Source: Leptolyngbya sp. PCC 6406
GTDB lineage: Bacteria > Cyanobacteriota > Cyanobacteriia > Phormidesmidales > Phormidesmidaceae
Direction of reading: 5' to 3'
Length of the DNA stretch: 64,000 nucleotides
Assembly (NCBI RefSeq): GCF_000332095.2
Contig: NZ_KI913949.1
Location: 3,374,335 to 3,438,334 of the forward strand
Both the position numbers and the translations under genes were made by a program. Of the stretch, positions 1 through 64,000 are shown one piece after another (the first letter of the stretch is position 1; each line of letters begins with the position of its first letter). The notes beneath the pieces were generated by a model, which saw only the letters and a list, made by a program, of their open reading frames with translations, was not told the origin of the DNA and searched no databases.

Positions 1-52
1 GATGGGGTATTGGGGTGGTGGGGTATTGGGGTGGTGGGGTGGTGGGGTAAAT
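1..52. repeat. G-run tandem repeat at left edge
   Basis: Six or more runs of four G separated by short TATT or TGGT-like spacers. Such spacing on one strand could form a G-quadruplex, which is inference only. A similar G-run head (TGAGGG units) occurs at about 28078-28110 and is followed by the same conserved block as here, so the two are copies of one composite intergenic repeat. Confidence 0.7.
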
Positions 53-345
53 CCCGGAGGGGCGGGTTTAGCTCGTGTCTACTGGGAAATCCCCAATGGG
101 GGGCTCAAAACCCGCCCTACCCAGTGCCGGGTAATCCAGGGTTGAAGTTAATTCCGTAGGGACAATCCCTTGGGGGATCCCAAATGGGGGGCTCAAAACC
201 CGCCCTACCCAGTGCCGGGTAACCGATATTGATCTGGATCCGTAGGGGCAATCCCTTGCCTGTCCTGAGCGGGTCGTTGGCGGAGCCTGCCCAGAGGGCA
301 TAGGATGGTTGCCCGGTGCGCGGGTGACCGATGTTGGGGTGATGG
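53..345. repeat. Mosaic intergenic repeat block
   Basis: The segment carries a hairpin-prone unit in which a GGGCGGGTTT-type arm is followed by an AAAACCCGCCCT arm. The latter arm, with its GGGGGGCTC lead-in, occurs twice here (about 107-132 and 193-218). The same blocks recur at about 28110-28330, and the tail at about 288-345 (GCCC-GAGGGCATAG, GGGTGACCGAT) recurs at about 41125-41180. Short reading frames across it look like frame noise. I see no gene between 1 and 475. Confidence 0.65.
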
Positions 346-475
346 GGTGTTGGGGTAGATCCCGTAGGGGCAATCGCCCGGTAGGCAAGAGATACACCAG
401 TTCTCGGTGTCATCGCGAGAGATGTTGCCTTGGGCGTGCAGCCGCCTTGAGCGTGCAGCCGCACGCCCCTACAGG

Positions 476-1270
476 TCAGGGCAACAGTGCGGTGGCTTCG
501 GTGGGGGGGAAGGCAACCTCCGTTACCACTCCCGGCTTGCCTAGGGACTGGGACGTGCCTTCATTGAAAGACACCATCACACCGCCCGCATTTCCAGCCC
601 GGATGACCAAACGCTCATCCGCCGTCCAAGTACGGGAATCCCCCTGCCGGAGGACGCCTTCAAAGCTGACTTCTCCATCCACCGTAATGCGTAGCCAAGA
701 CTGGTCCTGAATTTCCACCGCCACTCGCACTGGGGAGTCGGTAGCAACAGCAAGGCTGTTGTCACTTACGCTTGTCTCCTGGGTCGCCTGGGGGGAGGCA
801 GGCGGCTCCATAGCAGCTTCCAAATCTTCTCCTGTCAGGGGTGGCAGGGTACTGGTGCCGTAGCCCGCTTGCTTCAGGGTGTAGGACAAACCGCTCACCG
901 CTGCCCCAATAACCAGGATGTAAATCATGTAGAGGTGGACAGGGCGCAGTTGGGGCGTAATCGCGACCCGCCAGAAGGACCGTTTGGGTTTTACCTGGGG
1001 AGGGGTGAAGTATTGGCTGGAAAGGGTATCGCCATCCAAATCCAAGAGATTGGCATACTGGCGAATAAGGCCGCGAGTATAGACGGGCTCAGGGAGTTGC
1101 TGTACGTCGGCAGCCTCAATGGCCTTCAGGAGGCTGGAGCGAATCAGGGTTTTTTCCGCGATCGCGTCATGGGTCAGATTCCGGGATTCCCGCTTTTCCC
1201 GCAGGATACGCCCGATATCCACCAGTTGCTCCCGGTGCAAATCAATAAGGTTGAGGGGTTGTCTCTTCAT
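476..1270 (-). CDS. RodZ-like helix-turn-helix membrane protein
   Basis: 264 aa. The N-terminal ~15-75 is an XRE/Cro-type helix-turn-helix (GRILREKRESRNLT, then the RodZ-type RSSLLKAIE helix). It is followed by a basic linker, one membrane span at ~112-130, a Pro/Thr-rich linker and a C-terminal beta domain of the DUF4115 type (QDQSWLRITVDGE). This is the RodZ architecture: RodZ links the MreB cytoskeleton to cell-wall elongation and sits in the inner membrane with its C-terminus outside. It lies 58 bp downstream of the pseudouridine synthase on the same strand, so co-transcription is likely. Start ATG at 1270 precedes the HTH by a normal distance. Assignment to the family is firm; orthology to RodZ itself is inferred. 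Confidence 0.85.
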   Translation of the reverse strand: MKRQPLNLIDLHREQLVDIGRILREKRESRNLTHDAIAEKTLIRSSLLKAIEAADVQQLPEPVYTRGLIRQYANLLDLDGDTLSSQYFTPPQVKPKRSFWRVAITPQLRPVHLYMIYILVIGAAVSGLSYTLKQAGYGTSTLPPLTGEDLEAAMEPPASPQATQETSVSDNSLAVATDSPVRVAVEIQDQSWLRITVDGEVSFEGVLRQGDSRTWTADERLVIRAGNAGGVMVSFNEGTSQSLGKPGVVTEVAFPPTEATALLP

Positions 1271-1328
1271 GCGAGGAATCTAGGAACGGGAGGGAACTCG
1301 ACATAAATGAATTTATCAACGGTTGGGG

Positions 1329-2105
1329 CTAGCGAGGCTGTATTGGGGAGGTATTGATGGCTTTGATCGGTTGATGGGTCTGATTGGATTGTAGGCTAGC
1401 CACTTCATCTTTCGTTAAATTTCGCACATAACCCGGTAATAAACTAGCCAATTTGATCGATCCGATGGCAATTCGATGGAGGCGCAGCACCGGATGCCCT
1501 AGGGCTTCAGCCACACGACGAATTTGGCGATTGCGGCCTTCGCGCAAGACCACCTCCAATTCCGTCCTGGAGGCTTCCTGAGCGAGGGTTCGGACTTGGG
1601 CGGGCAATGTCCGTTGCCCCGCCAGCACTATACCGCGCTGCCACCGTTGGAGGGTAGCTGGGGTAGGCTTCCCGGCGACCCAAACCCGATAGGTTTTGGG
1701 CACGTGGTAGCTGGGATGGGTCAGGCGAAAGGTGAGATCGCCGTCGTTGGTCAAAATCAAGGCTCCAGTGGAATTAGCATCTAAGCGCCCGACGGGGTGA
1801 ATGCCGGTACCTTGTTGTAATTCTGGGGGTAGCAGCCCCAAAACGGTGGGGCGACCCCAGGGGTCTTCACAGGTAGAGACCACATCTATGGGTTTGTTCA
1901 GCAGTAGGTAGTGGTACTCAGGACGATTTTCAGGACTAATTATCCGACCATCCAGTTCCACCCGATCCAATGCCGGATCTGCCTGCTGCCCCAGGTGGGC
2001 CACGGTACCGTTCACCTGGACCCGGCCCGCACGAATCAGCGTCTCGGCCTGCCGCCGAGACGCTACGCCCCATTGGGATAGTAGTTTTTGCAGGCGCTCC
2101 GCCAT
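1329..2105 (-). CDS. rRNA pseudouridine synthase, RsuA/RluB family
   Basis: 258 aa from the ATG at 2105. The reading frame continues 16 codons upstream, but the family starts at MAERLQKLLSQ, so the inner start was chosen. Order of domains: an S4 RNA-binding domain at residues ~1-60 (RLQKLLSQWGVASRRQAE), then the pseudouridine synthase fold with the catalytic motif GRLDANSTGALILTNDGD. The Asp in GRLDANS is the family nucleophile. The tail has the EGRNRQIRR motif typical of RluB/RluE/RluF/RsuA enzymes. It isomerises a specific rRNA uridine to pseudouridine; which position cannot be told from sequence. It is the upstream partner of the rodZ-like gene. Confidence 0.9.
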   Translation of the reverse strand: MAERLQKLLSQWGVASRRQAETLIRAGRVQVNGTVAHLGQQADPALDRVELDGRIISPENRPEYHYLLLNKPIDVVSTCEDPWGRPTVLGLLPPELQQGTGIHPVGRLDANSTGALILTNDGDLTFRLTHPSYHVPKTYRVWVAGKPTPATLQRWQRGIVLAGQRTLPAQVRTLAQEASRTELEVVLREGRNRQIRRVAEALGHPVLRLHRIAIGSIKLASLLPGYVRNLTKDEVASLQSNQTHQPIKAINTSPIQPR

Positions 2106-2357
2106 CCAGACTCTTCGGTGATCCTTTCGCGATCTCATCATCTCCCAACACATGCATCTATGTCAGGGAGCAATTCCATAAAAAGTAGTGGTCATGGGAA
2201 TGGGCACAAAAAACATTAGACCTTGAAGTGGGATGGACGCAAACCAATTACGGCTTTTCCATCAGGCTAATGTTTTTCGGGAATTTTGACATCCCATAAA
2301 ATATCTATTTTTTGATCAGTGAAGGCACATTTTCATGTCGGATCGTAGCGGAGAAAA

Positions 2358-2867
2358 TCAGTTGCACCCATCTCCATTTTCATTGGCAAGACCACCTAAG
2401 AGGGTCAATACCTTGACACAACTTTGACGCCCACCAACATTGGTTGGAGAAATCGTGACTGTGATTGGTGCACTTTCCACAACTCCATTATAGTCAAAGG
2501 CAACTGTCGTAGAAGTAGCTGATAAGGTCAGCATTCCTGGCTTCACGCTCTCCCCACCCAGAGGTTCTTTAGTGCCATCGTTAGCAGTAGAACCAACGCT
2601 GACAGTAGGTGTTGGTTCACCGGGATAGAAGGTTACAACATGCTTACGTCGCTCTGTTATGGCTCTATTTTGGGCCTGTTCTAGAACTTGGCGAACTTCA
2701 TCGCGAGTAGCGACGACCCGCCGACTCATGAGGTAGGAAAACCAGTCAGGGGCAGCAATGGAGGCTAAGATACTCACAATAATCACTACTACTAGCACCT
2801 CAATCAAAGTAAAACCTACTGTAGTTGATTTTGTGACAGATTTAGGAATATTGAAGGGAAGAGGCAT
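2358..2867 (-). CDS. GspH/FimT-type pseudopilin
   Basis: 169 aa. After a short leader comes a classic prepilin peptidase site, Gly then FTLIEVLVVV, with Glu at +5 and a ~20-residue hydrophobic helix that anchors the subunit before assembly. The following sequence (RDEVRQVLEQAQNRAI) matches the GspH/FimT minor pseudopilin pattern. It is the last gene of a minus-strand operon, 81 bp after hpsC, and probably encodes a minor subunit of the same pseudopilus as HpsB and HpsC. Function in polysaccharide secretion is inferred from context. Confidence 0.85.
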   Translation of the reverse strand: MPLPFNIPKSVTKSTTVGFTLIEVLVVVIIVSILASIAAPDWFSYLMSRRVVATRDEVRQVLEQAQNRAITERRKHVVTFYPGEPTPTVSVGSTANDGTKEPLGGESVKPGMLTLSATSTTVAFDYNGVVESAPITVTISPTNVGGRQSCVKVLTLLGGLANENGDGCN

Positions 2868-2948
2868 AATGACTCCAGGAAGTTCTCTAGCAGGGGATTG
2901 GGAGTAGCGATTATCTATCTCTATACGGGAAGCTAGAATGGGGACAAC

Positions 2949-3911
2949 TTACTGATTTTTATCCAGAACTCCTCGCACCAAAACTGCGGTACGGAGAGTC
3001 GGCAAACCACTAGACTCGCTCAAGGCACGAATAAGTCCACCACCACTAGCGGGTTCAAAGTTGCCTCTTAGAAAAATTTCAACATCTTGATTTAGATTGC
3101 CCTCCTCAGCACCAGCAGGATCCTGAACACAGGTAAAAAAGCTTGTTGACTGAGATGCATCGACAGGATTTCGCATCATACCCACTGGACAGGTGAGAAT
3201 TGAAACATCGTTGATAGAGCTATCAGGTTCATCAACGTAATCCACTAAGACTACAGGATTAACACCTGTAGGAGTAGCAGTAGCTCTCCAGTTTTCAAAT
3301 GTCAACTCAGGATTGGTACGAGAAACAGGCTCTACATATCCCGGCGTTGAATTCAGACTGGTAGCCGTCATGGTCTGATATTTAGGTAACCGATAGCGTA
3401 CAATGCGAGCCCGACCAGGCCAGGTAGGATTTCCGTCGTTCTCAACAAGCTTATAAACTACAAGGGAATAGGTAGCTTGTCTTACCTTAAGAACATTACA
3501 CTCATTTCTTTGAGCTGCGGGCATTCCAGGGCAATTTAGAAAGCTCACGTCATCAATTGGATCAAGCCGCCAAAAGGCTAATACTGTATTATTAGCACCA
3601 CCAGGCAGAGCATCCTTAATCGAGTCCACGGCGGCTGATGTACTAGGTGTGGAGTAGACATACACCGCTTCTCTCACATCAGAGGCGATATATTCCAGGG
3701 CACGCCGCATATCCCGCTGGGTATTGTCTACTGCCGTCTCCCGGCGCTCTACTTGCAGTAGCTCTAGTACCAGTTGCAAGAGAACGGTAATTATGATGCT
3801 GCCAATCAGTAGGGCAACCAAGAGTTCTAGCAGTGTAAAACCCGACTGCCGAAACTTAATTGCCCGCGAGAGCCACTGATAACGCCAGTTGTGGGACAAG
3901 GAGAATTTCAT
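2949..3911 (-). CDS. hpsC: Hormogonium polysaccharide secretion pseudopilin HpsC
   Basis: 320 aa. A basic leader of ~24 residues ends in the prepilin cleavage motif Gly-FTLLELLVALLIGSI, then a hydrophobic helix. It is followed by the PilW/PilJ-like coiled stretch QVERRETAVDNTQRDMRRALEY and a long variable, Cys-containing C-terminal head. In filamentous cyanobacteria a PilW-like pseudopilin lies directly behind hpsB in the hps operon, and the order here is the same. Such proteins are needed to secrete the polysaccharide used for gliding. The gap to hpsB is 15 bp, pointing to one transcript. The gene name rests on operon order plus prepilin features. Confidence 0.8.
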   Translation of the reverse strand: MKFSLSHNWRYQWLSRAIKFRQSGFTLLELLVALLIGSIIITVLLQLVLELLQVERRETAVDNTQRDMRRALEYIASDVREAVYVYSTPSTSAAVDSIKDALPGGANNTVLAFWRLDPIDDVSFLNCPGMPAAQRNECNVLKVRQATYSLVVYKLVENDGNPTWPGRARIVRYRLPKYQTMTATSLNSTPGYVEPVSRTNPELTFENWRATATPTGVNPVVLVDYVDEPDSSINDVSILTCPVGMMRNPVDASQSTSFFTCVQDPAGAEEGNLNQDVEIFLRGNFEPASGGGLIRALSESSGLPTLRTAVLVRGVLDKNQ

Positions 3912-3926
3912 GGGTTTCGGGGATTG

Positions 3927-4619
3927 TTAATTGCAAGACAAGCCAGTGGAGGCACCACCCGCCAGAGAATCGGCGTAGGTACAAAGAGAACCGCTAGCAT
4001 CCCCCCGCAAAACGTTCGTATACAAGATGGCAAGGGGACGGTTTCGGCGTTGACCTTCTCCACTGGTCATACCTATAGCGGCCTGCTCAATCCCGAGAGG
4101 ATCACCATTGCTGATAGCCTCCTCAGCGCGAATATCGTAGACACGCACTCCCATAGAAAAGGCTAGGGGGGTTGATTGCCCAACACGGAATACCCCCGGA
4201 TCTCGAAAGACTTGGATGGCAAAATCGTCTGAGCCATCGCCGTTGGCATCTACCCGTATTGCTTGAGTTGCAGCATCAGTGAAACTGGTGGAAGCGACAA
4301 AGCTAATCGGAGCTGTGACAGCGCGAATGTCGGCGGTGGGGGTTGATAAGGGCAGATTATCAGCCGTGGCGGATCCTCTTTCCATGATTAGACGAATACG
4401 GTCAATTTCGGCCTGAGCCAGATTAAGAGCTTGGTCAGCTTTTTGGCTCTGGACTCGGGTAGCAACAGTGAGCACCATGGCAGGGGCAATGGCTGCAACA
4501 CTAATGCCGACGACGATGATAGCTACCAAACACTCGATTAGGGTAAGCCCCGCTTCGGTATCTTGGGCGGGGATCCAGAACCACCGCCCCATTTTGGAAT
4601 CAAATCGTTGGGTACTCAT
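3927..4619 (-). CDS. hpsB: Hormogonium polysaccharide secretion pseudopilin HpsB
   Basis: 230 aa. The leader holds a degenerate prepilin cleavage motif with the consensus core GLTLIECLVAIIVVG (Glu at +5), followed by the hydrophobic helix and a coiled-coil stretch (QSQKADQALNLAQAEIDRIR). This is a type IV pilin-like minor subunit. It sits 20 bp after hpsA and 15 bp before hpsC, the usual hpsA-hpsB-hpsC order. The C-terminal head is variable and Ser/Gly-rich with two cysteines near the end. The product is expected at the inner membrane until processed by PilD. Confidence 0.82.
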   Translation of the reverse strand: MSTQRFDSKMGRWFWIPAQDTEAGLTLIECLVAIIVVGISVAAIAPAMVLTVATRVQSQKADQALNLAQAEIDRIRLIMERGSATADNLPLSTPTADIRAVTAPISFVASTSFTDAATQAIRVDANGDGSDDFAIQVFRDPGVFRVGQSTPLAFSMGVRVYDIRAEEAISNGDPLGIEQAAIGMTSGEGQRRNRPLAILYTNVLRGDASGSLCTYADSLAGGASTGLSCN

Positions 4620-4639
4620 GGGCTATGGCCTCCGATAGG

Positions 4640-7600
4640 CTAAGAGCAGGTGGCTTTGGGATCAATCTGGTTACCGCCACTGTCTTTTGCACAGCGCAAT
4701 AGCTTGATATAGGGATCATCTACTGACAACTCTCGGTAAAACTCACTGCGGGCATTACCCACAGAAATGAACCGTAGCGAGACTGGGTGGGGTGGAGAAT
4801 ATTGCAGGGCTACGTCATAACCCCAAACCCGATCGGGTGCACCGTAATAGTCAGGCATGGTATTTGCTCTCAGGGCATCTGTCGGTTCCCAGGTATTTAG
4901 GTTGAAAGGGGCAGTTGCACTATGACTAAAGAAGAGCTGATAGAATCCACCAGCAATGTACAACTTAACGCCCGCCCACTGCTCATGCATCCGAGGAAAA
5001 TTGTGAATGCCGCCGTAGGATTGGGATGGACGAGACGGGACAATTCCGGAAATCAGAAGGGCGTTGACAGTTGTTTCCTTGGCTTTTATCAGGTTGTTAA
5101 ATCGGGCTTTTTGGAAAGTATTGGCTACATCTCTAAAACCCCAGTAGTAATAGGGACTAGGAGAAACAACTAAGTTAGTCTTCGTACCCCCCGAGTTGTA
5201 GACATTGCCATCACGGTCAAAGTAAACTGGAGCGCCAGTGCCAGTACCATTCTCACGGAGTACTTGATCGGGATTGGGACGTGATAGTTCAGTACCACCA
5301 CTGCTGGAACGACCCAGGATATTCATATTCTCGAAGGAAACTTTCCCCTCGCCTAGACCGCCACTAACCCCCAAGAGATCGGTGTAGGCAGCCTCTACAA
5401 AGCCATCCTTGAAGTTGTCTGAATGGATATAGACAGCATCAGCCAGAATCTCAGCAGGTCGCCATGGATCGTTGGTGGAGTTAGCAAAGTTCGTGAGATG
5501 TAAGTTGGAACGATTGTAGAATTTGTTAAACGTGAAACCCTCCCTCAATAGCTGGGTAGTAGCAGGACCAAACTCTTCCAGGGTCGGACTACTGCTATGG
5601 AGGTTGAAGTCACCGTGGATGATGACACTGTTGTCAGTAATGAAGGTCAGACCAGACTGAACTGTCGTGGCGCGACCAAAGCTTGCTCCGTTACGTAACC
5701 GGAAGCCATAGGGACGACGGTCAGGATCGGGGGCAAAGTCTACCGGTTTGGTGCTGATCTTATGGACCGATAGCGGCGGATCCTTGGCATCCAGCGCATT
5801 GGCAGGAATGCTCATATAACAGGCGGAGTTGGCAGCAGCATACTCCCTAAAGACACTGTATTGGTTACAGGTAGCATCTGTACCACTGGTGGGACGCACA
5901 ATCTCGTCCTCACGAACAGCATCCTCTCGGAATGCGTAGGTTAGGCCAAAATGCTCAACACCTGATGCCTCCTGCCCATAAAACCAGTTATCTGCCATCA
6001 ACCGGCCTACATGGAGATCAAGGACGCGAATGGCCATATTTTCGCGGCCACTGTAGGTGATTTTGTCAAGAACAGAGACATCAAACCCAGTAGGTGAACT
6101 GCCATCATCATCCGTGACAGTCAAACGAAACGGAGCTTGATCTGGGGAGTTGGCATCACCCCAAGTTGCTACCAATGCAGCTTTACCGGTGTCAGTTGGC
6201 AAAGTCCATCCAGAACCTGTTGCTGCTTTAGGATCTGCTGCAATAGCTTCAATTTCAGCATAGGTAATAGCAGCGAAAGTCTGAGTTTGATTGTACTTAG
6301 GGGCAGCAGCACCAGCGACGTAGTCAATATATGGCTCGGTGGCAATGCTCAGATTCACACCTGTCATTTCTGCGGTGGATACCCGACCATAAGTACCAGC
6401 AGGGATGGTGGTAGATGCTGCACCATCGTAACCGTGACTAACAACAGGGAAAAGGTAGAAGAGCGATGGAAAGCGAGGCTTAGCATTCTTTTTGGGGCAA
6501 AGAGCCAGAGCTAAGCTCAAAGCATCATCTTCGTCAGCAACATTGTAGTAAGTCGTGTTGGCAAATATGTTTGGATCACAAGTTACGTCGTATGAAGTAA
6601 CAGGGTATACATCAACGCCATTTGTCACAGAGCCAGCAGTGCCAGCAGAGGTGGTATAGGTTGCTGTAGCCGGATTATATGCACCTGCTCCCCAAGTCTG
6701 AGTACTGACCTTCGGCAAGCCCAGCCCATTTTTAAACCCAAAGGTGCGGTCTCTTTCAATCTCCCAGTATCGATACCCAGCTTCAACCAAAGGCTTGTTT
6801 GCTGCTGTCACATTTGTTGAAGCCTGCCAATCCTTGTAGGTCTTGGTAGCATCGCTATACAGGGAATTGTCCGCGTTATAAGCTGCGGTCAACTGACCAG
6901 CTAATCCGGGCCAATCTGTAAGCGGAACATCGTCGTATTCTGCCTTGATGGCTTCTAGATTGTAGGCCAAGAGACTCAGGGTACAGGCAGCAGTGTCAAG
7001 AGTACTGTTGTCTGCCGGACTCTTATCTGTGATGGGCAAAGTCCTACGAAGTACCGAGAAGTCACCCCACATGGACATATAGGGGTAAGGGTGGACAAAG
7101 GTATTTTGGACTGGCTCAAAGGAAGGAGCGCCACCATCGGGATCTCCTGCAAACTTAGCAAGATTGTTTAGGGCATCATCCATTTTCCCGGCAGTGGGAG
7201 CGATTACACTAAACTCCCAACCATTGGTACCCTTTCCGGTCAAGAAATCAGTCATGACCTCGGTAGCATCATCACTGCGCTTGCGGAAGGTCCGGCTATT
7301 AGTGACTGCCTGCAAAGTTCCATGGTGGGCTGTAGTAGCAATACAAGCTTGAGGAGTAGTGCCACTACCAAGATCCCAGCGATAGACAACCATACCTTGG
7401 ACTGCCGCCAAGTTATCTCGCAGGGTGCGGCGTTGCTTTTGCTCAGCACGGCCAAACTGACGCGCATTAGAAACCGTATCTACAGGAATATTAAGGGGTG
7501 GATAGAGCGGATCAACGCCTAATGTATTTAAGTCTCTAGGGTTAACATTCCAGCCATTGACATTACCCAACTCCAATCGCTCACCCACAATGAAGCGACT

Positions 7601-9175
7601 CCCTTTGGTAATGGCCTGCCTTTCCCAGTAGCCGTCCAAGCCCCCCTCTGAACTGGTAAGGACAGTTGTATTACCACCTGTAATTGACGCACCAATATTC
7701 CCAGGAACATCGATCTTGGTTTGTCCTTCGGCGGTGTAGCTGGCCTTGGGTCCCCAACGATTGTCGGCTCGGAAGACATCGTCGAGAGCCAGGTTTTTCA
7801 GTAGCTTCTCGTCAATTTCTTGAATTCGTCCCTTGAAAGCCTCGAATCGCTTAACACGTCCATCTGCATCATCAGTTGGGTTTGGATCAGTAGAAACCCA
7901 TCCACCGGTAGCCCCACCGGGAGTAACATGAGACGAGATATCTTGTAAATAAACTTTGACAGGATCTAAATAGACTCCCTCTCGGGTTTTGTCTGGATCC
8001 AAGCCTGTGCCAATAGTAGTGCCCGTGACTGACTGATTTGCAGCACTTAGGGTTACTTGTGCAGCCGCAAGTGCCGCCTGCTCGTGATGAATAATAGGAG
8101 CAACAGAAGAAGAAGATCCACCCAAGTTCCGTAGAACGAGCTGGCCATGGAATCCTGTTTGGCTAATGTCTCGACCTACTGTGATATCGGAGGCTCCTGG
8201 TCCATAGACACAGGAATTTTTGGAGCTAATCATGTAGCCCTTGAAGTTATTCCCGAAGATCAAGCTACCCTGGGTGTGCATTGCACCATTCCAGTTGAAC
8301 TCCGGACCAGAATAGACTTCTAGGTCATAGCGAAACCAAGCTCCCCACTTACTACTACGATCTCCTTCTCGAACTTGTTGAAACTCTAGGGTAGTTGCGG
8401 TGCCACTGATATCATTTAGATCCGCGACAAAGGCATTGACTTGAATATTTTTTTCAACCTTTGTGGGGCTAACAATTTGCCAGCCCTCTTCACTCCGTTG
8501 ACCCTCACCCGCTCCGCTGGCTGCGACACAGGCGTTGGGAGCCTCTGATGTACTAATAGGGCCGTTACGAGTAACCTGTGCTTTGGCCTTGTCAAGCGTA
8601 ACTGGCGAATCAATTGTCTGGCCAGCATTTGAATCGTCAATCAAGATGGAGTAGCCCACCACTTGGCTTCCTACGCCAGTACTGAAATACCAGGCATTAT
8701 CTAGGGTGCCATCACCGTTCAGATCAATTCGGGTTTCATCCGTCAGAGTATATATGTCAGACGGTTCCTTGATAATTTCAATAGAAGTATCTTCAACGGT
8801 CGCCAACAGCATCGTTTTCAGCTGATCGCTCGTAGGAACGCGACGGGGCGAGCGAACATCGTTGGAAAATAGATATTCAATCTTGGCCTTGGCCCGGTCA
8901 ATTGCTGGAGTAGCTGCGTTTGTAATGACCTGCTGCTGGCGAGCCAGAATCGCACTCTCACTACGGCTATAGGCTCTGTAGGTCAACGCGCTCGCTGTCA
9001 AAGCCACTACGAGGAGTAGCATCACAGTTGTAGGGAAAACAAAGCCTGATCGTGCTAGCCGCCGACCCTGATGGTGAGAGCGGAACAATACAGTAAGGAG
9101 CTTCTGCATGAATCCCTTGAGGGCTTCACGGGGGAAACTTCTGATGGACTTTGTAAAGTGACGAAAACGAGACAT
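4640..9175 (-). CDS. hpsA: Hormogonium polysaccharide biosynthesis protein HpsA
   Basis: 1511 aa, the largest gene in the window. The N-terminus is strongly basic (RFRHFTKSIRSFPREALKGF), followed by a pilin-like hydrophobic segment at ~residues 45-67 (SGFVFPTTVMLLLVVALTASAL), then a very long extracytoplasmic region rich in Asn, Thr, Gly and Asp. Segments such as PEFNWNGAMHTQGSLIF and SVIIHGDFNLH are characteristic of HpsA proteins. HpsA is required for hormogonium polysaccharide and gliding in Nostoc punctiforme; its biochemical role is unknown. It is first in the operon, preceded by ~790 bp without a convincing gene. Start ATG at 9175 begins the basic leader. Confidence 0.88.
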   Translation of the reverse strand: MSRFRHFTKSIRSFPREALKGFMQKLLTVLFRSHHQGRRLARSGFVFPTTVMLLLVVALTASALTYRAYSRSESAILARQQQVITNAATPAIDRAKAKIEYLFSNDVRSPRRVPTSDQLKTMLLATVEDTSIEIIKEPSDIYTLTDETRIDLNGDGTLDNAWYFSTGVGSQVVGYSILIDDSNAGQTIDSPVTLDKAKAQVTRNGPISTSEAPNACVAASGAGEGQRSEEGWQIVSPTKVEKNIQVNAFVADLNDISGTATTLEFQQVREGDRSSKWGAWFRYDLEVYSGPEFNWNGAMHTQGSLIFGNNFKGYMISSKNSCVYGPGASDITVGRDISQTGFHGQLVLRNLGGSSSSVAPIIHHEQAALAAAQVTLSAANQSVTGTTIGTGLDPDKTREGVYLDPVKVYLQDISSHVTPGGATGGWVSTDPNPTDDADGRVKRFEAFKGRIQEIDEKLLKNLALDDVFRADNRWGPKASYTAEGQTKIDVPGNIGASITGGNTTVLTSSEGGLDGYWERQAITKGSRFIVGERLELGNVNGWNVNPRDLNTLGVDPLYPPLNIPVDTVSNARQFGRAEQKQRRTLRDNLAAVQGMVVYRWDLGSGTTPQACIATTAHHGTLQAVTNSRTFRKRSDDATEVMTDFLTGKGTNGWEFSVIAPTAGKMDDALNNLAKFAGDPDGGAPSFEPVQNTFVHPYPYMSMWGDFSVLRRTLPITDKSPADNSTLDTAACTLSLLAYNLEAIKAEYDDVPLTDWPGLAGQLTAAYNADNSLYSDATKTYKDWQASTNVTAANKPLVEAGYRYWEIERDRTFGFKNGLGLPKVSTQTWGAGAYNPATATYTTSAGTAGSVTNGVDVYPVTSYDVTCDPNIFANTTYYNVADEDDALSLALALCPKKNAKPRFPSLFYLFPVVSHGYDGAASTTIPAGTYGRVSTAEMTGVNLSIATEPYIDYVAGAAAPKYNQTQTFAAITYAEIEAIAADPKAATGSGWTLPTDTGKAALVATWGDANSPDQAPFRLTVTDDDGSSPTGFDVSVLDKITYSGRENMAIRVLDLHVGRLMADNWFYGQEASGVEHFGLTYAFREDAVREDEIVRPTSGTDATCNQYSVFREYAAANSACYMSIPANALDAKDPPLSVHKISTKPVDFAPDPDRRPYGFRLRNGASFGRATTVQSGLTFITDNSVIIHGDFNLHSSSPTLEEFGPATTQLLREGFTFNKFYNRSNLHLTNFANSTNDPWRPAEILADAVYIHSDNFKDGFVEAAYTDLLGVSGGLGEGKVSFENMNILGRSSSGGTELSRPNPDQVLRENGTGTGAPVYFDRDGNVYNSGGTKTNLVVSPSPYYYWGFRDVANTFQKARFNNLIKAKETTVNALLISGIVPSRPSQSYGGIHNFPRMHEQWAGVKLYIAGGFYQLFFSHSATAPFNLNTWEPTDALRANTMPDYYGAPDRVWGYDVALQYSPPHPVSLRFISVGNARSEFYRELSVDDPYIKLLRCAKDSGGNQIDPKATCS

Positions 9176-9967
9176 AGCAACTGACCTAAGTGAGTTGACG
9201 GCGAGCGCCTGTTTAACCTACACGAAGCTGAAAACGATAGAGAAGCCTTGTGGTTTACAAGAGAGCTAGGACGAACCCCAAGGTAATGGTACTCATGAAG
9301 CCTACATACTCGCCCCCGCAGGGGCACTGATTCTCATCAAGAGACATAAGACTGCCTTTCAGCGCTTCGGTAAGCATCCAGAAGCAAGCGATAATAGCAC
9401 TGGAATATGAAGCTTCTGTAAATTAGCCATGTGCAGTATGGTACCCACCTCTGTTCGTAAAACGATCATGCAAGCCGGAAAAGCTTTCCCCATAAGCCTC
9501 CTAGAGATTCTTGCCCACGGGGCAGTGGTCTTCTAGGCCCTGGTAGTGTCTCTAAGCAGACTATGGGCTCTAGAAGAAGACGTGCTATCGATAGAGAATG
9601 TTTCCCCAGCGGATCTCCCAAAGCCCTGATTGACTGACGCAAGTTTTCGGTAGGCGTTTCGGTAGGCGGTTGACATCGCGCCTACACGAACCAAACCTGC
9701 CTGCGCGGGTTTCCTAAAGAACATCCGGCTCTTCCGGCTTAAGTATGGAAAATCGGTCCTCGATGACCTGAAAGCATTGCTATACAAGGCTTTTAGCTTA
9801 AAATAAGTCTTCAAGGCTCTTTTTATGGGGCTAAGGCTTACAAGCATTGGTATGAGAGGGTTTTAGGCATCTTGGGTCTTGGCTTCCCATAGCCAGACCG
9901 GAAGAGCCAAAAAGAATCACATCCTGGGAACCCAGTGTGGCTGAATTCCTGTGAAGTGTACAAGTTT
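9176..9967. other. Long noncoding interval upstream of hpsA
   Basis: About 790 bp between the hpsA start and the end of the next upstream gene. It contains a near-tandem repeat (CGGTAGGCG twice at about 9648-9670) and several CCGGCT/CCGGAA motifs around 9475, 9725 and 9895. A 104-codon frame on the minus strand (9533-9847) is Arg/Ser-rich with no family look, so I do not call it. The interval probably contains the hpsA promoter and a long 5' leader, but I could not pick a promoter with confidence. Confidence 0.45.
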
Positions 9968-11101
9968 TCAATGAGCACTTTTCACGGAAACATACATTTC
10001 ATGTAAATAGTTTATGTATAGCGATTTTTCATATCTCGCCTTTAAAAGGCCAAGGGAATTACGGCCAAAGGTTTCCAGCCTAGGAACATCCTGAACCAAC
10101 TCAACCAACTTGGATAGTACATCATCAAATTCAATATCACAGAGTAAGCCGTTATCATTAAAGAAGCGTTTTTTTGTGAATCCCTTGTCTGACAGGAGGA
10201 GTGCATTACCTGCATACATAGCCTCAAGAACACTCTGTGATGGGTAGTTATCTGGCTCAATAATAGATACAAAAATTCGACTCTTCTCTAGTTCTGAAAG
10301 AATGTTTGACTGGTAGCCAGTTACGACAATACCAGCAGATATTTCCTCTAAAAGAAGACGATTGATTTCAGAGTGCTCTGGACCTTCTCCAAGGATTTTG
10401 ACCTGCCAACCTGAATGATTTTCCAAAAAAGCTTTGACAACCTTGGCAAACAATAGTCCATTTTTTCTTGGAATGAGCCTATGAGCAAATACAATAATAT
10501 TTCCTTTTTTATTAAAAAGTTCGTCTTGATTTATTGTATATTCAATAGGATCGAAGAATGGAATTGGTGCTTTGCCCAATCTAGGTGTTGGGATGAATTT
10601 GGCAGCATTGATATAAACCGAGTCACTGACGGCATTAAAATAGGAATAAGCTTCTAAATAAGCGCTCTTCCGTTTGGACATACTTTCCACATAATCTGGG
10701 CTAGTGATCTCGAAAACTGTTTTTGCCGATGTGTGTTGGCTGATACTTTGAATTAATCGCAAATCAGAATAAAGAAATACATGGACTACCTCTATTCCAT
10801 TGTTTCTTATAATTTCAAGAACTCTGTTCTTGTAAAATAAACTTAAAAGTTTTCTAAGCCCTAAGTATTTTACTATTTTCCCTACTCTCTCGATCTCTCT
10901 TAATTGATATAGCCAGCTATTATCAACGATTATATAATTCTCCAGAAAATTACTGTACTTTGTTGCTGACAAAGCCCTGAAAAAGCGTCTTGTTATTAAG
11001 AACTTGCACTCTATCCCTCTTTTGTTTAATTCATGGGATAGCTTTAGAGCTCTTTTTTCTGCGCCACTAAGAAGATTGGAATCAATGAAAATTGAATACA
11101 T
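9968..11101 (-). CDS. Glycosyltransferase, GT4-like
   Basis: 377 aa with two Rossmann-like halves (GT-B fold). The N-terminal half starts MYSIFIDSNLLSGAEKRALKLSHELNKRG, a pattern typical of sugar transferases that retain configuration. The C-terminal half contains GNIIVFAHRLIPRKNG, the donor-site region VKILGEGPE, and SQSVLEAMYAGNALLLSD, the usual acidic donor-binding motif of family 4. Substrate cannot be read. The gene is noticeably AT-rich compared with its housekeeping neighbours, a sign of transfer or relaxed composition common in glycan loci. It lies 76 bp downstream of the MurA paralogue. Confidence 0.8.
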   Translation of the reverse strand: MYSIFIDSNLLSGAEKRALKLSHELNKRGIECKFLITRRFFRALSATKYSNFLENYIIVDNSWLYQLREIERVGKIVKYLGLRKLLSLFYKNRVLEIIRNNGIEVVHVFLYSDLRLIQSISQHTSAKTVFEITSPDYVESMSKRKSAYLEAYSYFNAVSDSVYINAAKFIPTPRLGKAPIPFFDPIEYTINQDELFNKKGNIIVFAHRLIPRKNGLLFAKVVKAFLENHSGWQVKILGEGPEHSEINRLLLEEISAGIVVTGYQSNILSELEKSRIFVSIIEPDNYPSQSVLEAMYAGNALLLSDKGFTKKRFFNDNGLLCDIEFDDVLSKLVELVQDVPRLETFGRNSLGLLKARYEKSLYINYLHEMYVSVKSAH

Positions 11102-11177
11102 AACTTATTTCCTTTGATCTTTTCTAAGGAGAATCTTATGGCCTAAATTTCTTTGTATCTTGAGTTTCAAGACTGTA

Positions 11178-12476
11178 TCAGTTCAAGGAATAAGATCCAA
11201 GAGTGACTTTTGCTCCAAGCTGAGACAACTTCTTTTCTAAATGATCATAACCCCTTAAAATTTGCCATGCATCATTAATATTGGTAGGGCTGTTGGCAGC
11301 AAAACCTGCAACCATCAATGCTGCACCGGCTCTAAGATCTAAAGCAGTAACCTGAGCTCCATGAATGGGGTGTCCTCCTTCAATTATGAGAAGGTTATTT
11401 TTTACCTTGAAAGCTATACCCATTTTTGCTAGTTCTTCAGCGTAGGCATAACGACCAGGAAACCTCAGATCAATAATGCGACTTTCTCCAAGGGCTACAG
11501 CTCCTAAAACTGCTAATAGGGGTTGCATATCGGAGTTGATACCTGGATATGGTCCTGTACTGATATCTACAGGGTAGCAGTCTCCCCCTCTCACAATAAG
11601 ACGATTTTCCAATCTATAAAAACGAACACCGCTTTCTCTAAGATGAATCAGAGGGACTTCTAAGTGGTTGAATGGAAAATCAAGAATCTCAACATCTCCT
11701 GAGGTAATAGCTGCACCTATAAGCCACGTCAGTGCTTCAATATTGTCAGGAATAACTTCGTGAGTAGTACCTCCTAGCTCAGCCACACCGTCTACCAGAA
11801 TACTTTCTTGTCCGCGAACTTCAATTTTTGCTCCAAGGGAACGAAGAAACCTCACGAGATCAAGGATTTCTGGACGAATATGAGGTCCCCAAATGCGTGT
11901 AGTACCTTCTGCTAAACATGCAGCAATAATGCTATTTTCTGTTGCACCTGTAGACCGAATGGGTAAAAATACATCTGTTCCTCGTAGACGCTTGCCATTC
12001 GGAACTTCAGCACAAAGATAGTTTTCTTCTTCCCATACATTGGCCCCCAATGCTTTAAGTAACATAATATGGATATCATAATTTCTGTCGCCTAACTTGC
12101 ATCCTCCAGGGAGAGGAACCTTGCCCTTACCTGTCCTTGCGGTTAAAGCTCCTAAGATTAAAAGTGTATTGCGAATTGATCTCTTATCCCAAACAAGTTC
12201 TGATTTGGGTATTTCTATCTCTGATATTTCTATTTCGTCATCACCTAAAAGACGACATTTTTTGCCCAGCTTTTCTAGCATCTCAATGTGAAGACGTGCA
12301 TCTAACAATGTGCTTGGATAATTTTTCAGTCGAATAATTGCGGGAGTAAGTAAAGAAGCTGCTAGTAGGCGTAAAGCCGAATTTTTTGCTCCACTTACTC
12401 TCACTTCACCAACTAATTTCGATGGCAAAACCGTGATGCTGCTAGAGCTTTTTATTGCTTCAGGAGTTTTTAGCAT
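11178..12476 (-). CDS. UDP-GlcNAc enolpyruvyl transferase (MurA paralogue)
   Basis: 432 aa. MurA adds enolpyruvate from PEP to UDP-GlcNAc in the cytoplasm. Motifs in order: SGAKNS with Lys31-Asn32, Arg102, PLPGGCKLGDR with the PEP-binding Cys126 and Arg131, NSDMQ with Asp316, and DLRA with Arg382. These match E. coli Lys22-Asn23, Arg91, Cys115, Arg120, Asp305 and Arg397, so the active site looks complete. Divergence appears at RNYDIH, where the family usually has RPxDxH, and at WQILRGYD, where YHIDRGYE is usual. Gene composition is AT-rich like the flanking glycosyltransferases, and it sits among them rather than in a cell-wall cluster. It may supply a modified amino sugar for the glycan, or be a second peptidoglycan MurA; the sequence alone does not decide. 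Confidence 0.85.
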   Translation of the reverse strand: MLKTPEAIKSSSSITVLPSKLVGEVRVSGAKNSALRLLAASLLTPAIIRLKNYPSTLLDARLHIEMLEKLGKKCRLLGDDEIEISEIEIPKSELVWDKRSIRNTLLILGALTARTGKGKVPLPGGCKLGDRNYDIHIMLLKALGANVWEEENYLCAEVPNGKRLRGTDVFLPIRSTGATENSIIAACLAEGTTRIWGPHIRPEILDLVRFLRSLGAKIEVRGQESILVDGVAELGGTTHEVIPDNIEALTWLIGAAITSGDVEILDFPFNHLEVPLIHLRESGVRFYRLENRLIVRGGDCYPVDISTGPYPGINSDMQPLLAVLGAVALGESRIIDLRFPGRYAYAEELAKMGIAFKVKNNLLIIEGGHPIHGAQVTALDLRAGAALMVAGFAANSPTNINDAWQILRGYDHLEKKLSQLGAKVTLGSYSLN

Positions 12477-12554
12477 TGAAATTATACCAACTAAACTTTA
12501 ATCTTGATTACAGAGTACAAAAGATGAACTCACCCAACGAGTTATTATTTTAAT

Positions 12555-13739
12555 TCATGAGTTCATTAATTCCATATATTTAATTGTGGAAGATTCCGCG
12601 TCAAATTCAGATGCTCTCTGCTTTAGAGAAATTTTATCAGGGCTACTGACTAGGGCAATATCGATGACTTGTGAAAGGGCTAATGAATCTCCTACAGGAG
12701 TGAGCCATCCATATTTTCCGTCCGCTAGAATTTCTGCTGGTCCATAGTCACAGTTAGTTGATACAACGGGACATCCGCAGGCTAGAGCCTCAATTAGAAC
12801 AGTCGGTAGAATTTCCCATATTGATGACAAAACCAGCAACGATGCTCGACTCATATAGCTATAAGGATTAGGAAGAAAACCTGGCAAGGAGATGTCTTCA
12901 GTTAGATCCAAACTATCAATTAGCTTCTCAATTTGTGGGCGCATTTTACCATCACCCAGGATTAGTAGCCGAGCTTTTTTCTTGCGTCGAAAATCATGAA
13001 AAGCATGAATTAAAGTTGGATAATCCTTTTGGATTTCTAGTCTGCCCACAGCTAGAATTACAGGTGGCTCTCCTACTTCAAACCAGGGATGATTAATTGG
13101 CTTACCTGACTGCTCAATTAGGTCTTGATTAACAACAGGGTTATAGATGACTCGAATTTTCTCTGGGTTAACTTTTTTCTGTTCCTCAAGTTCTTTAGCA
13201 ATACCCGATGACACTGCAACAACACAATGGGACATAGGATAAAGAAACCGGACTAACAGCGGCATCAAATTTGAGGTGACAGAAATATTGGCTCGACTTT
13301 TAGAAGTGCTTTGTTCTACCTGAAGTAATCTATCGATAGGCAATGTATGCTCTGCCAAGATCATTAAGATTTTCTGGCCGGAGATTAGTTTCGCAAGTAC
13401 CGAACAGGCATTGACACCTGGCAACCGAGAAATAACAATATCAGGCTTGCTTTCTTTAAAGTAGGCTGTCAAATAACGAGTTAACCTGATCAGATACTTA
13501 AGTCTGTGTTCTAATGCTCCTGTACCCAAATCAATAAGCTTGGTTCTTTTGGGAAGCTGGCTAGACAGTGGTCCTGAATTAGATAAAACTACAAGCTCCA
13601 TAGTGGCAAGGGTTTCAGAGGCAATCCTATGCATTAGCCTTAAGTTATTCTTTTGTATTCCCCCTCCCTCACAATCTGACACTAGACAAGCGATTTTTTT
13701 GCTATTCAAATTTTCAATATTATCTTTCTGGGTGTTCAT
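12555..13739 (-). CDS. Glycosyltransferase, family 4
   Basis: 394 aa. After an N-terminal segment with the glycan-binding loop ACLVSDCEGGGIQKN, the C-terminal GT4 domain shows ILAVGRLEIQKDY, RLLILGDGKMRP, and EILPTVLIEALACGCPVVST, including the acidic pair that holds the sugar nucleotide. The closing GPAEILADGKYGWL is typical of GalNAc/Glc transferases of exopolysaccharide loci. It is a cytoplasmic or membrane-associated enzyme with unknown donor and acceptor. It is co-oriented with the MurA paralogue 78 bp downstream and with the GT2 gene upstream, and is AT-rich like them. Confidence 0.85.
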   Translation of the reverse strand: MNTQKDNIENLNSKKIACLVSDCEGGGIQKNNLRLMHRIASETLATMELVVLSNSGPLSSQLPKRTKLIDLGTGALEHRLKYLIRLTRYLTAYFKESKPDIVISRLPGVNACSVLAKLISGQKILMILAEHTLPIDRLLQVEQSTSKSRANISVTSNLMPLLVRFLYPMSHCVVAVSSGIAKELEEQKKVNPEKIRVIYNPVVNQDLIEQSGKPINHPWFEVGEPPVILAVGRLEIQKDYPTLIHAFHDFRRKKKARLLILGDGKMRPQIEKLIDSLDLTEDISLPGFLPNPYSYMSRASLLVLSSIWEILPTVLIEALACGCPVVSTNCDYGPAEILADGKYGWLTPVGDSLALSQVIDIALVSSPDKISLKQRASEFDAESSTIKYMELMNS

Positions 13740-13815
13740 GTTAATGCTTTAAATATCCTGATTAAACAGCAATTTATCAGTTTAGTTTTCTTGGCTTAAA
13801 AAAATACAATCATCC

Positions 13816-14778
13816 TTACCAACGGCGGATATATAGGGGGCTTAATAGGCTGCCCAAGTAAAACTCAAATTTAAATGCGGTGGGGAGATCTATATTGATA
13901 TGACCTTTGTGCTTGAGAATATGGACTGACAATCTCCGTAGATTTCCCAAAAATATTCGCAAGACAATTAGGGGTTTATGCCAACTATTAGCAGTGATGA
14001 GGGCCAGTTGACAAGTGGCTAAGCCACACCCTCGGGCTAGGGTCATCAAATACTCTTTTTCAAATCGTTGTCGAGAAATTTGATGATAGGTTTTGAGGGC
14101 TGGATTATATAGAATTTGCCAGTTGCCCTTATGGATATAGAGCAAGGGCTCATAATCATCTCCCTGAATAAATAAGCCGGGTAGCTTGCCGGTCAAGGCC
14201 GGTTGGGCTGGAACGCAATCAACCCAGGCTTGCCTGCGAATCAGCAGGGAGGCAGCAGGCGGCAACTGTAATTTATCCGGTTCAAAGGCAATAACTTTGG
14301 ACCCATGATCGCGAATGGCTAGAAAGGCTTTCACTTGCTCAAAGCCTTCAGGAGGAGTGGTTTCGTAGCACCCCTCAATACGGCCACTAAAGGCTCCTGC
14401 TTTGGGGTGGCGGCGACTAAAATCCACTGCCTCCGCCACCCAGTTCACTTCAGGTAAATTGTCGTCATCCAGAAAACCGACTAACTCGCTGGTGATGGCC
14501 TGCATTGCAGCTTGGCGGGCAAAAGCGGCCCCTTGGCGAGGCTCAAAAATATAGCGTAGAGGAAAGGCGGAGGGCCACTGAGTCTGCAATTGGCGAACTA
14601 CTTCAGCGGTATTGTCTTGACTATTGTTGTCAATGACAAGAACCTCCCACCGCAGCCCTTCTGTGTTGACTTGGGCTTGCAAACGCTCCAAAACCTGGGG
14701 CAGGCGCTGGGCTCCGTTGTAGGTGGGAATCGCCACTGTGATGTCTAGAGGGGATGGGATCCCTTCGGTCTCAGGCAT
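13816..14778 (-). CDS. hpsE: Glycosyltransferase family 2, HpsE-like
   Basis: 320 aa, GT-A fold. Motifs: TVAIPTYNGAQRLPQVLERL at the N-terminus, VLVIDNNSQDNTAEVV, ARQGAAFARQ, and the metal-binding GFLDDDNLPEVNWV. The RQGAAFARQ plus FLDDDNLP combination and the PPAASLLIRRQAW segment are what I associate with HpsE, a transferase of the hormogonium polysaccharide locus. It is the most upstream gene of the cluster that leads down to the hps operon on the same strand. GT2 family membership is certain; the hpsE name is by resemblance and context. Confidence 0.78.
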   Translation of the reverse strand: MPETEGIPSPLDITVAIPTYNGAQRLPQVLERLQAQVNTEGLRWEVLVIDNNSQDNTAEVVRQLQTQWPSAFPLRYIFEPRQGAAFARQAAMQAITSELVGFLDDDNLPEVNWVAEAVDFSRRHPKAGAFSGRIEGCYETTPPEGFEQVKAFLAIRDHGSKVIAFEPDKLQLPPAASLLIRRQAWVDCVPAQPALTGKLPGLFIQGDDYEPLLYIHKGNWQILYNPALKTYHQISRQRFEKEYLMTLARGCGLATCQLALITANSWHKPLIVLRIFLGNLRRLSVHILKHKGHINIDLPTAFKFEFYLGSLLSPLYIRRW

Positions 14779-14839
14779 GGCTGATGCTCTGGGGATGTTG
14801 TGGGGGTTGGGCTGTGCCTAGGGTGCCCAGGTTTTTGGC

Positions 14840-14905
14840 CAGACCTAACTTAAACCGAACTTAGACCTAACTTAGACTGTTCATGCACAAGATCATGCAC
14901 AAGAT
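14840..14905. repeat. Short tandem direct repeats
   Basis: Two short tandem arrays lie upstream of the hpsE-like gene: ACCTAACTTA/ACCGAACTTAG/ACCTAACTTAG units at about 14844-14876, and CATGCACAAGAT repeated at about 14882-14904. They occupy the 251-bp gap before the LysR gene end and could be regulator-binding or replication-slippage products. No role can be assigned. Confidence 0.5.
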
Positions 14906-15029
14906 TAGGGTGGATTTCACGTTGGCGCTTCCACTCGCAGAGCAGCCACTCTGCCTCTACACCCCAAATCTCTTTTCCAGGGTGGGTTTAGGACATAGGG
15001 GGGAGGGGGATTGTATAGCCTAACGGCAT

Positions 15030-15953
15030 TCAAGAAAGGCTGAGCCTGCCCGATAGGGCTTGGGGGTGAGGGCCAAAGCGCTGTTGCAAAAATTCCGTCA
15101 ATAGCCGCACCTTTGTCGAGAGGTGGCGGTTGACGGGGTACAGCACGCAGACCGCGATCGCAGGAGCGGCATAGGGGGCCAATACCCGCTCTAATCGCCC
15201 CGCCTGGAGATCGGATGCCACAATGAACTGGGGCAGCAGGGTAATCCCCAGTCCCCGCACCGCCGCCTCTCGCAGGGGCTCGCCATTATTGGCACAGAGG
15301 GGACCGCTGATGGTGACTCTGTGGGGGCCATCGGGACCAATCAGAGTCCACTGATTGTCGCTGGTCAGGTGGCCGTAGGACAGGCAGGCGTGGTGGGTGA
15401 GATCGGCGGGGGTGGCGGGAGCCCCCTGGCGAGCCAAGTAGGTGGGAGCCCCACAGAGAATCACCGGAGCGGGACAGAGTTCGTGGACGATCAGGCTGGG
15501 GGCGGTGGGGGGCTGGGCAATCCGTACCGTCACGTCGAAACCTTCGTCGATGGGGTCGATGAAGCGATCGCTGAGACTGAGTTCCACATGGAGGTCGGGG
15601 TACTGAAGCAGAAAATCCGCGATCGCGGGGGCAAGGTGCAGGGTGCCAAAGGTCATGGGGGCATTCACCCGCAACTGGCCCCGAGGCTCGGTTTGCAGGT
15701 GAGATACCGACCGCTCTGCCTCCTCCACATCGGCCAAAATTGCCCCACAGCGTTCGTAAAACGCCTGCCCTGTGGGGGTAGGGGTGACCTTGCGGGTCGT
15801 GCGGTGGAGTAATTGCACTTGGAGATCATCCTCCAAATTCATCACCAGCTTATTCACCGCCGATCGCGATAGGCCCATCTGCCGTGCCGCCGCCGCAAAT
15901 CCCCCAGTTTCCACCACCTGGGTAAAGGCCCGCATACTTTCAAATTTGTCCAT
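15030..15953 (-). CDS. LysR-family transcriptional regulator
   Basis: 307 aa. The N-terminal winged helix-turn-helix at ~1-60 ([37 protein letters not shown]) is classic LysR, followed by the linker helix and the substrate-binding domain ([18 protein letters not shown]). It is transcribed away from the pirin gene with 254 bp between the starts. LysR regulators commonly control a divergent neighbour, so pirin and perhaps the double-CDGSH gene are the likely targets. The region between the starts includes an AT-rich stretch (about 16025-16080) that could hold operator and promoters. The effector is unknown. Confidence 0.92.
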
Positions 15954-16207
15954 CTTTCAAGCTGGTCCATCATCGCCATCGTCCGGGTCCATGGCCTGGG
16001 ATTGTCGTCTTTTTGGAAACAGTCTGTCAATTACATTGGCTATTGTATTTTATTTTAGTTCAATTCATAATAGGGACATCCAATCAAAGCGGGTCTAGGC
16101 AAATTCCCCAAATACTGGGCAGCGTGAGTTTTGACCGTCCAAAACCTCAAAACCCAAAACCTAAAACCCCAAGGGATGTGCCGACCCCAACACCCAGGAG
16201 GTGTCCT

Positions 16208-16939
16208 ATGATTACCCTTCGCCCCGCCCGCGATCGCGGTGCCGCCAACTTTGGTTGGCTGGATGCCCGCCACACCTTTTCCTTTGGCAACTACTACGAC
16301 CCCAACCACATGGGCTTTGGCCCCTTGCGGGTGATCAACGAAGACAAGGTGGCTCCCGGTAAAGGCTTCGCGACCCATGGCCACCGGGATATGGAAATTG
16401 TCACCTATGTCCTGGATGGAGCCTTGGCCCACCAAGACAACATTGGTAATGGAGCTACGATGCGTTACGGCGATGTCCAGCGCATGTCAGCGGGGACCGG
16501 CATTCTCCACAGCGAGTTCAATGCCTCCGACCGCGACCCGGTCCATCTACTGCAAATCTGGCTCCTGCCAGCGGAAAACGGTATCGCCCCTGGCTACGAG
16601 CAAACCTACTTTCCCCTAGAACAAAAGCGGGGCCAACTGCGGCTGGTGGGCTCTCCCGAGGGTCGTGATGGATCCGTTACCATCCACCAGGATGTGAATC
16701 TCTACGCCACCCAACTGACTCCGGGGGAATCTGTGACCCATGAGTTAGGGCGCGATGGCCCCCTAGGCCGGTCTCTAGACCATCGCATTGCCTGGATTCA
16801 GGTGGCGCGGGGGGCAGTGACCCTCAACGGCCAATCCCTCACCGCTGGGGACGGAGCCGCCATCAGTCAGGAATCAGAGGTGACCCTCACGGGCGTCAGT
16901 GATGACAGCGAAGTGTTGCTGTTTGATATGGCCCCGTAA
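16208..16939 (+). CDS. Pirin family protein
   Basis: 243 aa, bicupin. The start ATG at 16208 has a perfect AGGAGG at 16196-16201, six bases upstream; the open frame extends upstream but without family similarity. The N-terminal cupin contains [21 protein letters not shown], the metal ligands THGHRDMEI (two His), and [10 protein letters not shown] (His and Glu). Pirins bind iron, and some act as quercetin dioxygenases or redox sensors. The regulator reads divergently, and a CDGSH iron-sulfur protein follows 128 bp later, so an oxidative or redox response is a reasonable inference. Confidence 0.93.
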
Positions 16940-17067
16940 TCGGGTTTCATCCCTGGTTTCTGGCCCCTATGCCCGGTCCCTGTCTTGGGGACCGGGTGAC
17001 TACTGGGTCTAGCCAGCTTAGACCCACCCATTCGCTGAACCAATACTCAATCTGGAGAACACGATCT

Positions 17068-17304
17068 ATGAGTGACCCCACTATTGCTGACAACAAGCCC
17101 GCCGTTATGGCCCTAGAACCAGGCAACTACTGGTACTGCACCTGCGGCAACTCTGCCAACCAGCCCTTCTGCGACGGAGCCCATCAAGATACGGGTTTCA
17201 CCCCCATTAAGTTCACCCTAGAGGAGCAAAAGCAAGTGGCTCTCTGCCAGTGCAAGCACACAGGCAATGCCCCCTTCTGCGACGGCAGCCACGCCAAGTT
17301 GTAG
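17068..17304 (+). CDS. Double CDGSH iron-sulfur protein
   Basis: 78 aa from ATG 17068 (MSDPTIADN). It holds two complete CDGSH-type motifs: CTCGNSANQPFCDGAH and CQCKHTGNAPFCDGSH. Each has the three Cys and one His that ligate a [2Fe-2S] cluster, so the protein should carry two clusters, as in the mitochondrial MiNT/CISD3 class and its bacterial relatives. There is no membrane segment or signal. Co-oriented with pirin. The cluster-binding assignment follows directly from the motifs; the role (electron or cluster transfer, redox sensing) is inferred. Confidence 0.92.
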   Translation: MSDPTIADNKPAVMALEPGNYWYCTCGNSANQPFCDGAHQDTGFTPIKFTLEEQKQVALCQCKHTGNAPFCDGSHAKL

Positions 17305-17314
17305 AAGGGGTTTA

Positions 17315-17354
17315 GGGCAGGGTGGGTACTATCTATACTGTACCCACCCTGCCC
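17315..17354. terminator. Perfect 15-bp hairpin after the CDGSH gene
   Basis: Arms 17315-17329 and 17340-17354 are exact reverse complements (GGGCAGGGTGGGTAC), with a 10-base loop. It lies 10 bp past the stop codon of the CDGSH gene. There is no T-run after it, so factor-independent termination is uncertain; it may instead stabilise the transcript 3' end. The GGGTGGG/CCCACCC arms resemble other dispersed palindromes in the window (20945-20972). Confidence 0.7.
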
Positions 17355-17514
17355 ATAGCGCCCCATGGGTCAGGAGACAGCCTGTATGCTGGTTCTAAGT
17401 TATTTTTCGGATCCTCCTGATTCCCATCGGCTGGCGTATGATGGCGACGGCAGCACCTCTAATTAAGATTCCCATCTGGCTGCTTCCTTTTTTGACGTAA
17501 CCCTCCGAGATGCC

Positions 17515-20163
17515 ATGGCTCTCAAGCGTTTTCGGCCTATCTCGCTTTTTATTGGGCTACTCTTGCCCTTAGTCCTCAATCCTCCTGCCCAGGCCCAGGG
17601 TGTCTGTCCCTACGCCATTTTGCGGATTGAGAGTCGTCAGGCGGTGGATGCGGCGGCGGTGTGTGAGGCGGCGAAACCCTGGGCCGATGCGGGCTATCAG
17701 GTGTTGGTCTTTCTCACCGATGCCCGCCCTGCCAATGAAGATGCCTGGTTTGCGCTTCTGGATGGGGTGGAGGCGGAGGCCCGTCTGCGGGACTTGACCC
17801 AGGATGACTATTTTGAAAAGGCTGCGATCGCACTAGAGGCGACTACTGCGACGGATCTGCCCTACGGCATCACCTTGACCTATGGTGAAGCCCTTTACAA
17901 CACCCCCTTAGACACCAACGCCGCCGCCCTTGAAAGCGTCAAACGCGGCATCCGAGAGTCCCTCGCAGCCCAGGATGCCACTGGAGCTTTGACTACGGGC
18001 CTAGCAGCGGCAGCGGACTTGGCCGGAATTTCTACCCTTGCTCCGGTAGCCCCGAATCCCCCCGTTCCCCTCACAACACCCCCGTCGTCGGCTGTGGGTA
18101 CCTCTACCGTGGTTGCCGATCAGGGTGACTCTGGCAATGCCCTGGCGGGGGGAGGGTTGGTCGTGGCGTTAGGGGGCTCGGTGGGATTTGTGGCCCTGCG
18201 GCGACGGCGAAAACAACGGTTACAAGCCCAGCTCGCAACCCTGCAATCTCGCATTGCTAATCTGCTCATGGGGTGTGAGCAGCTTTTGGCGGGGGGAGTC
18301 GCGGAAAACACGGTGTCTTACCAGTTGTTTGTGGAGGCGGATGGAGAACGCTATCCCGAACTGACTCAGCAGGTGAAAGCTGGCTTGACTCAGGCACGGC
18401 AAGCCTTGGATCAAGCTTTTCAGGTCCATTCCCACCTGCAAGAGGATGCCGCTCAGTCGCAACGCCCCCTGCCGGCACAGGTAGAAGCCTGGGAAATGCT
18501 CTACCTCTCCTTTGTGGGCAAGCGCGATCGCATTCGCGCTATGTCCGACGAAGAACTGCAAACTCTGCTGAATCCAGCGCAAGTATTAGAGTCAAACCCT
18601 GGTCTCAGTCAAGGACTTGTGACCCAATTAGAGACCATCCAACAACGGATCAAAGACACCCCCCTGAAGGTGGAGTTGATGCAGGTGAACCCAGAGGGGG
18701 TAGACAATGAAGGGATTTTAGGGCTGGTGGAACAGGTGGACGCCACCATTGGTCGGCTGCGGCAGGCCGTCAGAACCGCTCCAGAGCAGTTGGCCCAGAT
18801 TCGTCAACGGCGGCAAGCTCTGGATACCAACTTCCCCACCAGTTTGGGGCTATCGGCGGCGGACGTTTTTTGGGGTGTTGATCAACTGATTGCAGCGGCG
18901 GAGACATCTTTGAACCAGGATCGCCTTTATCTGCAAGTGCTGACCCACTGTTCGGCGGCCACCCAGGCGATGGATGGATTTACGCCGCTTAAAAAAGTAT
19001 TGCAAACCCATGAGCGCCAGCAGGCGGATATTCAAGCTGTCACCACGGCGGGCTACCGTCCTCCCCGCTTGCCCCAGCGGCAGGCGGCGGTGGAGAAGGT
19101 GTTAGCCCAACTACGGCACCAGTTGCAGTCAGGAGACTATGCCCCAGCCCTAGACACGTTGCCGGATCTGGAAAAGGTAAGCCGGGAAGCCCTGGACGCT
19201 GCGACCGACTGGCAAAAGCATCACCAAACGAATCAGCAGGATCTCCATGCCTTGACAACTGAGGCTGATCACCTGCGAGCCCTATACCAAAATGAGGCTG
19301 GAGCAGCGTGGGATCGCCTCCGGGCCTACCCCGCTAGCAACTGGAGCGACCTGACTGCCAACCTGGACCAGGCCGATGAAATTCTGCAACGGGTGCAGGG
19401 CAAAACCTTGCCCTATCTCTATCAACAAAATGATTTCTCAGTCCAAGCTCTGGATATCGTCAGTGGTGGCATCACTACCCTTAAACCAGAATTGGCAGCG
19501 GTAGAGACCTACCTCCAGGCTGTTCTGGACCGGATGCAATTGATTGAAACTGCCGCCGCTCGCCTCAGCCATGAGTTGAGCGAGGTGGAGGCAAATATCC
19601 ACCAGACCACGAAGTTTGTCACGGAAAAACTGCTGGGCATTTTTGCCACCAGTGAGCCCGATCAACGGCTTAAGGAAGCCCAAAGCCAGGTGGACAGCGC
19701 CCGTCAACTTGGTCGGGACCGAGAATTTCTGCTGGCTTGCGAAGCCCGAGATCAGGCGCTGCGCTTGGTGTTGTTTGTCTACGCCGCTAAGGTGCGGGAG
19801 GTTGCCGCAAAAGCGCGATCGCAGGTCATGGACCGCGACGCCCAAGGCGCAGGTCAAGCTGACTACGACCAAGCGGAACAGTTGATTGCCAACGACAATG
19901 CCATCCGAACGGCTACTGGCACCGCTCTGTTTGCCCAATACGCCAATATGGGTCAGGCGCGTCAAGCCCTGGATACGGCGGAGAAACTGGCCCGTCAATC
20001 CATTCGGCGCACCCAAGCCGCCCGGAATACTCGCTCCTCTAGCTCTAGCAGTTCCTATAGTTCCGGGAGTTCTTCTAGCTTTGGCAGCTCCAGCCGTTCC
20101 TCTAGTTCTGGGGGCTCCTCTAGCCGTTCCTCTAGTTCTGGGGGCAGTAGCCGTAGGCGCTAA
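17515..20163 (+). CDS. Membrane protein with TPM-like domain, coiled coils and Ser-rich tail
   Basis: 882 aa. Signal peptide ~1-27 ending at AQA. Residues ~30-170 resemble the TPM/YgcG fold (WADAGYQVLVFLTDARP, RLRDLTQDDYFEKAAIAL, LPYGITLTYGEAL). A membrane span lies at ~205-225 followed by a basic RRRRKQR stop. Residues ~230-830 form long helical coiled coils rich in Gln, Leu and Ala. The last ~45 residues are almost only Ser, Gly and Arg with internally repeated SSSGGSS units, as in YgcG-like proteins. The topology would place the N-terminal domain outside and the long helical part in the cytoplasm. Function unknown. It starts 160 bp after the hairpin. TPM assignment is by pattern and only moderate. 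Confidence 0.7.
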   Translation: MALKRFRPISLFIGLLLPLVLNPPAQAQGVCPYAILRIESRQAVDAAAVCEAAKPWADAGYQVLVFLTDARPANEDAWFALLDGVEAEARLRDLTQDDYFEKAAIALEATTATDLPYGITLTYGEALYNTPLDTNAAALESVKRGIRESLAAQDATGALTTGLAAAADLAGISTLAPVAPNPPVPLTTPPSSAVGTSTVVADQGDSGNALAGGGLVVALGGSVGFVALRRRRKQRLQAQLATLQSRIANLLMGCEQLLAGGVAENTVSYQLFVEADGERYPELTQQVKAGLTQARQALDQAFQVHSHLQEDAAQSQRPLPAQVEAWEMLYLSFVGKRDRIRAMSDEELQTLLNPAQVLESNPGLSQGLVTQLETIQQRIKDTPLKVELMQVNPEGVDNEGILGLVEQVDATIGRLRQAVRTAPEQLAQIRQRRQALDTNFPTSLGLSAADVFWGVDQLIAAAETSLNQDRLYLQVLTHCSAATQAMDGFTPLKKVLQTHERQQADIQAVTTAGYRPPRLPQRQAAVEKVLAQLRHQLQSGDYAPALDTLPDLEKVSREALDAATDWQKHHQTNQQDLHALTTEADHLRALYQNEAGAAWDRLRAYPASNWSDLTANLDQADEILQRVQGKTLPYLYQQNDFSVQALDIVSGGITTLKPELAAVETYLQAVLDRMQLIETAAARLSHELSEVEANIHQTTKFVTEKLLGIFATSEPDQRLKEAQSQVDSARQLGRDREFLLACEARDQALRLVLFVYAAKVREVAAKARSQVMDRDAQGAGQADYDQAEQLIANDNAIRTATGTALFAQYANMGQARQALDTAEKLARQSIRRTQAARNTRSSSSSSSYSSGSSSSFGSSSRSSSSGGSSSRSSSSGGSSRRR
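20030..20160 (+). repeat. Serine/glycine-coding tandem repeat
   Basis: Imperfect repeats of TCCTCTAGTTCTGGGGGC and TCCTCTAGCCGT encode the Ser-rich tail of the preceding gene. The units are near-identical at the DNA level, so the tail length is probably variable by slippage. Confidence 0.7.
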
Positions 20164-20233
20164 GTATCCGGAAACACGCTCCAAGCCCTAACTCCTGCGA
20201 GGCAAAAAGGTAAAGTTGACAGACCACGAGCTG

Positions 20234-20686
20234 CTAGCTGACAAAGATCTCCCTTGAGGAACCCGTCCCCTTCACAGGTCTATCCCCTCGCTCCCTGGCT
20301 CTGCCGGGAAGCGCTCCCCCCGAGGCTCTGTCTCGCGGCTCTGGAGGCGGAGCCTCTGAGGGGCGTTCCCAGCCGGAGTCTGGGAACGAGGGAAGGGAGA
20401 AGCCGATCTTCTCGGCGATCTTTTCCTGCCCCCCCCTGCCCAAGCGCAGCCGCACCGCCTCAGCCACCGCCTGCACCGCCCCCCGCACCGACCCATCCCC
20501 CGCCTGCTGGATGCCAGCCAACGCCGCCCCATTCCCCGCCGCCACCTGGGCCGCGACCCCTGGAGCCACCAGGGCCAACACCTGCCGCAACCGGGCCACT
20601 GCCGCAACCACCTCCGGCCCCAACGCCGTCACCTCCGGTTCCGGTAGCAGCACCACCGCCACTAGGGCCAATTCCATCGGTTCCAT
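20234..20686 (-). CDS. Small hypothetical protein with repeat-derived C-terminus
   Basis: 150 aa. The N-terminus MEPMELALVAVVLL and the segment QEKIAEKIGF resemble the next gene upstream on this strand (MDPIAIAVAALVLM, KLAEKIGF), so the two are probably paralogues of a short cyanobacterial family with a hydrophobic N-terminal helix and an Ala/Val-rich middle. After KIGF the homology stops: the last ~50 residues, rich in Pro, Arg and Glu, are encoded by a dispersed palindromic repeat (20341-20390) and its flank. Thus the original stop was probably lost or moved when the repeat arrived. Function unknown. It could be a decaying copy. Confidence 0.55.
   Translation of the reverse strand: MEPMELALVAVVLLPEPEVTALGPEVVAAVARLRQVLALVAPGVAAQVAAGNGAALAGIQQAGDGSVRGAVQAVAEAVRLRLGRGGQEKIAEKIGFSLPSFPDSGWERPSEAPPPEPRDRASGGALPGRARERGDRPVKGTGSSREIFVS
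20341..20390. repeat. Dispersed palindromic repeat, GTTCCCAG type
   Basis: CGTTCCCAG at 20364-20372 pairs with CTGGGAACG at 20380-20388, preceded by the GGAGGCGGAGCCTCTGAGG palindrome. This is the widespread cyanobacterial interspersed element family; another member is at 21424-21449. Here it overlaps the 3' end of a small gene. Confidence 0.75.
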
Positions 20687-20740
20687 CAGTTAACCCTCTA
20701 CTAACCCTCTGCCATCGGGTACGGGAAATACGGTTCGTTT

Positions 20741-20770
20741 GGCGGTGGGCAATGCCCGCCCTACGCTGGG
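20741..20770. repeat. Dispersed hairpin repeat copy A
   Basis: GGTGGGC-AAT-GCCCGCC followed by CTACGCTGG. A second copy lies at 20944-20972. It lies in the 286-bp gap between the two paralogous genes, which otherwise shows no gene. Confidence 0.65.
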
Positions 20771-20943
20771 CTGTTCTGGTGCTTCCTATAGAGGCGAACA
20801 GCCGTTCGCCCCTACGAGAATTCATTCCTTTAATCAGCAACCCCCTCTTTTAGAGGACGGTCGCTATGAGCGGCGGAATTCTATTCCGGCGCGGGGTGGC
20901 AGCGGGGCGATCGCTGCGGGGCTCTGAAGAGAACTCAATGCTC

Positions 20944-20972
20944 AGCGGTGGGCCATGCCCACCCTACGCTGG
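20944..20972. repeat. Dispersed hairpin repeat copy B
   Basis: GGTGGGC-CAT-GCCCACC, a perfect 7-bp stem, followed by CTACGCTGG as in copy A at 20741-20770. It ends one base before the stop of the next minus-strand gene and may act as its 3' end structure. Confidence 0.65.
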
Positions 20973-21350
20973 TCAGAGTTCAAATTTGTTGATGTTGACC
21001 GGGTTGTAGCCCCCCTGGAACACAAAGCCAATCTTTTCCGCCAGTTTGCCCTGGTTGATCACGCCACCAAACTGCTGCTGCATCTGCTCAGCCGTTGCCG
21101 CTACCGACGCCGCCACCGACGGGTCCACCGCCGCCACCCGGCGCACCTCCTCAATGATCTCGGCGTCAATCACCTCAGGGCTTTCCGCCGCCGCCAGCCG
21201 CTTGGCCGTGTCAGGCGCTTTGCGTCGCAACACCGCCCACAACCCACGGGTCGCCGCCAGGGTGCCCTCCCCCAGTTTTTCCCCCACCTTCTCCGTGGCC
21301 TTCGTACTCATTAGTACCAATGCTGCTACTGCGATCGCGATCGGATCCAT
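20973..21350 (-). CDS. Small conserved hypothetical protein
   Basis: 125 aa. MDPIAIAVAALVLMSTKATEKVGEKLGEG: a short hydrophobic N-terminal helix directly followed by a charged amphipathic helix. The middle (APDTAKRLAAAESPEVIDAEIIEEV) is acidic and helical, and the end reads KLAEKIGFVFQGG. I recognise this pattern from short cyanobacterial proteins that occur in tandem copies, but no function is known to me. The gene 20234-20686 downstream is its likely paralogue. Start ATG at 21350. A membrane-active role is possible from the N-terminal helix but is speculation. Confidence 0.7.
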   Translation of the reverse strand: MDPIAIAVAALVLMSTKATEKVGEKLGEGTLAATRGLWAVLRRKAPDTAKRLAAAESPEVIDAEIIEEVRRVAAVDPSVAASVAATAEQMQQQFGGVINQGKLAEKIGFVFQGGYNPVNINKFEL

Positions 21351-21423
21351 ACAGTCCCCCGCCTAGGCAAGTCTTTGCCCGCCAGTATACCCAGCCCGCC
21401 CCCACCCGCCACCCGCATAAACT

Positions 21424-21449
21424 CGTTCCCACGCTGGAGCGTGGGAACG
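21424..21449. repeat. Perfect 12-bp palindromic repeat
   Basis: CGTTCCCACGCT at 21424-21435 pairs with AGCGTGGGAACG at 21438-21449 with a two-base loop. Same family as 20364-20388. It lies in the gap between the small hypothetical gene and the channel gene, where it could serve as a 3' end structure. Confidence 0.75.
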
Positions 21450-21533
21450 ATGGAACCCTAGAGATGACGGGGAGGAGAACTAGCGGGCCATGGTTCATGG
21501 CGTATGAAATCCAAGCGTTATGGCATCCGAGTG

Positions 21534-22592
21534 TTACGGAATCCGATCGATATTGCGGAAGGCCATCACGATCAGGGAGTCATTTCCCTCCAGCCATTGA
21601 AAACAGTCGCGCTTGGGGTTAAGCAGGATCTCACCATTGCTCCGCTTGATGCCCAGCAGCAGCAGCGGATTTTCAGGATGGACGGCGCTATGTTCGCTGA
21701 TCAATTGGCTCAGCTCTGGAAAAGACTTGCCTCGAAACTGAGTGGGGTATTTGCTGGGCTCAATAAAGTAAAACTCATTGGTGTCATCGGAATAGGTCAA
21801 GAGTTGCTGGTAGACCACAGACATATTCCTGAACATGGCACTTTGGGCAATGATGCCGGAACTGTAGTCCCGTGCTGAAACCACCTCATCCACCCCCGCT
21901 TCCTGTAAATGGCGACGGCGATCTAAGTTCACCAGCTCGGCAATGACGTGGATATCCTTTTGCTGGCCTGGAATTTGCTCCAGATGCTTGATCGCTAGGG
22001 CGATCAGGGCATTTTTTTCGTCCGGCCCCACACTCTCCTCATCCGCCAGCAAGATCACGGCTTTCGCCTGGGGAGCCTGGAGCTTTTCCAAGGTGGCGTG
22101 GTGGGTGGGGTCGGCCTGAACAAAGTGAACATCATCCCGATCTGCCAGCTCCCCTTGGTCCTCCACCGCTGCCGCAGAGACTACGACAATGTCCCGAGGC
22201 TGATCCTGGTTGGCCTCCAGGAGCTGCTGGACAATATTCATGGCCTTGCTATTCCAGTTGCAGAGAATGATGTGGTTTTTGAACTGTTTCACGGCCCGTT
22301 GTTTCCAAATCGCCCGAGTGACAAAAAAAGAGGAGATTTTGCCAATGATGGCCCCAAAAATGAAGGTGCCAAAGACCAATAGCACTAATTGCAGTACCCG
22401 TCCGGTGACCGTCCTGGGCTTGTCGGGATACTCCCCCATCAGGGTGATGATGGCATCCTCCAGACCTTCCCAGAAAGCCCGCCCGGAGAGTTGACCCTCG
22501 CTCCACAGCAGCAGGCCAATTACGCTAAATAGGGCTAGACCAGCGCTCGTCAGGGCTAGGGTGAGTTTCAGACGACTATTGCGCTTTCCCAT
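21534..22592 (-). CDS. Two-span ion-channel-like protein with RCK/TrkA-N domain
   Basis: 352 aa. First membrane span ~10-30, a pore-loop-like stretch at ~residues 45-58 (AIITLMGEYPDKP), a second span ~67-90, then a TrkA-N/RCK nucleotide-binding domain (NHIILCNWNSKAMNIVQQLLE, VHFVQADPTHHATLEKL) and a C-terminal RCK_C-like region. The layout is that of RCK-gated potassium channels and CASTOR/POLLUX-like proteins. However, the loop has GEYPDKP where K+ channels carry TVGYGD, so selectivity is unclear. The Rossmann loop reads CNWNSKA in place of GxGxxG. Located in the inner membrane. It is a single gene facing the same way as fabG, 80 bp behind it. Confidence 0.8.
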   Translation of the reverse strand: MGKRNSRLKLTLALTSAGLALFSVIGLLLWSEGQLSGRAFWEGLEDAIITLMGEYPDKPRTVTGRVLQLVLLVFGTFIFGAIIGKISSFFVTRAIWKQRAVKQFKNHIILCNWNSKAMNIVQQLLEANQDQPRDIVVVSAAAVEDQGELADRDDVHFVQADPTHHATLEKLQAPQAKAVILLADEESVGPDEKNALIALAIKHLEQIPGQQKDIHVIAELVNLDRRRHLQEAGVDEVVSARDYSSGIIAQSAMFRNMSVVYQQLLTYSDDTNEFYFIEPSKYPTQFRGKSFPELSQLISEHSAVHPENPLLLLGIKRSNGEILLNPKRDCFQWLEGNDSLIVMAFRNIDRIP

Positions 22593-22672
22593 GCTGCCGA
22601 TTCCATATCCCTGTGGTGGCTGGATGTGGACCTAGGATTTTTGCTCAAGGGGCACTGCAAAGGGGCTGAACC

Positions 22673-23494
<822 letters not shown>

Positions 23495-23509
23495 TTAACA
23501 CCCCTGCTG

Positions 23510-24493
23510 TTAACACCCCTGCGGGTCATACCAGATCAGCGACGAGGCATCTTCTTGATTGCGCCAGCGGATCCAGCCCTCCTGGGAGCGGGCACCGGGT
23601 AATAGTACACAGCCATTGCTGGGCTGGGTGACGCTCACCTGCATCCAATCTCCCTCAAAGGCCAGGGGTTTAATAAAGCTGTCGGGGCCGACCAAGGCCA
23701 AAATGCTACTGTTGCCGTTAGGACTAGGGCGCAGGGATTGGGAAATGCCATGGTGGCGAAAGGCGACCCGATCCACCGCCAGAAAGCGATCTTGCCAGGT
23801 TTCCACCTCCAACTCAATATTGCCCGCCGCTAGGTGTTCCTGATGAGCCCAGGCCATCCCTACCGGGGTGTACTGGAAGCGAAACCAACCATCCTCGCGA
23901 ATTTCCATTACTGGAAACGAAAAGAGAGCCTCGGCGGTCTGCAACATCCGAAAGGCAGCATCGGATCCGACGGCCAAGGGGGTGCTGCCGTTGGGTACTA
24001 GCCAGCCATTAATCAACCAGCCCCAGGGCTGCCCCCCCGGCTCTCCATAAATGGGCAGGGCGGCTTCCTGAAGCCAGTTGGCTTGACCATAGTCGGTCTC
24101 AACTTCCGTCTCGGGGGGGGAAGACGGGAGAAGCTTAGGGCGCAAATGCCCCACCCCAATATCGTCATCCGCATTGGGCACCAACCCCAGGATTCCCGCC
24201 ACTGCCGGAGGCTTGGGAGCGGGTAAGGTTTCCGGCAGCGGCGGGAGGGGGGGTGTTTCTAGAGGGGCGTCGGGGCGGTCGCTGGTCTGGGCTAGGGATT
24301 GATGATCTGGGGAGACTATAGATCCCAGGGATTCCAGGGATTCCAAGGACTCTAACGCACCGGCAACAAAGGCGGCGGTGGAGTTGGGTACATCAAGAGT
24401 CTTGCAGAGGCTGGGAGGGGCTGCCAGGGCGATAACTGCGATCGCACTGGTGACGGGGAGTAGGCTCAACCCAATCACTCGGGAGGTGGTCAT
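23510..24493 (-). CDS. Exported hypothetical protein, SH3-like
   Basis: 327 aa from ATG 24493 (MTTSRVIGLSLLPVTSAIAVI), which gives a clear signal peptide or N-terminal anchor; the 43 codons upstream were rejected. A Pro-rich, low-complexity linker (~55-120) includes ESLESLESLGS and PPLPPLPETLP. The C-terminal ~190 residues contain WLQEAALPIYGEPGGQPWGWL and a second similar beta segment (EGDWMQVSVTQPSNGCVL, GWIRWRN), reminiscent of bacterial SH3 domains that bind cell-wall material. Function is unknown; a periplasmic location is likely. Confidence 0.7.
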   Translation of the reverse strand: MTTSRVIGLSLLPVTSAIAVIALAAPPSLCKTLDVPNSTAAFVAGALESLESLESLGSIVSPDHQSLAQTSDRPDAPLETPPLPPLPETLPAPKPPAVAGILGLVPNADDDIGVGHLRPKLLPSSPPETEVETDYGQANWLQEAALPIYGEPGGQPWGWLINGWLVPNGSTPLAVGSDAAFRMLQTAEALFSFPVMEIREDGWFRFQYTPVGMAWAHQEHLAAGNIELEVETWQDRFLAVDRVAFRHHGISQSLRPSPNGNSSILALVGPDSFIKPLAFEGDWMQVSVTQPSNGCVLLPGARSQEGWIRWRNQEDASSLIWYDPQGC

Positions 24494-24919
24494 AACACTA
24501 ATTACGCAGGGCGCTAATGAGGTGAACAGAGATGGCGGGCACAGCTTGGCCCAGCAGATACAGCCGCAAACTGGTATAAAGGCTTGCCCCATGGTGCCAC
24601 ACTCCTCCGGGGGATTGTCCACTGTCCCGGTAGTGCGAAAAGAGCCTTAAGATTTTCTGGGCAACCACCCCTTTCCGGCAGAGCTTGTTAGGATCTATCC
24701 AACCTCCCTTGATACAGAACCGGCAATAAACAATGAGACGAGATATGTGACGAGATATGCCGGGAAGCAACGAAATACTTAATACTTCCGCCTTTAGTAT
24801 TGCTATGGTGGCGACGGCCCAAAGCCCTAATCTCACCCTATGATTCAGTTGTCATAGGGGTTCTTGAGGCTGGCTGGTCGTTCCGCTGCCATTACCCCCA
24901 TTATTCGGTTTTTATTGCC
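24494..24919. promoter_or_regulatory. Divergent intergenic region
   Basis: 426 bp between two genes transcribed in opposite directions, so both promoters should lie here. It contains an imperfect direct repeat, GAGACGAGATATGTGACGAGATATG, at about 24730-24760. I could not fix -35/-10 elements with confidence. Minus-strand reading frames here look spurious. Confidence 0.45.
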
Positions 24920-25042
24920 ATGGATATCAAAGCCATTTTGCCCGTTCTGACCATTGTGTTTGTGGTGGCCTGCCTATTCTTTGGCACCCGTAACGGCTTC
25001 TACGACAGCGATGACTACCATGGCAATGGATCTGCCCATTAA
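24920..25042 (+). CDS. 40-aa single-span membrane protein
   Basis: 40 aa from ATG 24920. Residues ~4-21 (KAILPVLTIVFVVACLFF) form one membrane span, followed by GTRNGFYDSDDYHGNGSAH, a polar acidic tail. The size and layout recall the small thylakoid-type subunits of cyanobacteria, and I believe close relatives occur in other cyanobacteria as unnamed proteins, but I cannot assign it to a known photosystem or b6f subunit. Its stop TAA is at 25040-25042, just before the next gene, so the two are probably co-transcribed. Longer upstream frame rejected because it has no membrane-protein character. Confidence 0.7.
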   Translation: MDIKAILPVLTIVFVVACLFFGTRNGFYDSDDYHGNGSAH

Positions 25043-25066
25043 GGATTGTCCTGGTTAATCAATCCT

Positions 25067-26740
25067 GTGAGTGAACTGTCCTGCTTGCCCTATGCCGTGG
25101 GCCATGGCCAAGAGGGCGTCTGCCTAACTCTACACATGGGGCCTCACCGCATCTTATTAGACTGTGGTTTGGCTTCCCTAGAGTCCTTGCCGACGGCGGA
25201 GCCCCCGGCAGAATTTGTGGTCTGTACCCATGCCCATCCAGACCACAGCTTAGGGTTGCTCAAGTTTCACCAGACTTGGCCCCATATTCCCATTTTTAGC
25301 AGTGCGGCCACCGCTGCCCTGCTCCCCCTCAACTGGCCCGAGGTGGCCCTGCCCCAAGGAGCAGACTTTTGTCAGCGTCTACCCTGGCGTCAAGAGGTGG
25401 CCCTCGGGGAGGATCTTACCCTTACCCTCTGGCCCTCTGGCCATCTACCGGGGGCGGCCTCCATACTACTCACCTATGCCCACCGCGATCGCAGATACAC
25501 CGTCTTTTACACAGGAGACTTTTTCCTCTCCAACGGGCGACTGGTGGAGGGACTCCCCCTAGATGAATTGCGCGGACTCAAGCCCGACGTATTGATCCTA
25601 GAGGGGAGTCAGGGCACCGCCCGCCATCCCCACCGTCGTCAGCAGGAGAACAGTCTGGCGGATCAGATCAATCAAGCGATTGCAGCAGGCTATAACGTCC
25701 TCCTGCCGGTCCCCATTTTGGGCCTAGGGCAAGAACTCGTCATGCTGCTCCGCAGCCACCACCACTTCACGGGACAAGATGTGACGGTGTGGGTAGACCC
25801 CTGGGTGGCCCAGGGTTGCGACGCCTATCTAGACCTGCTGCCCCACCTGCCGACAAACGTCCAAAACTTTGCCCGCCACCAGCCCCTATTCTGGGACGAG
25901 CGGATTTTACCTCGGGTGCGGCGGCTAGGGGCTGAACATCCCCTGACAGATCCGGAGAGCCCAGCGATTGTAATTGGGTACCAAGAAGCGGATCTCAGCC
26001 TCTATGGCGGCTGGGGCAAGCGGCCCTGGCGTATTTTCCTCCCGGACCCCCTTGCCGCCCGGTTAATGGCAGCGGGCTTTGATCCCTCCCCTGAGGAGAC
26101 CCCAGATCGCGTTCTCGACTGGCTCCAAGCCCTAGATCCCCATTTAGAATCGGGGCACGCCCACTTAGAAACCTACCTGCTCACCACCCACTGTGACGGT
26201 CCCGGCACCACCCAACTCATCCACAACCTCCGTCCCCAGCACGTAATGTTCGTCCATGGTTCCCCCAACTACCTCATGGACTTGGCTAGTTTAGAAGACC
26301 TCCAGAGCCGCTACCAGCTCCATTTACCCTCCCCTGGTCGGCAGGTAGATCTGCCCATTGGCGATCGCTTTCTTCAGCCTGCGGCCCCTGAAACCCTATT
26401 CGAGGGAGAATTAACCCAGACTGGTGAGGGAATTTTACTTTCCTTGCCCCAGGCCATCCAAAATGACCCACGCTGGAGTCGTTTGGCAGACACCGGACTG
26501 CTTCAAATCCGGTGGCAAGGGGATGATTTAGTCCTGCGAGGTATCAGCCAACAAGCCATCCTACGACAGGCAGCCCCCCCGGCAACCCGAAGCGGACTTA
26601 TGGTGGAATGTTGCTTCCGCTGTCGCTATTGGCAACAACCCCGCTGCAACAATCCTCAATCCTCGCTGTTTGGCTTTCCGGTGGCAGCAGAGGGCTACTG
26701 CCCCGCCTTTGCGCCGAAACCCAAGGGATCTGCCGGGTAA
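25067..26740 (+). CDS. Metallo-beta-lactamase-fold hydrolase, beta-CASP-like
   Basis: 557 aa from GTG 25067 (SELSCLPYAVGHGQEGVCL). A TTG at 25046, four bases after the preceding stop, is an alternative; I prefer GTG because relatives begin just before the CLPYAVGH strand. The metal site reads THAHPDHS, with the further ligands SGHLPGA and TGDFF. The middle (VPILGLGQELVMLL, VWVDPWVAQGCDAYL) fits the beta-CASP insertion of RNA-processing nucleases, and HVMFVHGS supplies the late His. The C-terminal end has a Cys cluster (CCFRCRYWQQPRCNNP, EGYCPAF) that could bind metal. Likely an RNase or related phosphoesterase; the substrate is unknown. Confidence 0.8.
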   Translation: MSELSCLPYAVGHGQEGVCLTLHMGPHRILLDCGLASLESLPTAEPPAEFVVCTHAHPDHSLGLLKFHQTWPHIPIFSSAATAALLPLNWPEVALPQGADFCQRLPWRQEVALGEDLTLTLWPSGHLPGAASILLTYAHRDRRYTVFYTGDFFLSNGRLVEGLPLDELRGLKPDVLILEGSQGTARHPHRRQQENSLADQINQAIAAGYNVLLPVPILGLGQELVMLLRSHHHFTGQDVTVWVDPWVAQGCDAYLDLLPHLPTNVQNFARHQPLFWDERILPRVRRLGAEHPLTDPESPAIVIGYQEADLSLYGGWGKRPWRIFLPDPLAARLMAAGFDPSPEETPDRVLDWLQALDPHLESGHAHLETYLLTTHCDGPGTTQLIHNLRPQHVMFVHGSPNYLMDLASLEDLQSRYQLHLPSPGRQVDLPIGDRFLQPAAPETLFEGELTQTGEGILLSLPQAIQNDPRWSRLADTGLLQIRWQGDDLVLRGISQQAILRQAAPPATRSGLMVECCFRCRYWQQPRCNNPQSSLFGFPVAAEGYCPAFAPKPKGSAG

Positions 26741-26829
26741 TCCTAACCCCATCCGCCCCAGTACAGAAAGTCAGAAGTGCGATCCATGACAGTAGCGTGG
26801 GTCAAACGGAGTGCGACCCACGGAACCTG

Positions 26830-27159
26830 CTAGGAGTCGGAATTGGACTCTCGATTGAATTCCTGTTCTGAGTGATCGTTCAATTGCTCCGTCTCAGGAC
26901 AATCATCGGCAATCATCAACTCCACATCGCCCCGAGGCACCGCAGCAAGGCGCTGCATCACGGAACCAATACTCTCTAGACGCACCATCTCTTCCCAGGA
27001 GCAGACCTCGTCTTCCTCGTCGGTTTCATAGCGCAGGGTGACCAAGTCCCCTTCGATCTCTAGAATGGTGGCCCGTTCTAGCCACCGTTGTTGATCCCGC
27101 AAGAAAATCCACACCTCTTTTCCTTCACAACGAAGTTGATAAATCTTGCGGTGAAGCAT
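26830..27159 (-). CDS. Conserved cyanobacterial hypothetical (DUF6679-like)
   Basis: 109 aa from ATG 27159 (MLHRKIYQLRCEGKEVWIF); ten codons of open frame upstream are not expected in the family. Residues ~5-80 form a compact beta-rich unit (KEVWIFLRDQQRWLERATI, DLVTLRYETDEEDEVCSWEEMVRLESIG) resembling small Tudor/SH3-like barrels. The tail is acidic and Ser/Asn-rich. I recognise the family as cyanobacterial and uncharacterised; DUF6679 is my best guess from memory. The gene is convergent with the hydrolase before it and divergent from the creatininase gene. Confidence 0.7.
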   Translation of the reverse strand: MLHRKIYQLRCEGKEVWIFLRDQQRWLERATILEIEGDLVTLRYETDEEDEVCSWEEMVRLESIGSVMQRLAAVPRGDVELMIADDCPETEQLNDHSEQEFNRESNSDS

Positions 27160-27327
27160 TGAACGTTTCTCCTCAACCAATAGTTCCAACCAGCCAGCTC
27201 AACAGTAATGAAAAGAAAGGGTTCCTTACAGTCTACGCATGGACCTCGCTCCATGACATAAAAACCTTGTAAATTGACTCCGATTACCCTGGTAATTTTT
27301 ATTTTTCCCCCTTTCTCACCTCCTCCT

Positions 27328-28077
27328 ATGCAACTACACCTCTCAACTTGGCCAGAAGTGGAGACCTACCTCCACCACTCTCAAGGCATTATCCTGCCCA
27401 TTGGCTCTACGGAGCAGCATGGTCCCACTGGTCTGATTGGTACAGATGCCATCTGTGCCGAAACTGTCGCCAAAGGGGTGGGAGACGCCACCGGAGCCTT
27501 GGTTGGCCCCACCATCAATGTTGGCATGGCCCTCCACCACACCAGCTTTCCCGGCAGCATTAGCCTGCGGCCTAGCACGTTGATTGCGCTGGTTCAGGAC
27601 TATGTGAAGCCCCTGGCACGGGCCGGGTTTACCCGCTTTTTTTTCATCAATGGCCATGGGGGCAATATCGCCACCCTCAAGGCTGCTTTTGCTGAAACCT
27701 ATGCTTTGCTAGCGGATCTGCAAATTCCCCAGAGTGATCAAGTGCGCTGTCGCATTGCGAACTGGTTTATGTGCCGCTCGGCCTATACCCTGGCGAAGGA
27801 ACTCTATGGCCAGGGAGAGGGCTCCCACGCTACTCCTAGTGAGGTGGCCCTGACCCAATACGCCTACCCCGACCACATTAAGCATGCGCCCTTGGACCCA
27901 CCCATCGCCCCAGCGGGCTATCCCATCTATGGGGCCGCTGACTTCCGGCAGCACTACCCCGATGGCCGTATGGGCTCTAACCCAGCCCTAGCCACTCCGG
28001 AACACGGTCAACGGTTCTATGAGGCGGCGGTTAAGGAGTTGAGCACCGACTACCTGGCTTTCCTCGCGGCGGAGTAG
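27328..28077 (+). CDS. Creatininase-family amidohydrolase
   Basis: 249 aa from ATG 27328 (MQLHLSTWPEVETYL); the TTG-initiated extension was rejected. Motifs: LPIGSTEQHGPTGLIGTDA (metal ligands Glu, His and Asp), HHTSFPGSISL, FINGHGGN (metal-binding His), and GEGSHATPSEVAL. These match the creatininase/MftE-type family of metal-dependent amidases, cytoplasmic, with substrates from creatinine to cyclic amides and lactams. The exact substrate here is unknown. There is no peptide precursor or partner next to it. Confidence 0.9.
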   Translation: MQLHLSTWPEVETYLHHSQGIILPIGSTEQHGPTGLIGTDAICAETVAKGVGDATGALVGPTINVGMALHHTSFPGSISLRPSTLIALVQDYVKPLARAGFTRFFFINGHGGNIATLKAAFAETYALLADLQIPQSDQVRCRIANWFMCRSAYTLAKELYGQGEGSHATPSEVALTQYAYPDHIKHAPLDPPIAPAGYPIYGAADFRQHYPDGRMGSNPALATPEHGQRFYEAAVKELSTDYLAFLAAE

Positions 28078-28330
28078 GGGTGAGGGTGAGGGGGTGAGGG
28101 GGTGAGGGGGTAAATCCCGTAGGGGCGGGTTTAGCTCGTGTCTACTGGGAAATCCCAAATGGGAGGCTCAAAACCTGCCCTACCCAGTACCGGGGACTCC
28201 AGGATTGAAGTGACCCGTGATCGGGTGTGAGGGTAGGGGCGCGGAAACCGCGCCCAATGCAGGATGTTGCCGTGGGGGTATGGTGGGGGTGTTGCCGAAC
28301 CGTAGGGGCAATCCCTTGCTTGCCCTGTTC
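28078..28330. repeat. G-run head plus mosaic repeat, second copy
   Basis: The stop codon of the creatininase gene runs into GTGAGGG units (to about 28110), then GTAGGGGCGGGTTT, CTCGTGTCTACTGGGAAATCCC, and AAAACCTGCCCTACCCAG, matching positions ~44-135 of the window. The first and last arms can pair to a long hairpin. A GTAGGGGCAATCCCTTGC block at about 28301-28320 also matches about 241-258. The remaining sequence to 28432 includes GAGATTCCTCC and CGCTCGGAATGACAG, a motif seen again at about 40970-41005. No gene is visible between 28078 and 28432. Confidence 0.7.
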
Positions 28331-28432
28331 ACGTAGCGGCTTCCAAAACACTTCCCTCTGTGAGCAAGATCGAGATTCCTCCCTGCGCTCGGAATGACAG
28401 ACTTGTGGGTGGCCAAGCCCGAGATTCCTCCC

Positions 28433-30097
28433 TTAGAGACAGACGGCGTAGTCCACGAGTTGGAGTAGGCGCATTCGCAGGGTTTCTAGACCCAAGCGGG
28501 CCTGGGCCGACACAAAGATGCCGTGGGGAAATTCATCCTGGGCTAGGGCTAGGGTATCGCTGTCCACTTGATCGAGCTTGTTAAACACCAGCAGGATTGG
28601 CCCCGGCGTGGTGGGCATCTCTGCCAGGATCGTCATCACTGAGCGAATCTGGGCCTGCCAAGCAGGGTGGGATAGGTCCACGACATGGACTAAGGCATCG
28701 GCTTCCGTCACTTCCTCCAGGGTGGCTCGGAAGGCGTCCATAAGGGATGCGGGAAGATCGCGAATAAACCCTACGGTGTCCGTCAAGACCAGATTACGGG
28801 GCTCCTGGGTGCGGGGGTCGGGGACCGTGAGCCGCCGAGTGGTGGGGTCGAGGGTGGCAAAGAGCTGGTCCGCTGCGTATACCTCAGAATTGGTTAGGGT
28901 GCTGAGGAGCGTGGACTTACCGGCATTGGTGTAGCCAACTACTGCGATCGCGGGGACATCTGTCCGCTGACGGTGCTGACGCAGACGTGCCCGGTGGGCC
29001 TGGAGCTGATTTACTTCCCGTTGCAGGCGAGAAATCCGTCGCTGAATGGCTCGCCGCTCCGTCTCCAACTTGGTTTCCCCCGGTCCTCGGGTGCCAATGC
29101 CGCCCCCCAATCGAGACATGGACTGTCCCCGTCCGGTCAGGCGAGGCAGTTGGTATTCCAACTGGGCCAATTCCACCTGGAGCTTGCCTGCTCCAGTTTT
29201 GGCTCGCTGGGCAAAGATATCGAGGATGACTTCGGTGCGATCCACCACCCGTAGTCCCACCTGGGCTTCTAGGTTCCGCACCTGGGCTGGGGACAGATCG
29301 CGGTCAAACACAATCAGGTTGGCCCCCAGGTTTTGGGCAGCTAGGGCAACTTCCTGCACCTTGCCTGCCCCTAGGACGGTTTGGGGGTGGGGTCGATGAC
29401 GACGCTGATGGATGGCCTGTAGGACCTCTCCCCCGGCACTTTCGACTAGCCGTTGCAGTTCCATCAATCCATAGCGAAACTGTGCTTGATTCATAGCGGA
29501 GGTGAGTAATCCCACCAGCAGTGCCCGATCCTGGCCGCTATCCACCCGCTGGGCCACAAAGGCCCGCTGAAATTCTGTTTCTAGGGCTTCCACCAAGGCT
29601 AGGAAGTCCTGCTGAGCCAAGTCTTCTAGATCTAGGGCGGGGGAAACGGTCCAGTTGGCCTCGGGGTGGAGCACCAGATGGGCTAGATAGGCTTCTCGGA
29701 CGTAGCCTGTCGCCCCGCCGCCCCGCCGTTCAAAGCCGTTGCCGGAGAGGGTGAGGGTGACGAGGGCATCCAATCGCTGCATGGCCATGGCGGTGAGGTC
29801 ACTGGTGCTGGGCTGCTCCTGTTTTAGTTGGGTGGCAATGCAGCGCAGGCCACAGAGGCGCTCAGCTCCATAGCGGGGTAGTTCTAGGGGGGGAATCTGA
29901 GTCTGGCGGGGACTGCCTACGCCCACCCGTACCACCTGCCCCCGGCGGTTGAGGTAAACACAGAGGGGTTCTCCTAGATCGGTGCTAATGGCCGCTAGGC
30001 GTTGGGCAAACTCGGCGGTGGTCACGCGATCGCCCTGCAATCGCTGGTGATAGAGGCGCTGGAGTTGCTTAAGCTGGTTGGGTTTGAGTCCCTGCAA
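28433..30097 (-). CDS. hflX: GTPase HflX
   Basis: 554 aa from TTG 30097. HflX binds 50S ribosomal subunits and can split stalled ribosomes. Order: an N-terminal extension (~1-190), the HflX-specific nucleotide-binding domain with LMELQRLVESAGGEV and HPQTVLGAGKVQEV, the linker GGGIGTRGPGETKLETERR, and the GTPase domain with GYTNAGKST (P-loop), DTVGF and NKLD. The longer open frame upstream encodes DTIYGHLQGLKPNQ, which fits relatives; it would need a rare ATC start at 30118, which has GGAG 11 bases upstream. The true start is therefore uncertain by seven codons. Single gene, divergent from CAAD. Confidence 0.93.
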   Translation of the reverse strand: MQGLKPNQLKQLQRLYHQRLQGDRVTTAEFAQRLAAISTDLGEPLCVYLNRRGQVVRVGVGSPRQTQIPPLELPRYGAERLCGLRCIATQLKQEQPSTSDLTAMAMQRLDALVTLTLSGNGFERRGGGATGYVREAYLAHLVLHPEANWTVSPALDLEDLAQQDFLALVEALETEFQRAFVAQRVDSGQDRALLVGLLTSAMNQAQFRYGLMELQRLVESAGGEVLQAIHQRRHRPHPQTVLGAGKVQEVALAAQNLGANLIVFDRDLSPAQVRNLEAQVGLRVVDRTEVILDIFAQRAKTGAGKLQVELAQLEYQLPRLTGRGQSMSRLGGGIGTRGPGETKLETERRAIQRRISRLQREVNQLQAHRARLRQHRQRTDVPAIAVVGYTNAGKSTLLSTLTNSEVYAADQLFATLDPTTRRLTVPDPRTQEPRNLVLTDTVGFIRDLPASLMDAFRATLEEVTEADALVHVVDLSHPAWQAQIRSVMTILAEMPTTPGPILLVFNKLDQVDSDTLALAQDEFPHGIFVSAQARLGLETLRMRLLQLVDYAVCL

Positions 30098-30393
30098 ATG
30101 TCCGTAAATGGTGTCGATAGGCCGTCAGTCTCCGCTGCGATCGCGCTAGGTCTAGACCGTATTGTAGTGGAGAGATTTTGACGCTGGCAGCCCGTTTGAA
30201 AAACCATCGGTTTCAGACTATACTCTGCTATCGCTTGGGGTGGTTGATTCCGCTCTGGCCCAGCCCTGTAGACTGGGGGCAACGGAAGGGAAGTCTAAAC
30301 ACTTCTTAACTATTGTCTGGACGACAGGATGTTGATTTAACGTTGACTTAAAAAAATGCTGTTACTGCGGGTTGTGAGTTCCCGTTGGTGGAT

Positions 30394-30816
30394 ATGAGCA
30401 CAGACTTACACTCCGAAGCCACAATGCCCGAACCAGAGGAGGTAACCATGACAACTGAGCCCGTAAGTGGCACTTCCCAGGGGGATGAGACCAATCCACA
30501 ACTCCAGGAAATTTGGGAAAAGATATCCGGTGTATTGGGCAATTTGCCTGATTACGTCACCGAATTTTTCCAGGAGTACAAGCGCCCCTTAATTACCGTT
30601 GGCCTAATTTTCGGGGCCATCATCTCGGTGAAGCTGCTGCTAGCAATTCTTGGGGCTGTCAACGAAATTCCTTTGTTGGCCCCGACTTTTGAACTGGTGG
30701 GGTTGGCCTACAGCGGCTGGTTTGTTTACCGCTTTCTATTGCGGGATAGTAACCGTCAAGAATTGATGTCCAATGTTGCTTCTCTGCGAGATCAGGTTCT
30801 CGGTAAACGCAGCTAA
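30394..30816 (+). CDS. CAAD-domain membrane protein
   Basis: 140 aa from ATG 30394 (MSTDLHSEATMPE). An acidic, disordered N-terminal ~45 residues precedes the CAAD domain: an amphipathic helix (VLGNLPDYVTEFFQEYKRPL), two membrane spans (ITVGLIFGAIISVKLLLAILG and FELVGLAYSGWFVYRFLL), and a C-terminal helix. CAAD is found in cyanobacteria and plastids, free-standing or appended to aminoacyl-tRNA synthetases, and anchors them to thylakoid membranes; the plastid relatives are the CURT1 proteins that curve thylakoids. Here it is free-standing. An intrinsic terminator follows at 30864-30912. Confidence 0.88.
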   Translation: MSTDLHSEATMPEPEEVTMTTEPVSGTSQGDETNPQLQEIWEKISGVLGNLPDYVTEFFQEYKRPLITVGLIFGAIISVKLLLAILGAVNEIPLLAPTFELVGLAYSGWFVYRFLLRDSNRQELMSNVASLRDQVLGKRS

Positions 30817-30863
30817 CCCCCACAACCCATAAAATCTCAGCCATACACAAAGGCATAGACAAG

Positions 30864-30912
30864 GGTCGTCACTGGAACTGTAAAGGTTTCAGTGACGGCC
30901 TTTGTGCTTTTT
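30864..30912 (+). terminator. Intrinsic terminator of the CAAD gene
   Basis: Arms 30864-30878 (GGTCGTCACTGGAAC) and 30886-30900 (GTTTCAGTGACGGCC) form a 15-bp stem with two wobble pairs and a 7-base loop, followed by TTTGTGCTTTTT. This is a strong rho-independent terminator reading in the + direction. Confidence 0.88.
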
Positions 30913-30984
30913 AACTATAGTTTTCTCGCTTCGTTTCTCGCTTCGTTTCTCGCCATCCATTTTTCGTTCCCCATTCATATCTCC

Positions 30985-31962
30985 ATGTCCCCTATTCAAA
31001 GCCTCCTTCAGGATCTCCATCACCGCTACAGTTCCCTGTCGGAGGGGAAATTGGCGAGCTATATTCCCGAACTGACCAAGGCCAACCCTGACTGGTTTGG
31101 GATCAGCGTGGTGACGGTGGATGGGCAAAGCTTCCATGTTGGGGATGTGGATCAGCAGTTCACCATCCAGTCCATTTCCAAGGTGTTTGTCTATGGCATG
31201 GCCCTAGAGGACCATGGTCGAGATCGCGTTTTGAAACGAGTGGGAGTGGAACCCACGGGAGATCCCTTCAACTCCTTGATTCGGCTAGATGAAGCCTCCA
31301 AGCGTCCGGATAATCCCATGGTGAATGCGGGGGCGATCGCCACCACCAGCCTCATCACTGGGGAGGGGCCAACGGAACGCCTCAATCGGCTACTGGCAAT
31401 GTTTGAGCGCTACGTAGGGCGGGATGTGTATGTGGATGTGCCCACCTTTCTCTCGGAGCGGGCCACGGGTCACCGCAACCGGGCCATGGCTCACCTGATG
31501 CTCAACTTTGGCATGATCAACGGCAACATTGAGGAGGCTCTGGACCTCTATTTTCAGCAATGTGCCTTGCTGGTTACCGGTCGTGATCTGGCGGGTATGG
31601 CCGCTGCCCTGGCAAATCGGGGCACCCATCCCCTCACCGGCATCCAAGCCGCCAGCCCCGACTACATTCGCGAAATTCTCAGTGTCATGTACACCTGTGG
31701 CATGTACAACTTTGCCGGGGAATGGGCCTATCGAGTGGGCATCCCTGCCAAGAGTGGTGTGTCGGGAGGCATCCTAGCGGTAGTCCCGAACCAGGCGGGG
31801 ATTGCGGTGTTTTCGCCACCCCTGGATGAGAACGGCAATAGTGTGCGGGGGCTACGGGTATTGGAAGACCTCTCGCGGGAATATGGATTACACCTTTTTG
31901 ACCTCTCCCTGGGCCGCTGCCGCTTTGGGGAAGCCCTGTTAGCCAGCGATGGGGAGAACTAA
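30985..31962 (+). CDS. glsA: Glutaminase
   Basis: 325 aa from ATG 30985 ([15 protein letters not shown]); the upstream extension overlaps the terminator and was rejected. The beta-lactamase-like fold shows the SISK tetrad ([11 protein letters not shown], Ser and Lys), NPMVNAGAI, and the C-terminal [21 protein letters not shown]. It hydrolyses glutamine to glutamate and ammonia in the cytoplasm. Its last four bases overlap the end of the convergent trmFO gene. Confidence 0.95.
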
Positions 31963-33338
31963 GCGCTGGTCTGGTTGAGGTTTTCTGGCGTGAATCCCGG
32001 CAGGGTGCGATGACACCAGTCTGTCAAATCAGTAAAGGCGCGATCGCGATATTGGCCATAGCGCTCCCGCTTATCCCGAATCCGCTGGGGCAGGGCGGGT
32101 AGAATGCCAAAGTTGGGTGGCATAGGTTGGAAATGCTTTGGCTCCGCCCCACTGATGAAATCAAACAGCGCCCCCATCATGGTGTTGACGGGCAGGGTTA
32201 CCGGGTCTAACCCTTGGGCCAGCCGCGCCGCATTCGTCCCCGCTAACCAGCCCCCAGCGGTGGCGGCGGTGTACCCCTCCGTCCCCACCAATTGCCCCGC
32301 CGCCAACAGCGTTGGACGCTGGTGAAATTGCAACGTTGGCCCCAACAATTCCGGCGAATTAATAAAGGTGTTGCGGTGCATCACCCCCATCCGCACAAAC
32401 TCTGCCTGTTCCAAGCCGGGAATCAGGCGAAAGACCCGCGCCTGCTCCCCCCAGCGCAGGTTAGTTTGAAATCCCACCAGATTCCATAACTGTCCCGCTT
32501 TATCCTCCTGACGCAGTTGCACCACAGCGTAGGGCTTCTTACTTTTGTTAGCAGGATCTTTGAAATCCCCCAGGCGAGCGTCAAATAGCCCCACGGGCTT
32601 CAGCGGCCCATAGCGCATCGTGTCTTCTCCCCGCCGCGCCATTTCCTCAATGGGCAGACAGGCTTCAAAGAACTTGGCCGTTTCCCGCTCAAATTCCTTC
32701 AACTCCGCTTGTTCGGCAGCACAGAGCGCCTGCCAAAACTGGAGATACTGCTCCCGGTTCATTGGACAGTTCAGATAGGCCGCTTCGCCGCGATCGTAGC
32801 GAGAGGCAAGAAAGGCCACCTCCCGGTTGATACTTTCCCCGACAACAATGGGGCTAGCGGCATCAAAAAAACTCATGTAAGCCTGTCCGGTGAAGCGCTG
32901 GAGATCCGTCGCTAGGGCTTCGCTGGTGAGGGGACCCGTGGTCAGGACCACAATGCCCTCGGGGGGAATGGCGGTGACTTCATCCCGCCGCAACTCCACC
33001 CAGGGGTGCTGGGCTAGCGCCTCCGTCAGGGATTGGCTGAAGACGCCCCGATCTACCGCCAATGCCCCTCCAGCGGGCACCTGATGGCGATCGGCCTGGG
33101 CAATGATGATGGATCCCAGCCGCCGCAGTTCCCCATGGAGTAGACCAGAAGCGCGATCGCTAGCCTGAGCCCCAAAGGAGTTGCTGCACACCAATTCGGC
33201 TAAATGCTCTGAATGGTGAGCGGGGGATTGCTTCACTGGACGCATTTCATGGAGCACCACGGGCACACCAGCCTGGGCAATCTGCCACGCCGCCTCTGTG
33301 CCCGCCAGTCCGCCGCCAATGACGTGAATGGGCTCCAT
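31959..33338 (-). CDS. trmFO: tRNA (uracil-54-C5) methyltransferase TrmFO
   Basis: 459 aa. FAD- and folate-dependent enzyme that makes m5U54 in the T-loop of tRNAs. It starts [18 protein letters not shown] (FAD-binding GxGxxG), followed by [11 protein letters not shown] with the catalytic-site Cys, and the family motifs [36 protein letters not shown] and [16 protein letters not shown]. It is usually encoded next to topA in Firmicutes; not so here. Convergent with glsA (4-bp overlap) and 31 bp from the YlqD-like gene upstream. Confidence 0.95.
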
Positions 33339-33369
33339 GGTCCCCCGCTACGCTAGATCACTCCGCCGC

Positions 33370-33816
33370 CTACATCTCGCCGCGAATTTCTTCGATGATG
33401 CCATCGCGCAGGAGAATTTCTACCTGCATTTTGCGAATTAGGTTGTCGCCAACGTTGACTTGAAAAAAGCTTTCCATTTGACCTTGGCTGACCTCGTTAT
33501 TCAGCTCTAGGGTCTGGACCTGCTGGAGCTGTTGGAGGATTTGGTTTTTCTGCTGGAGCAGTTGGCTTTTGTCCTGGTTCAGCTTGTTCTGCACATTGCT
33601 GACCTGCTGGGCCAGGTTGGGATCCTCCGTATTGCCTTGCTTCTGTAGTTCGCTGATCATTCGCTGACCTTGAATTTCAAGCTGCTGGAGGTTGCCGTCA
33701 ATCTGGTTAATCTGTCCCTGGAGCTGCTTTTGGGCTTCTTCTTTCCAGAGGGGGGTGACAACGGCCTTGACCGTGATGGGGCGCTTGAGGGTCAGGGAAG
33801 ATGGGGAAACGTCCAT
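33370..33816 (-). CDS. YlqD-family protein
   Basis: 148 aa from ATG 33816 (MDVSPSSLTLKRPITVKAVVTPLW). The core is a long Gln-rich coiled coil (~30-110, many Gln-Leu-Gln steps), ending in a beta segment (FFQVNVGDNLIRKMQVEILLRDGIIEEI). This is the YlqD layout, a family of unknown function conserved in Firmicutes and cyanobacteria. It lies upstream of trmFO on the same strand and likely shares its transcript. The 27 codons upstream of the chosen start were rejected. Confidence 0.85.
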   Translation of the reverse strand: MDVSPSSLTLKRPITVKAVVTPLWKEEAQKQLQGQINQIDGNLQQLEIQGQRMISELQKQGNTEDPNLAQQVSNVQNKLNQDKSQLLQQKNQILQQLQQVQTLELNNEVSQGQMESFFQVNVGDNLIRKMQVEILLRDGIIEEIRGEM

Positions 33817-33956
33817 GGGTCTCGCTTTGCGTGGGGTACTGCTCGATGCACAACGGTGCACTACTGAAAAACTTGCCTTGAATGGGCCTACCGACAAGCA
33901 TCCTACCGGGGCATTCGCGAAAAGTTCACGAAAACCTTTATGGAGAAAGGTCGGAA

Positions 33957-35942
33957 TCAGGTAAACATCCCGTTGATCATATCGCGATAGCGTTCCGTGA
34001 CCACGGGACGCCGTACCTTGAGAGTTTGGGTCAGGGCTCCATTTTCGATGGAGAAGGGTTCGGGAACCAGCCGGAAGGGGCCAACGCGATCGTCGGGGCG
34101 ATAGCCGGGGCGATCCTTGACTTGGGCATTGAGTTCTCCCCGGAACAGTTTCTGGACCCGATCATCTTCTAGGGAAATCGTTTGAAATTCTGGGGGAATG
34201 GAGGTGCTGTCCCCCGGCACTTCGATATACAGTCCCTGGGGCTCGGCCCATTTCTGGAGGGCGTCGAGATTGGGAACGACTAGGGCTCCCAAGGATCGCT
34301 GATCTTGACCCACTAACATGATTTGGTCAATGTAGGGACTGCGAATACAGGCGTCTTCGATGGGCTGGGGCTCGATATTTTCCCCATTGGTCAGCACAAT
34401 TGTGTCCTTGGCCCGTCCTGTGAGGACGATGTTGGCATCGCGGGTGATCCAGCCTAGGTCTCCGGTGTCGAACCAGCCGTCGGCATCCAGCGCTTTGGCC
34501 GTGGCTTCAGGATTTTTGTAATACCCCTCCATGACCTGGGGACCACGGGCCATGACTAAGCCCTTTTGCCCCAGGGGTAGGGGCTGGTGGGTTTCGGGGT
34601 CCACCACCCGGATTTCAGTGCCGGGAATGGGTTGGCCAGAGGCCCCTCGCAGGTTTCGCCAGGGACGGCGGGCGGAGAGAACGGGGGAGGTTTCTGTGAG
34701 GCCGTAGCCGACGAGGACGGGGACGTTGATAATTTCAAAGAAGAGATCTAGGTGACGGGCTAGGGAGCCGCCGCCACTGATCAGGGCTTTGACGCAGCCC
34801 CCGGTAGCTTCGCGAACTTTGCTGTAAACCAGTTTTTCTCCTAACAGGTGACCGGGGAGAAAGGCGAAGGAAAAGATCCGGGAGCCGAACTGGCGCAGGG
34901 GACTGGCGTTGGGATGGTCTAGGGCGAGGCTGTTGGCGGTGCGGCGATTCTCGACGTATTTTTGGCTATGCCAGAGGAGGGCATTGACGAGGCGTTGCTT
35001 GCTTTCGGGTTGTTCGCGAAATTGCTTTTGCACGCCTTCGTAGATGGATTCCCACAGGCGAGGGACGCCGACCATGAAGTGGGGTTTAACGGTTTTGAAG
35101 TCGGCTTTGATGGTGCGGATGTTGCTGTAGGTCTGGGTGCAGCCCTGGGAATAGATGAAGTACTCGGCAGTGCGGCCAAAGGTATGCCAGGTGGGCAAGA
35201 GCCCTAGGACGCGATCGCCGATGGCGGGCTGGATAACGGCCCCTAGGGTCTGGATCTGGTGGAGCAGGTTGCGGTGGCGAATCATCACGCCCTTGGGCTG
35301 GCCGGTGGTGCCGGAGGTGTAGATCAAGGTGGCGAGATCGTGAGCGGTTTGGGGCACGGGGGTGAGGGTACCCTGGTGGCCTAGATCCATCAGTTGGGAA
35401 AAGTTGACCATTTTACAGGGGGCGTCTTCGGGGGGGATCTCATCGGAGAGGAGAATCCCGAGGTGCAGCGGCAAGCCCACGAGGAGGGGCTGGAGCCGTC
35501 GCCAGAGTTTCAGGTCTTGTAAGACTAGGGTGGTACTTTCGCTGTGTTCGGCGATGTAGCGCAGTTCTTTGCCATCGGCGACGGCGCTACGAACGGCGTC
35601 GTAGCAGCCTGCGATCATGATGCCTTGGTCGGCAATCAACCAGCGATGGCTATTGTCGGCAAAGAGTGCGATCGCACTTCGCGGCTTGACCCCAAGCTGT
35701 TGCAGTCCGGTGGCGAAGGTGGCGATCGCCGCCCCCAGTTCCCGGTAACTGAGGCGGGCTTTGGGGCTGTTGTGGGGATCCTCAAGGGCGGGGCGATCAC
35801 CATAGTATTGGATGGCCAAGGGCCAGATTTCCGGCAGGGATTGAATCTGGCTATAGTCCCGAATGCTGGCAATACCAGCGCGATCGTGGGCCTCTAGGGT
35901 TTTGACAACAGCGGGGGCAAACTGGCTCATAGCAACGCTCAC
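33957..35942 (-). CDS. aas: Long-chain acyl-ACP/acyl-CoA synthetase
   Basis: 661 aa from GTG 35942, which has GAGG eight bases upstream; an ATG at 35930 is less well placed. AMP-forming ligase: LIYTSGTTGQPKGVMIRHRN is the P-loop, YGLTETSPVLS the AMP-binding loop, DTGDLGWI and GRAKDTIVLTNGENIEPQPIE the hinge and C-terminal domain. In cyanobacteria this clade activates free fatty acids onto ACP and recycles those released from membranes. No adjacent lipid genes. Confidence 0.9.
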   Translation of the reverse strand: MSVAMSQFAPAVVKTLEAHDRAGIASIRDYSQIQSLPEIWPLAIQYYGDRPALEDPHNSPKARLSYRELGAAIATFATGLQQLGVKPRSAIALFADNSHRWLIADQGIMIAGCYDAVRSAVADGKELRYIAEHSESTTLVLQDLKLWRRLQPLLVGLPLHLGILLSDEIPPEDAPCKMVNFSQLMDLGHQGTLTPVPQTAHDLATLIYTSGTTGQPKGVMIRHRNLLHQIQTLGAVIQPAIGDRVLGLLPTWHTFGRTAEYFIYSQGCTQTYSNIRTIKADFKTVKPHFMVGVPRLWESIYEGVQKQFREQPESKQRLVNALLWHSQKYVENRRTANSLALDHPNASPLRQFGSRIFSFAFLPGHLLGEKLVYSKVREATGGCVKALISGGGSLARHLDLFFEIINVPVLVGYGLTETSPVLSARRPWRNLRGASGQPIPGTEIRVVDPETHQPLPLGQKGLVMARGPQVMEGYYKNPEATAKALDADGWFDTGDLGWITRDANIVLTGRAKDTIVLTNGENIEPQPIEDACIRSPYIDQIMLVGQDQRSLGALVVPNLDALQKWAEPQGLYIEVPGDSTSIPPEFQTISLEDDRVQKLFRGELNAQVKDRPGYRPDDRVGPFRLVPEPFSIENGALTQTLKVRRPVVTERYRDMINGMFT

Positions 35943-36350
35943 GACAACAACCTCATCTTGCGGTCAATCCTACCGCAGCTCATTCACCCTAACTGCGCTT
36001 CCCTTCAGGACTACCCAGGGCAGGACAGAATCGCAAGTGATCGCGTGATCTAGGGACGCTCCCCCTAGCAGCCCCGCAAAATTACGGACTTACTCCCTCT
36101 GATGGTTCCGAGAAACCACTTAAGGTTTTCCTGGATTTAATCTAGGACAGTTGAAGTAGGTGGCCCCAAGGATGAAGTTGGGATCAATCTTGTCATCCCC
36201 AATTGGGCTGGGGCTTCACGGGCTATGGCCCCAATCCGGACAGAACTGGTAAGGGTGAGACAGTTGTGAAACTGCCACAGGGTGAGGGTTTCACTGCGAA
36301 ATGGGGACGGTCTTCCCTGTATACGAGAGCAAGGATTAAAGCTCACTGGG
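35943..36350. other. Divergent intergenic region
   Basis: About 410 bp between the acyl-ACP synthetase and a plus-strand hypothetical gene. Both promoters should lie here. No repeat, RNA or clear promoter was recognised. Confidence 0.4.
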
Positions 36351-36938
36351 ATGTCTACCGTAACCCTCATGCTACCTAACCAAACTCGCGTTGAATCTCT
36401 TCCGCAGATTCCCGCACCTCCTGAAAATCGTCGCCGTTCTGCCCCTTGGCATCTGATCTCGTTCGACAATACCTTGCCCTACGAGGCCATCACCCAGCAG
36501 TACTATCCCCTCGGGATAACCGTCCAGGGTGGCATCGCAGTACGCCCCTCTAATCCCCAGTTCATCCCCGGTCAGCGCCAGCCGGTGCTGATGCCCACTA
36601 GGGGCAACCGGGGGCTTAACCTCCAGATCACTCAGCCTCTAGTGCAAATGGAAATTCAACTGCTGGGCAGTCAGCCCGTGACCCTCGTCGCCCTGAATGG
36701 GGAGGGCCACTGTTTAGCCTTAGCGCAGACCCAAGAGCAGCCCCCTCGGGAGGGGGATGCCCCCCTTGTTGAGCAGGGGATCCTTCTTCAAACCCGTGGC
36801 ATCAGCCGGATCTACCTGGAGTCCCGCGCCCCCTTTGTGGTGACCCAAATACGGGTACAGCGATCGCAGCAGCCCGTCACGAAGGGCAAGGTGATTCCGC
36901 TGCCGAGTCGGCAACCTTGTGGACCAGTACCCCATTGA
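36351..36938 (+). CDS. Hypothetical protein with exported-type beta domain
   Basis: 195 aa from ATG 36351 (MSTVTLMLPNQTRVESL). The segment LISFDNTLPYEAITQQYYPLGITVQGGIAVRPSNP is like the FDxLxxGTxVxxQY domain frequent in cyanobacterial PEP-CTERM and other surface proteins, followed by beta strands (LNLQITQPLVQMEIQLLG, RIYLESRAPFVVTQIRV). There is no signal peptide or PEP-CTERM anchor, so the protein is either cytoplasmic or the start is mispredicted. The last 62 bp overlap the convergent TetR gene. Function unknown. Confidence 0.6.
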   Translation: MSTVTLMLPNQTRVESLPQIPAPPENRRRSAPWHLISFDNTLPYEAITQQYYPLGITVQGGIAVRPSNPQFIPGQRQPVLMPTRGNRGLNLQITQPLVQMEIQLLGSQPVTLVALNGEGHCLALAQTQEQPPREGDAPLVEQGILLQTRGISRIYLESRAPFVVTQIRVQRSQQPVTKGKVIPLPSRQPCGPVPH

Positions 36939-37533
36939 GAAAGATATCCGTCAGCCCCTCGGCCAACTCTTGCATTGCCTTAGGGGAGTCAGCCTCATCC
37001 CCTAGGGTAGTTTGGCTAAAACCCGAGATCGCAAACATACCCAAAAAAATCCGCGCTACCACCCGAGGATTCATCTCGCGATATACCCCTCGGTCCATGG
37101 CGGTCTGGAAGAATGCCTCCGCTACATCCGTCATTTTGGCAATGACTTCCCCTTGCACCTGGTCTCGCAGTTCGGGATGGAACTGGGCCTCCATAAAGCA
37201 CACCCGCAGCATGTCCGCATTGCGGGGAAGATTCAACATGCGTCGCCGCATCACCTGACCGATAGCCCGATAGCTGCTCATCTCACTCAACTCCGTGAGG
37301 AGATCGGTCAAGATCTCTACCCATCCATTGGTCGCCACCTGAATTAAAATGGTCTTCTTGGTATCAAAGTGACGAAATAAGGTGCCCTCCGCCACCCCCG
37401 CAGCCTCCGCCAAGTCTCGGGTCGTGGTGCCACCATAGCCCCGCTGGGCAAACAGATGCTCTGCTGCCTTGAGAATCTTGATCTCTATCTCGTTTTCCTT
37501 GGGCTGGGGCGGATTGCGGTATCGAGTCGCCAT
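36877..37533 (-). CDS. TetR/AcrR-family transcriptional regulator
   Basis: 218 aa from ATG 37533 (MATRYRNPPQPKENEIEIKIL). The N-terminal TetR helix-turn-helix is clear: ILKAAEHLFAQRGYGGTTTRDLAEAAGVAEGTLFRHFDTKK. The C-terminal ligand domain is variable; it ends GLTDIFLNGVLVHKVA. Such regulators usually repress a nearby transporter or enzyme operon, but the neighbours are a convergent hypothetical and a divergent HTH protein, so its target is unclear. The 3' end overlaps the convergent gene by 62 bp. Confidence 0.9.
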   Translation of the reverse strand: MATRYRNPPQPKENEIEIKILKAAEHLFAQRGYGGTTTRDLAEAAGVAEGTLFRHFDTKKTILIQVATNGWVEILTDLLTELSEMSSYRAIGQVMRRRMLNLPRNADMLRVCFMEAQFHPELRDQVQGEVIAKMTDVAEAFFQTAMDRGVYREMNPRVVARIFLGMFAISGFSQTTLGDEADSPKAMQELAEGLTDIFLNGVLVHKVADSAAESPCPS

Positions 37534-37665
37534 AGCAGAGATCTGGGTGAGGGAAGAAGGTTGTCTGGGCCATTGTGCATTGGCCATCCTGCGATCGCGG
37601 ATTTCCCTTCACATAACCTCACACGAGGGTTGAAAACCCTGTTCAGATGCTGTCAAATAGTAACC

Positions 37666-38379
37666 ATGACGCCAGAGCAAGAGACAGACATTATGCGGTT
37701 GCGGGGGGCGCAGGTCACCCCCAAGCAAATTGCCCGCCAATTGGGACTCCGCCCCGCCGAAGTTAAAGCCTTTATTCGAGACCATGCTGAAGAGTTGGTC
37801 CTGCAAAGGGCGAACGTGAGTGATGCAGCTCCCCTCCACGAATGTCTGATCAACGAAGGGGCTGCCCATTGGCTTCTAGACCACAAGGCCAAGACAACAG
37901 CCAACGGTCTGGCCCAGATCATTCTTTCTCGCCAGGATGGTAATCGCTTTCTCCTAGCCAGCTATTTATTGGACTACTGGTGTCTGGGGCTGAAAAACTG
38001 CATCCCCCCTCGAAGAAAGGGCAAGGGTGACTACGAACTCTTCAAATCAACCTGTGAACTGCAATTTGACGAATGCTTCGTCACGATTACGCCAGAACAA
38101 GCCCAATCCATCGTGTATGGAGCGATAGACTATGCCCGGAGCCTTGGCTTTGAACCCCATCCAGATTTCAATGCCAAAGCCCAAGTCCATTTAGGACTAC
38201 GGCCAGAAACCCTGCTTCCCATCGAGTTTGGCAAGGATGGTCAACCTTTCTTTGTCAGCGGCCCCTACGACGACCCCAGCAAAGTTTTGGAGACGCTAGA
38301 AGCCAATGTGGGTCCAGATAAATTCAAGTTTTTAGCAGGATTTGACGAAGTAGATCTCCTTGACGATGACCTATTTTAG
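37666..38379 (+). CDS. Conserved cyanobacterial HTH protein
   Basis: 237 aa from ATG 37666 (MTPEQETDIMRLRGAQVTPKQIARQLGLRPAEV). The first ~45 residues form a helix-turn-helix of the resolvase/MarR-like sort. The rest (ALHECLINEGAAHWLLDH-like, FLLASYLLDYWCLGLKNCIPPRRK, and later SIVYGAIDYARSLGF with an acidic C-terminal end) is a domain I know only as cyanobacterial. The start was chosen because the HTH begins at once. It could be a DNA-binding protein; target unknown. The gene precedes the glycosylase with 30 bp between them. Confidence 0.65.
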   Translation: MTPEQETDIMRLRGAQVTPKQIARQLGLRPAEVKAFIRDHAEELVLQRANVSDAAPLHECLINEGAAHWLLDHKAKTTANGLAQIILSRQDGNRFLLASYLLDYWCLGLKNCIPPRRKGKGDYELFKSTCELQFDECFVTITPEQAQSIVYGAIDYARSLGFEPHPDFNAKAQVHLGLRPETLLPIEFGKDGQPFFVSGPYDDPSKVLETLEANVGPDKFKFLAGFDEVDLLDDDLF

Positions 38380-38409
38380 CCTGGGCTAGCGCCGTGCCCA
38401 GTGGTTGCC

Positions 38410-39000
38410 ATGGCTGTGTCCCCACCTGGCCTATCTCTACCGGATCTCCATCGTCCCGCGATCGCAGTAGCCCCCGATCTGGTGGGCTGTACCCTGGTGC
38501 GGCGATTTGAGGATGGCCGCTGTCTGCGGGGGATAATTGTGGAAACAGAAGCCTACGAACCAGGGGATCCCGCCTGCCATGGTTATCGCCGCCGCACCGC
38601 CCGCAACGCCACCATGTTTGGTCCCCCTGGGAGCTGTTACGTATACCTGATCTACGGCATGTATCACTGTCTCAATATCGTCACCGATGCTGCCGATGTC
38701 CCCAGCGCCGTATTGATCCGTGCCCTAGCCCTCGATCCTTTGCCCCCCTGGATGGAACTGCGCCCCAGGGAAAAACCCCACCGGGTTGCCGCTGGTCCAG
38801 GTAAACTCTGCCGCGCCCTCGACATCGATCGCAGTCACGATGGCACCATCCTCTCCGCCACCGGAGCTCTGGGTTTGGAATCTCGCCGCAACCAACCCTC
38901 ACTGCTGGTGCAAACCACCCGCATCGGGCTCACCCAAGGAGCTGATCTCCCCTGGCGTTGGTATTGGCCAGAGCACCCAGCCGTGTCGAAGCTGGGGTAG
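38410..39000 (+). CDS. DNA-3-methyladenine glycosylase (AAG/MPG family)
   Basis: 196 aa from ATG 38410; an upstream GTG at 38401 is in frame. The family motif [29 protein letters not shown] includes the catalytic Glu in ETEAY and the conserved [21 protein letters not shown] follows, with the His/Tyr region that flips the damaged base, then [13 protein letters not shown]. It removes alkylated purines such as 3-methyladenine and hypoxanthine from DNA in base-excision repair. The length fits the short bacterial form. Confidence 0.93.
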
Positions 39001-39228
39001 TTCTAGATAGTCTTCATAGTCTTCAATTTAAGCGGGTTAGCCAGCGCCAACCCATTTATTCAGCTTGTGTGGGTTTGGACTATCGAGTTCTTGACTTGTT
39101 GAAAGATGATTCAGATGGAGTTTCCGACCCCAGGGCAAAAGGCCCAGCAAGGGATCTGGAGCTGTAACGGTAACCTCAGGGGTTCCTGTGGTTGAATGGT
39201 CGGAAGATTCTCCGGCAGGTTCACCCCC

Positions 39229-39993
39229 ATGGCGATTATTGCTCTCAAGGCTTGGTATTTAGAACAGTATGAGCCCGTCAGCGAGCTAGAGGCCCGCTCC
39301 CATGACCTGCGCCTCAGTCGCAACAGCTTGCTCAAATCCGGATTGCGGGCTGACTTCCTGGATGACAGCGACAGCCTGCGCCAAGCCCCTTGGTTTCAGC
39401 GCTACCTAGCGGGGGAAACCGTGGAGTTTTATATCGAGGGCAGTGGCAGCTATGCCATCTCCAATATTGATTTGCTTAGTCACGAGATCTATTTCACCAA
39501 GCGAGATACCCTGGCTCAGTTAGAGCCGACTATTTTCTTCTGTTATCAGACGGCCTACAGTGCCTCGGGGGTGCTGCTCAGGGAGGCACTGGAGGCGCTA
39601 CTGGCGGAGGTGAATCCGCGATCGCGCCTTACCCTCACCCTAGAGGAATCCCATCGTCCGGGAGCCGAGCCTATTCGGCGTAACAGCCCCCTGATGCGGA
39701 AGCTACGCCAGTCTCTCCTGTTCATTGCCGATGGCACCGCGATCACCCAGATTCCTGGCCCGCCCCCCCTAGCGATTCCCAGTCCCCAGGTTTGTGTGGA
39801 GATGGGTTATGCCCTCCAGTGCAAGCGTCCAGAGCAAATCATTCTGGCCCAGCAGACCCGATCGGACCTACTGGGGCAGTTTCCCTTTGAGCTACCCGCC
39901 GCCCAGCGCTTGATTTTTGACGGAGCCGCCGACCTCAAGGTTCAACTCCATACCCTTGTCCTCAACCAACTTCAGCGCTACAGCCTACTTTGA
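39229..39993 (+). CDS. Hypothetical protein with nucleotide-hydrolase-like C-terminal domain
   Basis: 254 aa from ATG 39229 (MAIIALKAWYLEQYEPVSEL). Residues ~1-95 (RLSRNSLLKSGLRADFLDD, FQRYLAGETVEFYIEGSGSYAISNIDLLSHEIYFTKRDTL) form a conserved cyanobacterial region. The C-terminal ~140 residues contain LEPTIFFCYQTAYS, LFIADGTAITQI, PSPQVCVEMGYALQ and QIILAQQTR. The NVxxExGYAL-like step after a beta strand recalls TIR-like and nucleoside-deoxyribosyltransferase folds, where the Glu is catalytic. I cannot place it in a named family. No partner gene suggests a defence system. Confidence 0.6.
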   Translation: MAIIALKAWYLEQYEPVSELEARSHDLRLSRNSLLKSGLRADFLDDSDSLRQAPWFQRYLAGETVEFYIEGSGSYAISNIDLLSHEIYFTKRDTLAQLEPTIFFCYQTAYSASGVLLREALEALLAEVNPRSRLTLTLEESHRPGAEPIRRNSPLMRKLRQSLLFIADGTAITQIPGPPPLAIPSPQVCVEMGYALQCKRPEQIILAQQTRSDLLGQFPFELPAAQRLIFDGAADLKVQLHTLVLNQLQRYSLL

Positions 39994-40036
39994 CTGAACA
40001 CTAGAGCCGATGACACCCTGCATCACCCCCCTTCGT

Positions 40037-40095
40037 CCCCCCTTGGCAAGGGGGGGAGACCGGAATTGCTCTTGTCCTTCTCCTTGGCAAGGGGG
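40037..40095. repeat. CCTTGGCAAGG palindromic repeats
   Basis: CCCCCCTT-GGC-AAGGGGGG at 40037-40055 is a perfect 8-bp stem; a second CCTTGGCAAGGGGG lies at about 40082-40095. This motif is a known kind of interspersed hairpin in cyanobacteria. It starts a 1.2-kb stretch (39994-41217) without protein genes. Confidence 0.7.
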
Positions 40096-40151
40096 AGTTA
40101 GAGGGGGTCAGACCCGTTGCACCACACGTCAAGCACTGTGACGCAATACCC

Positions 40152-40406
40152 TAGTACTCGGCGGCATAAATACTCTAACCGTTCTATCGTGGCACACCTC
40201 AGCCCCTCTCCCTAGCCCTCGCCGCCTGGGAGAGGGGACCGGAAGAAAATGTTGAGCTGGTGCGGCAGAATAGCAAGTCTATTTCAGTCTAGTACTCTGC
40301 GGCGGAAATACCCTGACCGTTCCATCGTGGCACACTCGGCCCCTCACCCTAGCCCTATCCAAAGGGGAGAGGGGACCGGAAAATGTTGGGCTGGTGCGAT
40401 AATAGT
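40152..40406. repeat. Tandem duplication of a ~137-bp unit
   Basis: Unit A starts at about 40152 (TAGTACTCGGCGGCATAAATACTCTAACCGTTC) and unit B at about 40290 (TAGTACTCTGCGGCGGAAATACC, CTGACCGTTCCATCGTGGCACAC). Both continue through CCCTAGCCCT, GAGAGGGGACCGGAA, AAATGTTG-GCTGGTGCG. A decayed third start (ACTAGTATTGCTTGGCGGAAGTATC) is seen at about 40438. No gene is evident in the units. Confidence 0.75.
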
Positions 40407-40610
40407 GGGCTGATTTACGCCCTGCGGTACTAGGTGTACTAGTATTGCTTGGCGGAAGTATCTCTACTATCGGCGCGCAAGCGCCCCGCTTACGACAATC
40501 AGGACGAAATAGGTGCAGGAACCCTTGTGTAACATGCAATTTCCTTTCTGCCCTCCTGCCTCCCGCCTCCTGTGATAAGAAAATCTGACCAGTTAAAACC
40601 CCTAAACCCC

Positions 40611-40639
40611 GTGACATCTCTGAGTCATTAGGCTATATT
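40611..40639 (+). promoter_or_regulatory. Sigma-70-type promoter of candidate sRNA
   Basis: GTGACA at 40611-40616 (5 of 6 to TTGACA), a 17-bp spacer, and TATATT at 40634-40639 (5 of 6 to TATAAT). Transcription would start near G40646, six bases after the -10. The match and spacing are those of a strong housekeeping promoter. Confidence 0.72.
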
Positions 40640-40645
40640 TATCTT

Positions 40646-40708
40646 GTGTGAGGAGCGAACCAAGAAGGGTGCTGAGACGAAACACGGCCAGTCGTCAGCA
40701 CCCTTTTT
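40646..40708 (+). ncRNA. Candidate 63-nt small RNA with Yfr1-complementary 5' end
   Basis: Between a good promoter (40611-40639) and a U-tailed hairpin lies a transcript of about 63 nt with no reading frame worth naming. Its 5' end, GTGTGAGGAG at 40646-40655, is an exact complement of CUCCUCACAC, ten of the eleven bases of the ultraconserved core ACUCCUCACAC of the cyanobacterial sRNA Yfr1 as I remember it. After a ~10-nt single-stranded linker comes the terminator stem (arms 40665-40675 and 40695-40705, with an inner CGA/TCG extension and an 11-nt loop). The promoter, length and terminator are seen in the sequence; the sRNA identity and the pairing partner are inference. Confidence 0.68.
40665..40708 (+). 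terminator. Intrinsic terminator of candidate sRNA
   Basis: AAGGGTGCTGA (40665-40675) pairs with TCAGCACCCTT (40695-40705). An inner CGA/TCG helix follows a two-base bulge, the loop is AACACGGCCAG, and a T5 run covers 40704-40708. This is the strongest terminator signature in the 40-41 kb region. Confidence 0.85.
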
Positions 40709-40804
40709 GCATTTAAAATTTTTTAGCCCCCCTCAAGATTGCAGGGCGCTAGCTCAAGGGTCAGAGCTTGGGGATCTGCGGATTAATAGTGTACCCAGTG
40801 GCCA

Positions 40805-40829
40805 GGTTTTCTCCCGAAGGGAGAAAACC
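40805..40829. repeat. Perfect 11-bp palindrome
   Basis: GGTTTTCTCCC at 40805-40815 and GGGAGAAAACC at 40819-40829 with a GAA loop. No T-run on either side; it could be an RNA 3' end or a REP-like unit. Confidence 0.65.
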
Positions 40830-40897
40830 CGATCGGCGGGTAGTTTATTTTCCTGCAAGTCCCTTAGCTACCCCTCCAGTTTTTGGGGTCCACTATA

Positions 40898-41215
40898 ATT
40901 TTGGGTTGGCTCCGCTGCTCCTGCGGCGTAACGGAGCGTCGTGAAAGATTTTGGACTACGCTGAGGGATGGAGATTCCTCTCTCCGTTTCACTGCGCTCA
41001 GAATGACAGGCTTCCCTCTGTTTCTTCCGGACATTACCCAACATTTTGGGTTGGGTCCATTGCTCCGGAGGAGCAACTGAGTCGTATAGCCCTTCGGGCA
41101 TGGCTCACGCTAGGGCGGCGCCTGCCCGGAGGGCATAGAATGATTGCGCGGTGGGCGGGTGACCGATATTGGGCTGGTCGTGGCGTGTTATTTAATGCCC
41201 GTCCCCAGATACAAA
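40898..41215. repeat. Degenerate dispersed repeats
   Basis: ATTTTGGGTTGG-TCC-CTGCTCC occurs at about 40898 and again at about 41043. Between them GAGATTCCTCTC and CTGCGCTCAGAATGACAG resemble the block at about 28371-28400. The region from 41125 (GCCCGGAGGGCATAGAATG, GGGTGACCGATATTGGG) matches about 288-345. Open frames here are noise. Confidence 0.6.
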
Positions 41216-41217
41216 AG

Positions 41218-41309
41218 TGACCCGGAGTCCACGCCTGCCCCAAGCATCCCGTAATGCTGCTACCTTCCGGTCCTGACATGATTTGGGCGTTGAGACCGCA
41301 TGGGTCCGA
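41218..41309 (-). ncRNA. ffs: Signal recognition particle 4.5S RNA
   Basis: On the minus strand the sequence contains GTCAGGACCGGAAGGTAGCAGC, the universally conserved apical domain of bacterial SRP RNA bound by Ffh. The two ends can pair (GACCC near 41306 with GGGTC near 41219), with complementary segments between, making the single long hairpin of the ~95-nt bacterial form. A T-run follows the 3' end on the minus strand (AAAA at 41212-41215 of the given strand). Exact ends are estimates. The RNA targets nascent membrane proteins to the Sec machinery. Confidence 0.93.
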
Positions 41310-41452
41310 GTCATTTCTACGATAACACTTCATCCCCCATCTCTGGGAACTGTATCTCTGGGTCTCTGGGAACTGTTGCAACGAGAAATTGGTATCCCCC
41401 ATGGCGTTCCCTCCAGAAGCCATCTTCTAGAATCAGCCTATTCCCTGTAGGC

Positions 41453-42511
41453 ATGGCTATGCAGAGTTCCTTCCAACGCATCATTACCGGGGTTAGCATT
41501 TTTACGCTGACGGTGGTAGCGGCGGTGACGGGCTACGTGATCGCGGGGTGGACGTTGCTAGATGCCATCTACATGGTGGTGATTACCATCTTTGGCGTGG
41601 GGTATGGAGAGGTGCAGCCCCTCCAGTCTGTCCCGTTGAAAGTATTCACCATTCTCGTCATCATTGCCGGAGCGTTGTCGGTGGCCTACACGGTCGCCGG
41701 CTTTGTGCAGTTGATCACCGAGGGAGAAATTCGTCGCGCTCTTAACCTCAAACGCATGACCCAGGATATTGAACGGCTAGACAGCCACGTAATCATCTGT
41801 GGGTTTGGACGCATTGGCCAGCTCGTGGCCCGCCAACTCAAGCACCTCCATCAGCCCTTCGTGATCATTGACACGGCGGCAGACCGCATTACCTTGGCCC
41901 GAGATCGCGGTTATCTGTTCTATGAAGGCAACGCCACCGACGAGATGATTTTGCATGGGGCAGGCATTCACCGTGCCCGTGCCCTAGCTACGGTACTACC
42001 AGATGATGCCACCAACGTATTTATCACCCTCACGGCGCGGGAAATGAACCCCAAGCTGATGATTGTGGCGCGGGGAGAAGTTCCTTCCACAGAGAAGAAA
42101 TTGCGGCTGGCGGGGGCCAATCAGGTGGTGCTACCCGCTAGCATTAGCGCCAGCCGCATGGCCCACTTAATTATCAACCCAGCAGCAGTGGACTTTTTGG
42201 CCCAGAGCGATGGACGGTCGGGGCTAAATGAGCTGCTGTCGGAGTTGGACATTCAGCTTACGGAGGTAGCGGTGGATGGTGCCCTAGTGGAAGGCACCAT
42301 CGGCGACTTGGAACTCCGAGGAGAAGGCACGTTTATCATCGTGGCCCTGCGGCGTCTTACCGAAGAGGTCTTGGTGCATCCTCCACGGGAGACGACCTTA
42401 GCACCAGGAGATATTTTGATTTTGATGGGCCACCAAGGGGACATGCCCAATTTTGCCCAACAGGCTGTTATGCGACGACAGATGCGTTACCGGGGGGCGC
42501 GGGTGAGGTAA
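41453..42511 (+). CDS. Potassium channel with RCK (TrkA-N/TrkA-C) domain
   Basis: 352 aa from ATG 41453 (MAMQSSFQRIITGVSIF). Two membrane spans (~10-30 and ~68-90) flank a pore loop with TIFGVGYGE, close to the canonical K+ filter TVGYGD. The cytoplasmic part is an RCK domain with SHVIICGFGRIGQLVARQL (GxGxxG, NAD-binding) and the TrkA-C domain (LDIQLTEVAVDGALVEGTIGDLELRGEGTFIIVALR). This is the MthK-like two-span architecture; gating by nucleotides or divalent ions is expected. Longer frame upstream overlaps the SRP RNA gene and was rejected. Convergent with the CHAT gene. Confidence 0.9.
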   Translation: MAMQSSFQRIITGVSIFTLTVVAAVTGYVIAGWTLLDAIYMVVITIFGVGYGEVQPLQSVPLKVFTILVIIAGALSVAYTVAGFVQLITEGEIRRALNLKRMTQDIERLDSHVIICGFGRIGQLVARQLKHLHQPFVIIDTAADRITLARDRGYLFYEGNATDEMILHGAGIHRARALATVLPDDATNVFITLTAREMNPKLMIVARGEVPSTEKKLRLAGANQVVLPASISASRMAHLIINPAAVDFLAQSDGRSGLNELLSELDIQLTEVAVDGALVEGTIGDLELRGEGTFIIVALRRLTEEVLVHPPRETTLAPGDILILMGHQGDMPNFAQQAVMRRQMRYRGARVR

Positions 42512-42529
42512 GGAATTTACTGAAACCCC

Positions 42530-44545
42530 CTAGCTCGCATCCCCCACCAGCACAAAGGCAGACCAGTTGCGCGGATCGGGAAACTGGGCCTGGGTGGCTA
42601 GCATTGCCCGTCGGAGGGCTTGGGCCTTCTGCCCCGTTGCCACCCAATCTTGATAGAACGCCTCCATGAGAGTGGCGGTGGCGGTGTCCGGTACCTGCCA
42701 CAGAGAGACCACCACGGTATTAGCCCCGGCCACCAGAAAAGCCCGCGTCAGGCCGACGACCCCATCCCCTGTGATGCGACCCCGGCCCGTATCACAGGCG
42801 CTCAGCACCACCAAATCTGCCCTTAAGTCCAGGGTGGCAATTTCCGCCGCCGTCAGCCAGCCGTCGTCGGTTGCGGTGGGGGCCAAAGCCAGTACCCCCG
42901 GAGCCGACACCCGCACCACCCGTTCTCGCGCTAGGGCGACAGCGGCATCCACGCCGTTGATTTGAACATTACCATCGACGATGATCCCCCCCGGTTCAAA
43001 AAAGACCCCGCCATCGGTGGCGCGGGGGGCGTTGGCATCGACAGGTAGGCCAAACTCATTCAACCGGGAGTCGAGGTTGAGGAGGCCGTGGGTGGCTAGG
43101 TGAATGATGCCCTGGGTTGGCATCTGCTGAACCACAGCGGTTTCTGTGGCTTGATCGCGGATCAGGGGGTGGGTGTTAAGCAGCCGTGCGATCGCGGTGG
43201 CTTCCTGTTCCGCACCGGGGAGGGGAGGCAGATTGGGGGAGGGACTCTGGAGATCAGGGGGTAAACGGGGCATCTCCACCGGGTTACCCACAACGAGACT
43301 ACCCTCCCCAGGCAGGGCATCATTTTCACTAATCAAGGCTAAGGTTTGCACCGAGGAAGCCAGGGCCAGGGTGTGCTCCTCCATCAGCGTGGGGCCGTTC
43401 TCCGCCTGAAGGGCGGCAAAGGGCACTAAAAATAGGGGTCCATGGGGAATAAAAGTGACCAGGGCTTCGGGATCGGCGGGCAACAACTCCGCGATCGGGG
43501 CAATCAGCATCCGGTGGAGTGACCGGAGGGGCAGGGGATTGGAGGCGGGTAGGTCATCGGTGACCCGCCGATCTGTGGGGAAAATACCCAGCCCGCGACT
43601 GTCAAGGCCCAGAGCGGTTCGGGTATTGGCCACCAGATTTTCTAGGGGAGAGGGGTCGATGGCGGTGGCGGTGGGATTGGCACGGAGGGTTTGCCAAAAG
43701 GGACTCAAGGGTAGGTTGCGGAAGGCAATCGCACCACTGGGGGAAACCACCCAAATGAATAGATGGGTTTCCACATCCACCTCGTTCCCCAGCACCCGCC
43801 GCCCATCCCCCAGAGCGGAATAGATGACTAGGGTGGTGTTCTGGCGGCGGGCCACTGCTCGGATTTGGTCTACGGTGAGGGTCGGGATACTGCCCGCGCG
43901 CCGCTGGGAGGTCAGCACCTCTGCTAAGGCCCGTGCCCGTCCCCGCTCCGCCATTTCCAGGGCCGCCTCTATGTGACCCTGGGCCACTAAAACCCGCTGC
44001 ATCAAGCCATAGCTATGGGCCTGTTGGTCAAACAGGGTGACGCGATCGAAATCATCCACCTCTTCTCGCGCCCGAATCGCCTCCCAGGCCGCTAAAACCC
44101 TGGTCAGGACTCTCTCGGCGGCGTTGTAGTTCCCCGTGTGGAAATAGGCTAGGGCCAGGTTACTCAGGGCACTGTAGCTGGCCTGTCCACTGGCTTCGAG
44201 GGATTCCAGGATGGGCACTGCTGCGCCGTAACGCTCTGTCAGTAGGTAGATCCGCCCCAGGTTGTGCAGAACTTGGGGTAGCAAGATCTCATCGTCGGTA
44301 GCCTCTATCCGTAGGCGCTCTAGGGCGGTGAGATAGCCCGCTTCGGCTCTGGCATAATCCCGGTTATAAAACTGCTGCTCACTTTGCAGCGTGAGATCAA
44401 AGAGATCATCGCTGACCTGGGCCAGGGAGACAGTTGCGGTCGCCCCGAAGTCTATCGGTCCCCAGAGGCCAGTCCAGAGGGGCAGTGCAATCGCGATCAC
44501 CACCACCCCAGCCCAAAACCGCCATTTCCCTAATCCCCGCACCAT
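42530..44545 (-). CDS. TPR and CHAT-domain protein (caspase-like)
   Basis: 671 aa. The first ~35 residues form an uncleaved anchor or signal (WAGVVVIAIALPLWTGLW). Residues ~55-205 are tetratricopeptide-like repeats (DYARAEAGYLTALERLR, NLGRIYLLTERYGAAVPIL, NLALAYFHTGNYNAAERVL). The CHAT domain covers ~330-670; the dyad is visible as IIHLATHG (His, ~residue 481) and VVLSACDTGRG (Cys, ~581). CHAT proteases belong to clan CD with caspases and separase; in cyanobacteria most are of unknown function. There is no CRISPR or gasdermin gene next to it. A periplasmic or membrane-anchored location is suggested by the N-terminus. Confidence 0.92.
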   Translation of the reverse strand: MVRGLGKWRFWAGVVVIAIALPLWTGLWGPIDFGATATVSLAQVSDDLFDLTLQSEQQFYNRDYARAEAGYLTALERLRIEATDDEILLPQVLHNLGRIYLLTERYGAAVPILESLEASGQASYSALSNLALAYFHTGNYNAAERVLTRVLAAWEAIRAREEVDDFDRVTLFDQQAHSYGLMQRVLVAQGHIEAALEMAERGRARALAEVLTSQRRAGSIPTLTVDQIRAVARRQNTTLVIYSALGDGRRVLGNEVDVETHLFIWVVSPSGAIAFRNLPLSPFWQTLRANPTATAIDPSPLENLVANTRTALGLDSRGLGIFPTDRRVTDDLPASNPLPLRSLHRMLIAPIAELLPADPEALVTFIPHGPLFLVPFAALQAENGPTLMEEHTLALASSVQTLALISENDALPGEGSLVVGNPVEMPRLPPDLQSPSPNLPPLPGAEQEATAIARLLNTHPLIRDQATETAVVQQMPTQGIIHLATHGLLNLDSRLNEFGLPVDANAPRATDGGVFFEPGGIIVDGNVQINGVDAAVALARERVVRVSAPGVLALAPTATDDGWLTAAEIATLDLRADLVVLSACDTGRGRITGDGVVGLTRAFLVAGANTVVVSLWQVPDTATATLMEAFYQDWVATGQKAQALRRAMLATQAQFPDPRNWSAFVLVGDAS

Positions 44546-44641
44546 CCCAACGTCCTCCTTGAGTTTGATCCCTGACCCTATGGAGAAAACGCGAATACAA
44601 GCAAACCGGCCTATGCAAGCAAACCGGAGGAATTTGACGGT

Positions 44642-46012
44642 CTAATGACCCCGTTCCACCAGAACATATAGAAATACCTCCAGCTTACCCAAGGCATCTG
44701 CAACTTTCTGACGAGCCTCGTCCCTGGATATAGGTTCCAAGGTTACCCAGTTAACGGGATGGGTGTGTTGCCACAGATCCGCTAAAGCTTCAAAGGACTG
44801 AGGAGCATCCCAAAGCTTTAAGAGCAAGTTCACCACACTGGCATCTACTGTCACAGGTTTTAGCGCGGGCAGGCTCAGAAACTCACTAATCATGAGGGGT
44901 TTGTTCTGATTAATGGCTTCAATAGCGGCCTGCTTGAACTTGTCTGTCTTGAGTTGGGGGTGCAAAGCCACTTGTGATGTTTGCCAATCTTGCAGACTCC
45001 AGTCTGGAATTGGCAAATAGTCTGGAATATCTAAGGAGTTCGCGCACCAAAAATCCAGCAAGCGATGGACGGGATTCATTAACTCGTATAGCGTGAGTCT
45101 CGTCTCTTGCGAACTATCTGCCAACCCCATGGCTAGGTAGCTGGGCAAATTGTCGGGTTCATTAAATAGATCAGCAACATCCCACTGTCGCCAATTGGTC
45201 ATGGCCACAAACTCTAGCCCTGCCCGTTTCAAGCCCTCAAATAACTCAGTTACTCGATAGCCCTTATCTCCTTGCAGGAGGTGATTGGCGAGGAGGGCTT
45301 CCATATTCTTCTCCTCTACTTCATAGGCAGGATTCCATCCATATTTCTTGATGTCAACCCACGAACCTAAGGCTTTCATGGTTTCTACCACAATGGGAAT
45401 GGCCATCTCTTCCGAAAACTCTTCCATCAATCCCATGAGACCAAAGAGTTCTTGGGCTCGAAAAAAGATTTGTCGTTGGAGCAGACTGTGGAGATTAGAA
45501 CGAATAATACCCTGGGGCTTGAGGACGGATTTCAAGGCTGCAAGCCCATTGGCAATGTCGTCAAAAAAGTAGAGGACTTCATCGCAGTTGATATAGTCGA
45601 ATTTCATCTCTAGTTTGGCTACTTCCTCAATAGCCAATACGTGAAATTCTACTTTGTCTTTGAAGCCGTGATACTCCAGCCTCTGCTCCGCAAGCTCGAT
45701 GGATTTGGGGGAAATGTCAATGCCGACAACTCGTGCGCCAGGATTTGCGGTTGCTAGAATCAGTGCTTTGTAGCCCGTGCCACAACCCGCATCTAGCAGC
45801 ACTTTGCCCTCGGTGTTAATGAACTTGTGGTGATGGAGGTAGTAGGGCGTTAATAGATTATGGATAAATAGTTCGTTAGAGTTATCTGTCGGAGATTCTT
45901 CAATAGGGGTGCGGGGATAGGGGCCAAAGTCAAACTGCCGCCGCATTTTTTCAAGGAATTCGGACTGGGCATCAGTTTGCGAATCAGTTTGCGAAATATC
46001 CATGGGTTCCAT
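44642..46012 (-). CDS. SAM-dependent methyltransferase, two-domain
   Basis: 456 aa. The class I methyltransferase domain spans ~30-230: KVLLDAGCGTGYKALILA is motif I for S-adenosylmethionine, VVGIDISPKSIELAEQRL motif II, and KFDYINCDEVLYFFDD motif IV. The C-terminal ~200 residues (ETRLTLYELMNPVHRLLDFWCANSLDIPDYLPIPDWS) form an extra region found, as I recall, in cyanobacterial proteins of this sort. Substrate unknown; small molecule or tetratricopeptide partner are both possible. It lies 97 bp behind the CHAT gene start on the same strand. Confidence 0.85.
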   Translation of the reverse strand: MEPMDISQTDSQTDAQSEFLEKMRRQFDFGPYPRTPIEESPTDNSNELFIHNLLTPYYLHHHKFINTEGKVLLDAGCGTGYKALILATANPGARVVGIDISPKSIELAEQRLEYHGFKDKVEFHVLAIEEVAKLEMKFDYINCDEVLYFFDDIANGLAALKSVLKPQGIIRSNLHSLLQRQIFFRAQELFGLMGLMEEFSEEMAIPIVVETMKALGSWVDIKKYGWNPAYEVEEKNMEALLANHLLQGDKGYRVTELFEGLKRAGLEFVAMTNWRQWDVADLFNEPDNLPSYLAMGLADSSQETRLTLYELMNPVHRLLDFWCANSLDIPDYLPIPDWSLQDWQTSQVALHPQLKTDKFKQAAIEAINQNKPLMISEFLSLPALKPVTVDASVVNLLLKLWDAPQSFEALADLWQHTHPVNWVTLEPISRDEARQKVADALGKLEVFLYVLVERGH

Positions 46013-46380
46013 AAATTAATTGAAATCTGGTCTAAACCCCACCATTTTGGGAATCGGAGTTTTGAGTCCTACCGGCAAAATCTTGCCTCTCCCTTGATGA
46101 ACCAATGGTGTCTATTTGTCAAGGGTAGATTCTCTCGGCGGGCCAGGGCTGGTTGACTGACAAAAATTTTGCATTGGGTCAGGATGGCGATGAGTTTCAG
46201 CCAGCAGGGATGAGGTTTTATCCTTGGTGTTTTATCCTTGGGGTATGGATGTGAGCGGGGTGCCGCTGTCGGCTCTGGTACAGCGGGCGGATAGTTGCGG
46301 TGGCCTCTTTGGGCCGGTTCCTGACCATCGTAGAGCCCCAACCCCCTGCAAATAAGCCCGTGAAATTTAAGGATGGAACC
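46013..46380. other. Intergenic region upstream of dnaE-C
   Basis: 368 bp between divergent genes. It holds the direct repeat TTTTATCCTTGG (about 46211 and 46224) and a GC palindrome (CCGCTGTCGGCTCTGGTACAGCGG, about 46262-46286). A GTG-initiated extension of the DnaE frame from 46300 is possible but adds residues unlike any split intein. An AAGGA at 46369-46373 serves the ATG at 46381. Confidence 0.5.
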
Positions 46381-46488
46381 ATGGTTAAAGTTGTGAGTCG
46401 TCAATCTTTGGGGGTTCAGCCCGTCTACGACATTGGGGTAGCGACGGATCACAACTTCCTGCTAGCGGATGGGTTGGTGGCCTCCAAC
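46381..46488 (+). other. C-terminal split-intein segment of DnaE
   Basis: Codons 1-36 of the gene. The C-terminal block F (VYDIGVATDHNFLL) and block G (GLVASN followed by Cys) are intact, with His in DHNF and the terminal Asn required for succinimide formation. Cys at 46489-46491 is the +1 nucleophile. All known residues for trans-splicing are present on this side. Confidence 0.93.
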
Positions 46489-47733
46489 TGCTTCAACAAG
46501 TCCCACTCTACTGCCTATGGGTTTGTCACATTCCAGACGGCCTACCTGAAGGCCCACTACCCGGTGGAGTACATGGCGGCGCTGCTGACCGCCAACAGCG
46601 GCGACCAGGACAAGGTTCAGAGCTACATTGCCAACTGTATCGCCATGGGCATTGATGTCTTGCCGCCAAATGTGAATAAGTCTCAGGTGGACTTTACGCC
46701 TGAGGGGAAGTGCATTTTGTTTGGCCTATCGGCGGTGCGAAATGTGGGCCAGGGGGCAATCGAGTGTATTCTTGCGGAACGAGAGGCAGAGGGGGGGCCG
46801 TTCAAGTCTTTGGCGGATTTGTGCGATCGCGTTGATCTCCATGCTGTCAATCGCCGCGCTCTGGAGGCGCTGATCCTCTGCGGAGCCCTGGATACCCTAG
46901 AGTCCAACCGCAATCAGCTCATGCAGGATCTAGATCTGGTTCTGGATTGGGCTCAGGGGCGGGCCAAGGATCGGGCGGTGGGGCAGGGCAATCTGCTGGA
47001 TATGCTGGGGGGGTTCGGGAGCGATGACTCAGCCCCCAGTGGTGGCTTTGAGAGTGCCCCCAAGGCTCCCTCGGTGGCGGATTTTGACCCCCAGGAAAAG
47101 CTCAAGCAGGAGAAGGAATTGCTGGGCTTCTATATTTCCGACCATCCGCTCAAGTCGGTGCAAAAGTCCGCCCGCATTCTGGCCCCCATCAGCTTGGGAG
47201 ACTTGGGCAGTCAGCCGGATAATGTCACCCTAAGTGCGATCGCAATGCTGGCCCAGGTGAAGCCGGTGGTCACGAAAAAGGGCGATCGCATGGCCATTGT
47301 GGTGCTGGAGGATTTGACCGGCAGTGTCGAGGGGGTGGTGTTTCCCCGGTCCTATGAGCGCATTGGGCAGTACATCCAGACGGATGCGCGGCTGATGGTG
47401 TGGGGCAAATGCGATCGCCGTGATGATCAAGTGCAATTCATTGTGGATGATGCGGAACCGATTGAGGCAGTGCGCATGGTGATGGTGGAACTAGATCCCC
47501 GTGTGGCCTCGGATATTGAACAGCAGCACCGCCTCCGCAATGTCATTCGCACCAGTCAAGGGGACAACCCGGCCCAGGCGCGGGTACCAGTTGTCGTGGT
47601 GATTGGGGCTAAGCATCAGCGGCAGATCGTGCGTCTGGGAGCCCAGTTCCGGGTAAAGGATCCCGATGCGGCAGTGGCAGCCTTGGCGCAGGCGAAGTTC
47701 AAGGCCACTGCTACCCCGTTGATTCCGGCCTAA
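46381..47733 (+). CDS. dnaE: DNA polymerase III alpha subunit, C-terminal half with split intein
   Basis: 450 aa. The first 36 residues are the C-terminal split intein (IntC): MVKVVSRQSLGVQPVYDIGV, then the DHNFLLADGLVASN end with the penultimate-Asn/Cys splice junction (SN then CFN). The DnaE extein follows: CFNKSHSTAYGFVTFQTAYLKAHYPVEYMAALL, the helix-hairpin-helix region (FKSLADLCDRVDLHAVNRRALEALI) and the OB-fold (VTKKGDRMAIVVLEDLTGSVEGVVF). It needs the N-terminal half, encoded elsewhere, to splice in trans into the replicative polymerase. Start chosen at ATG 46381 with AAGGA seven bases upstream. This split is a cyanobacterial hallmark. Confidence 0.95.
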   Translation: MVKVVSRQSLGVQPVYDIGVATDHNFLLADGLVASNCFNKSHSTAYGFVTFQTAYLKAHYPVEYMAALLTANSGDQDKVQSYIANCIAMGIDVLPPNVNKSQVDFTPEGKCILFGLSAVRNVGQGAIECILAEREAEGGPFKSLADLCDRVDLHAVNRRALEALILCGALDTLESNRNQLMQDLDLVLDWAQGRAKDRAVGQGNLLDMLGGFGSDDSAPSGGFESAPKAPSVADFDPQEKLKQEKELLGFYISDHPLKSVQKSARILAPISLGDLGSQPDNVTLSAIAMLAQVKPVVTKKGDRMAIVVLEDLTGSVEGVVFPRSYERIGQYIQTDARLMVWGKCDRRDDQVQFIVDDAEPIEAVRMVMVELDPRVASDIEQQHRLRNVIRTSQGDNPAQARVPVVVVIGAKHQRQIVRLGAQFRVKDPDAAVAALAQAKFKATATPLIPA

Positions 47734-47923
47734 GGAGATGAGCTTAATTATTTGGCTTAATTATTTGTAAGGTGCGTATAGCCTGCGGCATGGCTGCGCT
47801 AAAGCGGCAGCGCCACGCATCAAAGCCCTGGAGAATTGTCCCCAACCGCCCGGCATAAAAATGACCGGGCTAATCCCCTGCGTCATATTTCTGCCCCCCA
47901 GCCCTAGGGTTCAGGCCCAACCC

Positions 47924-49069
47924 TCAATCCTCCAGTCGTTCTCCCCGGTGAAAGCGAGCCCAAGCCTGCTCCACAAAGGTTTGAAACTCAGCCCGAAACC
48001 GCTCAATGGCAAAGCGCTCCGCATTTTGCCGGATTTGCATCGGGTCGAATCCCTCTTGTTTAACCTCAAAATCCTGAACGGCTGTCCCCAAAGCCGCCAC
48101 CGTTTGCTCCGGGAAAAACACCCCCGTTTTCCCCGCTACCACCGTCTCCAAGGATCCCCCTCGGCCATAGGCAATCACTGGGGTTCCCGCCGCCTGGGCC
48201 TCTACGGGCAAGATGCCAAAGTCTTCTTCAGCGGCAAAAATAAATGCCTTGGCCCGTTGTAGATGATCCTTGAGCACCGGAAAGGGTTGATACCCCAGAA
48301 GCGTGACATTGGGCGGACAGATGCCCTGAAGCCGCTTCATCTCTGGGCCATCCCCAATCACCACTAAGCGCTTGTCCGGTAGGTGGGCAAAGGCCGCCAC
48401 AATCAGATCCATCCGCTTATAGGGCACTAACCGAGAAGCGGCTAAATAAAAGTCCTGCTTTGCCGTCACCACCTCGAAGGCATTCACGTCTACCGGCGGA
48501 TAAATCACCGTCGCCCGCCGCCGATAGACCTTCCAAATCCGGCGGGCAATAAACTCCGAGATGGCAATGAAGTGATCCACGCCGTTGGCGGTGCGGTAGT
48601 CCCACTGGCGCAGTTGATGCAGCATCCACCGCACCAGCCAGCCTTTCATCCCCCGCCCTGCCCCCGACTCCCGCAGGTACTGGTGCTGCAAGTCCCAGGC
48701 ATAGCGAATGGGGGAGTAGCACATACAAATATGCAACTGGTTCGGCCCCGTAATCACCCCTTTGGTGACGGCATGGTTACTGGAAATCACCAGGTCATAG
48801 GCCGACATATCGAACTGCTCGATCGCCAAGGGCATCAGCGGCAGGTATTGGCGAAACTTGCTGCGAGCAAAGGGCAACCGTTGAATCAAGGAGGTCTGTA
48901 CCGCCTTGTGCTGGATAAACCCTCGCTGCTCCGGTTCCAAGAAGTCTACCAAGCTATAGAGATCCGCCTGGGGATACACCGCCAGCATCTGCTCCACCAC
49001 GCGCTCGGAGCCTGCATAGCTAGCGAACCATTCATGTGCGATCGCGATTGCCTGAGGAATTCTAGCCAA
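47924..49069 (-). CDS. Glycosyltransferase family 4, WbaZ-like
   Basis: 381 aa from TTG 49069 (ARIPQAIAIAHEWFASYAGSERVVEQML). The N-terminal domain with HEWF and GSERV is typical of mannosyl/fucosyl-type GT4 enzymes of surface polysaccharides. The C-terminal domain has FYLAASRLVPYKRMDLIVAAF, RLVVIGDGPEMKRL, FAAEEDFGILPVEAQAAGTPVIAYGRGG, the donor site with the conserved acidic pair. Donor unknown. It starts the second glycan locus, co-oriented with the methyltransferase gene upstream (9 bp away). Confidence 0.88.
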   Translation of the reverse strand: MARIPQAIAIAHEWFASYAGSERVVEQMLAVYPQADLYSLVDFLEPEQRGFIQHKAVQTSLIQRLPFARSKFRQYLPLMPLAIEQFDMSAYDLVISSNHAVTKGVITGPNQLHICMCYSPIRYAWDLQHQYLRESGAGRGMKGWLVRWMLHQLRQWDYRTANGVDHFIAISEFIARRIWKVYRRRATVIYPPVDVNAFEVVTAKQDFYLAASRLVPYKRMDLIVAAFAHLPDKRLVVIGDGPEMKRLQGICPPNVTLLGYQPFPVLKDHLQRAKAFIFAAEEDFGILPVEAQAAGTPVIAYGRGGSLETVVAGKTGVFFPEQTVAALGTAVQDFEVKQEGFDPMQIRQNAERFAIERFRAEFQTFVEQAWARFHRGERLED

Positions 49070-49078
49070 AATTAAGAT

Positions 49079-49957
49079 TTACGGTCTCACGTTTTGATCC
49101 AGGGGCGTGCCTTCCCTAAAAAGCTGGCTATTGCGGGTGGGTAGCCCCGTTAGTTGGGCATTGGAGCTGGCCCCCTCATAAGTGCCAAAGCGCAGTCGGT
49201 CAGGAAGCTGACTGCCAACCTCTGCCTTGAACGTGGCGCGATCCTCTGCCCAAGAGACTAAATACTCAATCTCGAAGCCTGCGGATTGAAAGGACTCGAT
49301 CACTGCCTGAAGATTAGGGGCAAACCAGTTGCTTTGATCTTTAGGATGCAGTTCGTATTCTCGATACTGCCGCCATAGGGGGGTTGATTTGAAAAGGGCA
49401 TTCAGGTGCAGCAATCGACTCAGGATGGATAAGGGTTTGCGGAGTAACAAGCGATCGCTCAGGACATGGGTCTCAATGAAAATCGAGCCTTTACTCACCG
49501 TGCGTAGGCGGTCAATGGCAAGTAGCGGATACCGTAGGTGATACAGCACCCCGAAGAATAAAATCACGTCAAAAAGACCGATGTCTTCTGGGGAGAGGGT
49601 ATACACCGAACCTTGGACATAGGTGACTTTTGAATGCAGCAGCGCCTTCAATCGATCAAAGCCAGATTCCTGAGGATTTTCTAGGCTATAGGCTACCACT
49701 TCACGGGCACCCCGGCGTTCGCACTCAAAACTAAAGCACCCATTCCATGCCCCTACATCCAGAACCCTCATCCCAGACAGATCCTCAGGAAGCTGCGCGT
49801 AGGTACATAACTTATTCACAGGGTTCAAACCGGGGGTAAATATCCCTTGGAATACTTCCCATTTTTGGTGCCAGTGAACGCCAGCGAAGAAATCTTGGGC
49901 AGAGAAGGTCTGTGGAGGGGGTTCTAAGACAGTTTTGCCGAGGTTGCTATTCATCAA
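49079..49957 (-). CDS. CmoB-like SAM-dependent methyltransferase
   Basis: 292 aa. VLDVGAWNGCFSFECERRG is motif I, with an N-terminal helix-rich region (FFAGVHWHQKWEVFQGIFTPG) and the loop VLYHLRYPLLAIDRLRTV, the layout of CmoB/DUF1698-type transferases. Within a glycan cluster it is more likely to act on a sugar or lipid-linked glycan than on tRNA. Gap to the downstream GT4 gene is 9 bp. Confidence 0.8.
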   Translation of the reverse strand: MMNSNLGKTVLEPPPQTFSAQDFFAGVHWHQKWEVFQGIFTPGLNPVNKLCTYAQLPEDLSGMRVLDVGAWNGCFSFECERRGAREVVAYSLENPQESGFDRLKALLHSKVTYVQGSVYTLSPEDIGLFDVILFFGVLYHLRYPLLAIDRLRTVSKGSIFIETHVLSDRLLLRKPLSILSRLLHLNALFKSTPLWRQYREYELHPKDQSNWFAPNLQAVIESFQSAGFEIEYLVSWAEDRATFKAEVGSQLPDRLRFGTYEGASSNAQLTGLPTRNSQLFREGTPLDQNVRP

Positions 49958-50062
49958 TCTATTGTTGTCGGAGTAAATTTATGACGTCTGACGGGTATCC
50001 TACGGCGGCAGTATAGCGAGAATCACTAGGAGATTGCAGGCTTCACTATTCACAATTTAGTC

Positions 50063-51178
50063 TTACATATGTTGATATAGCACCTCCATAGTCAACCTTG
50101 CCGTCTTTTCCCAAGAAAACTGCGCTGCCCGTTTCAACCCTTTGTAACGCAATTCTTTTCGGAGTTGACTATTGGTAGCAATCGCCTTCATCGCATCTGC
50201 GATTTCAGCAACATTGTAGGGATCCACCAAAATGGCTGCATCTCCAGCTACTTCCGGCAAGGAAGATATATTGGATGTTATAACGGGTGTACCACAGGCC
50301 ATTGCTTCTAAAACGGGTAATCCGAACCCCTCCCAAAGACTAGGTAGCACCAAAGCCAGCGATTGATTTAGGACGACAGGTAAATCTTGGTAAGAAATAT
50401 AATCAAAGAAAAGAACCGCATCGGTGAGCCCCAAATCCTGAATATATGCCTTCAATTCGGGTAGGTAGGGAGACTGTAACGAGCCCACTAAGTGAAGCTT
50501 GTAATTTTTATATAAATTAGACTCAAAAAAAGCGGCAATTATTCTTTTCAAGTTCTTATGGAGATCAAACCTGCCAAGATAAACAAAATAATCTTGAGTA
50601 GGCAGGTCTAAGAATCTAAAGTTGTCAGCATCATAGGATAGGGGGATAACAGTCACTTTCGACAAGGAAATGTCATAAAACGATCTTAAATCTTGAGCGG
50701 TCGCCTCTGAATCTGCCAAGATATGTTCAGCATAATTCAATACTGTAGGCACATAATGCTTGAAGTAAGTTTTTAATGGGGAAAAATGCTTTGCAGAAAA
50801 TCGTAGGGGAATAATGTCGTGCACTGTAATAACATGTCGTACATCGGTATAAATAGGTGCTTCTGGAACAGGGGAAAAAAGTAAAGTCGAGGAAAGTTTT
50901 TTGAATATTTTAGGCAATATAAATTGCAACCAAAGCAGTCGCTTTAGATGACCGATCTTGCCGAAGTCCGTATTTAAACCATTTGGAATTTGTATCCACT
51001 GAGACGGTACCTTGATGAAATCTGGTTTTTGATGACTCAAAAAAGTGGTTGCTTTACTTGTACAAATTACCTTGGAAAGATTGAATGAATAATTCGATAG
51101 TCCTGTTGGCTTACTTGATAATACAGAGAGATTAACCAGTAGAGAATTTTGCTTCATAAGAGAATTTACAGGCATCAA
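50063..51178 (-). CDS. Glycosyltransferase family 4
   Basis: 371 aa. [13 protein letters not shown] in the N-terminal domain, then [38 protein letters not shown], and [28 protein letters not shown] with the acidic donor motif; this sequence set is the common GT4 form of mannosyl transferases. AT-rich. It lies 12 bp from the methyltransferase downstream of its start. Confidence 0.9.
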
Positions 51179-51190
51179 TGGGTAAGGACT

Positions 51191-52234
51191 CTATGCATAG
51201 ATAATAAGTACCATTGATGTTGTGACATAACCATCAAGACTTAATTTAATATGTTGTTTCCCTGACTGGTAGTAGGGCTCAGTGTCATAGAGTCTGTCGT
51301 GCAAGTCTCCTCCAGCCCAAAAATCAAGCTTTTCAAGACATAGACCAGACTTTCTCAAGAGCAGATCTAAGTTCTCGATATCCTGGCGACGATAAATGAC
51401 ACTAGGGCCACATTCTATTGTGCTGGAATTAGAAGTGATATTGTACTCAGTCGTATGAACACAAATTCCTCCAGGCTTGAGAAGACTACAGGCTTTAAAT
51501 ATAAAGCCGAATCCTTCCATTAGGTTGCCCAAGTGCTCTAAGGCGCACGAACTCCATATAAAATCAAATTTTCCGTCAATATCACGGGGGAACCTCATAT
51601 CCATAAACTGGAAGTCTACCCTATCTTCAAAAGTGGCTTTTGGGACAATATGCTGAAAATAAAGCTTTTCCAGAGAATTCGCATGTTGATTAGTCGCAGC
51701 CCAGGCTTTTGAGCGTCGGTCTCGGACATCTAAATCAGTTGCCAATACCGAAGCACCATACTTAGCAAACAAAGCGGGTAAAGGTTCTGTACCCACTGCA
51801 AATCCAAGCCCTCGTTTATTAGGGTCTAGCATTCCCCGTTCAGCAAGCGCTTGAGCGATCGCGCACCACTCCCATGCTTTACGGTGAAACTTAGCTCCTA
51901 GAGTCAGTTCATCACAGCCATAAAGACCCATTTCCTCAGACCACCGCTGAAACCAAGGGGTCTGAAAGTGTTCGTGACGACAAACCATTGAGTCAATATG
52001 GTGTTCTTCTGAGACGCTGATTGGAGAAGAGAAGGATAGAACATCACTGTCTTTGACGCGATCAAAGGAGTATTTTTTTGTGAGGCGACTAATATATTGA
52101 TCAACAGCAGATAAATTTCTAGGATTTCCCACCGTTAAGCGAAGAGAAATAAGTCTACCTATATAAAGCCCTTTCTTGATAAGCTTCTTAACACTAATCA
52201 AGCTATTCATTCGAATAATATACCCTTTCATCAA
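51191..52234 (-). CDS. SAM-dependent methyltransferase
   Basis: 347 aa. A basic N-terminal stretch precedes the class I domain: GLGFAVGTEPLPALFAKYG (motif I variant), VLATDLDVRDRRS, and FDFIWSSCALEHLGN (motif IV), followed by SLLKPGGICVHTTEYN. Located between two glycan genes, on the same strand, so it probably methylates a sugar of the surface polymer. AT-rich, with one HIP1 site at about 51855. The start is uncertain: ATG 52234 or the ATG eight codons later. Confidence 0.8.
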   Translation of the reverse strand: MMKGYIIRMNSLISVKKLIKKGLYIGRLISLRLTVGNPRNLSAVDQYISRLTKKYSFDRVKDSDVLSFSSPISVSEEHHIDSMVCRHEHFQTPWFQRWSEEMGLYGCDELTLGAKFHRKAWEWCAIAQALAERGMLDPNKRGLGFAVGTEPLPALFAKYGASVLATDLDVRDRRSKAWAATNQHANSLEKLYFQHIVPKATFEDRVDFQFMDMRFPRDIDGKFDFIWSSCALEHLGNLMEGFGFIFKACSLLKPGGICVHTTEYNITSNSSTIECGPSVIYRRQDIENLDLLLRKSGLCLEKLDFWAGGDLHDRLYDTEPYYQSGKQHIKLSLDGYVTTSMVLIIYA

Positions 52235-52243
52235 GCATAGCGT

Positions 52244-53176
52244 TTACCATCCGATCTCTTTTAAGATGGGTTCTGCTCTTTTAAACCAGGTTTGCTTTGG
52301 GAGGAGCAACCAAAAAACTGATTTCAACAGAATCTCTGGTATTCCCATAATATTACGGTGAATCGCAATGGATAAGGAATTGAAAATCAGATAAATGATT
52401 AGTTTTCGCAGATCTTTATCATTGTACTTATCCAGATTGTTTTCACGCTCTGATTTTACCAGTGCATAGGAAGCAATCCATGTTGTGGGCACATAATGTA
52501 TTTTCTCAAAAAGCATGGCGTTAACTTCTTTATGGGCATCTAACCTTCCCCCCAAACTTTTATTGCTGCTATACATACGAGCACCGGCAAGCACGGTGTC
52601 AACATAGAAAAAGTTGTTATTACACCCATATCTTAGCCAGAGTTCATAGTCCATGCAGTAATTCAAGTTAACATTTAAAGCACCCAAATTTCTGACAATA
52701 CTGCGCCTAAAGAAAACTGCTGGCTGGCAAATATAACATGCTTTCTTTAGGCGTTGATAGTCCCACTCTTCCACAGGATACTTTGCCAAAAAACTCCCAA
52801 ACTCATCTATCCAATTTGCATCGCCATAAACAACCTCAATATCTGGATTGCCCTCAAATATTTTTCGCACTATCGAAAATGAGTCTGAATAATAAATATC
52901 ATCGGAATTTATCCAGGCGATGATATCTCCATCAGTCATCTCAATGCCCTTATTTACAGCATCTGACTGTCCACCATCAGGCTCAGAAAGCCATCTCAGC
53001 TTTCCTTCATATGCTTTAAGAATATCAATAGTTTGGTCTGTACTGCCACCATCGCAAACGATATATTCTATATCTGTCGGTTCAATATCTTTCTGCGTAA
53101 GTACACTTTGAATAGTTTCTTCAATAAAATGCCCCTGTTGATACGACGGAGTAATAACACTAAAGCTCAACTTCAT
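52244..53176 (-). CDS. Glycosyltransferase family 2
   Basis: 310 aa from ATG 53176 (MKLSFSVITPSYQQGHFIEETI). GT-A motifs: EYIVCDGGSTDQTIDILK, GQSDAVNKGIEMTDGDIIAWINSDDIYY, with the metal-binding SDD, and VVYGDANWIDEFG. It probably transfers a hexose in the glycan locus. AT-rich. It ends about 10 bp from the next minus-strand gene; upstream it meets the decayed gene interrupted by the IS66 element. Confidence 0.88.
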   Translation of the reverse strand: MKLSFSVITPSYQQGHFIEETIQSVLTQKDIEPTDIEYIVCDGGSTDQTIDILKAYEGKLRWLSEPDGGQSDAVNKGIEMTDGDIIAWINSDDIYYSDSFSIVRKIFEGNPDIEVVYGDANWIDEFGSFLAKYPVEEWDYQRLKKACYICQPAVFFRRSIVRNLGALNVNLNYCMDYELWLRYGCNNNFFYVDTVLAGARMYSSNKSLGGRLDAHKEVNAMLFEKIHYVPTTWIASYALVKSERENNLDKYNDKDLRKLIIYLIFNSLSIAIHRNIMGIPEILLKSVFWLLLPKQTWFKRAEPILKEIGW

Positions 53177-53487
53177 ATTCGATTTCTCTAAATTTTTGAT
53201 TGGAACATAGTAAGTAGAGTAGCAGAGCAAAGACAGATATCCCCAGTTTAGGGAATGAGTTGGCTCTGACCCAGGCTATGCTGCTTTGGCTGAAGTCAAT
53301 GGCCGGGGTAAAATAGCCTTGAACTGGTTGCCAGGAACATCGTTGATCAGTTGGGTCTGGGGGCAGCGGTGCAGGACTCTAGGAATGCCCCTACCGAGGC
53401 CACGATAGAGGAGCAGCCGCACCGCATGGTAGGTGAGCATGGGGTTGCGCATATTGGAGAGGCCGTAGGCGAATTGATAACGGCTGT

Positions 53488-53495
53488 CTTCGCCT
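53488..53495. repeat. IS66 target-site duplication, left
   Basis: CTTCGCCT, exactly repeated at 55111-55118 on the other side of the element. IS66 elements generate 8-bp duplications. Confidence 0.92.
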
Positions 53496-55110
53496 GTAAG
53501 CCTTCAGGGGGTCACGGCGCGATTAGGGTTTCAGGCTGATGAGTGGCCAAAGGCAGCAATGAAGGTGGCGCTTGACCAAAGCGAGCCGACCAATAGGCTT
53601 GAGTGAGAAAGTCCAGCACATCTCGCTGCTGCATCGTCAGAGAAGAAACCGTCGTCAGCATCCGGGCGACAAACTCACTGCCGGCCTGAGACTCCGCCCC
53701 AAAGCTGATGCGCTTCCAAATCACCCCAGCTCGCAAAGAACGCTCAGCCGTATTATTGGTGGGCTCCACCCCCAGCACCGTGACAAACGTCCACAGAGCC
53801 GGTTCCACCAACAGCAGTTGTCGGCAAGTGCGTACCGTCTTGGCCAAAGGCGTCTTCTCCTTTGGGCCAATGTCATAGTTCGCTCCCTCCTCAAGCACCG
53901 CTTTTACAGCAGCCCGAATCGGCTGGACTAACTCAGCAAAGCCAGTCCGGGAAAGGGTGCCATCCCGCACTTGGTACCACAACTCAAACAACGCTTTTTG
54001 TTGAGCCAGTAAGCCTTTTCCAATCTCTTGGCAGACCCCCTGACGCTCGGCAATCCGAGTAAAGTCTCGTTTGAGATGAGCCCAACACACCTGGCGTTGG
54101 CTAATATCAATCCACCCATAGCCGCTGTAGCGGTCTGAGACCACAATGCCGTCATAGGCTGGGCCAATCAGTGCTTGGGCGGCGGCTTGAGACCGGCTCA
54201 ACAGAATGCTGAACACACTCACCATCGGCGTCACCAGCACCCACAGCCAACCCTGTCGCTGGGCCTGATTCTGGCCATCGCTGTTCCCCTGGCGAAAGCT
54301 AGTCTCATCACTGTGAATCACCGCTTCCCCCTGCACGTAGCCTTGCGCCTCAGCTACTGGCTGCCCCAGTGCCGCACTGGCTTCTCGGCGTAGCCGGTTG
54401 ATGCTGCCGCCAGAAATCTCGATCTCAAACAGCGCTGCTAGACAGGTCTTCACCTGCTGATGGCTTTGGCGATAAGCGCCACTCAGTAAGGCCACTACTG
54501 CACTCAACCGCTCACCATAACCGCCTTGATGCACCTCTGCTGGTAATTTGCTACGGGTGGTTTTACCGCAGTGCTCACAATCTAAGGCGTGCAGGCGATG
54601 CTCGATGACGATGGGCTCAATTGGCGGTAGTTCGACAATCTGGTGCCGATAGGGCGCTGGGTCGTTTCCTGATAGCGGCTCTCCACAATGCCCACAGGTC
54701 TTGGGGCGATGCTCGAACACCTGTTTGCAGGCTTCTAGGGGATACAGCTTGCGGGAATATCCTTTGTGTCCCGGTTGGCCTCCGCGCTTCCGCTTCCCTT
54801 TGCCTTTGCCCTCCGGGTCTGGCTTAGGGGGGCCGAATCCATCCTTTGAAGGCGGCAACGATGAGTTTTGCGAATTCTGGTTGAGTTGCTCTTCGAGGTG
54901 GCTCACCCGCTCTTCTAAGCGACTGATGGTCTCAATGAGAGCGCACACCAGAGCTTTTTTTACGCTAGCCGGGGTGGCATCCCAATCTGACACAGAAATG
55001 GAGATGCCGCCGATGTCTATGGTGGGCTCGTTGCCTTCACTCATGAGCCTACCTTAACCCCTATCGAGACCCTGGAACCCTTAATTCTTCGTGAACCCCT
55101 GAAGGCTTAC
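53496..55110. mobile_element. IS66-family insertion sequence (single-gene type)
   Basis: 1615 bp. The left end starts GTAAGCCTTCAGGGGGTCACG; the right end, read inward, is GTAAGCCTTCAGGGGTTCACG, so 20 of 21 terminal bases agree. GTAAG is the usual IS66 terminus. Flanks carry the 8-bp duplication CTTCGCCT. Only the large transposase is encoded, without the small tnpA/tnpB helpers, as in the ISBst12-type subgroup. The near-perfect ends and duplication suggest a recent insertion. Confidence 0.93.
53512..55044 (-). CDS. IS66-family transposase
   Basis: 510 aa. Order: an N-terminal leucine-zipper-like helix (LEERVSHLEEQLNQNSQNSSLPPSK), zinc-finger cysteines (KTCGHCGEPL and ALDCEHCGKTT), the DDE core with AVIHSDETSFRQ, VVSDRYSGYGW and a later acidic residue before NNTAERSLRAGVIWKRISFG. 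Full-length and free of frameshifts, so it looks active. The stop codon lies inside the left inverted repeat. Confidence 0.95.
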   Translation of the reverse strand: MSEGNEPTIDIGGISISVSDWDATPASVKKALVCALIETISRLEERVSHLEEQLNQNSQNSSLPPSKDGFGPPKPDPEGKGKGKRKRGGQPGHKGYSRKLYPLEACKQVFEHRPKTCGHCGEPLSGNDPAPYRHQIVELPPIEPIVIEHRLHALDCEHCGKTTRSKLPAEVHQGGYGERLSAVVALLSGAYRQSHQQVKTCLAALFEIEISGGSINRLRREASAALGQPVAEAQGYVQGEAVIHSDETSFRQGNSDGQNQAQRQGWLWVLVTPMVSVFSILLSRSQAAAQALIGPAYDGIVVSDRYSGYGWIDISQRQVCWAHLKRDFTRIAERQGVCQEIGKGLLAQQKALFELWYQVRDGTLSRTGFAELVQPIRAAVKAVLEEGANYDIGPKEKTPLAKTVRTCRQLLLVEPALWTFVTVLGVEPTNNTAERSLRAGVIWKRISFGAESQAGSEFVARMLTTVSSLTMQQRDVLDFLTQAYWSARFGQAPPSLLPLATHQPETLIAP

Positions 55111-55118
55111 CTTCGCCT
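55111..55118. repeat. IS66 target-site duplication, right
   Basis: CTTCGCCT, identical to 53488-53495; joining the flanks at one copy restores the interrupted frame. Confidence 0.92.
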
Positions 55119-55237
55119 CGGGCCAGAATTCCTAGTAGCTCGGTGGCATCCATGGTGGGGGTAACAATGTTCTTGAAATCAGAACTGCCAGTTTAGGGTT
55201 CTCGAAATCAACCATAAGGCAATTAGTTGAGGAGTCC

Positions 55238-56416
55238 TTAGATGCGAGTCTCAACAATGTCAAAAATAGACTGATCACCTAAGAATTTCGATAAATTAGG
55301 AGGAGAACATTGAGGCTTTTCCGTGGGGTTTTTATCTTTTAGAATGTCTCTAAGAATGTCAGCAGCATAGGAAGTTTCCCTAGGCAGACGAATTAAATTA
55401 ATGGATTCTGCAAGCTCTCCCTCAAATCCATGCATGGTGGTCACTGTTGCAACTCTAGAAGCATAAAACACTGATTTCAGTAATGCCCCCTCAATAGGGG
55501 CTGACCACAAACTCGGATTGATCACTAAGCGAGCTTGGATGACAGCCTCTCTCAACCCACTTTCCCATCTACAAGCCCTAAAGGTGATATTCTCACATTC
55601 AATCGTTCTGCCGATAGCAAGCTCACAAGCTTCCTTACTTTCCGGGATAAAAAAGGATAACTCCTTTAGATTTTTCGCTAGATCAATAACATAGGCAATC
55701 CCTTTAGCTAAATGGGCTGCTCCATGATAGACAATATCATAGCAGCCTATATTTAAGTCTGAATTTGAATCTGAGTGGGAAAGATTAACGACAGAGTTCG
55801 TATTTTCTGTCAAAATTTCACCGGTATCTAGACCTGCGACAACACAATCAATATTCTCATCAAAATGCTTCTCTAGCAGTACTTTTTGATTCTTATTTTG
55901 AGCCAAAAATGTAATTTTACTGGAAAGTTTCATAAGAGTCTTTAAGGCTGATATATTTTTGCTTTTAGCATAAAGCACTGGATATGGTTGACAGCCCTGC
56001 AATACTTTTTCTGGATTTCCTAGGCATCTCAAACACTCCGCTCCATTATCAGGATGAATATTATAGGATCGGATGCAGAAAAAGCTGTTATCCATTACGT
56101 ATAGATACAATTTATTGCTTTTGGCAAGAAGAAATAATTTAGAAAATCCAAAAGTTTGAGGATGGAGAAATAGGACTAGAGATTTCCGGATCAATAGTAA
56201 TTTCAAATTAAAAAATAATTTCCCAAAACTTCGGTCTATAATTTCCCGAAAAGCACCAGGGTAATGTCGTTCCCGAAACATTTTCTTGATTGGCTTCAGA
56301 AGAGGTGGCGTGATAATCACATAGCCTCTTGCCTTCGCCTCTGGAACCATATTTTTCATTAATCTCCCTACTCCACTATCAGAAATAGGAACCCCACTTA
56401 CTAGATATTTTTTCAT
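55238..56416 (-). CDS. Glycosyltransferase-like protein with Cys-rich motif
   Basis: 392 aa from ATG 56416 (MKKYLVSGVPISDSGVGRLMKNM). It starts with a Rossmann strand, then has the Cys-rich CIRSYNIHPDNGAECLRCLGN and GCQPYP segment, which I have seen in some GT4-like surface transferases. The C-terminal half includes YDIVYHGAAHLAKGIAYVIDLA and RLVINPSLWSAPIEGALLKSVFYAS, a GT4-type donor site. Family 4-like, with moderate certainty. AT-rich. It is 59 bp downstream of the epimerase gene. Confidence 0.68.
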   Translation of the reverse strand: MKKYLVSGVPISDSGVGRLMKNMVPEAKARGYVIITPPLLKPIKKMFRERHYPGAFREIIDRSFGKLFFNLKLLLIRKSLVLFLHPQTFGFSKLFLLAKSNKLYLYVMDNSFFCIRSYNIHPDNGAECLRCLGNPEKVLQGCQPYPVLYAKSKNISALKTLMKLSSKITFLAQNKNQKVLLEKHFDENIDCVVAGLDTGEILTENTNSVVNLSHSDSNSDLNIGCYDIVYHGAAHLAKGIAYVIDLAKNLKELSFFIPESKEACELAIGRTIECENITFRACRWESGLREAVIQARLVINPSLWSAPIEGALLKSVFYASRVATVTTMHGFEGELAESINLIRLPRETSYAADILRDILKDKNPTEKPQCSPPNLSKFLGDQSIFDIVETRI

Positions 56417-56474
56417 GTCAACTACTTCAACTGGCACTTCAACTGGAAGTCAGCCAGAAATATAATCTTTTCAA

Positions 56475-57314
56475 TTAGTCTCTTGGAATTTTTGGAACAT
56501 ACCGCATGACTTCATGGGAGCGATATGGAATTTTTCCTAAGAGGAGTTGTCCCGTTGCTTGCCAGTGTTGCCACCAGAACTCAGAAAACTCACGTACTGT
56601 TTGAGGTTTTCCCGTACCTAGATTCTTTACCATCGGATTTCCTGCCTGAATATTAGACATCTCACAGGCGTGTAAAAACTGCTGAGCCACCTGCTCTACG
56701 GGCATGAAGTCTCTGATCTGTTCTCCGGCAGTCATGGGGAAATCTGCTCCTGCCAAGGCAGCTTTGCGCAGGGATGGCCAGAGCCTAAACTCAGCTTCTC
56801 CCTGTCCATAGACGTGAAAAGGTCTGAGTAAGACGACTTCCCATTCCATTTGAACAGCGAGCCCCATTGCAGCTAAACTAGCTGATGCTTTTGACGCACC
56901 ATAGGCATTGGTGGGCTGTAACGGAGCAGTCGTCGGAATAAACTCATATTGTTCGCCACTATAGCCATACTCAGAGCAAGACCCACAAACAACCAACCGT
57001 TTGACGCCAGCTTGCTTAGCCTGTAGCCAAAGATCTAAGGACTGACTGACATTCACAGAAAATAAGCTGTGCCAATCATTGAAGTTTGGATTTACACCCG
57101 CTGCGGCTAAATGGACTAAGACATCGCAGTGCTCTAGCGCTTTAGACCAATCCTCCGTAAGGGTACCTTCTAGCCAAGTTGGTTGGAAAGTTAATGGTAG
57201 ACGGGGTTGGCTTTGGGCTCGCTTCAAGGCTAGAACCTCATGTCCCGCCTGTACTGCAAGCATCAGAAAATGAGAGCCAATGAATCCAGTCCCTCCAGTC
57301 ACAAACAACTTCAT
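56475..57314 (-). CDS. NAD-dependent sugar epimerase/dehydratase
   Basis: 279 aa. Extended SDR: MKLFVTGGTGFIGSHFLML (GxxGxxG), then VLVHLAAAGVNPN, VVCGSCSEYGYSG and the catalytic YGASKAS (Tyr and Lys). The C-terminal part has FHVYGQGEAEFRLWPSL. It follows rfbG with an ATGA stop/start overlap (57311-57314), so translation is coupled. It likely works on the CDP-4-keto-6-deoxy sugar made by RfbG, reducing or epimerising it; RfbJ/Tyv-like enzymes are candidates. Confidence 0.85.
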   Translation of the reverse strand: MKLFVTGGTGFIGSHFLMLAVQAGHEVLALKRAQSQPRLPLTFQPTWLEGTLTEDWSKALEHCDVLVHLAAAGVNPNFNDWHSLFSVNVSQSLDLWLQAKQAGVKRLVVCGSCSEYGYSGEQYEFIPTTAPLQPTNAYGASKASASLAAMGLAVQMEWEVVLLRPFHVYGQGEAEFRLWPSLRKAALAGADFPMTAGEQIRDFMPVEQVAQQFLHACEMSNIQAGNPMVKNLGTGKPQTVREFSEFWWQHWQATGQLLLGKIPYRSHEVMRYVPKIPRD

Positions 57315-58396
57315 TGGTTCTGATAGGTATCAATTTGCTTCAGAGTAAATGCGTACATATCTTTATGGGCAAGCCAAGCTTGGTGCCACTCCACAGTTGC
57401 CTTAAGAGCCCGATCTAATGACCAGCACATTCGCCAGCCCAGTTCTAGGCGAGCACGACTTGCGTCGAGTTGAAGTAAACCAGCTTCATGGGGGTTATTG
57501 CCTGAGGCTAAAAATTCAATTTGCTCTAACCATCCCCCACAAGTAGCGATTCGTTCAACTACATTGCTTACGCTTGCATGTTCGTCTATGGTGGGACCAA
57601 AATTCCAGGCACGGGCATAGTTGTTCCCATCAGACCCAAGCAGTTTTTCAGCCAATAGCAGGTAGCCTGAGAGGGACTCAAGCACATGTTGCCAAGGACG
57701 AACAGCTTGGGGATAGCGAATTTTTAGAGGTTTTCCTTGCTCAAAGGAACGTAAACAGTCTGGAATCAACCGATCTTGTGCCCAGTCACCGCCACCAATC
57801 ACATTGCCTGCCCGAGCTGTGGCAATATTAGGGAAATGTTGGAGGGGAGAACTAAAAAAACTAGCTCTATAGCTAGCAACAACGAGTTCTGCCGCTGCCT
57901 TACTGGCGGAATAGGGATCATAGCCACCTAAAGCATCGATCTCTCGATAGGGATAGATCCATTCCCGATTATCATAAACTTTATCCGTAGTGACAATTAC
58001 GACTGCTTTCACTGATGGCACATCACGAATAGCTTCTAGCAGGTTTGCGGTGCCGATGACGTTAGTAGAAAATGTCTCTAGTGGCTCAGCATATCCTATT
58101 CGTACTAATGGCTGTGCAGCCAAATGAAAGATAACGCTGGGCTGAGCTACATGTAAGGCTTGTTTGAGTGTGCCAAGCTCTAAAATATTGGCTCTAATAT
58201 CTGAGGCTAATCCATCTGCAACACGGGCTGACTCAAACAGGTTAGGGGTTGTTGGAGAATCTAGAGCATACCCATGGACTCTAGCGCCTAATCTCGATAA
58301 CCATAATGAAAGCCATGAGCCCTTAAAGCCTGTATGGCCCGTGACCAAAACTGATGTATTTTGCCAATGGGAGGGTTGAATCACCATAGTTTCCAA
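57311..58396 (-). CDS. rfbG: CDP-glucose 4,6-dehydratase
   Basis: 361 aa. SDR motif VLVTGHTGFKGSWLSLWL (the GHTGFKGSWL signature is specific for this enzyme), FHLAAQPLVRIGYAEP, TTDKVYDNREW and DPYSASKAAAELV with catalytic Tyr/Lys. It makes CDP-4-keto-6-deoxyglucose from the CDP-glucose supplied by RfbF. It overlaps the rfbF gene end (58381-58396), and the epimerase start by 4 bp, so this is one transcript. Confidence 0.95.
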   Translation of the reverse strand: METMVIQPSHWQNTSVLVTGHTGFKGSWLSLWLSRLGARVHGYALDSPTTPNLFESARVADGLASDIRANILELGTLKQALHVAQPSVIFHLAAQPLVRIGYAEPLETFSTNVIGTANLLEAIRDVPSVKAVVIVTTDKVYDNREWIYPYREIDALGGYDPYSASKAAAELVVASYRASFFSSPLQHFPNIATARAGNVIGGGDWAQDRLIPDCLRSFEQGKPLKIRYPQAVRPWQHVLESLSGYLLLAEKLLGSDGNNYARAWNFGPTIDEHASVSNVVERIATCGGWLEQIEFLASGNNPHEAGLLQLDASRARLELGWRMCWSLDRALKATVEWHQAWLAHKDMYAFTLKQIDTYQNQ

Positions 58397-59151
58397 GGAG
58401 CACGGTTATCTCTCCACAGAGTTTCTAGGTGATTTTTGTCCCGGAGCGTGTCCATGGGTTGCCAGAAGCCATAATGCTTAAAGGCCATCAATTCTCCTTT
58501 TAAGGCGAGCTGAGTCAGGGGTTCTTGTTCCCAACTGCATGTGTCACCCTCAATTAGATTGAGGCAGTTTGATGACAGGACAAAGAAACCCCCGTTAATT
58601 AGGCCCCCATCTCCTGGGGGCTTTTCTGTGAAACCTGTAACTCTAGATTCGCTGAGCTGCAACGCCCCGTAGCGACCGGGCGGTTGGACAGCAGTCACCG
58701 TAGCCCAGCGACCGTGTTGGTAATGGAATTCTAATAACGCACCAATATCAATATCTGCTACACCATCACCGTAGGTAAAGCAAAAGGTTTCCCCTGCTTG
58801 AATATAGGGGGCTACTCGTCTTAGTCTTCCCCCGGTGAGCGTGTGCTCACCAGTATCAACTAATGTGACTTTCCAAGGTTCGGTTTTGTGTTGATGGATT
58901 TCGACGGAGTGATTTACCATGTCGAAGGTGACATCAGAGGTATGCAAAGAATAGTTGGCAAAATATTCTTTAATTAAATAACCTTTATAGCCACAACAAA
59001 TAATAAATTCGTTTATGCCATAGGCGGAGTAAATTTTCATGATGTGCCATAGAATTGGCTTGCCGCCAATTTCCACCATGGGCTTTGGTCGAAGGTGAGT
59101 TTCTTCAGACAAGCGAGTTCCTAACCCGCCAGCAAGAATAATTGCTTTCAT
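58381..59151 (-). CDS. rfbF: Glucose-1-phosphate cytidylyltransferase
   Basis: 256 aa. MKAIILAGGLGTRLSEETHL and RPKPMVEIGGKPILWHIMKIY are the nucleotidyltransferase signature; FTYGDGVADIDIGALLEFH holds the metal-binding Asp. It converts glucose-1-phosphate and CTP into CDP-glucose, the first step of CDP-6-deoxyhexose synthesis. rfbG overlaps its 3' end. Confidence 0.95.
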   Translation of the reverse strand: MKAIILAGGLGTRLSEETHLRPKPMVEIGGKPILWHIMKIYSAYGINEFIICCGYKGYLIKEYFANYSLHTSDVTFDMVNHSVEIHQHKTEPWKVTLVDTGEHTLTGGRLRRVAPYIQAGETFCFTYGDGVADIDIGALLEFHYQHGRWATVTAVQPPGRYGALQLSESRVTGFTEKPPGDGGLINGGFFVLSSNCLNLIEGDTCSWEQEPLTQLALKGELMAFKHYGFWQPMDTLRDKNHLETLWRDNRAPWKLW

Positions 59152-59170
59152 CTAATTACTTTCATGCATG

Positions 59171-60049
59171 TCATTTTTCGGCTTCTATATACATAGAGCC
59201 TTCTCCCTTCCGGGGACGATCATCCACTGTCATATCAAGGGGAACTAATGGAAAGTTGTCGATTTCAGTTTTGTCAAAGGACAGCCGTTTGATGTTATGA
59301 AATCCAGCCCGTTCAAGTTCTTGACTGAGGGTGTAAAAATCCCACATCCAAGCATGTCTTTCTCCGACAGAGGCATAGCTTACATTTTGCTCGCGGAATG
59401 CTTTTGGCAGAAGAGCTGTGGCCAACTTAATACGATAGTGGCTAAACTTTCTCTTGAGTCGAGCAGTTAAATAATTTGGGCTTGTAACAGCTCTCATCAA
59501 TTTAGAGGCAGCTAACTTTTGAAAAAATGTTCCTTCTCTAGAACTAGATTCACTATAAAGGTTGCTAGCAACTAGACTTAAATCTTCTCCGCAACGAAGT
59601 TTGACATACTCAATCATTTTTGACTGCTCATCGGAGTGCTTTTTCAGATAATCAAGGTAATCACCAAGGAGCCCACCAGGATATAGCCGAACACATTGGT
59701 CGATCATTTCAATCATCGTAAAATTAGCTTTGTCGTTTTCCCCTTGGTCACGACATTTTAGATACTCTCGGCATAAATTTTCCCAATCAGGTAAAACCAA
59801 CCTGATTTTCCCGCCAGCTATCAACACTCGATGACAATCTTGAAGGAAAGATAGAGTTTTGGAACGTGAAATATGTTCCAGAAAATGCGATGAATAAACA
59901 ACACTGATCGAATCATTGTCAAGGGGCAATCCTTTCAGGAGATCGACCTTTTGTACGGAAGAACAAGAAGAATTGTAATCGAAATTAATCCAAGCATCTG
60001 AAGCAATAAAAGTATTACCGCAAGCTATATTTATGTTTGTCATGCCCAT
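59171..60049 (-). CDS. SAM-dependent methyltransferase (MT11-like)
   Basis: 292 aa. INIACGNTFIASDAWINFDYN at the N-terminus, then VYSSHFLEHISRSKTLSFLQDCHRVLIAGGKIRLVLPDWENLC, which carries class I motifs IV and V; this pattern is that of methyltransferases seen in glycan clusters, with a lineage-specific C-terminal helix region. Likely acts on a nucleotide sugar or on the growing glycan. It is 19 bp upstream of rfbF, so it is the first gene of that operon. AT-rich. Confidence 0.82.
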   Translation of the reverse strand: MGMTNINIACGNTFIASDAWINFDYNSSCSSVQKVDLLKGLPLDNDSISVVYSSHFLEHISRSKTLSFLQDCHRVLIAGGKIRLVLPDWENLCREYLKCRDQGENDKANFTMIEMIDQCVRLYPGGLLGDYLDYLKKHSDEQSKMIEYVKLRCGEDLSLVASNLYSESSSREGTFFQKLAASKLMRAVTSPNYLTARLKRKFSHYRIKLATALLPKAFREQNVSYASVGERHAWMWDFYTLSQELERAGFHNIKRLSFDKTEIDNFPLVPLDMTVDDRPRKGEGSMYIEAEK

Positions 60050-60371
60050 GATATTTATGTTTAAGGCTCATGTCTTATGGCATTATTCACTCATGCCCAA
60101 AATAGAGTCATGCCCAAAATAGAGGCATCTGTATTGATACCTCTGTCACTGATATTGCAGATCAAATGGCTATTTCAAATGGCTATTGGAGATTAAATTG
60201 CTTTCCTGGGATCGCGCTGGTAGACGAGGTGTACAAATCTTGAACCCCAAGGCACCATAAAATTTTCAGAAAAGAGAAATCATTTTTAGATTCACTTTTT
60301 AGCCTGATTCCAAGAGAGTTAATTTAATTATTTACGAGAGGTTTTTAGTCGCTTTTTGAAAATCAATTAAA
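60050..60371. promoter_or_regulatory. Intergenic region with short direct repeats
   Basis: About 320 bp between co-oriented glycan genes. It holds CATGCCCAAAATAGAG twice (about 60092 and 60108), CAAATGGCTATT twice (about 60165-60185), and a GAGGCAT/ATACCTC hairpin-like pair. The methyltransferase operon promoter is likely here. No gene recognised. Confidence 0.45.
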
Positions 60372-61376
60372 TTAATTCTCCACTTTAATCCAGCTTTTGA
60401 CAACACTCTTTGCTTTATAGATAGATTTCTTGGCATAGTAATTAAACTCGTTTAGAAGTTTTTCGGGAAGGTTCCATCCAAGAAAATGACGCAGTTCGCA
60501 TGGAGAAACTCGGTTGCGAAATCCAATTTGCTCTAATCCCCAATCTATATGTTGTCTTGCCTTTTTGGGCTCATCAAATAAGAACGAATAGGGAGAAGAC
60601 TTGGGATTCATTTCTATTGCTGCTATATCAGCTAGTGGCTTTCGCAAAACAGCTCGTTCACCTTGGAAAAATGGATCATTAGAGTTTTGGTACTCTCTAC
60701 CAATAGGTTGAACAAGAGAAATCTTGGCTCCAGAGGAAGCAGCATAAACAAGATGAGATCCCATGACATCACTCAAGATAGTCTCAAATTGAGACATCAA
60801 AGCATGTATACGAACAAGAGCATTTTCGTCATTTATTGCAGCACCTCTAATGACCTGAAAGCCAAAATCTTCCCATATTTTTGCGTATCCTAAATCAATA
60901 TCATCTTGATGCATACAGATGCAGACAAAGTCGAATATACTTTTTTGTTCTAAAACATAATTTATGAACAGTTTATACTTTTCATTGAATTCAATGGGCA
61001 CAAATCTTGATGTATGACAAGGCATCACTAAAAGGCTATTTTTGATTTTTGAATATTGTCGAGATGAAACATAACAAAAGGGTAATCCTATCGCTTTTGC
61101 GTGATACCCTTCTCTAATTAAATATTCTTCTTCATCTTTTCTGGCCACCAAAATTAGAGCTTTTTTATTGGAAATAAATTCAGCAGCTACTAAGTTTGGC
61201 TCTAACTGTCTACTTTTCTGAACCCACCCATGTTGCCAATGCCTATAAAGTATTCGGGGAGGATTTTTGAATTCACAATATGTTGAAGCAATCGCAGGGG
61301 CTCCATAAAATTCAGTGATTGAAGCTGGAGCATAAGTTTTTATTCTGGGTAAATCCAAAATATGAGAGCTACTCAT
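60372..61376 (-). CDS. Hypothetical protein of the glycan locus
   Basis: 334 aa, not recognised as a family. Segments such as PPRILYRHWQHGWVQKSRQ, NPNLVAAEFISNKKALILVARKDEEEYLIREG and LLVMPCHTSRFVPIEF, SFDFVCICMHQDD-like and TILSDVMGSHLVYAASSGAKISLVQP look like a GT-B fold: the last resembles the donor region of polysialic-acid or capsule-type transferases. No signal peptide or membrane span. AT-rich. A sugar transferase is the best guess, at low certainty. Confidence 0.5.
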   Translation of the reverse strand: MSSSHILDLPRIKTYAPASITEFYGAPAIASTYCEFKNPPRILYRHWQHGWVQKSRQLEPNLVAAEFISNKKALILVARKDEEEYLIREGYHAKAIGLPFCYVSSRQYSKIKNSLLVMPCHTSRFVPIEFNEKYKLFINYVLEQKSIFDFVCICMHQDDIDLGYAKIWEDFGFQVIRGAAINDENALVRIHALMSQFETILSDVMGSHLVYAASSGAKISLVQPIGREYQNSNDPFFQGERAVLRKPLADIAAIEMNPKSSPYSFLFDEPKKARQHIDWGLEQIGFRNRVSPCELRHFLGWNLPEKLLNEFNYYAKKSIYKAKSVVKSWIKVEN

Positions 61377-61517
61377 CTGTTCTGGTTATAAGGGGCGAAA
61401 TTGATTGCATAAAAATTGCATGAAATCAGTCAAATTGGTTGGTCGTAGGCAATAGTTGTTTTTTGAATCTTTAAATTCGGATTTTTTCAGATAATTGCAG
61501 AGAAAAAATCAGGAGGA

Positions 61518-63353
61518 TTAATAAGATTGAAGCCAAAGCTCTGTGTTTAGAAGCTGCCATAGAAACATCATATGATTTTCACGGGGTTGGGCTAAGGAGA
61601 CAATTTCGCGATGTTCACGAACTAGATTTAGGACTTGATCTACTTTATAAATTCCCCGATCGCGAAATTCTTGTGAATGAACCATATCGAGTAATTGCTC
61701 AAGTGCTTGGTTAGAGAACCAGAGGTGGGCTGGTGCATTCCAACCCGTTTTCTTGATGCGGGTACGGGTTTCTTCTGGGAGGATGCCCTGCATGGCGTGA
61801 CGAAGCAGTTGCTTGGTCACGCCGTCTCGAATTTTCATGCTGCCCGGAACTCGGAACATGAATTCAATCAGACGGTGGTCAAAGAAGGGATCGGCATGGT
61901 TAAGGCCAAAGGCCATACAGTTACGATCCTCTGCTCGCAAGCAGCAGGGGGCTGTTTCCCGAAAGATATCTTGGTAAGTACGGTTACGTAACCAGGATCG
62001 AAAGGGGTGATCGTGTTGGGGAACGAAGGTACTGAGATCGTAGAAGTCTGGGGAGATAGCTTTGTAGTATCGGGACATCCGATCGCGATCAGGCAGGATA
62101 ACCCCTGGCTGGCTGGGATGAGTGGTACGAGCGATGGCTTGCTCAGCGACCTGTCGATCCTTGCGATAGATGGGGTGATCGTGGTGAGTAGCCCAAGCAG
62201 CAATTTCATGCTCTAGTTGGGCTTCCTGACCTTGGGCACGCAAATCAGCAAAGTGAAAAATAAAGTATTCGTACTCTCCAGCGTTTAGCTCATCACCCCC
62301 TAATCCTCCAAATAGACTTGAAAAGCCCATTTCCTGAACCGTCTCACAGAGAAGGAAGTGGGATAACCAGGTAGCTGTCGCCACTGGCTCATCGTGGGCC
62401 GCTACCATGCGGGAGACGGTATCGAATAGGTCAAATTTTTCGATTAAGATGGGGTGCCATTGAGCAACCTTTTGGGGCAGAAAGCCTTGAATGTCATCGC
62501 TCTCGTCATAGGTCTTGTCACTGTAGACCGTTGAAAATGCCTGTTGCTTTTCACCGGAGGTGGCAACGGCACAGGAAAGCACTGACGAACTATCCAGTCC
62601 CCCAGATAGGGTAAACCCGGCTTGGGGTAAGACTGATGTGCGACGCGCCACTGCATCTAACAGTAGCTCTCGATAGGCGGCAGCTAATTCTGGTTCACCT
62701 TGTTGCCAATCTGGCAGATCGGCAAGTTGCCAGTAGGGCTCAATATGAGATTCTCCCCCTCGAAGTCGTAGGATATGGGCCGCAGGCAATTGGTAAACGG
62801 CAGCGTAGGGGGATTCTTCAGGGTGATTATCGATGTAGCGGTAATGGGAGCCAGCAAAGACCGCAATAAATCGCCGATTCAATTCAGGCGAAACGCCCGG
62901 TAGGCTTAAAAGGGCACGGGGTCGAGAACAAAACCCTAAGCCCTGCTGAGTCTTGACATAGTAAAGGGGGCGGTGACCTACCCGATCGCGCCCCAGCCAG
63001 AGGGTATCGGTATCTATATCAAATAGGGCGATCGCAAAATCCCCATTAATCCGCTGTAAGGCTCCGGCAAAACCATGACGCTGATAAAGGGCAATCACTT
63101 GCGCTGCGGCATTGGCAGCATTGAGATGATCCGAAAGCCCAAACTCATCAACGTTATAGAAGTTGCCATCGACAACGGCGATCGCCCGCTCTGTAATAGC
63201 TAGATTAGGAGTCCCTAACCCTGTCCAGGCCATACTAGCCACCGCTAGGGTGTCCGCTTTGGTTCTCCAGCCCGCCAGAGCAACCTGGGCAAGCAATGAC
63301 TCTGCTTGGGCTTGATGGGCAGGTGCAGTTAAGACTCCGGCAATACGTGACAT
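61518..63353 (-). CDS. Asparagine synthase-like amidotransferase lacking Cys2
   Basis: 611 aa. The N-terminal domain has the glutaminase fold (RAIAVVDGNFYNVDEF, VALYQRHGFAGALQRINGDFAIALFD, LWLGRDRVGHRPLYY), but the start is MSRIAG where active glutaminases have MCGIAG; the nucleophilic Cys2 is replaced by Ser. The synthetase domain is intact: FTLSGGLDSSSVLSCA (ATP PP-loop), LFGGLGGDELNAGEYEYF, and the helical DPFFDHRLIEFMFRVP. Such proteins in surface-glycan loci transfer amino groups to uronic acids or sugars. It may use ammonia or another donor. Co-oriented with the methyltransferase upstream, only one base apart. Confidence 0.88.
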   Translation of the reverse strand: MSRIAGVLTAPAHQAQAESLLAQVALAGWRTKADTLAVASMAWTGLGTPNLAITERAIAVVDGNFYNVDEFGLSDHLNAANAAAQVIALYQRHGFAGALQRINGDFAIALFDIDTDTLWLGRDRVGHRPLYYVKTQQGLGFCSRPRALLSLPGVSPELNRRFIAVFAGSHYRYIDNHPEESPYAAVYQLPAAHILRLRGGESHIEPYWQLADLPDWQQGEPELAAAYRELLLDAVARRTSVLPQAGFTLSGGLDSSSVLSCAVATSGEKQQAFSTVYSDKTYDESDDIQGFLPQKVAQWHPILIEKFDLFDTVSRMVAAHDEPVATATWLSHFLLCETVQEMGFSSLFGGLGGDELNAGEYEYFIFHFADLRAQGQEAQLEHEIAAWATHHDHPIYRKDRQVAEQAIARTTHPSQPGVILPDRDRMSRYYKAISPDFYDLSTFVPQHDHPFRSWLRNRTYQDIFRETAPCCLRAEDRNCMAFGLNHADPFFDHRLIEFMFRVPGSMKIRDGVTKQLLRHAMQGILPEETRTRIKKTGWNAPAHLWFSNQALEQLLDMVHSQEFRDRGIYKVDQVLNLVREHREIVSLAQPRENHMMFLWQLLNTELWLQSY

Positions 63354-63989
63354 TTAACCCTCTGATGATGGACGAACAGCAACGAGAAACCGCCAGTAAT
63401 GGGGATATCCGATCACCATCTCCGGCTGATCTCCGGCTCGCTCGTCTTGCACTGAACTCACCTCAAACCCATAGGAAGCGATAAACTGCATTACTTCCTG
63501 AAGAGGATAGGTATTGACATGAACCTTCAACGCAACCTCTTCATCCAAAAACTGATCGCGAACATAGGCGTAAGTCCCAGTTTCCCCCAGAGACTCACGT
63601 AAAATCACTGTTTTCTGTGCCGTGTTGAGAAGGCGTTCTAGGGGGCGATGGTAATTATCGATATTGCTGAGGACATTAATACAAACAATGTGATCAACGG
63701 TGCCGCCGAGGTCTTCAATGCGGAGGGTTTGTAGACGATCCGGCGGTAGACCAAAAGCAGGTAGGTAGCGCTTGCCGATATCCACCAGACAAGCAGTGGC
63801 ATCAATCCCTAGATAGTGAACTGGGATGGCGCGTCGATGCAAAGCATGGAAAAAATAACCACTACCACACCCGACATCTAAGACTGTATCGCCTGGTGAG
63901 ATATGGGGCCGCAGTAGCTCAACAGCCTGACCATGGCAGGTCATTTCCTCGGCTTCTAAACGGCAGCGGCGCGTGTAGAGATCTCGCAC
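63354..63989 (-). CDS. SAM-dependent methyltransferase, open at window edge
   Basis: At least 211 aa; a GTG at 63989 could start it, but the frame stays open to position 64000 (STIV precedes), so the true start may lie outside. Motif I DTVLDVGCGSGYFFHAL, motif II YLGIDATACLVDIGKRY, motif IV DHIVCINVLSNIDNY are typical of class I enzymes. Probably co-transcribed with the asparagine-synthase-like gene, one base downstream. A role in tailoring the surface glycan is inferred. Confidence 0.8.
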   Translation of the reverse strand: MRDLYTRRCRLEAEEMTCHGQAVELLRPHISPGDTVLDVGCGSGYFFHALHRRAIPVHYLGIDATACLVDIGKRYLPAFGLPPDRLQTLRIEDLGGTVDHIVCINVLSNIDNYHRPLERLLNTAQKTVILRESLGETGTYAYVRDQFLDEEVALKVHVNTYPLQEVMQFIASYGFEVSSVQDERAGDQPEMVIGYPHYWRFLVAVRPSSEG

Positions 63990-64000
63990 GATGGTACTGT

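Follow-up and report, generated by a model that had tools for sequence, protein, structure and literature searches.

Results

A single-copy yfr2 gene in Leptolyngbya sp. PCC 6406

Judged from its sequence, the feature at 40611-40708 of the window (the whole 64,000-nt stretch of Leptolyngbya sp. PCC 6406 DNA analyzed here) is an ordinary single-copy yfr2 gene, a member of the Rfam family Cyano-1. We assign a probability of about 95% to the full reading, in which this gene would encode an RNA of ~63 nt that pairs with the small RNA Yfr1 and withdraws it, is protected from RNase E, and has further targets through its loop. A first-pass annotation of the DNA had described an unannotated sRNA and implied that it was new. 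The stretch is recognizable, however, as a match to Rfam RF01701, and pairing of the 5′ ends of Yfr2-5 with the core of Yfr1/Yfr10 was already proposed by Steglich et al. in 2008 (PMC2518516). The family, the partner Yfr1 and the sponge idea have all been published; novelty is low, and this is no new kind of system. The features of the locus are as follows.

40611-40639, + strand: predicted sigma-70-type promoter of yfr2, GTGACA-N17-TATATT (from sequence; the upstream RTGACA is conserved)
40642-40711, + strand: Cyano-1/Yfr2 RNA gene (RF01701 match)
40646-40655, + strand: conserved unpaired 5′ motif GUGUGAGGAG, complement of CUCCUCACAC in the Yfr1 core (from sequence, duplex energy and alignment)
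40657-40660, + strand: GAAC, predicted to lengthen the duplex by pairing with GUUC, which immediately precedes the Yfr1 core (from duplex prediction; GCGAACCA is invariant in the subgroup)
40662-40708, + strand: hairpin and U tail with one bulged G (40694), likely an intrinsic terminator (from fold, compensatory changes and family anatomy)
41216-41312, − strand: bacterial small SRP RNA gene (RF00169, 59.4 bits; Rfam scan), with yfr2 on one side and the gene for a TrkA-type potassium channel on the other

In our Rfam scan of the window and the genome, the RF01701 match at 40642-40711(+) covers the full model (positions 1-69) with 42.1 bits, which barely exceeds the gathering score (41 bits), as is usual for the window's Yfr2 subgroup; the highest Cyano-1 scores came from marine picocyanobacteria-like genomes. 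The link between Cyano-1 and the Yfr2 family is made in a Limnospira paper that cites Gierga et al. 2009 (PMC8400943). Yfr2 RNAs are described as having a conserved, single-stranded 5′ end and a stem that a bulge interrupts close to its 12-nt loop, which is likewise conserved (PMC2662882). By fold and alignment, the window RNA fits this anatomy, with an unpaired conserved 5′ end (GUGUGAGGA), a 12-nt loop with (C/G)GAAACA, a long stem, and a bulge near the loop. It thus resembles Yfr2-5 of Prochlorococcus MED4 and Yfr2a-c of Synechocystis 6803 in its full-length, over-cutoff match, 5′ end, 12-nt GAAACA loop, bulged stem, own (predicted) promoter and unconserved locus. Neither the Cyano-1 model nor the pattern GTGTGAGGA-N5-35-GAAACA found a further Yfr2 copy in the genome, so that this genome has one copy whereas many cyanobacteria have two or more. 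The subgroup further stands out by its GAGCGAACCA segment, which is invariant, and by CGAAACACGGCCAG in the loop region.

Predicted promoter, transcript and fold

The near-consensus promoter seen in the first pass is borne out by 10 of 12 consensus positions, with a −35 hexamer GTGACA at 40611-40616, a 17-bp spacer, and a −10 hexamer TATATT at 40634-40639. Seven bases past the −10 hexamer begins the DNA GTGTGAGGAG (40646-40655), which would form the 5′ end of the RNA. The 63-nt stretch 40646-40708 is predicted to fold into an unpaired 5′ end followed by a long hairpin (−25.5 kcal/mol, z = −3.33; 2 of 200 shuffled sequences fold as well), and it ends in a run of five T in the DNA, in keeping with the short RNA ending in a U-tailed hairpin that had been proposed. 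The 12-nt loop GAAACACGGCCA at 40679-40690 contains (C)GAAACA, the other motif conserved in Yfr2, and is closed by a C-G pair, while the bulged G lies on the 3′ side, three pairs from the loop. The hairpin likely serves as an intrinsic terminator too; it was absent from a general terminator scan, which was limited to loops of 3-8 nt.

Predicted pairing with the Yfr1 of the same genome

Searching the whole genome with the Rfam model RF01116 returned one Yfr1 (48.9 bits). We accepted a locus as Yfr1 when it scored 38 bits or more and lay between guaB and trxA, and this one does both, the flanking reading frames resembling, by eye, IMP dehydrogenase (guaB) and thioredoxin (trxA). The guaB-trxA interval is the usual location of Yfr1 (PMC6778093). 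The core in this genome reads GUUCACUCCUCACACCACA, so the proposed complementarity between the first ten bases of the RNA and the Yfr1 core holds for the genome's own Yfr1. In the predicted duplex, the Yfr2 5′ end and the Yfr1 core form 10 uninterrupted base pairs, one C-A mismatch, and 4 further base pairs (GAAC/GUUC). The duplex score, one of the checks suggested in the first pass, was −24.6 kcal/mol for the first 18 nt of Yfr2 against this core. Of 3000 random 35-mers drawn from the window, not one gave so low an energy (mean −9.9, sd 2.8), and among 3000 random window 18-mers set against the core a single one did so, with an identical energy; it may be the Yfr2 site itself.

The 10-mer by itself is not rare, since CTCCTCACAC occurs nine times in the 5.78-Mb genome, vs. 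seven times for a reversed control. A 10-base match alone is thus not unusual, and what counts is that the complementarity sits at the 5′ end of a predicted structured RNA. A second RNA with the core, comparable to Yfr10, was considered and rejected on this count, the nine CTCCTCACAC sites being at chance frequency.

The same 10-bp run was found in every genome of this Yfr2 subgroup in which Yfr1 was found, and runs of 9-14 bp in most other genomes. Our computed duplex for Prochlorococcus Yfr2 and Yfr1 is interrupted by a bulge where the window RNA has an exact 10-bp match, and an interrupted duplex was also reported for Prochlorococcus (PMC2518516); a perfect run is therefore not required for the mechanism.

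Conservation among relatives and across the phylum

We examined the window's genome together with its relatives, 29 genomes in all; Cyano-1 was found in 27 of them and Yfr1 likewise in 27. The covariance search for homologs suggested in the first pass bears directly on the 5′ segment. In an alignment of 19 subgroup sequences that keep this type of hairpin, the first 17 bases (GTGTGAGGAGCGAACCA) are invariant in 19/19 and the loop is almost invariant. The 13-pair stem is paired in 100% of alignment cells, with 7 pairs changed on both sides, whereas slid controls are at most 64% paired. Homologs that retain the hairpin and lose the 5′ segment, which would have spoken against the original proposal, did not appear in this alignment; the 5′ motif is constant and the stem carries compensatory substitutions. 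Yfr2 genes are further marked by a promoter of their own and an abundant short transcript. The promoter-like sequence is conserved in this subgroup: in all 19 sequences, RTGACA precedes the AGGA of the 5′ motif by 40-43 bases, with a TA-N3-T hexamer in register.

The phylum sample comprised 291 genomes, 141 from Cyanobacteriia and 150 others, with class counts taken from the kinship column and a tally. Cyano-1 was present in 138/141 and Yfr1 in 137/141 Cyanobacteriia, and neither was found in any of the 150 genomes outside the class. All three Cyanobacteriia that had no Cyano-1 match possess a pattern-level Yfr2 that escaped the model or its filters, and one relative (G020) also has a pattern-level copy missed in this way. 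Two genomes of one family (G299 and G211) carry divergent Yfr2-like sequences (GTGAGGAGCGAAC...CGAAACAGGG) that were missed by the Rfam model search.

The position of the gene is not shared. At 31 loci with the window's upstream neighbor, the fetched flanks contained no pattern-level Yfr2, and the window's neighbors were absent from the Yfr2 loci of relatives within ~1.5 kb on each side. This lack of synteny agrees with the published observation that Yfr2 position is unconserved (PMC6778093).

Surroundings of the locus

The gene was said to lie in a gene-free stretch of 1.2 kb. This is true of protein genes, but not of RNA genes, given the SRP RNA gene at 41216-41312(−). Two tandem copies of a ~132-bp intergenic repeat lie just upstream of yfr2 (window 40151-40420). 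This repeat has 48 matches in the genome including the query (e.g. G000:C1:3615001-3615132), most of them at 88-94% identity, and resembles a non-autonomous mobile repeat. By eye, a stretch similar to it is also found downstream of trxA near yfr1 (about 2500-2600 of locus L002).

Several neighboring reading frames could be described. The frame at 39196-39993 encodes a protein of 265 aa that is conserved in cyanobacteria, lacks a Pfam match and has 31 relatives in cyanobacterial genomes, and 42530-44545(−) encodes a protein that combines TPR repeats with a CHAT (caspase-like peptidase) domain. Inspection of the ORF list by eye showed that the frame at 46300-47733 looks like the C-terminal portion of DNA polymerase III alpha and is preceded by an apparent intein C-terminal end, which suggests a split or intein-bearing dnaE.

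Discussion

Yfr2 as a probable antagonist of Yfr1

The idea that this RNA could be a sponge or antagonist of Yfr1 is supported by published experiments in which Yfr2 counters Yfr1 (PMC6778093; PMC6974561). Working with Prochlorococcus RNAs, Lambrecht et al. (2019) pulled down Yfr1 and Yfr10 with Yfr2, showed in E. coli that co-expressing Yfr2 restores a PMM1121-GFP reporter repressed by Yfr1, and found Yfr2 to be protected from RNase E cleavage by Yfr1 or Yfr10 (PMC6778093). Binding of Yfr1 to Yfr2 was shown by EMSA for the Nostoc RNAs in 2020; in Nostoc, Yfr2 is upregulated on nitrogen deprivation and was suggested to trap Yfr1, although the authors still treat the idea that Yfr2 negatively regulates Yfr1 in vivo as a hypothesis (PMC6974561). 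By homology, Yfr2 would have a sponge or antagonist role in Leptolyngbya sp. PCC 6406 too, and we infer its transcription, Yfr1 binding and antagonism in this organism from the Prochlorococcus and Nostoc work.

In the reading we prefer, yfr2 would be expressed from its own promoter as an RNA of ~63 nt, and its unpaired 5′ end GUGUGAGGAG would pair with the core CUCCUCACAC of Yfr1, encoded elsewhere between guaB and trxA. Pairing would withdraw Yfr1 from its mRNA targets and in turn shield Yfr2 from RNase E. Yfr2 probably has targets of its own too, and the conserved loop motif probably provides such further targets.

How far these targets define its function is the point on which a possible, if doubtful, alternative turns. 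Here the main role of Yfr2 would be to act on its own mRNA or antisense targets through the loop and 5′ end, and contact with Yfr1 would mostly neutralize or stabilize Yfr2. A pull-down with Prochlorococcus Yfr2 enriched 404 peaks in 302 mRNAs, Yfr1 binding prevents RNase E cleavage of Yfr2 (both PMC6778093), and the loop varies little more than the 5′ end, all of which fit this alternative. Relief of Yfr1 repression of a reporter by Yfr2 argues the other way, as does the finding that, of the two partners, Yfr1 is constitutive and it is Yfr2 that is regulated (PMC6778093). It is unlikely, on our estimate, that the Yfr2 of this lineage is a single-copy antagonist dedicated to Yfr1, with a longer duplex (10 bp, a mismatch, and 4 bp via the invariant GAAC), unlike the multi-copy, weaker-pairing set of picocyanobacteria.

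Two further explanations deny that a free sRNA is made. Synechocystis Yfr2b and Yfr2c, for which a role as 5′ leaders of downstream genes has been suggested, share start sites with downstream mRNAs, and read-through has been reported (PMC2662882). For the window RNA a leader role is very improbable, as the next likely protein gene on the same strand (the potassium channel) starts ~750 nt further downstream and the SRP RNA gene intervenes on the other strand, the U-tailed hairpin would close the RNA, and neighbors are unconserved among homologs. That a bare intrinsic terminator or chance hairpin stands behind a promoter-like site and is complementary to Yfr1 by accident might be argued from the chance frequency of the 10-mer alone. 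The family match, the invariant 5′ end and loop, and the conserved promoter speak against it, the nearest upstream protein gene ends ~650 nt away, and the covariation and class-wide distribution refute it; its probability is negligible.

Sponge sRNAs of other bacteria are small RNAs that base-pair with another sRNA and lower its activity. Yfr2 shares with them the principle of one sRNA titrating another and no sequence relationship, and differs in its reported mRNA targets and in being a Cyanobacteriia-wide family.

Reading raw sequence can thus recover a published regulatory pair. Small features of this lineage (single copy, extended GAAC pairing, and invariant loop context) may help specialists. 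Comparative genomics confirms that Yfr1 and Yfr2 travel together through virtually the whole of the Cyanobacteriia, and that Yfr2 is most constrained in its pairing segment and loop.
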